Virus record (IMG/VR): IMGVR_UViG_3300011424_000004
Location: 1 to 21,630 of that record
Length of the DNA stretch: 21,630 bases
DNA from: a virus
Strand: one strand, 5' to 3'
Part shown: in pieces, positions 1 through 21,630 of the stretch
Position numbering within the stretch: position 1 is the stretch's first letter
Layout: every line of letters begins with the position of its first letter
Position numbers and translations under genes: made by a program
Notes under the pieces: model-generated
What the model was told of the DNA's origin: nothing
What the model saw: only the letters and a program-made list of their open reading frames with translations
Databases searched by the model: none

Positions 1-942
1 AGGACCGGCAAGAAGCATATTAGTAGAATCAACGTTAGGATCTCTATATGCTTCAAGAATATTTTCTCTTCCCCCACCAGCTAATCTACTCGCTCCTCCC
101 ATTCCTACCTGGAACATTCCCATTCCTACTTCCATGGGACTTCTTGCAGAATAAATTTGCTCAGCACCTTGAGCTACAGATACTGCATCTCCTAAATCTC
201 CAACTGCTCCTAATCCTTTTCCGATCATACCGCCAGTTTTACTTAATGGACCACCGGCGAGGCCAGCAATATTAGTAATCCCACCAACGGTTTTCATGGC
301 TGCTAATGGAGCCGTGTCACGAATAGCACGATATCTTGCACGAGCTTCTGGCGTATCATCAATAAGCCAAGATGGAGCTTCATCAGGTCCTAATGGACGT
401 CCAGGGTCCATTAGTTCTTCATTACTATTAGCTAGACGTAATTCTTCCGCATTGATACCCTTCTGAAATACGTTAGGTTCCTTATCAGGATTAAATATTG
501 CGTCAGCACGATCTTCAGCCGTAAAATTTTCTTGATCTAGAAATGGTTCAACCCACTGGCCTATACGGGATCTACGAAGGTCATTAGGAATGCCTTTAAC
601 GTTATCCCAAGAATAAGCATTAGTATCAAAGAATTTCTTAAGGCTACTTAAAGGATCATCATTTTCATAGGTTGGATCAATCTTACTATTAGTTCCGATG
701 GTAGCTTCATGAACTAATGGACGTTCAGGAACTTTAACGTCTCTATCGCCATACTGAATTAGATTTCCAAAATCAGGAACTTCTTCTACAGGACCTAAGC
801 TACTTCCACTCTGAACATCACTAAAATCTGGCCCATTCTGTTGTTCATCAATAGCATCAACATCTTCAAGCGTGGGTGCTCTACCAGCATCCCAATCGAA
901 TATTACGTTCCTTCCAGATCGTGCCTTGAGTTTATATTGCAT
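1..942 (-). CDS. Partial gene: probable internal virion / DNA-ejection protein, N-terminal 314 residues
   Basis: An open frame starts at the ATG at 942-940 and runs without a stop to position 1, so the C-terminus lies outside the window. In-frame TAA at 966-964 and the lack of another start codon fix this ATG; I see no clear ribosome-binding site. The protein begins MQYKLKARSGRNVIFDWDAG, followed by an acidic stretch (DVDAIDEQQ). A short domain ending near W-D and then a 'T.ED.DAI' helix is common at the N-terminus of large phage internal proteins (from memory). Residues about 215-260 are Gly/Ala-rich and weakly hydrophobic. It lies last in the visible operon, 11 nt after the preceding gene, in the place where podoviruses usually encode their largest ejection protein. 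Function is inferred from position and composition; no enzymatic motif is visible in this part. Confidence 0.75.
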   Translation of the reverse strand, partial: MQYKLKARSGRNVIFDWDAGRAPTLEDVDAIDEQQNGPDFSDVQSGSSLGPVEEVPDFGNLIQYGDRDVKVPERPLVHEATIGTNSKIDPTYENDDPLSSLKKFFDTNAYSWDNVKGIPNDLRRSRIGQWVEPFLDQENFTAEDRADAIFNPDKEPNVFQKGINAEELRLANSNEELMDPGRPLGPDEAPSWLIDDTPEARARYRAIRDTAPLAAMKTVGGITNIAGLAGGPLSKTGGMIGKGLGAVGDLGDAVSVAQGAEQIYSARSPMEVGMGMFQVGMGGASRLAGGGRENILEAYRDPNVDSTNMLLAGP

Positions 943-953
943 TAGCGTTAGCG

Positions 954-2054
954 TTATTGAAAGTTAAAGCCAGAGGGATCATCTTCATCATCGTCAGGTT
1001 CGTCAGGTTCCGTTTCAGAGGTATTAGGTACAGAGTTGGGTTTCATACCCTTTTTAAGAAGGTCATTTACTCGTTGGATTCTCCAGTTACGTAGCTCTTG
1101 AGGAAGACCAGTTTTGGGTCTACCTTTCTCATCGTAAAACTCAGAAAATCTCGGATCGGCAGATAACTCAGCATCTACAATTTTTGCTGCTTTTATCTGG
1201 TTATCCATTTGGCGACTTTGAGCTAGATCCGGATCTACAGCTTTAGGAGCATTTCCTCTAGTTTTAGCTAATGCCAATCTTTCTTTACTTATACCTAATT
1301 GGGCATTACGAGCACCAATAGCAGAATTAGTATTACGCTCTCTTAATCCGTAATTACGTTCTCTATCAGCTGCAATTCCTTCGTAACGAGTTCTTGTATC
1401 CTTTAAGCGTTGCTGATCTACATCGTTACGTAAATCTTTATAATACGCATCACGATCATTATCTTCAATACGATCACGATACATATCCGTATAGTTCTGA
1501 TTACGCATTCCACGTTGATTAGCTTCATCTTCTAGCTTGGCGAGTTTGTACATATTCTCGCCACGATCGTCATAGTCTTTTTTAGCTAAATTATATTTTT
1601 CGTCTCTAAAATTTATTCCAGCTCCAACATTTCCACTTGCGGCGGCAATAAAACTACCTAGAAGTTTTCTACCAGTAGAAGGTTTATAATCATCACGTTT
1701 CGGCATTGCTCGTGAATACGTTTCGTACTCTTTAGCTGCATAATCACTCGGTTTAAAACGATCTTCATTCATACGCTCAGGAGCATACGGACCTTGTTTA
1801 TTTTCAGCAGGAATACTATCAGGACGAGATGATAGCATATAACCTAGGGCACCATCTAATCCACTAAGTTTATCATCCTTACTCATACTTTCGTATGGAT
1901 CATCGGATGGAACGCTGTCTGGATTATTAGAAATCATATAACCCAAAGCACCATCCAAGCCTTTGAGTTTATCCTCTCTACCCATACTATCATACGAATC
2001 ATCTTGACTGTAGGATGGTTTACGATACTTACCGTAGTTAGCTAGAGATATCAT
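954..2054 (-). CDS. Putative ejection/internal virion protein with tandem 33-residue N-terminal duplication
   Basis: A 366-residue charged protein. Residues 18-50 and 51-83 are contiguous 33-residue repeats, identical at 22 of 33 positions by hand count, sharing the core GLDGALGYM and ending PDSVPS or PDSIPA. Residues about 130-150 hold a short apolar patch (LLGSFIAAASGNVGAGINF). Residues 150-275 are rich in Arg, Asp, Tyr and Asn and look like long helices. The C-terminus is very acidic (DEPDDDEDD) and ends SGFNFQ. It starts at the ATG at 2054, 1 nt after the stop of the upstream gene. The position between a glycine-zipper protein and a larger partial protein fits a block of DNA-ejection proteins packaged inside the head. 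I do not recognise a named family, so the role is inferred from context. Confidence 0.7.
   Translation of the reverse strand: MISLANYGKYRKPSYSQDDSYDSMGREDKLKGLDGALGYMISNNPDSVPSDDPYESMSKDDKLSGLDGALGYMLSSRPDSIPAENKQGPYAPERMNEDRFKPSDYAAKEYETYSRAMPKRDDYKPSTGRKLLGSFIAAASGNVGAGINFRDEKYNLAKKDYDDRGENMYKLAKLEDEANQRGMRNQNYTDMYRDRIEDNDRDAYYKDLRNDVDQQRLKDTRTRYEGIAADRERNYGLRERNTNSAIGARNAQLGISKERLALAKTRGNAPKAVDPDLAQSRQMDNQIKAAKIVDAELSADPRFSEFYDEKGRPKTGLPQELRNWRIQRVNDLLKKGMKPNSVPNTSETEPDEPDDDEDDPSGFNFQ
1806..2003 (-). repeat. Two tandem 99-bp coding repeats in the ejection-protein gene
   Basis: Repeat 1 is 2003-1905 and repeat 2 is 1904-1806 on the minus strand, exactly contiguous and in frame. Each encodes one 33-residue unit. 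The protein copies share 22 of 33 residues and the DNA has drifted at many third positions, so this is an old duplication kept under protein-level constraint, not a recent slippage or assembly artefact. Confidence 0.85.
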
Positions 2055-2055
2055 A

Positions 2056-3096
2056 TTACTGCCTCACTCCCCCAGCAACTCCACCAACTACTGCACCTAT
2101 TGCAGTTCCCCATCCTGGCATTACTGCACTTCCAGCTGCCGCACCACTTAATGCACCAGAGCCTGCACCACCCCAATTAAATCCAGTTTTCTTTCCCGCA
2201 TTGTACGCACCATACGAATTGGTTAATCCTTGGTTACGTGTATTCAACGTATCATTACTCATTCCCATATAACCAAGATCATTTGTATTTTGAGTACGTA
2301 AATCTTGCATTCCGCTTAGTGCTCCAAGCTTAATCTTATTATACTCACCTAGAGCACCATATCCAGCCGTCCTACTTCGATTAATATCAGACATCATTCC
2401 TAGCTCGGCTTCATTTGCAGAATTCATGCCGCCGAGATAGTTCTTACTTAATTGATCTTGTAATCTAGCCTCAGAATCAGTCATTCCTTGAGCACCCCAC
2501 TGGCGCCCACCACGAACCATTCCTGCTAATTCTGTTTCTACACCTATGTTTGTTTCTGCGGCGGCTCTTGCTGCATCACGAGCCAACATCCTTGATTGAG
2601 AGTTATATCCAGGATTAAATCCTCCCTGTGCAGCATTTCCTTGGGATAAGTTTCTCTTGAGTCCGGCGAAAATGCTAGGAGTAACAGCATTGCCTCTTGA
2701 TCTGTAATTTGCCAGGTCACCTGGCGAGAATCCGCCTGTTTTAGAGAATTCATCATAAACTCCACCACCTCTCATACGAGCCATATCTTCAGGTGATATG
2801 GAGTTTTTAGCCCAGTTAGTTAAATCATCTGTACGTCCATAGATTCTTCCACGCTCCATATCTCCCCAACCGCCATTTGAGGAGAAATCCATAAGAGCAT
2901 CTTCTTGGCGCCTATCATTTAGAATATTATTATATCCTAAAGTAAGATCGCCACGAAGTTGCTCATTTCCTAGATACGCAGTGTCTCCACGTTCTATGGC
3001 ACGGTTACTAATATCTTGGGTTCTATCCTTGGTGTACTGTACATCTCCAGGAATTTGAGCTTTGGGGTCGAATTTATCTGATTTCTTCTTACCCAT
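2056..3096 (-). CDS. Putative internal virion protein with C-terminal glycine zipper
   Basis: A 346-residue protein. The N-terminus is basic (MGKKKSDKFDPKAQIPGD). The middle is rich in Gly, Asn, Met and Arg with helical stretches (ARDAARAAAETNIGVETELAG, about 172-192). The last ~36 residues (309-344) form a Gly/Ala/Val segment with small residues repeating every three to four positions and one central PGWGTAIGA turn. Such glycine-zipper hairpins recur in phage internal proteins thought to insert into the host envelope during genome ejection. The ATG at 3096 overlaps the end of the GNAT gene by 8 nt and has a GGAG site 7 nt upstream. The ejection role is inferred from the C-terminal segment and the gene order; no catalytic motif is seen. 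Confidence 0.7.
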   Translation of the reverse strand: MGKKKSDKFDPKAQIPGDVQYTKDRTQDISNRAIERGDTAYLGNEQLRGDLTLGYNNILNDRRQEDALMDFSSNGGWGDMERGRIYGRTDDLTNWAKNSISPEDMARMRGGGVYDEFSKTGGFSPGDLANYRSRGNAVTPSIFAGLKRNLSQGNAAQGGFNPGYNSQSRMLARDAARAAAETNIGVETELAGMVRGGRQWGAQGMTDSEARLQDQLSKNYLGGMNSANEAELGMMSDINRSRTAGYGALGEYNKIKLGALSGMQDLRTQNTNDLGYMGMSNDTLNTRNQGLTNSYGAYNAGKKTGFNWGGAGSGALSGAAAGSAVMPGWGTAIGAVVGGVAGGVRQ

Positions 3097-3490
3097 TTGT
3101 TAGCTCCAATACAGCAGCTTGCCCAGTTATGGGTTTAAATCCAAAATGACTATACAAGTGCCCCATGAATTTCTCATCACGTGAAAATACATGAAGCTCT
3201 TCTAGACCCTTAGACCGACTTATTTTAATAGCCGCTTCCATTAGTGCTCTAAAGGAGAAAACCTTATCAGCTAGGCTTGCATCTTTATCAAGGATCATTG
3301 TAGCTTCGGCCATTAGTTTCACAGTGCCGGCCGCTATAATACGATCATCACGCTCTACAATTGCTTCCGTAACAATGTTCGATAAAGATGGAAGATCAAA
3401 GTTATTAGCGTGATGTTTAGTATACAAAGCTTGGATCTTCTCTAGATCATTATTACGTATACCATGACGAAATGTTAATTCTCCACTCAT
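3089..3490 (-). CDS. Divergent GNAT-fold acetyltransferase-like protein in the virion gene block
   Basis: A 133-residue protein read from the ATG at 3490-3488. A TTG at 3502 would add four residues, but the ATG has a GGGGTGG ribosome-binding sequence at 3500-3494 and shares a TAATG junction with the stop of the upstream gene. The order of elements looks like the GNAT fold: an N-terminal strand and helix with R.GI..NDLEKIQALY, a central strand pair around RIIAAGTVKL, a long helix (VFSFRALMEAAIKISRSKGL) and a final strand-helix-strand ending HLYSHFGFKPITG. The acetyl-CoA pyrophosphate loop (Q/R-x-x-G-x-G/A) is not recognisable before the long helix, so activity is doubtful. Proteins like this recur near tail and ejection genes of uncultured podoviruses (recalled, not searched). 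It may modify, or act as a structural partner of, a virion protein. Confidence 0.7.
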   Translation of the reverse strand: MSGELTFRHGIRNNDLEKIQALYTKHHANNFDLPSLSNIVTEAIVERDDRIIAAGTVKLMAEATMILDKDASLADKVFSFRALMEAAIKISRSKGLEELHVFSRDEKFMGHLYSHFGFKPITGQAAVLELTNG

Positions 3491-4323
3491 TATCCACCCC
3501 AAGCGCTTGGTTTAACTCCACCAGTTTTAGGAGTATTAGGCACTGGTAATCCATAGGTAGGATTATTTTGTGCGGAAAGGCCATTAAGTCCAAGAGTAGG
3601 ATTATTGTTATACATAGTTGGGCCTTGTTGATACTCTTTAGGAACCGGTTGTCCAGTAGGGCCAGTATTATCTGGGGTAGCTTTACTAGGAACTCCTCCC
3701 CAAGCTCCAGAATTAGTTCTACGATAAGGTGCCGGCGCTGGAGGAGTAGAAACGGATGAAGAATTGCTCACTCCAGTGTTACCAGTAGAGTAATTATAAT
3801 TAGGTAATAAACCTGTATTACCACCAGAATAATCAATAGTTCCAGTCTGTGGAGTACCCGTTCCAGGACCACTTCCTCCCCACGCACCATTAGGTCTAGA
3901 TAATCCACTAGAACCCATTTTATACGGCTGACCAATTGGGCGCCCAAATTGATCGTAACGTCCACGAACTCCACCTTGACCATCAGGATCTATAAATCCG
4001 CCTTGACCATCAGGAATCCAGTGTCCGAATTGCTGATTCTTTTGTGCAGCGTAAGCACCGTACTGTTCACCCTCTCTCTTTGCTCCCTCTTCTCCACCAA
4101 AGAAGTTAAATCGTGCTCTTCCTTCTTCTTTCTTATCTAGAATTCCTAGATCAGCAAGAGTAGCTCCACGACCTAATTCTCTCTTTGTATCTTCTTGCTC
4201 TTGAGCAATAGCACGTTTCCATGCCCTACGTTGTTCAGTAGTACCAGGATCATTATTATCAGCTAAACGAACTGATTCAGAATCAATACCAGTATAGAAA
4301 CTCGGACGATTCTTATTAGCCAT
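3490..4323 (-). CDS. Largely disordered Gly/Pro/Asn-rich protein with repeated AWGG motifs
   Basis: A 277-residue protein. Residues 1-100 are charged and probably helical. Residues 100-277 are low in order and rich in Gly, Pro, Asn, Thr and Tyr. Three copies of a five-residue motif stand out: GAWGG at 146-150, GAWGG at 206-210 and SAWGG as the very last five residues (273-277). Smaller internal echoes are DGQGGFIDPDGQGG (105-118) and NNPTLGL / NNPTYGL. The spacing and the terminal copy suggest short binding peptides docking on a partner such as a portal or tail ring. The ATG is at 4323; the stop overlaps the GNAT start in a TAATG. It lies between a fibre-like protein and the ejection genes, so a virion role is likely, but no family is recognised. 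Confidence 0.65.
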   Translation of the reverse strand: MANKNRPSFYTGIDSESVRLADNNDPGTTEQRRAWKRAIAQEQEDTKRELGRGATLADLGILDKKEEGRARFNFFGGEEGAKREGEQYGAYAAQKNQQFGHWIPDGQGGFIDPDGQGGVRGRYDQFGRPIGQPYKMGSSGLSRPNGAWGGSGPGTGTPQTGTIDYSGGNTGLLPNYNYSTGNTGVSNSSSVSTPPAPAPYRRTNSGAWGGVPSKATPDNTGPTGQPVPKEYQQGPTMYNNNPTLGLNGLSAQNNPTYGLPVPNTPKTGGVKPSAWGG

Positions 4324-4325
4324 AT

Positions 4326-5003
4326 TTAATTTAACCTATAAGCTGCAACTTCAGTATAACGTCCTGCATTACCTTTTCTTATGCCAGTGGTGTTTTCAAA
4401 ATATACTGTATCGAATGCTAGCAAATCTAAAATTTTAATGAATTGTGTCATGACAAACCCTCCTCCGCCTGCGGCAGCGTCAAAATCAGTTCCTACGTTA
4501 ACAGCACCAGCGGCGGCTGAAACATGAAATATACTAACTTGACCTACACCACCAGCATCTGCTGTAACGTAGCAAGTTGCAAGGAATAAGTATTTACCAC
4601 GGATGTTACATTGAATTTCAGTATTTCCGTTAATTAGTGTAAACAAAATGGGATCATTATATAATTCTGTATCCCAAGTATATTTACCTAATCCTGCTAT
4701 ATCAGCGCTCTGATACCAAGCACCGGCGGCTGGAAGACCGAAAATATGGTTATTTACATCCGCGCCACAATAAGGATTCGGTTCTCCGAATTGAGCAATT
4801 TGAAATGGGTCAGGAGCTTGTACGCTTAATTGGTCACTTATACGAAGAATATTAGGAGCGTTTTTACTTCCTGTAGTACGGCTAACTCCTTCTAATAGAC
4901 CCTTAAGATAATCTATATTATCTGCTAATTCCTTAAGAGCAGCATAACTATCTGGATTATCCTTTTGAATCTTCGTTAAAATATCAATAAAACCTTGCTT
5001 CAT
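4326..5003 (-). CDS. Virion protein with N-terminal helix and C1q/jelly-roll-like C-terminus (fibre-like)
   Basis: A 225-residue protein. Residues 1-45 are predicted helical (MKQGFIDILTKIQKDNPDSY then LKELADNIDYLKGLLEGV), a good candidate for trimerisation. Residues about 105-225 alternate beta strands and turns: a GKYLFLATCYVT strand, a VGQVSIFHVS strand, then FVMTQFIKILDLLAFDTVYFENTTG, ending EVAAYRLN. This order resembles the C1q/TNF-like beta-sandwich heads seen at the tips of phage fibres and on capsid decoration proteins. The start overlaps the stop of the upstream tail gene in ATGA, so the two are probably translationally coupled. Receptor binding or capping of the tail is possible; the fold assignment is by eye. 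Confidence 0.6.
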   Translation of the reverse strand: MKQGFIDILTKIQKDNPDSYAALKELADNIDYLKGLLEGVSRTTGSKNAPNILRISDQLSVQAPDPFQIAQFGEPNPYCGADVNNHIFGLPAAGAWYQSADIAGLGKYTWDTELYNDPILFTLINGNTEIQCNIRGKYLFLATCYVTADAGGVGQVSIFHVSAAAGAVNVGTDFDAAAGGGGFVMTQFIKILDLLAFDTVYFENTTGIRKGNAGRYTEVAAYRLN

Positions 5004-6991
5004 CTGGGCCTCTGTTGCCAGATAGTTTTAGTAAATGTACTAAGTTTAGTAAATTTAAATAACCCCACTGCTGAGATATCATTTTCTATTCTGACTACAA
5101 TTCGTTGAGATATAGCATTAACAAGAACGTCTATTTCAGGCTGATCGTCCGTATACGTTTCTGAGGATTCAGATAATTGAATGGGAGTAGTAAGAACGTT
5201 GGTACCATCATTTATTCTTCTAGCAGTGATATACATCAAACCACGGCCGGCGGGACGTATACGTATAACATCTAGATGAATGTCGTTTCCTTCTTCGCCC
5301 TCTCCGATATAGTGAGTTTCAAAAGGAGACCAAACTGGATATTCTACCGGATCAACTTCTGGTAATTGAAGAATATCTCCAATTTGTTGAAATTGCGGTC
5401 CCTCACGCATCTCATAAAGATCGTCTAGATCAGTGAAACTTAGAAAAAGTATACTAGTTCCACCGCCGCCTTCTTTGGCTTCTAGTGTATAGATACTTTC
5501 TATGTTTAATGTATTAGTTGGAGCATACGGATCACTGAAAGAAAATCCCCATAAAGACCACTTAACAGTATCGTAACTTAAACCTTCAGAATAATCACAT
5601 ACTAATATATTAGAGTAAACATCTATAGCTTGTTCAGGATCTCGTACAGCTAATATATAAATTCTTTGTAAAACAGGATCTACTACTACTCTCTTAGTAT
5701 ACCCACCGATATCATCCCAGTGAGATTGAATTACCCAAGAAAGTGGTTTCTCATCATAGCGGCCATAGAATTGCCATAAACCACCTTTAGTAAGAGTAAA
5801 GAATCTATCACTAACTTGGCCTGGAGTTGATAGAACTTCACTTATACCATCTTTGTCGGTACCTTTACCGTTCTCGATTAGATCAACAGGCCACGTATTA
5901 GGTGGATTACCATTTGATGTACATACGTAATGTCTTAGAGATTTGAATAAATGCAAAGATCCACGAAATTCAATTCCGTTTAATACACCACCATTCCCAC
6001 TAACACCATGTATAGGTATTCTATCACCTATTCCGGGGTCACAGATAATAAATCCTTCTGACTCTAGAAAGGTTTCTGGGCTTCCTGGAGTACTTACTCG
6101 TGGAAATGATTCAAATCCATCTTGACCAAGAAGTACAAGAGAACCTTGGTATGTAACTAATTTCTTACCGCTTGTTATTTCTTCAAACACAGTAAGAAGA
6201 TAATCAGCAGAATCTACAAGCTGGCTATCATAAAGATTAATGCTAAACGTTGTGACACCATTTGCAACTTCCCCAACAAAGAATAGCTCATAGAATTCTT
6301 GATCTCCGTTGAAGTATGGAATAGCCTTTGTCATAAGAATATGACATTTGGTTACTTCCGCACCACCAACGGGAATATTAGTTAGGTCAATTTGTTTAGC
6401 ACCTGGAGCGTTATAATCTAAATATGGAGTACCAGGTGGAGTTATAAATCCGCTAGTTGTCTCATAAGCTATAGAAATAAGATGTTTCCCACGTTCTACA
6501 AATCCAGCACCGGCGGATGTAGTAGCAGTGAATCCAGCAAAAACAGGTTTAGCTCCGGCAGCAACTCTAGCTGTTGTAGCACCGTCATCAAGTACCCAAA
6601 GTTTATCTACTGCACCAGATGTAGGCATAAAATAGATACGCTTAAATAACTCTATAGCTGAGAAATCTGTAGCTCCCGCAACCGTGCATATCGGTGTACT
6701 AAGATCACTAGATATATAAAAACTACCAGTAGCTTTATCTATTACAAGAAATCTTTCAAATCCTCCGCCTGGAACAGCATCTACAATACGACCATGAGTT
6801 CCTGGCAACGAATTAACAGGAGCAGAGCCGTAATATCCCTGTCTACTTACTCCCTGTCTTGTCTTTACTAAATGTTCGTCAAACGTAATATTATAAGCAG
6901 CCCGATTATAATTCGGGGGAATAGCATACCCGGTCCCACGTTGGAACCAACCTTTTGCTGGAAAGAAATTTTGAGGATTGTGCCCATCCAT
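5000..6991 (-). CDS. Putative tail nozzle/stopper protein (podovirus tail hub, beta-rich)
   Basis: A 663-residue beta-rich protein with no signal peptide or membrane segment. The N-terminus (MDGHNPQNFFPAKGWFQRGT) leads into a RQGV motif and a series of strand-turn units with aromatic strands (FLVIDKATGSFYISSD, RIYFMPTSGAVDKLWVLDDG, ..LSWVIQSHWDDIGGYTKRVV, ..LLVCDY..). Repeated four-stranded units of this type suggest a beta-propeller, as found in tail-tube and nozzle proteins of short-tailed phages such as P22 gp10. The gene directly follows the small beta protein and the adaptor, where a stopper/nozzle gene is expected, and precedes the fibre-like gene with a 4-nt overlap. No tape measure is present, which supports a short tail. 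A tail spike or fibre hub is a less likely alternative. Confidence 0.65.
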   Translation of the reverse strand: MDGHNPQNFFPAKGWFQRGTGYAIPPNYNRAAYNITFDEHLVKTRQGVSRQGYYGSAPVNSLPGTHGRIVDAVPGGGFERFLVIDKATGSFYISSDLSTPICTVAGATDFSAIELFKRIYFMPTSGAVDKLWVLDDGATTARVAAGAKPVFAGFTATTSAGAGFVERGKHLISIAYETTSGFITPPGTPYLDYNAPGAKQIDLTNIPVGGAEVTKCHILMTKAIPYFNGDQEFYELFFVGEVANGVTTFSINLYDSQLVDSADYLLTVFEEITSGKKLVTYQGSLVLLGQDGFESFPRVSTPGSPETFLESEGFIICDPGIGDRIPIHGVSGNGGVLNGIEFRGSLHLFKSLRHYVCTSNGNPPNTWPVDLIENGKGTDKDGISEVLSTPGQVSDRFFTLTKGGLWQFYGRYDEKPLSWVIQSHWDDIGGYTKRVVVDPVLQRIYILAVRDPEQAIDVYSNILVCDYSEGLSYDTVKWSLWGFSFSDPYAPTNTLNIESIYTLEAKEGGGGTSILFLSFTDLDDLYEMREGPQFQQIGDILQLPEVDPVEYPVWSPFETHYIGEGEEGNDIHLDVIRIRPAGRGLMYITARRINDGTNVLTTPIQLSESSETYTDDQPEIDVLVNAISQRIVVRIENDISAVGLFKFTKLSTFTKTIWQQRPR

Positions 6992-7006
6992 AGAACCGGG
7001 TATCCT

Positions 7007-7336
7007 TTACTTACTGTAAGTTACAACTGCATCAATAACATCGCCAGACAGCGCGGCATTATATGCAGCAACAGAGTGTTCAGCAAATGGAGAGTTTCCA
7101 CTTACCGCAGTTGGAATGAACGCTCTCATTCCTCTGTTAGCGTAGTCATACTTATAGATGTAACCAGCTTTTCCAGTGATCTCTACCTGAACAGGATCCT
7201 TTGCAGTCCATCCTGGTAATCCACGAAAATCTAATGGATCAGGAGATGCATATGATCCAGAAGCCGTAATACGACAGTAAAGCCTAATTTCTTTCAGATC
7301 AGAACTCTTTCGATTAACCGTTACTGTTAGCGCCAT
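7007..7336 (-). CDS. Small beta-rich virion protein, phage-conserved unknown
   Basis: A 109-residue protein starting MALTVTVNRKSSDLKEIRLY. It has a GYIYKYDYANRGMRAFIP segment near residues 58-75 and ends with VIDAVVTYSK. I recall a family of small phage proteins with a 'G.v.eYDY.n..ikAy' signature and a terminal beta strand, usually next to coat or connector genes, whose role is unproven (recalled, not searched). The start overlaps the stop of the adaptor gene by 10 nt, so the two are probably made together. A capsid-stabilising, decoration or connector role is plausible. No membrane, metal-binding or catalytic motif is seen. Confidence 0.6.
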   Translation of the reverse strand: MALTVTVNRKSSDLKEIRLYCRITASGSYASPDPLDFRGLPGWTAKDPVQVEITGKAGYIYKYDYANRGMRAFIPTAVSGNSPFAEHSVAAYNAALSGDVIDAVVTYSK

Positions 7337-7980
7337 TGGTTTCTAATTCCTTTATATGGTAAACGTCGAATAGGTACAGCTTGTAAGTTCTTTACGTTGA
7401 TACTTATTACTTTTCGTAATTCGTCTTTTGCTTCTAGATTGTAAATTTCGGCGAATTCAAAGTTCTGTAAACGAACTGCTGCTAATGCTGCCGTGCGATA
7501 TTCTAGATATGCTTGACCACCAAGAATTGGAATTGGATCATCATCTATAGGAAGTACTCCAAGATCCTTAGTATAGTGAATTTTTATGTCGTTATCTTGT
7601 GAAGCTCCAATTAGCTGAATTTCCTGATCTACCCAAGCCCAATCTAATAATCTCACATCAGGAGTACGCTCTGGTAAGAAATCCCAACGTCTCATTGGTA
7701 CAAATAACTCTGTGCTTCCTTCCGTACGTTCCAACAATTCGATTGGTACGATTAAGTCGGTAGGATACGTTACGCTCACTGGTACAGCACTCAGCGGAAC
7801 GTTTATTACAGCACTTATTTCATCCGTTAGCGGTACACCAACAGCTTGAAGTTCCGTAACCATATCGCCGTAAGCTTTTATTAAATGCTCACGTAGACGA
7901 GTGTCTGTCCAAAATTGTGTAATACTATCATTAAGCATCGGCCTAACGTTCGCGTAAATATCCGTAGGCAGATATGCCAT
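7327..7980 (-). CDS. Putative head-tail adaptor (connector) protein
   Basis: A 217-residue protein. The N-terminus (MAYLPTDIYANVRPMLNDSI) leads into a helical bundle (TRLREHLIKAYGDMVTELQAVGVP), then a beta region with YPTDLIVPIELLERTEG and FVPMRRWDFLPE, a DWAWVDQEIQLIGASQDNDIKIHY strand pair, and a C-terminal helical part (LEYRTAALAAVRLQNFEFAEIY). This order, with aspartate/tryptophan beta strands followed by an Ala-rich helix, matches adaptor-like proteins I recall from uncultured podoviruses, placed after coat-region genes and before the tail hub. An adaptor forms the ring that joins the portal to the tail. It begins 1 nt after the upstream stop. Function is by analogy and gene order. Confidence 0.65.
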   Translation of the reverse strand: MAYLPTDIYANVRPMLNDSITQFWTDTRLREHLIKAYGDMVTELQAVGVPLTDEISAVINVPLSAVPVSVTYPTDLIVPIELLERTEGSTELFVPMRRWDFLPERTPDVRLLDWAWVDQEIQLIGASQDNDIKIHYTKDLGVLPIDDDPIPILGGQAYLEYRTAALAAVRLQNFEFAEIYNLEAKDELRKVISINVKNLQAVPIRRLPYKGIRNQWR

Positions 7981-7981
7981 T

Positions 7982-8632
7982 TTACTTGCTCACAGTCGCC
8001 GCTGTTGCTACAGTTCCAGCAGCAATAACTCCACCTTCACGTAAGTAGGCTTCTTTATCTAATACGTTATGGCAAGTCGGACAAACGATAATTTCTGAGC
8101 GTACGGATGAGCCGCAGAATTTACAATTAGCGATTAACATCATTGCGAGTTCCTGGGCCCATTCTTTATTACCTAGGCCAAGATAGATTGCAGCTTTACG
8201 TTGAATTGTAGTAATAGCCGTATGACGCTTATACTTAGTCCAATCATCATCAGCACGATCTACTAATCGCTTGAACCAAATTTCTTGGGCAGCTACTGCA
8301 CGATCTAGCTTAGTCTTATACTCTTTATTATTAAGAATATCCTTCTTCTCTAACTTTCCTTCTAGTGCAAAAATAGCAGGCTTTGCAACTCCATCTACTT
8401 CAATCTTAGCGGAGATAAAATCATGACAAATAGCGTTTGATACTTCTTTATCAAAAACAGGTCTACGATCCGTACCGCGAGCTTCGTCGATATAACGAAA
8501 TGTTATAGCATGGTCTACGTGTAGGATTTGAAAATCACCCTTATCAGCGGCCGGAATTTCAAATTCAGCTGGCATGAGAGTAATCTTGTTTTCCTTTAAC
8601 GGTTCCGGATAAGCTGACACTATTGTATACAT
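7982..8632 (-). CDS. Phage unknown with C-terminal zinc ribbon
   Basis: A 216-residue protein. Residues about 1-95 look beta-rich; 95-165 are helical and charged. Residues 170-191 carry CKFCG (C170, C173) and CPTCH (C184, C187), a CxxC-x10-CxxC spacing that fits a small zinc ribbon. The tail after it is Ala/Val/Thr-rich. The ATG at 8632 shares a TAATG junction with the upstream stop and has an AAGGAA site about 8 nt upstream. Similar proteins with a terminal ribbon are found between coat and connector genes of uncultured phages (recalled). Role is unknown; possibilities are a head-completion factor or a nucleic-acid or protein binding regulator. The ribbon is seen directly; everything beyond it is inference. 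Confidence 0.65.
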   Translation of the reverse strand: MYTIVSAYPEPLKENKITLMPAEFEIPAADKGDFQILHVDHAITFRYIDEARGTDRRPVFDKEVSNAICHDFISAKIEVDGVAKPAIFALEGKLEKKDILNNKEYKTKLDRAVAAQEIWFKRLVDRADDDWTKYKRHTAITTIQRKAAIYLGLGNKEWAQELAMMLIANCKFCGSSVRSEIIVCPTCHNVLDKEAYLREGGVIAAGTVATAATVSK

Positions 8633-9171
8633 TATGATTCCTTTCCAACCCCAAAATCAACTGTTTGATGAAACCCACTAACTTGCTCACCCAATTGAGC
8701 ACCTGTTAGCATTTTACCTTCTAAGTATGCATAGAGATAATCATATGACTTTTTACGTTTCGCTGCTATAAGAGCATCCATATGTTGGCGTTTTTGCCCT
8801 GGCGTACACTCTAGTAGAGTCCACATAATAGGTTCTATAGCTTTTGGATCTAGCGGAAGATATCTACCATCTTTAGTTTCAAACGTATATAGATTTTCGT
8901 ATGAACCTTCACGTTCCGCTTCTGGTAACTCTACATTAACTCCAAACCATAGACGCTCCAGAATCCAACGTTCCTTAATATACGAATATTTAGGAACTCT
9001 TCGTGCCTCATTAACTTCCCGTAAAAATATACCACCTTCAGTATAATCTTCAAATATACCCTTACGAATCTCATATTGATCATCAGACCAAACAACACGA
9101 AATAAGGGGCGACCACGGAGATCTCTACCATATTTCTCTAGGTCTTTATTAATATAGTCTACTTCTCTCAT
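8632..9171 (-). CDS. Conserved phage protein of unknown function (RVPKYSYIKERW motif)
   Basis: A 179-residue soluble protein. Its middle carries a motif I recall from many uncultured freshwater and marine phages: RPLFRVVWSDDQYEIRKG near 21-38, then REVNEARRVPKYSYIKERW and a following LERL..GVNVELPE segment. After that come a YENLYTFE strand, a LPLDPKAIEPIMWTLLE helix and a KRQHMDALIAAKRKK basic helix. The family has no assigned function in my knowledge. The start ATG at 9171 has an AGGGG site at a suitable distance, and the stop overlaps the next start by one base. Position between the small beta protein after the coat gene and the zinc-ribbon protein suggests a head-assembly role. Confidence 0.65.
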   Translation of the reverse strand: MREVDYINKDLEKYGRDLRGRPLFRVVWSDDQYEIRKGIFEDYTEGGIFLREVNEARRVPKYSYIKERWILERLWFGVNVELPEAEREGSYENLYTFETKDGRYLPLDPKAIEPIMWTLLECTPGQKRQHMDALIAAKRKKSYDYLYAYLEGKMLTGAQLGEQVSGFHQTVDFGVGKES

Positions 9172-9190
9172 GATCGCCCCTTTTGGTTAA

Positions 9191-9511
9191 TTAAACGTAC
9201 GACGGATACCACTTGGAGGTTACTGGATTATAGAAGAACTCCAGTAATCGACTAACTACAGCGGTACCAGCAACTGCAATATTACCCGCAGCCGTCCAAG
9301 TGAAAGCACCCGTTGGCATGATATAGATACTACCAGCGAAGCCAACGAATGGAAGGTTAATTCCAGTTAATGCCAACGCACCAGTTACACGAAAATAGGG
9401 GTAACCAGGAGGCGGAGTTAATACACCAGCTAAAGATGCTACGTCAGGACCAATAATCCGGTTCTGACCAGTAGCATACTTATTGTAGAAGAAGTCTCCA
9501 GCGTCAACCAT
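9191..9511 (-). CDS. Small beta protein following the coat gene (possible capsid decoration)
   Basis: A 106-residue protein rich in Gly, Ala, aromatic residues and beta-branched residues. The second half (FAGSIYIMPTGAFTWTAAGN, then IAVAGTAVVSRLLEFFYNP, ending KWYPSYV) resembles a short beta-sandwich motif ('I.LiP.gaf....gGNia...tavvgr.l...ydg..WyPs') that recurs in phage head fibres, decoration proteins and fibre tips (recalled). A strong ribosome-binding site (GGAG) lies upstream, fitting high expression like its neighbour. It begins 11 nt after the coat-protein stop, the usual place for a decoration or stabilisation protein. No signal peptide is present. A head-fibre or decoration role is inferred. 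Confidence 0.6.
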   Translation of the reverse strand: MVDAGDFFYNKYATGQNRIIGPDVASLAGVLTPPPGYPYFRVTGALALTGINLPFVGFAGSIYIMPTGAFTWTAAGNIAVAGTAVVSRLLEFFYNPVTSKWYPSYV

Positions 9512-9522
9512 TTCCTATCTCC

Positions 9523-10797
9523 TTAGTAACCAGTGGGTACAGTTAACGTGTCAATATAAGAACACGCTGCGGGATTGTTAACGAAAAGATTGAAAGAAAT
9601 TACGAGGTAGAAAATCGCAGCTGCAGCAACGCCACCGTCAGCACTACGAAGTTCAAACATCTTTCTTCCATCCTGATCGTAGAATCCAGCAGGATGCATT
9701 TCAGCCCGGCCCCAAACTTTCGTATTAAGAAAGTCAATACGAGTCTTATCCCAAGAATAACTAATGTCAACTGGCGCACCAGCCATTTGCATGTTATCAT
9801 TGAAATAAAGATCAAGACCTTCTTCTTTGCTACCTTTTTGAATGATACTTACAAGTTGTCCTAGCTCCTCATACGCTTGCTTTTGGGCAGGATGCATCAT
9901 TGCAAGAATACCTTGCTTAGTAACATTCTTGATACCAACGCGGTTACCAATTTTGTTAATAGCAAGACGAGCGAAAGGCAAACTTAATGCACCACCAGCA
10001 GCAACACGGTTTGCACGAATTTCAGGAGTCAGCGCACGATCAAAACCAAGCCACGTACCAGTTGATGCGCTATTATGGTGATAAGGAACTCCGTAAATAG
10101 AAACAGGAGGAGTTGCTCCTTGAGCACCAGTAATAACGGCCTTATCCGTATTAACTAATGTGCCCAGAGAAGGAAACGTATGGAAGATCTTATTCTCTAG
10201 ATCCAGAAAGTTAATAGTTACAGGCGCACCAGCCGTACGGCAAACGGTTAATGCAGCGTTATAAACATCCAGGTCCTGGCCGAACCGAACTAAACGAGCA
10301 CCAAATCCATCGCCGGTACAATTCCAAACGTCTCCACCGCCTGTGCCGGTACCAACGGAAACAGTAGTACCAGTAGCTACAACACCAGTTCCATCCGTCA
10401 TACACATGGAATCAATGTTGCGGCGGAATTCATCCATACTATCCGCAAGTAGCTTAGTAACAGTCTTAGCAACAGCTTTTCGGCTATTATCAGTAGCCCA
10501 CTCAGCTTGCTTCGTCCATTCAAGAGCTTCCTTGAAGTTTACAGTATTGATAATAGCCTTATCGAAGAATTGTCCGGCTCCACGACCTAACGATCCTCCG
10601 TTATTATCGTACATACCGAACTTACCACCAGCACGAAGCTCTAGTGGAATACGCATATCTCGTGAAGAAACTTGAGTAACAGGACGCTTCTCAAGTTTTC
10701 CCCAGAGTACATCATCACGATCAAATAACGTAGGAATGTCGCTAGCCACAGCTTCTAGCTGTAATGCTACGACAGACGCATTATTAAGAGCAGGCAT
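9523..10797 (-). CDS. Major capsid (coat) protein, HK97-fold type
   Basis: A 424-residue protein directly after the scaffold gene and 11 nt before a small beta protein, the usual head-gene order. The N-terminal part has a helix and extended loop (MPALNNASVVALQLEAVASD), followed by MRIPLELRAGGKFGMYDNNG and a long helix with EALEWTKQAEWATDNSRKAV. The central part is beta-rich with Gly/Thr turns (GTGVVATGTTVSVGTGTGGG), consistent with an insertion or A-domain loop. The C-terminal part has KTRIDFLNTKVWGRAEMHPA and ends with strands (AAIFYLVISFNLFVNNPAAC). Length and order fit HK97-fold coat proteins of short-tailed phages. The ATG at 10797 has an AAGGT site. There is no N-terminal protease-type delta domain or prohead protease gene next to it, so a separate scaffold is likely used. 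Confidence 0.85.
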   Translation of the reverse strand: MPALNNASVVALQLEAVASDIPTLFDRDDVLWGKLEKRPVTQVSSRDMRIPLELRAGGKFGMYDNNGGSLGRGAGQFFDKAIINTVNFKEALEWTKQAEWATDNSRKAVAKTVTKLLADSMDEFRRNIDSMCMTDGTGVVATGTTVSVGTGTGGGDVWNCTGDGFGARLVRFGQDLDVYNAALTVCRTAGAPVTINFLDLENKIFHTFPSLGTLVNTDKAVITGAQGATPPVSIYGVPYHHNSASTGTWLGFDRALTPEIRANRVAAGGALSLPFARLAINKIGNRVGIKNVTKQGILAMMHPAQKQAYEELGQLVSIIQKGSKEEGLDLYFNDNMQMAGAPVDISYSWDKTRIDFLNTKVWGRAEMHPAGFYDQDGRKMFELRSADGGVAAAAIFYLVISFNLFVNNPAACSYIDTLTVPTGY

Positions 10798-10803
10798 TTA
10801 AGG

Positions 10804-12045
10804 TTACCTTGATTTTCTAAGAGTTATACGTTTTTCTAAGTAATCCTGAGTTGACGTTTTGCTCCAATCTACGTCTTTAGCAGAGATTTTACCCTTTATT
10901 TGGGCAACTCCACTAGGTTTATTAGAACCAACAATCTTCTTAGGATCCTTAGCAGATGGTGGAACAACTTTCTTAGTTTTATACAGTTGCTCTCTGTACC
11001 TGTCTTTCAGTGCAGGTAACCGATTTAAGGCAGCCTGGGAGAAGGCTGAAATAATTTTCTCCCCCATCTCTCTTGATAGACCAATCTTACGAGCTTTAGA
11101 CCAGAAAAGATTCATCTGAGATAGATGATTCGGATCTTTCTCTAACTCAGCGTTAAGATCACGCATTACACGCTCCACAACAGCTTCGCGTTCGAATTCT
11201 GACATCGCTTTCGCAGGATCTAGACCTTTAAGAATCTCTTTAGCTATTAGATCGTTACCATGCTGAATAACTTCAGATCTAAATCCTTGATACTCATTTT
11301 CTTCTTTTGCATTAAGTCTACTTTGTAATTCCTTAACCTTGGGATCTTCTACAACTCTCTCTTCAACAGGAAATTCCGGCTTTCCATGCATGAAGTTAAG
11401 AAGATGCTGTACGGACTTGCGTAAGTTATCATTACCACTACTTTCGGCACTCTTTAGAGCACCTTTAAGAGTCGCATGAATTACAGGATCCGTTACCTTA
11501 CGAAAAATACGTCTATCATGCTCAAAGAGTTTAGGAAGAAAATCTTCAGAGAACTTCTCTAAACTTCCTTTATCAATTGCGTTGATAAAATTCTCTGAAT
11601 TTCCATTTACAACATCTTCCTCTAGGCTATCGAGAATTCCAGCTTTATGGGCAGCTTCCTTAGCGTCTTCAATACCAGGAAAAATGCGTCCGTAATCGCG
11701 GTCTCTATAAATAGCTGCACGTAATTCAGGAAACTGCTTTAGAACACCAGGAAATTTCTCGTTTAGCTTATTCGTATCAAGATACTTACCACCACGAAGA
11801 AGTATATGATCTTCTTCTTTTTCTACTTCCTTTTTCTCTTCTTTTTCCTCTTCGTCCTTTTCTTCTTTAGTTTCTTCCTCTTCCGTATCCGTTTCTTCTG
11901 TTTCCGCTTCGTCAGTTTCTTCAGGTACTTCTTCCTCTTTTACTTCTTCCTCTTTTACTTCTTCATCTTTTTCTTCGATAATCTGCTCTAAACGCTCTTG
12001 AGTAGAAAGATTAGCTGACTGGTCCGACGTCTCCAGATTGTCCAT
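10804..12045 (-). CDS. Scaffold-like protein with a highly acidic N-terminus
   Basis: A 413-residue protein read from the ATG at 12045, which has AGGGGG at 12056-12051 and a 5-nt spacer. A GTG at 12051 would add two residues but overlaps that site. Residues about 22-80 are almost only Glu, Asp, Lys, Val and Thr with repeats such as KEEEVKEEEV. Residues 85-340 are charged helices, including SEFEREAVVERVMRDLNAEL. The C-terminus is basic (KKVVPPSAKDPKKIVG, ending RITLRKSR), which fits coat-binding ends of scaffolds. Its place between portal and coat genes is typical for a scaffold, as in P22. It starts 35 nt inside the portal gene, so expression is probably coupled. A scaffold is inferred from order and composition. 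Confidence 0.75.
   Translation of the reverse strand: MDNLETSDQSANLSTQERLEQIIEEKDEEVKEEEVKEEEVPEETDEAETEETDTEEEETKEEKDEEEKEEKKEVEKEEDHILLRGGKYLDTNKLNEKFPGVLKQFPELRAAIYRDRDYGRIFPGIEDAKEAAHKAGILDSLEEDVVNGNSENFINAIDKGSLEKFSEDFLPKLFEHDRRIFRKVTDPVIHATLKGALKSAESSGNDNLRKSVQHLLNFMHGKPEFPVEERVVEDPKVKELQSRLNAKEENEYQGFRSEVIQHGNDLIAKEILKGLDPAKAMSEFEREAVVERVMRDLNAELEKDPNHLSQMNLFWSKARKIGLSREMGEKIISAFSQAALNRLPALKDRYREQLYKTKKVVPPSAKDPKKIVGSNKPSGVAQIKGKISAKDVDWSKTSTQDYLEKRITLRKSR
11927..11971 (-). repeat. Three tandem 15-bp repeats in the acidic region of the scaffold gene
   Basis: The plus-strand unit acttcttcctctttt occurs at 11927-11941 and 11942-11956, and once more with one change (atc for ctc region) at 11957-11971. 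It encodes repeats of the Lys-Glu-Glu-Glu-Val type. Slippage or unequal exchange of such units would change the length of the acidic arm without breaking the frame. Confidence 0.85.
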
Positions 12046-14392
12046 TATCACCCCCTGCTGCCGCAGCAGCCATTTGTTCCTGCATCATTTGCTGTTGCTG
12101 TAATGTAGTATACTGAGTAAGATAAGCAACAACGTTTCTATAACCTAACGGAAGCGTACGTTTGAGCTCGATACCTACCATAGAATTAAGAAACGCTTTA
12201 ATCGTCTCTATGGCTACTGGAATATTATCCACCGCTGGTTCAATCTGTATGGATGGCATTTCCGGCCCTGGAATTTGTGCCCCAGTCACAGGATCAATAG
12301 TTGGCATTCCAGGTAATGGAGCCGCTTTTGCTAGCTCCATTATATTAATCAACGTCTTATTACGATCCTCATCTCCAGGTATGTAGAGTTCGCTTAATCC
12401 CAAGATACGTGCGATAAGAGACGTATTTTCCGGGTGGAACAACGCAGCATCAATGGATTGATTCTTCATGTTTAACAATGTCATGAGAATACCATTCTTC
12501 TGCTGCCAAGATACTGGAAATTGCTCACTTGCTTCCGGCTCTACAGTTCCAACTTTTCCGAATAATGCTGTTCGTTTAACCCAGACGTTAACGAATCCTG
12601 TTCCTTGGGCTTTAACGATCTTTTCGTCTTCGAGAAGATTGTCGAGATATTCCGCGGTAGCCTTATGGATAACTTTTGCCCAGAGATTGTTAACGATTCT
12701 CCAGTAAAGACCCAGTCGTTGAAGACTTCTCGCAGCAGAATCACGATATTCTCCGAGAGTATTCGAACCACCTTCTTGCTGACCGCCATAAATTGACGGA
12801 TACGCACCTGTTACGAATTGAGCATCCGTATCTAACTGAGACGTCAATGCAGGAACTTCTTGACTTAATGTTGCAGACCTAGTTTCATGGAATGCATCTT
12901 TAAGACTCTGGCCCTGACGTGGAATCGCAGGAACTACTTGACCTACCTTATTCTCACGTTTCGCATATACCTTGAAATCTAAGACGGCCGGATCAGCGAA
13001 ATTTTCAGGAATTCCATAACGAATCGTTTCAATCTTTAATCTATCAAGATCCGCTCGCATTTCTTGAATAGGTACAAGATCAGCACCAATAGCGTCAGAA
13101 TAAACGAAATTATCTACAGGCGAATCACTGATTGTCCAGCATTGATCCAAATCAGCAGCTTCTGCTTCGATGAACTCCTTGTTAATGAACGTAGCTTTAC
13201 AGCCGTTAGGAAATGTTTGCTTAAGAAGTTCATATTCTTCTTTATCTTCTGTAAAGATCCTATAAGCGCTGGGACGTAACCAAGCTCGTTCTCGTGTACA
13301 TAATGCTTCTGACGTATAGTAATTTAAATCAGGACCTAAGCGATATGAACGATAAATATCTCCACCAGCATTTCCGCTAATCTTAGCTTCATGATCTGGG
13401 TACTGTTCACGTAAGTATGAATAATGCTTTTCGTCTGAAAGAATAAGATACTGAATATCCTTCTGAGATTTCACATACGGGTTTACACGAACGTTTAAGC
13501 ATCCGTATACTTCTATGCAAACTCGCTTCTTGACGTTCTGTTGATATTCTTTAATGAAAGGAGCGCTGTATTCTTTAGTATCTACAACTGGTATAATTGG
13601 ACTCGGCGGAGTAAACGTACCGTCGGGATTTTGCATTCCAGTAACGGACGGACATGTAGGATTCGGACACGGACCTGGAGTTTCTATAGGGTCAGTTTCT
13701 GGATTTTCATCATCATACGTTTCTAATACATTTCCACACGCCGGACATGTAAGATCATGTTGATACATCGTTTTCGTACTATAAACAGGTGTCTCTACAA
13801 TTCCGTATTCTTCTTTTCCTTCCGGATAGCTATAAACGAAAACTGTACCTTGCTTGTACATGTAAAACAAAATACGTACAAGAAGAATTTCAGCACTATT
13901 ATGTTTCTGAACAGCTTCGCTCGCGATAGTATATGCTTTAGCAGTTTCTAGATCATCCGGGCTATCTGCATCAGACGGAAAGAATTTAATATTAGGAAGA
14001 GACGCACTAAGTGCTGCTATAATACTTTGCCCATAACCACGATAGATATTTACGTTTTGATCGTCTTGACCAGGAAAGAGTTCATAATCACTCGGGAATT
14101 CTCTCCAGGCGCTAGCAATCTCGGACCAGTAAATATTGAAAATTCCACGCCAGTAGTAATCGTTACGAACCCAAACAAGAGACATGAATTGACGGATTGG
14201 ATCATCTTCTCTTGTGAACGTGTCTACGATGGATTGTAGAGCACTTCCAATTTGTTCGTTTAACTCCTCTTCCATAGCTGCCGCTACATCAGAAGGAAGT
14301 TCCGGTTCTAGAACTTCTTCAGATGGATTATCCATCATTGGATCTTCCATCATTTCTTCATCCATCCCCGGAACTTCCCCCTCACCCATCAT
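12011..14392 (-). CDS. Portal protein with a zinc-ribbon-like insertion
   Basis: A 793-residue protein of the size of P22-class portals. It starts with an acidic, Met-rich stretch (about 1-45), then a helix with IGSALQSIVDTFTREDDPIR and RNDYYWRGIFNIYWSEIASAW, and a GYGQSIIAALSASLPNIKFFP region common in portals. Residues 216-247 carry CPAC (C216, C219) and C242/C247 (CPNPTC), which could bind zinc. The C-terminal part includes IPENFADPAVLDFKVYAKRE, ALTSQLDTDAQFVTGAYPSIYGGQ and a Gln/Met-rich end. Its place after TerL and before scaffold and coat fits a portal, the ring through which DNA enters. The ATG at 14392 has no clear ribosome-binding site; the ATG at 14365 has purine-rich sequence upstream and is a possible alternative start. 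Confidence 0.85.
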   Translation of the reverse strand: MMGEGEVPGMDEEMMEDPMMDNPSEEVLEPELPSDVAAAMEEELNEQIGSALQSIVDTFTREDDPIRQFMSLVWVRNDYYWRGIFNIYWSEIASAWREFPSDYELFPGQDDQNVNIYRGYGQSIIAALSASLPNIKFFPSDADSPDDLETAKAYTIASEAVQKHNSAEILLVRILFYMYKQGTVFVYSYPEGKEEYGIVETPVYSTKTMYQHDLTCPACGNVLETYDDENPETDPIETPGPCPNPTCPSVTGMQNPDGTFTPPSPIIPVVDTKEYSAPFIKEYQQNVKKRVCIEVYGCLNVRVNPYVKSQKDIQYLILSDEKHYSYLREQYPDHEAKISGNAGGDIYRSYRLGPDLNYYTSEALCTRERAWLRPSAYRIFTEDKEEYELLKQTFPNGCKATFINKEFIEAEAADLDQCWTISDSPVDNFVYSDAIGADLVPIQEMRADLDRLKIETIRYGIPENFADPAVLDFKVYAKRENKVGQVVPAIPRQGQSLKDAFHETRSATLSQEVPALTSQLDTDAQFVTGAYPSIYGGQQEGGSNTLGEYRDSAARSLQRLGLYWRIVNNLWAKVIHKATAEYLDNLLEDEKIVKAQGTGFVNVWVKRTALFGKVGTVEPEASEQFPVSWQQKNGILMTLLNMKNQSIDAALFHPENTSLIARILGLSELYIPGDEDRNKTLINIMELAKAAPLPGMPTIDPVTGAQIPGPEMPSIQIEPAVDNIPVAIETIKAFLNSMVGIELKRTLPLGYRNVVAYLTQYTTLQQQQMMQEQMAAAAAGGDNGQSGDVGPVS

Positions 14393-14397
14393 AACGC

Positions 14398-15036
14398 TTA
14401 GCTAACCTTAATTGTGAAATGGTTAGATTCTACACCATCTAATTTACCGTAACATTCACGACTTCCCTCAGTATGAAGTTTAACCTGGTGTAAACAACCA
14501 ACGCTAGACTCCCAAGCTGAAATTCCATTTCCTACATTTTCAGTATCAACAGTTTCATAGGGTTTAGGAGTTCCGTCTGGTAATGCTCCATCACCTTTAA
14601 TAGATGCATCACCAACATGATGTTCAGTCTTATAACTTAAACCAGCTCCAATGAAGGCATCACGAAGAATTTCCTTACCATTTTTATCATATGGAGTAAG
14701 ATCAATCCAGGCTTTAGATCCGTAAGGAATATTAGCAGCGCCGGCTTCGATTTCATTTAAATTACGAATGAGGCCAAAGGGATTCTCATGAGTAAACTCT
14801 TCTGGAAATCGTTGCTTGCTATATGCCGCACGCCCCAGCTTAGCGACAACTCTCGCAATTGGAGCTAGAGGCGCCGGAATAGAATCATCCGGGAAATTAT
14901 CATCGGACTGTTCAGGTTTAGGGACAGGATTTCCTGGCGTAGCTATAGGTTTGGGTTTATTAACCTGATCCATAATCAGCTTCAATATAGCCGGCCCGAA
15001 AAGTTTAATTAATTGCTCGATTATTGCTTGGTTCAC
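14398..15036 (-). CDS. Unknown protein between terminase and portal genes, GTG start
   Basis: A 212-residue protein read from a GTG at 15036-15034; an AAGGAG site at 15050-15045 with an 8-nt spacer supports it and there is no better ATG. Residues 1-26 form an apolar or amphipathic helix (AIIEQLIKLFGPAILKLIMD), followed by a Pro-rich linker (PKPIATPGNPVPKP) to about residue 55. The rest is a soluble domain with IPYGSKAWIDLTPYDKNG, KPYETVDTENVGNGISAWES, HQVKLHTEGSRECYGKLDG and a final NHFTIKVS strand. The end looks like a small beta-sandwich. Similar proteins in this position of uncultured phage genomes are recalled without function. The amphipathic helix could bind a membrane or another virion protein. 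Confidence 0.6.
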   Translation of the reverse strand: MNQAIIEQLIKLFGPAILKLIMDQVNKPKPIATPGNPVPKPEQSDDNFPDDSIPAPLAPIARVVAKLGRAAYSKQRFPEEFTHENPFGLIRNLNEIEAGAANIPYGSKAWIDLTPYDKNGKEILRDAFIGAGLSYKTEHHVGDASIKGDGALPDGTPKPYETVDTENVGNGISAWESSVGCLHQVKLHTEGSRECYGKLDGVESNHFTIKVS

Positions 15037-15363
15037 TTAACTTACTCCTTCTGCTGCTCTTGCAGCTTTCTTTAAACGCTCTACTCGTGCTAATTCTGCG
15101 TCACGAGACTCTAAAACTCTACGTGTATCAGAAAGTAAACGTACACCACCGAGGGAACGTAACGTATCTCTATCTACAACTAACGATTCAGGACTTACAT
15201 CTCTAAAACGTAATTCTAACGCTGTTAGACGTTCGTCATTCATACGTGCGATACGATTCGTATCTTCCGCAATCGCTTTAGTATCGTTAGCTACCATTAA
15301 TAGTTCAGTGATATCTACGCGAATATCTTTGAACCACTTCAGAACCGCGTGTATTCTTTTCAT
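15037..15363 (-). CDS. Small helical protein overlapping the terminase gene
   Basis: A 108-residue, highly charged, predicted coiled-coil protein starting MKRIHAVLKWFKDIRVDITE, with heptad-like stretches (AIAEDTNRIARMNDERLTAL, RRVLESRDAELARVERLKKA). The start lies inside the terminase gene (59-nt overlap, different frame), and the stop is adjacent to the GTG start of the next gene. No metal, nucleotide or membrane motif is seen. It may be a small packaging or assembly cofactor; the location beside TerL is the only support for this. Confidence 0.55.
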   Translation of the reverse strand: MKRIHAVLKWFKDIRVDITELLMVANDTKAIAEDTNRIARMNDERLTALELRFRDVSPESLVVDRDTLRSLGGVRLLSDTRRVLESRDAELARVERLKKAARAAEGVS

Positions 15364-16969
15364 GAATTTCCATCATCCTATATGCAGAATTTATATCCGT
15401 CTCGAATACCTTTGAGATCTTTTCGATCTCTTTTATCTCTTTAAACTTATCGACTGACTTCTTAAGATAGCGGCTAAACATTTTGCATAAATAACGTAAA
15501 CAATCATACGCATCATCACCAGGGGTACGAGAATCTTCACCTTCGAAATATTTAGGAGCCCACCCTTTTACGTCTTCAGGATGCTTTTCATCATATATAC
15601 AAAGAGGAATAACGCTTATGAGGTTTGGGCACGTGTTAAAGATTTGGAGGATCGGGATATTAGTTTCCGGAGGTTCGGGAGCGAATGAATTGATATAATC
15701 AGTTGCTGCGTCAATTCCCCTTAAACGAAGAATTCTGTCATGAGTTTCTTGAGCATACCCTCCGGGCGGAACATATCGTTTAGGCTTTTCACTCCATCGT
15801 AAGAAATCATGGATTAGCATCTTTCCGCCGATACGATCATTCTCGGCTTGATTAGGACGAAGCTTAGAATATTTTTCGAATTGCTGAGCAATCGTTTCTG
15901 GTTGACCACGATCCTGCCACGCGCTCGGATCGAGATCAATATCTTCTAGAACTTCATGTTGACTTTCTCTTGCAATATCCGAAGCCCAATAAGATACGTT
16001 CTTTTCGTTAGCTACATATTCGTAATAGATAAATAAACGACCATCTGGAGAACATGCACCTTTAAGAGCGATTGTATCAGCTTTGAATCCCCAGTCAATA
16101 GCCATAAATCTAGGCCAGTAGGAAGGAATTTCAAAGGGCTCGATTACATGAATTGCGTTCGCCGGCTCGTCTGGAAATTTAACATCACGAAATTCCTTAA
16201 ATACCTGGCCAGCGAATACGAACCAATCTCCATCAATCTTAGCTTTTTGATCCGCTAACGGAAGCATACGTAAACGATTAATGTATTGAGGATCGTTCTC
16301 AAGAATGTGCGGGTTATCCGTTAACTTCGATGGGATAAAGATTCGTTTAGAGATCGTAGTCCAATCAAAGATTCCAGTAAGAGAATCCTTGACTTTTATC
16401 TTTTCTTCAAGGATCTTATAACCAGAAACACAAGGAGCAACAAAACGATCCCTAACCCAGACATGCCCGATATTTCCGGGGTTAGTTGCCCCCCGCATAA
16501 TAGCAGGAAGATTAGCATTAGAAGAACGACAACGAGAGCTAAGATACCTGTATCGGAATTCACTAAACGCAGTAAGCTCATCCCAGCCTTCGTAATTATA
16601 TTCGTTCGTATCATGATCTCTTGCTTGTAGATCATTCTCTAAATAGGAGAATCGTACGGTAGCTCCGGAGGGAAATGTGTATGTGTGTTTCTGATCGTTG
16701 TATCTTGCTCCGAAATGGGGATAAATCTCCCTAGCTCTAAGTATGAGAGAAGCTTCGAGTTGGGGGTATGTTTCGCGGAAAAGTACACCCTTAAATCTTG
16801 GATGTTTGTAAAATTCTCGTACGATCGGAATGTATAACAAAAGCTCACTTTTACCACCACCTGCGGCTCCACCATAAAGAGCCTCGAAAACAGAATCAGG
16901 AAGAGAAAGAAAATCTTCCTGACGTTTCGTTGGTTTCCACTTAATCTCGGTTGGAACTTCTTCAATCAT
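15305..16969 (-). CDS. terL: Terminase large subunit (TerL): packaging ATPase and nuclease
   Basis: A 554-residue protein with a complete motif set. The ATPase has a Walker A loop GGAAGGGKS at 33-41, a Walker B region YEGWDELT at 126-133 (acidic D130, E131) and the coupling motif ATNPGNIGHVW near 161-171. The RNase H-like nuclease domain has D292 in MAIDWGF, a DLDPSAW motif near 346-351 and DDAYDCLRY (485-493) with a third acidic cluster. TerL docks on the portal, pumps DNA into the procapsid with ATP and cuts the concatemer. The C-terminal tail (about 500-554) is basic and helical and overlaps the next gene by 59 nt. The ATG at 16969 shares a TAATG junction with the stop of the upstream HTH gene. 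The catalytic residues look intact. Confidence 0.97.
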   Translation of the reverse strand: MIEEVPTEIKWKPTKRQEDFLSLPDSVFEALYGGAAGGGKSELLLYIPIVREFYKHPRFKGVLFRETYPQLEASLILRAREIYPHFGARYNDQKHTYTFPSGATVRFSYLENDLQARDHDTNEYNYEGWDELTAFSEFRYRYLSSRCRSSNANLPAIMRGATNPGNIGHVWVRDRFVAPCVSGYKILEEKIKVKDSLTGIFDWTTISKRIFIPSKLTDNPHILENDPQYINRLRMLPLADQKAKIDGDWFVFAGQVFKEFRDVKFPDEPANAIHVIEPFEIPSYWPRFMAIDWGFKADTIALKGACSPDGRLFIYYEYVANEKNVSYWASDIARESQHEVLEDIDLDPSAWQDRGQPETIAQQFEKYSKLRPNQAENDRIGGKMLIHDFLRWSEKPKRYVPPGGYAQETHDRILRLRGIDAATDYINSFAPEPPETNIPILQIFNTCPNLISVIPLCIYDEKHPEDVKGWAPKYFEGEDSRTPGDDAYDCLRYLCKMFSRYLKKSVDKFKEIKEIEKISKVFETDINSAYRMMEIHEKNTRGSEVVQRYSRRYH

Positions 16970-17499
16970 TAACGTTTGATCTCAATTTTTTCGAATTCCA
17001 TCTCGTTTCGTACTGTTGGAGCATAAATGATTACCTGCGCTCCTACGAATCCAACGTCTTTCTTCTCCCTCATTTTCTCAGACACACTAGCAAGATCGTT
17101 TGCAACACGAGAGATTTTATCTTGTGAAAGCTCACTTAGTTTCTCTGCGTCAATTAAACCAAGAGCCATTAGAACCTTACTTGTAGCTTTACTCTCTACA
17201 ACACTTCTTGCTTTTTCGATCTTATCCTTCAATACCGGCGAGGGTTTCCCTTTATATTCGTTACCGTTACTAATCTGGTTTGTACTTACTTTGCTTATAC
17301 CAAATGCTTCCGCCGCATCTTTTTGAGATACCTCGCCGGTATTTACAGAAATCGCAATCAGCTCTTTTACCTCATCTGAAATATTTTCAACGCCGGGTTT
17401 ACGCCCAGCGTTATTGAAATTTCGTGTATGAGATATTTTGAGCTTATTTAGAAAGTTATCTTCGCTATCTAAACGAGCTTGAGCTGATACTTGGTCCAT
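16969..17499 (-). CDS. Putative terminase small subunit (HTH protein, TerS-like)
   Basis: A 176-residue protein just upstream of TerL, sharing a TAATG junction with it. Residues about 56-78 read as a helix-turn-helix (EVSQKDAAEAFGISKVSTNQ), with GISKVS as the turn and recognition helix start. Before it is a basic AGRKPG motif near 31-36. The rest is helical (KDKIEKARSVVESKATSKVL, LSQDKISRVANDLASVSEKM), fitting oligomerisation into a ring. The C-terminus has FVGAQVIIYAPTVRNE and a beta strand, a TerS-like ending I recall from uncultured phages. TerS recognises the packaging site on phage DNA and hands it to TerL. The ATG at 17499 has no strong ribosome-binding site. A transcription regulator is the alternative. 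Confidence 0.75.
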   Translation of the reverse strand: MDQVSAQARLDSEDNFLNKLKISHTRNFNNAGRKPGVENISDEVKELIAISVNTGEVSQKDAAEAFGISKVSTNQISNGNEYKGKPSPVLKDKIEKARSVVESKATSKVLMALGLIDAEKLSELSQDKISRVANDLASVSEKMREKKDVGFVGAQVIIYAPTVRNEMEFEKIEIKR

Positions 17500-17502
17500 A
17501 TG

Positions 17503-17814
17503 TTACTTCTTAGCCTCATTAGCTTTAGCTTCATCAGCTAACTTCTTCTTAGCTAATTCAGCTTCTTGTCGTGCTTTCAGATCGTTTAAAAGATTCGGTT
17601 TAGGAACAGGAGTAACTACAACTTCCGTAGGACGTAACTTAGTAGGATCAGTAGTTACTTCTACATAAACGGTCCTTCCGATACTAATGCTAATAGGAGA
17701 CGGATATTCGAAATATCCACCCGGGAATTCTACATGCACCGTATAGGGATGGCCGGGATATTTCTCACGATCTACAGGACAGGAACAAGAAACTACTTTA
17801 CCAAAGAGTTGCAT
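17503..17814 (-). CDS. Small unknown protein with beta N-terminal and charged helical C-terminal half
   Basis: A 103-residue protein. Residues 1-65 look like a small beta domain (MQLFGKVVSCSCPVDREKYP, HVEFPGGYFEYP, ISISIGRTVYVEVTTDP). Residues 70-103 are a Pro-rich linker followed by a lysine/alanine/glutamate-rich helix (LKARQEAELAKKKLADEAKA). C10 and C12 lie close together but there is no second pair for a metal site. The start ATG has an AAGGA site 8 nt upstream; the stop is 3 nt before the TerS-like start. No family recognised. The charged tail could bind a partner or nucleic acid. Confidence 0.55.
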   Translation of the reverse strand: MQLFGKVVSCSCPVDREKYPGHPYTVHVEFPGGYFEYPSPISISIGRTVYVEVTTDPTKLRPTEVVVTPVPKPNLLNDLKARQEAELAKKKLADEAKANEAKK

Positions 17815-17828
17815 TAATTTTTCCTTAG

Positions 17829-19202
17829 TTATTGATTAACAGCCGGGCAGATTACAGCAGGATAGACACAATTCGTTCCAACTAATGTTCCACCTTGATG
17901 ACAACGAAGGAGTTCTACAGGATTAGGAGTTGGAGTCGGGGACGGAGTAGGAGACGGACTCGGTGTTGGAGAAGGTGTAGGAGTCGGCGTCGGCGTCGGA
18001 GACGGAGAAGGAATAATTCCAGAACAAGAAGGAGGAATAGGAAGATTAGGTTTGATAGCACGGAACTGGTCGTATAAGAATTTATGTTCTTGACAAACGG
18101 ATAGTCCGTCTGGAATATTCCAGTTGATCTTAACAGAACTTTGGGGAAGAACGATGTTGTTTCCGGTAGTTACAGGCTTGCTGTTTAGCATTATACCATG
18201 CAACGTAGAATCGTAACCAATTGCCCAGTTGTTAGTAATAACCGTATTCGGCCCACCACTGAGATCAAAACCAACTTCCGTTTTACCAGGTGCCGTATCT
18301 TCTATGGAATAAAATGCAAGATTATTATCGTACGTATTAAAGAATGCACGATTCGTATCGTCTCGTAATGTCTTTACACCCCGGCGGCCACGATTTCCAT
18401 TGTAGCAGGTAACTGAATTTCTGATAGCCGACGAACGGAAGGAGTTATCAAAACCATCATCAGCATTGTAACAAACGATTAATCCGTTGAATTCAAGATT
18501 CTTACAGAGATTATCACCAGCCGCAGCTTTGTCTACACAATCTTTAGAACTTCCTGCACCGTCAGAGTTTCCACCACCAGCAGAATCTCCAACTCCGGGA
18601 TCGTCACCAGGAACATATGCATCATTCGCAGGATTCTTATCACCGTCAATACGCTTTCCGTTTGAGAGACCTAAAGACCATTCTACTTTATTACCATCTT
18701 GACCTAATCCCCAGCCGCTTCCATGTTGAATATGATCTATCTTGGACCAACGAACAACATTTCCAACTCCGTAAATATGAGCACCTGTTCTCCATGCGTT
18801 AGAAACACGAACTTCTTCGAGAAGATTATTATTTCCGGTTATTTCTACTGCATCCCAGCCGGAGTTGGTAAACGTAATGTTTTTAACGGTATTATTAGAA
18901 CCACGGATACTTAGACCAATTTCTCTGCTATTCGCTTGAACTCCGTACTTCCAACCTACACCTTCTACGATTACATTTCCATTACCTTGTAAATGAATGG
19001 AATCTTTAGCGATAAGAATAGCTTCTTTATAAGTGCCGGCTTCAATCTTAACTATATCCCCGGACTTTGCAACGTTGATTCCACCGTTAATCGTAAACTG
19101 GGTACAACCACTCTTGCATACATTAATCTCTGCCCCGTATGTCATCGAGGCCGAGAGGATTAAACTCAGATTCAGGCTTAGCTTCGTTAAGTTTCTTTTC
19201 AT
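17829..19202 (-). CDS. Probably secreted right-handed beta-helix protein, PL9 pectate-lyase-like
   Basis: A 457-residue protein read from the ATG at 19202 (ATG at 19205 adds one Met). An earlier ATG at 19232 gives a poor, charged N-terminus and no ribosome-binding site, while a purine-rich site (GAGAAG) precedes 19205. The new N-terminus is a probable Sec signal peptide (MKRNLTKLSLNLSLILSASM then TYGA). Residues about 25-350 are Asn/Gly-rich parallel beta-helix coils (GSNNTVKNITFTNSGWDAVE, ITGNNNLLEEVRVSNAW). A YNADDGFD motif at 245-252 has the D-D-x-x-D spacing of the calcium ligands of PL9 pectate lyases; K277 (GVKTL) could be the base. A Pro-Ser-Thr linker (398-428) joins a small Cys-rich tail. 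It may cleave or bind an acidic surface polysaccharide. The family fit is by eye. Confidence 0.75.
   Translation of the reverse strand: MKRNLTKLSLNLSLILSASMTYGAEINVCKSGCTQFTINGGINVAKSGDIVKIEAGTYKEAILIAKDSIHLQGNGNVIVEGVGWKYGVQANSREIGLSIRGSNNTVKNITFTNSGWDAVEITGNNNLLEEVRVSNAWRTGAHIYGVGNVVRWSKIDHIQHGSGWGLGQDGNKVEWSLGLSNGKRIDGDKNPANDAYVPGDDPGVGDSAGGGNSDGAGSSKDCVDKAAAGDNLCKNLEFNGLIVCYNADDGFDNSFRSSAIRNSVTCYNGNRGRRGVKTLRDDTNRAFFNTYDNNLAFYSIEDTAPGKTEVGFDLSGGPNTVITNNWAIGYDSTLHGIMLNSKPVTTGNNIVLPQSSVKINWNIPDGLSVCQEHKFLYDQFRAIKPNLPIPPSCSGIIPSPSPTPTPTPTPSPTPSPSPTPSPTPTPNPVELLRCHQGGTLVGTNCVYPAVICPAVNQ
17919..18011 (-). repeat. Degenerate hexamer repeats coding a Pro-Thr/Ser linker
   Basis: The minus strand encodes about 31 residues of alternating Pro and Ser/Thr (PSPSPTPTPTPTPSPTPSP-type). 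On the plus strand this is a run of GGAGTCGG/GGAGACGG-like units. Such linkers join catalytic and accessory domains of secreted bacterial glycan-active enzymes. The DNA repeat may vary in length by slippage. Confidence 0.9.
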
Positions 19203-19434
19203 CATTTCTTCTCTCTTCTCCATCCCAGTCATCAGGAACAGGGGAACGTTGCAACATTAAAAAAATACCACCGAGAATCTGGATAACCATTACTTTAAAT
19301 AATGACCAGGCACCGTTATCTGTGAAAATATCAAATTGTCCGGGACTCGAGAACCAAACTGTCCCAGTTGTGGCTATTGATGTCATTATTACCCTAGCGA
19401 AACTCTTTAGCCATCTAGAAGTACCCTGGGTCAT
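19123..19434 (-). CDS. Holin-like small membrane protein
   Basis: A 103-residue protein. It has a weak first apolar segment (about 11-29, SFARVIMTSIATTGTVWFSS) and a clear second one (about 43-61, WSLFKVMVIQILGGIFLML), joined by an acidic loop with DIFTDNG. The C-terminus (64-103) is highly charged (DDWDGEERRNDEKKLNEAKP), as in many holins and holin-like proteins. An AAGGAATC site lies just upstream of the ATG at 19434. The coding end overlaps the start of the lyase-like gene by 80 nt, so the two are likely co-translated. A holin would make the inner-membrane lesion that lets a lytic enzyme out; no endolysin is seen nearby, so the role is tentative. It could also act as a membrane anchor or a superinfection-related protein. 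Confidence 0.55.
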   Translation of the reverse strand: MTQGTSRWLKSFARVIMTSIATTGTVWFSSPGQFDIFTDNGAWSLFKVMVIQILGGIFLMLQRSPVPDDWDGEERRNDEKKLNEAKPESEFNPLGLDDIRGRD

Positions 19435-19444
19435 TTATGATTCC

Positions 19445-19804
19445 TTATTTATTGAAATCGTCTTGAAAATCACCTTCTCTGAAATTAGCGCTAGCTGGTA
19501 TAGTTTTAGGATCAAAGATTGGAGTTTTAATTACAGTATTAGAGAGGGGGCCAAAGAAAACAGGCTTGGTAATATTATCAGCTTTAACAGCTTCTTTAAC
19601 TTCTTCAGTCTTAACTAATCCTTCTCCAATAAGACTATCTGGCTTAAGATCCCTTTCGCTTATTGGACAGGCGTAATGTTTGTAACACAAATAGTAAAAT
19701 GGATATGAAGTTTCTTCCATACCCATTGGCTTATAGATCGTTTGGGATGTTACAACTTTCGCATCACCACTATTGTAACATCCTTTTTGTGCACAAAAGT
19801 TCAT
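19445..19804 (-). CDS. Small Cys/His protein, possible zinc-binding domain
   Basis: A 119-residue protein read from the ATG at 19804, because a GGAG site at 19814-19811 lies 6 nt upstream. The ATG at 19816 would add four residues but has no ribosome-binding site and directly abuts a large hairpin. C4 and C9 (FCAQKGC) pair in spacing with C40, H43 and C46 (YYLCYKHYAC), a C-x4-C ... C-x2-H pattern typical of small zinc-binding treble-clef folds. The second half (from about 55) is polar, low in order (KTEEVKEAVKADNITKPVFF) and has no membrane segment. It sits between a coiled-coil protein and a holin-like protein. Function is unknown; zinc binding is inferred from spacing only. Confidence 0.6.
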   Translation of the reverse strand: MNFCAQKGCYNSGDAKVVTSQTIYKPMGMEETSYPFYYLCYKHYACPISERDLKPDSLIGEGLVKTEEVKEAVKADNITKPVFFGPLSNTVIKTPIFDPKTIPASANFREGDFQDDFNK

Positions 19805-19817
19805 TTGATTCTCCATT

Positions 19818-19867
19818 AGATAAATTTGAAAGGTTAGAGATTGCTCTCTAACCTCTTAAATCTATCT
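19818..19867 (-). promoter_or_regulatory. Long RNA hairpin filling the gap between two genes
   Basis: Two 22-nt arms (19867-19846 and 19839-19818 on the minus strand) pair around a 6-nt loop. The inner 9 bp (AGGTTAGAG with CTCTAACCT) are perfect. In the minus-strand RNA the outer 13 positions hold 10 Watson-Crick pairs, two G-U pairs and one C-A mismatch. As plus-strand RNA the same arms would have two A-C mismatches and one G-U, so the structure favours the transcribed strand. The hairpin starts 1 nt after the stop of the coiled-coil gene and ends 1 nt before the ATG at 19816. No U-run follows it, so it is not a classic terminator; RNA processing, 3'-end stability or control of the following start are more likely. 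Confidence 0.75.
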
Positions 19868-19868
19868 T

Positions 19869-20267
19869 TTACGCAGGAGGTGCGGGAGTGTTGGTAACAA
19901 TCGCTTCTGCTAATGCAGTCTGTTGAGCATTAAGCTCATCACTTAGTTTCTTAAGTTCCGCCGGATCACCAGAAGCGATTGCAGCATCCAGGAGATCCTT
20001 CAGACCCTTAATGAAAACGATTGCACTATCAACAGCGGTACGAGTTTCCGCAACTTCCGTCTTCAGTTCGTTAAGTTCTCCGGCCATTTGTATAATCTCA
20101 CTTTCAAGTGAATTGAAACGTCCATTTATCTGATTACGGCTGTTACGGATAAGACGCGCTATTTCTACTAGATAATCTTTGATATACTGAACTTCGCTAC
20201 GTGCGTCTGATCTACCTGTTGGATTGATCAATTCTCTATTCGGATCGAAAGGAATCTTATTTACCAT
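19869..20267 (-). CDS. Coiled-coil protein, phage-conserved type
   Basis: A 132-residue soluble protein with long predicted helices. The N-terminus is MVNKIPFDPNRELINPTGRS, followed by helices with RSEVQYIKDYLVEIARLIRN and SLESEIIQMAGELNELKTEV in heptad pattern, and another with KGLKDLLDAAIASGDPAELK. It ends with TNTPAPPA. Proteins with a leucine-rich helix and an 'A..sGD.a.l..L...L.a....l..Ai' ending are frequent near lysis or tail genes in phages (recalled). The ATG at 20267 overlaps the end of the upstream TM-protein gene by 11 nt. No enzymatic motif is seen. It may be an envelope-associated or virion coiled-coil protein. Confidence 0.55.
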   Translation of the reverse strand: MVNKIPFDPNRELINPTGRSDARSEVQYIKDYLVEIARLIRNSRNQINGRFNSLESEIIQMAGELNELKTEVAETRTAVDSAIVFIKGLKDLLDAAIASGDPAELKKLSDELNAQQTALAEAIVTNTPAPPA

Positions 20268-20463
20268 TTGACTTATCTAATAAATCTTCAAGTCGTTTTA
20301 CTGAAGCACGAAGATCTTTAATTACTTCATCTTGCTGTAAAGAACGATTGTTTACTAAAACGTGAACTTCTTCTACTTTAGCATCAGATTTCTTTTGCAT
20401 CGTTCCTAAGATGATTCCTAGAAGTGTAATAGCTGCTACGATAACTTCGTTAGTTATCGCCAT
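20257..20463 (-). CDS. Small single-TM protein with cytosolic or periplasmic coiled coil
   Basis: A 68-residue protein. Residues about 6-22 form one membrane segment (EVIVAAITLLGIILGTM), followed by a charged helix (KVEEVHVLVNNRSLQQDEVI, then KDLRASVKRLEDLLDKSNGK). The 'EVHVLVNNR' motif after a TM helix is common in small phage membrane proteins near lysis genes (recalled). It could be a holin-like or spanin-like accessory factor. It has no lipobox and no signal-peptidase site. The stop overlaps the start of the coiled-coil gene by 11 nt, which suggests a paired function. There is no strong ribosome-binding site; it follows the secreted-protein stop by one base. Confidence 0.55.
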   Translation of the reverse strand: MAITNEVIVAAITLLGIILGTMQKKSDAKVEEVHVLVNNRSLQQDEVIKDLRASVKRLEDLLDKSNGK

Positions 20464-20464
20464 G

Positions 20465-21031
20465 TTATGGAGTTTTTACTTGGAAAGATTGCATCGTGAG
20501 ATCACCGGCGGCAACAGGTGTAGTAAGACGAAGGAGCACGCTAATACTATTTGCTAACGTCTGGGCTCCGGCAGTATAGGAACCATTTCCTGCGTTTCCG
20601 TTTCCTTGATATCCCCAATACATAGCTTGCGTAGTAGCAGAACGTCTTATAACCTGACCTTGTACCATCCAAGTAGTATTATTACAACCTGTACTTGTAA
20701 AAGCTGTTCCTACAGTATCTGCTCCGAATACTACTTGAACGGTCTTACTATTAGCGTTCGCAGCGCATGAACCAGAAGCTGTAAATGTAACCGACTGTCC
20801 GTCTACTGCGAGGAAACCGGCAGGAAGAGCACATGTTGCAACTGTTTCAATTACTAATCCTGTGGTAGTAACGGCAGCAGCGGTTGAGCAGATACCAGAA
20901 GAAACAGACGTTCCGTTACTACTACCGCTTCCGCTTCCGCCTGTAGTTATACTAACGCTTGGAGAACCTACTTGAGCATACACGCCAGGAAGAAGAAAGA
21001 GCGTTAATCCGGCGGCGAGGATTTTCTTCAT
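20465..21031 (-). CDS. Secreted jelly-roll-like small protein
   Basis: A 188-residue protein with a clear Sec signal peptide (MKKILAAGLTLFLLPGVYA, cleavage likely after A19). A Gly/Ser-rich linker (about 28-46) follows. The rest is a beta domain with FLAVDGQSVTFTASGSCAAN, then NSKTVQVVFGADTVGTAF and MVQGQVIRRSATTQAMYWGY. This order matches a jelly-roll domain that I recall from phage fibres and capsid-associated proteins ('lpa..l..dGd.v.i.a.G..aaN.ntK.i...fg'). Here it is exported by the Sec route instead of being carried on a fibre. Four cysteines suggest disulfides outside the cytoplasm. The start shares a TAATG junction with the stop of the first operon gene. Confidence 0.65.
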   Translation of the reverse strand: MKKILAAGLTLFLLPGVYAQVGSPSVSITTGGSGSGSSNGTSVSSGICSTAAAVTTTGLVIETVATCALPAGFLAVDGQSVTFTASGSCAANANSKTVQVVFGADTVGTAFTSTGCNNTTWMVQGQVIRRSATTQAMYWGYQGNGNAGNGSYTAGAQTLANSISVLLRLTTPVAAGDLTMQSFQVKTP

Positions 21032-21405
21032 TAACGCGCCGCCATTGCTGTGAGCTTATACGTTGTAGTAGAAGCTGAAGTAATCAGACCGATTGTCATA
21101 ACGTTCATCACATTCGGATTCCCGGTATTGAAACATTTCTCTTCGCCCGCATCGAATTGAACGTTCTGAGTCGTTCCAATAGTACTTGTAGCAACGCCAG
21201 TGTCCCAATTTACGAATAAAGCGTTCGTAGCGCCGGTATTCTTAACACATAAAGATGCTGGATAGAAATTAGGAGTCCCAACGGTTGCTTGAGAATTAGT
21301 TGTAGTAGCTGTTCCAGTAAATGACCATACTCTCGGCCCGATTGCGTATGCATGAGACCCAAACGCTAATAGAACTACGAATACTAACTTTTTAATCAAG
21401 TTCAT
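21031..21405 (-). CDS. Secreted small beta protein, first gene of the late operon
   Basis: A 124-residue protein with a Sec signal peptide (MNLIKKLVFVVLLAFGSHAY, cleavage likely after A21). The mature part is a small Thr/Ala/Asn-rich beta domain (VGTPNFYPASLCVKNTGATN, ALFVNWDTGVATSTIGTTQN, KCFNTGNPNVMNVMTIGLIT) with two cysteines that could form a disulfide. A GGGAG ribosome-binding site lies 9 nt upstream of the ATG, and a strong promoter ends about 20 nt upstream. It and the next gene are therefore the first products of the late transcript. Role unknown; the beta domain resembles small phage receptor-type proteins (recalled). Function as an envelope or surface factor is inferred. Confidence 0.7.
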   Translation of the reverse strand: MNLIKKLVFVVLLAFGSHAYAIGPRVWSFTGTATTTNSQATVGTPNFYPASLCVKNTGATNALFVNWDTGVATSTIGTTQNVQFDAGEEKCFNTGNPNVMNVMTIGLITSASTTTYKLTAMAAR

Positions 21406-21425
21406 TTACACTTCTCCCTAAGGTT

Positions 21426-21454
21426 AATGTACGTCATCCAAAGCCTCTTGTCAA
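21426..21454 (-). promoter_or_regulatory. Strong sigma70-type promoter for the late operon
   Basis: Read on the minus strand, TTGACA (21454-21449, perfect -35) is followed by a 17-nt spacer and TACATT (21431-21426, 4 of 6 to the -10 consensus). Transcription would start near 21419, giving a leader of about 14 nt that contains only the GGGAG ribosome-binding site before the ATG at 21405. No other good promoter was found between the tightly packed genes, so this one could drive the whole arm. Use of a host-type promoter suggests the host RNA polymerase transcribes the late genes. Confidence 0.8.
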
Positions 21455-21536
21455 CCCTCTAACGCTCCATACACCCCTAACCCCTTCCGTTCCTTCCACT
21501 TAACTCCTTTCCTACCCCTACCAACCTCACCTCTAT

Positions 21537-21589
21537 TATGAGACCCTTTTCTTGCTCAGTAATCGTCCTTTTGATTAATATGGGACCCT
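21537..21589. repeat. Two 11-bp direct repeats 42 bp apart upstream of the late promoter
   Basis: TATGAGACCCT at 21537-21547 and TATGGGACCCT at 21579-21589 differ at one position. The 42-bp offset is close to four turns of the double helix, so two bound proteins would lie on the same face. They could be sites for a phage activator of late transcription or another DNA-binding protein. With two short copies a chance match is possible. Confidence 0.35.
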
Positions 21590-21630
21590 ATTTGTTATGG
21601 TTTTGCTTTTGGACACGATATGGCTAGCTG

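Follow-up and report, generated by a model that had tools for sequence, protein, structure and literature searches.

Gene layout of the window and features of the PL9-like ORF

The window, that is, the whole stretch of DNA analysed, was a linear virus record of 21,630 bases and represented a fragment of a tailed phage, with its main genes all on the minus strand (Table 1). The ORF encoding the PL9-like protein was open and located exactly as the sequence-only reading had described it, and the numbering of D248, D249, D252 and K277 was correct. The beta-helix coils, the DDxxD motif, the Pro-Thr linker and the Cys-rich tail were all present as well. The ORF had been placed beside the terminase gene; it did belong to the late operon, but two small genes (17503-17814 and 16969-17499) lay between it and the large terminase gene. 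For the product of 19123-19434, no family match was found among the Pfam and PHROG profiles. In the region of tail and internal proteins, a small protein (3089-3502) was GNAT-like by eye and had relatives in 13 related loci.

Table 1. Features of the window and of the PL9-like protein
Feature	Position	Strand	Basis
Capsid gene	9523-10797	-	Assigned from gene order and sequence
Scaffold gene	10804-12051	-	Assigned from gene order and sequence
Portal gene	12011-14392	-	PHROGs match, weak
Large terminase gene	15305-16969	-	Named by PHROGs
Fibre-like gene without signal peptide	4326-5003		By eye
PL9-like beta-helix protein P0001, 457 aa	17829-19202	-	Open frame; hhalign to PL9 profile
Putative Sec signal peptide, residues 1-23	19134-19202	-	Lax rule passed, strict rule not
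Beta-helix core, residues 24-395	18018-19133	-	AlphaFold model with PL9 rows, Foldseek, Beta_helix match
GGGNSDG, residues 209-215; D214, first predicted calcium ligand	18558-18578	-	Same in Endoriftia homologue
NADDGFD, residues 246-252; D248, D249, D252	18447-18467	-	Aligned to PL9 N[AS]DDGFD
RRGVK, residues 273-277; K277, candidate catalytic base	18372-18386	-	Positional alignment near PL9 GNGFK
C-terminal segment NWNIPDGLSVCQEHKFLYDQFR, conserved in subfamily	18060-18125	-	Endoriftia counterpart NLDLPEGISIRERWAYMHNQFRS
Pro/Thr/Ser linker, residues about 397-429	17916-18014	-	Read from sequence
Short Cys-containing tail; C434, C445, C452	17832-17915	-	Sequence reading and Cys count
Small possible membrane protein	19123-19434	-	One TM-like segment by hydropathy; holin-like by anatomy only
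SP2, second exported protein, 188 aa, jelly-roll-like	20465-21031	-	Textbook signal peptide
SP1, third exported protein, 124 aa	21031-21405	-	Textbook signal peptide

The frame of the ORF was open upstream to 19232, with ATG codons at 19232, 19205 and 19202, and the signal-like N-terminus arose from the starts at 19205 or 19202. The start lay inside the 3' part of the upstream ORF 19123-19434, with an overlap of 80 bases. The predicted signal peptide was MKRNLTKLSLNLSLILSASMTYG, followed by AE. It met a lax rule but failed the strict "textbook" rule, and looked like a moderate signal peptide. Furthermore, the protein contained 11 Cys in 457 aa, compared with 0.68% Cys in the other proteins of the window when the two other exported proteins were left out (p 7e-4), and this enrichment fitted an extracytoplasmic protein with disulfide bonds. 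Based on the N-terminus, the high Cys content and the two nearby genes with signal peptides, export of the PL9-like protein is plausible. The codon usage of the gene was that of its phage neighbours, indicating that it was not a recent contaminant.

Remote relationship to PL9 lyases and the predicted site

The sequence-only reading had proposed a search with PL9 and Beta_helix profiles. The Beta_helix profile matched at 18681-18917 with 24.3 bits, whereas the PL9 profile PF22842 gave no match in the window even at E <= 10. The sequence searches of Pfam, PHROGs, NCBIfam and PDB returned solely coil-level or low-complexity matches, which left the protein unnamed; TIGR04247 (NosD), whose cut-off is 300 bits, scored 24, over the N-terminal coils only. 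A PL9 profile was built from real PL9 proteins of four loci (L033, L057, L058 and L091). With hhalign, the phage protein alone aligned to this profile over the DDxxD coil with an E value of 5.4e-6, and together with its Endoriftia relative it reached an E value of 1.3e-11 and a probability of 97.4 over 185 columns, compared with an E value of 0.24 for an unrelated NosD beta-helix used as control. These profile comparisons support the view that the phage protein is a remote relative of PL9. NADDGFD on its own was not accepted as evidence, as 36 viral contigs had it and just one of them was a real PL9 by eye.

Single-sequence scans of the viral and genome collections gave no relatives, nor did tblastn over the phage records, and a plasmid search gave two weak partial matches only. 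When bacterial genomes were scanned with a PL9-guided alignment, one full-length relative was found, on contig AASF01001941 of Candidatus Endoriftia persephone (L056). It aligned to residues 37-397 with about 25-28% overall identity, and the fragment GGGNSDGxGxSKxCxD...NADDGFD was 52-53% identical to the phage protein. The two proteins shared GGGNSDGxGxSKxCxD, a Cys pair, NADDGFD and the C-terminal NxxLPxGxS...QFR; NADDGFD was not independent in this match, as the search pattern demanded the NADDGF core, but the other features were. The Endoriftia gene differed from the phage gene in lying on a bacterial contig next to a murI-like gene, in carrying its low-complexity linker at the N-terminal side and in having a PL9-like C-terminal end, DIGAFE. 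It was also frameshifted in the draft assembly, with the frame broken at the position of K277. The Endoriftia sequence, used as query in phages and plasmids, found nothing, and no further full-length member was present in 369 Gammaproteobacteria, 399 Pseudomonadota, 142 relatives and 148 Bacteroidota. The N-terminal matches obtained in Gammaproteobacteria and Bacteroidota were generic beta-helices over the first coils only and were rejected; two of them (L062 and L065) were read, and both were without the DDxxD motif.

The known PL9 lyases (Pel9A, 1ru4; the BT rhamnogalacturonan lyase, 5olq/5olr) have a right-handed parallel beta-helix of about ten coils, a DDxxD Asp trio on two coils and a Lys on the next coil; a beta-helix with such an arrangement is predicted here. 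In PpPel9a, Asp202, Asp226 and Asp230 bind calcium and Lys271 is the base; Ca-1 is located at coils 5 and 6, and the lysine follows on coil 7 (PMC6627557). The DDxxD spacing in the phage protein matched Asp226/Asp230 of PpPel9a (PMC6627557), confirming the calcium-ligand spacing noted earlier. D214, which aligned with the Asp of the PL9 "DGF" and had been missed in the sequence-only reading, would be the third ligand, and the alignment to PL9 predicted D214, D248 and D252 on two adjacent coils. Other distances differed: 34 residues separated the first and second Asp, compared with 24 in PpPel9a, and 29 residues separated the second Asp and the Lys, compared with 45. Moreover, the phage protein differed from PL9 lyases in a longer insertion after the first Asp with a Cys pair (C222 and C233), in the Pro-Thr linker and Cys tail, and in being encoded by a phage. 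The PL9 hallmark around the lysine, GNGFK(L/I)GG, was changed to RRGVKTL. The PL9-like assignment was supported as a remote relation by hhalign, with a predicted Asp trio and the candidate base K277 on the next coil, but PF22842 did not match and the lysine context was changed.

With the Endoriftia fragments only, the structure prediction suggested by the sequence-only reading gave a poor, shallow AlphaFold model (pLDDT 48.1, pTM 0.53), from which no usable match to a known fold was obtained. With four PL9 rows in the alignment, a right-handed beta-helix was obtained (pLDDT 68.5, pTM 0.75); the good model appeared solely with these rows and was hence partly circular. Foldseek with this model matched the pectin methylesterase 8tne, PL31 6kfn, and PL9 1ru4 and 5olr at TMq 0.43-0.52, the highest value being to 5olr, and the nearest folds were thus PL9, PL31 and CE8 enzymes. 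The strands bearing or adjoining D214, D248-D252 and K277 (core 193-195, 228-230 and 253-255) lay on successive coils, so the predicted coil order was like that of PL9 (PMC6627557). The local pLDDT at RRGVK was only about 48-62, and the model with PL9 rows establishes a predicted fold class rather than a site. The conserved C-terminal segment was a helix in both AlphaFold models.

The altered lysine signature RRGVK would also fit an exported beta-helix in which the PL9 scaffold persisted after the loss of lyase activity, the protein serving as a surface adhesin, a receptor mask or a decoy. The relatives of the phage export fibre-like and jelly-roll-like proteins, which are binders and not cutters, in agreement with such a role. 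However, all three Asp ligands were retained, also in the Endoriftia homologue at its low overall identity, and a non-catalytic protein is considered unlikely.

Putative exported proteins of the window and of capsid-related phages

Two further proteins of the window had textbook signal peptides. The mature part of SP2 resembled the Microcystis phage protein UUJ74534.1, itself without a signal peptide, and SP1 had a homologue, including the signal peptide, in a related phage (L101 183-551, E 7e-10). Relatives of the capsid protein were confirmed at least 429 times in IMG/VR (best 63%) and were absent from 50,697 phage records. The PL9-like gene was absent from 88/88 loci with a related capsid protein, and also from 18 and 40 whole records.

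In the capsid-related loci, 51 proteins of at least 100 aa had textbook signal peptides, and 47 of them were encoded upstream of the capsid gene. Expressed per ORF, signal peptides occurred in 47/568 upstream and 4/635 downstream (p 7e-12), a value that overstates independence because the loci are related; 45 of the signal-peptide proteins were distinct. This exported-protein region had been missed in the sequence-only reading. The skew concerned position alone, as an overall excess over other viral contigs was not supported (51/1203 vs 6/221, p 0.35). Among these proteins, L149 15007-17664 had fibre-type repeats, L154 7692-8657 had PHROG tail-fibre matches, L018 3002-4600 had tail-fibre matches in phages, and L017 6174-7574 resembled, by eye, a beta-helix behind a signal peptide.

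Signal-peptide proteins of capsid-related phages were seen across L018 3002-7344 and L017 5381-7574, stretches that take in the L018 and L017 proteins given above, and at L016 5274-7139, L104 3883-5244 and L150 4712-8137. Two proteins of phage contigs combined a signal peptide with a C-terminal PEP-CTERM sorting motif, at L105 2773-3423 (Pfam 30.7 bits) and L128 1147-1758 (by eye). L020 4968-9830, on a viral contig that does not belong to the capsid-related loci, encoded a protein of 1613 aa in which beta-helix-like coils were accompanied by a signal peptide. Phages of Porphyromonas gingivalis likewise have genes for Sec-exported signal-peptide proteins; the proteins of interest there have no assigned function, and the passages considered do not connect them with PL9 (PMC10367356).

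Several signal-peptide proteins of the relatives were thus tail-fibre-like, and beta-helix tailspikes are common in phages and were present among the fold matches. The PL9-like protein might be a virion tail spike or fibre, either because its hydrophobic N-terminus is no working signal peptide or because it is exported and then joins virions after lysis. Tailspike depolymerases such as those of HK620 and the Klebsiella phage lyases are, like the proposed lyase, beta-helices that cut surface polysaccharide; they differ as virion-borne trimers without signal peptides, and no sequence similarity to them was found. The signal-like N-terminus ran directly into the beta-helix, unlike the virion-binding N-terminus without signal peptide of a tailspike. 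In addition, neither a virion-anchor N-terminus nor a C-terminal trimerisation or chaperone domain was recognised, the Pro-Thr linker and Cys tail being present instead, and the window had a separate fibre-like gene. A spike or fibre is rather improbable. A virus-encoded PL9 beta-helix was found at L033 862-2457, on an 89.6-kb IMG/VR contig, with a 1ru4 match of 1.5e-32; unlike the window protein, it started at the catalytic domain, had no signal peptide and carried an extra C-terminal domain.

Proposed function and its meaning

The explanation we favour, with about even confidence, is that the ORF encodes an exported, divergent PL9-like polysaccharide lyase whose gene is part of a cargo region devoted to exported proteins. 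Late in infection, the lyase would leave the host cell via Sec. Calcium on D214, D248 and D252 would neutralise the uronic-acid carboxylate of the substrate, and the C5 proton would be taken by K277, one coil further on, the anti beta-elimination of PL9 lyases being expected in the phage protein too. The Pro-Thr linker would hold a small disulfide tail, possibly surface-binding. The lyase gene would belong to the part of the genome, upstream of the capsid genes, in which the phage group places genes for exported proteins.

An exported lyase might also serve as an auxiliary metabolic enzyme that supplies the infected host with nutrients from plant or algal pectin and plays no part in spread. 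Pectins are substrates of PL9 enzymes (PMC6627557), and an active carbohydrate-degrading enzyme of a soil virus, a chitosanase, is on record (PMC9485262). On the other hand, the gene lay in the late structural operon, adjoining small membrane proteins, and no carbohydrate-metabolism gene other than the PL9-like ORF was recognised in the window, which makes a purely metabolic role quite improbable.

For the favoured lyase, it is reasonable to infer an action on matrix, capsule or slime. The location in the exported-protein region upstream of the capsid points to loosening of the uronic-acid-rich matrix round the host or its neighbours, and thereby to progeny spread, as its likely role. RbmB of Vibrio cholerae is a secreted beta-helix lyase that acts on the producer's own matrix. 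It may serve as a functional model, although it is a cellular gene and its fold similarity was weak (TMq 0.22-0.31). More tentatively, this uncultivated phage group may reserve the stretch between its small terminase and scaffold genes for cargo genes whose products leave the cell through Sec, among them tail-fibre-like shafts, jelly-roll proteins and beta-helices. Infected cells would then release proteins for adhesion and for cutting matrix, the PL9-like lyase being one of them; such proteins would work away from the virion or be added to it only once it has been released.

A PL9-like subfamily with the signature GGGNSDG...NADDGFD is now defined, with one other member found, and its substrate can be tested directly. 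The PL9-like gene by itself is of moderate interest, and the pattern of exported proteins across related phages is of greater interest. Phage depolymerases are normally regarded as virion parts. If the phage group does export beta-helix and fibre-like proteins through the host Sec system during infection, infected cells would reshape their surroundings before lysis, a community effect missed by virion-centred work.
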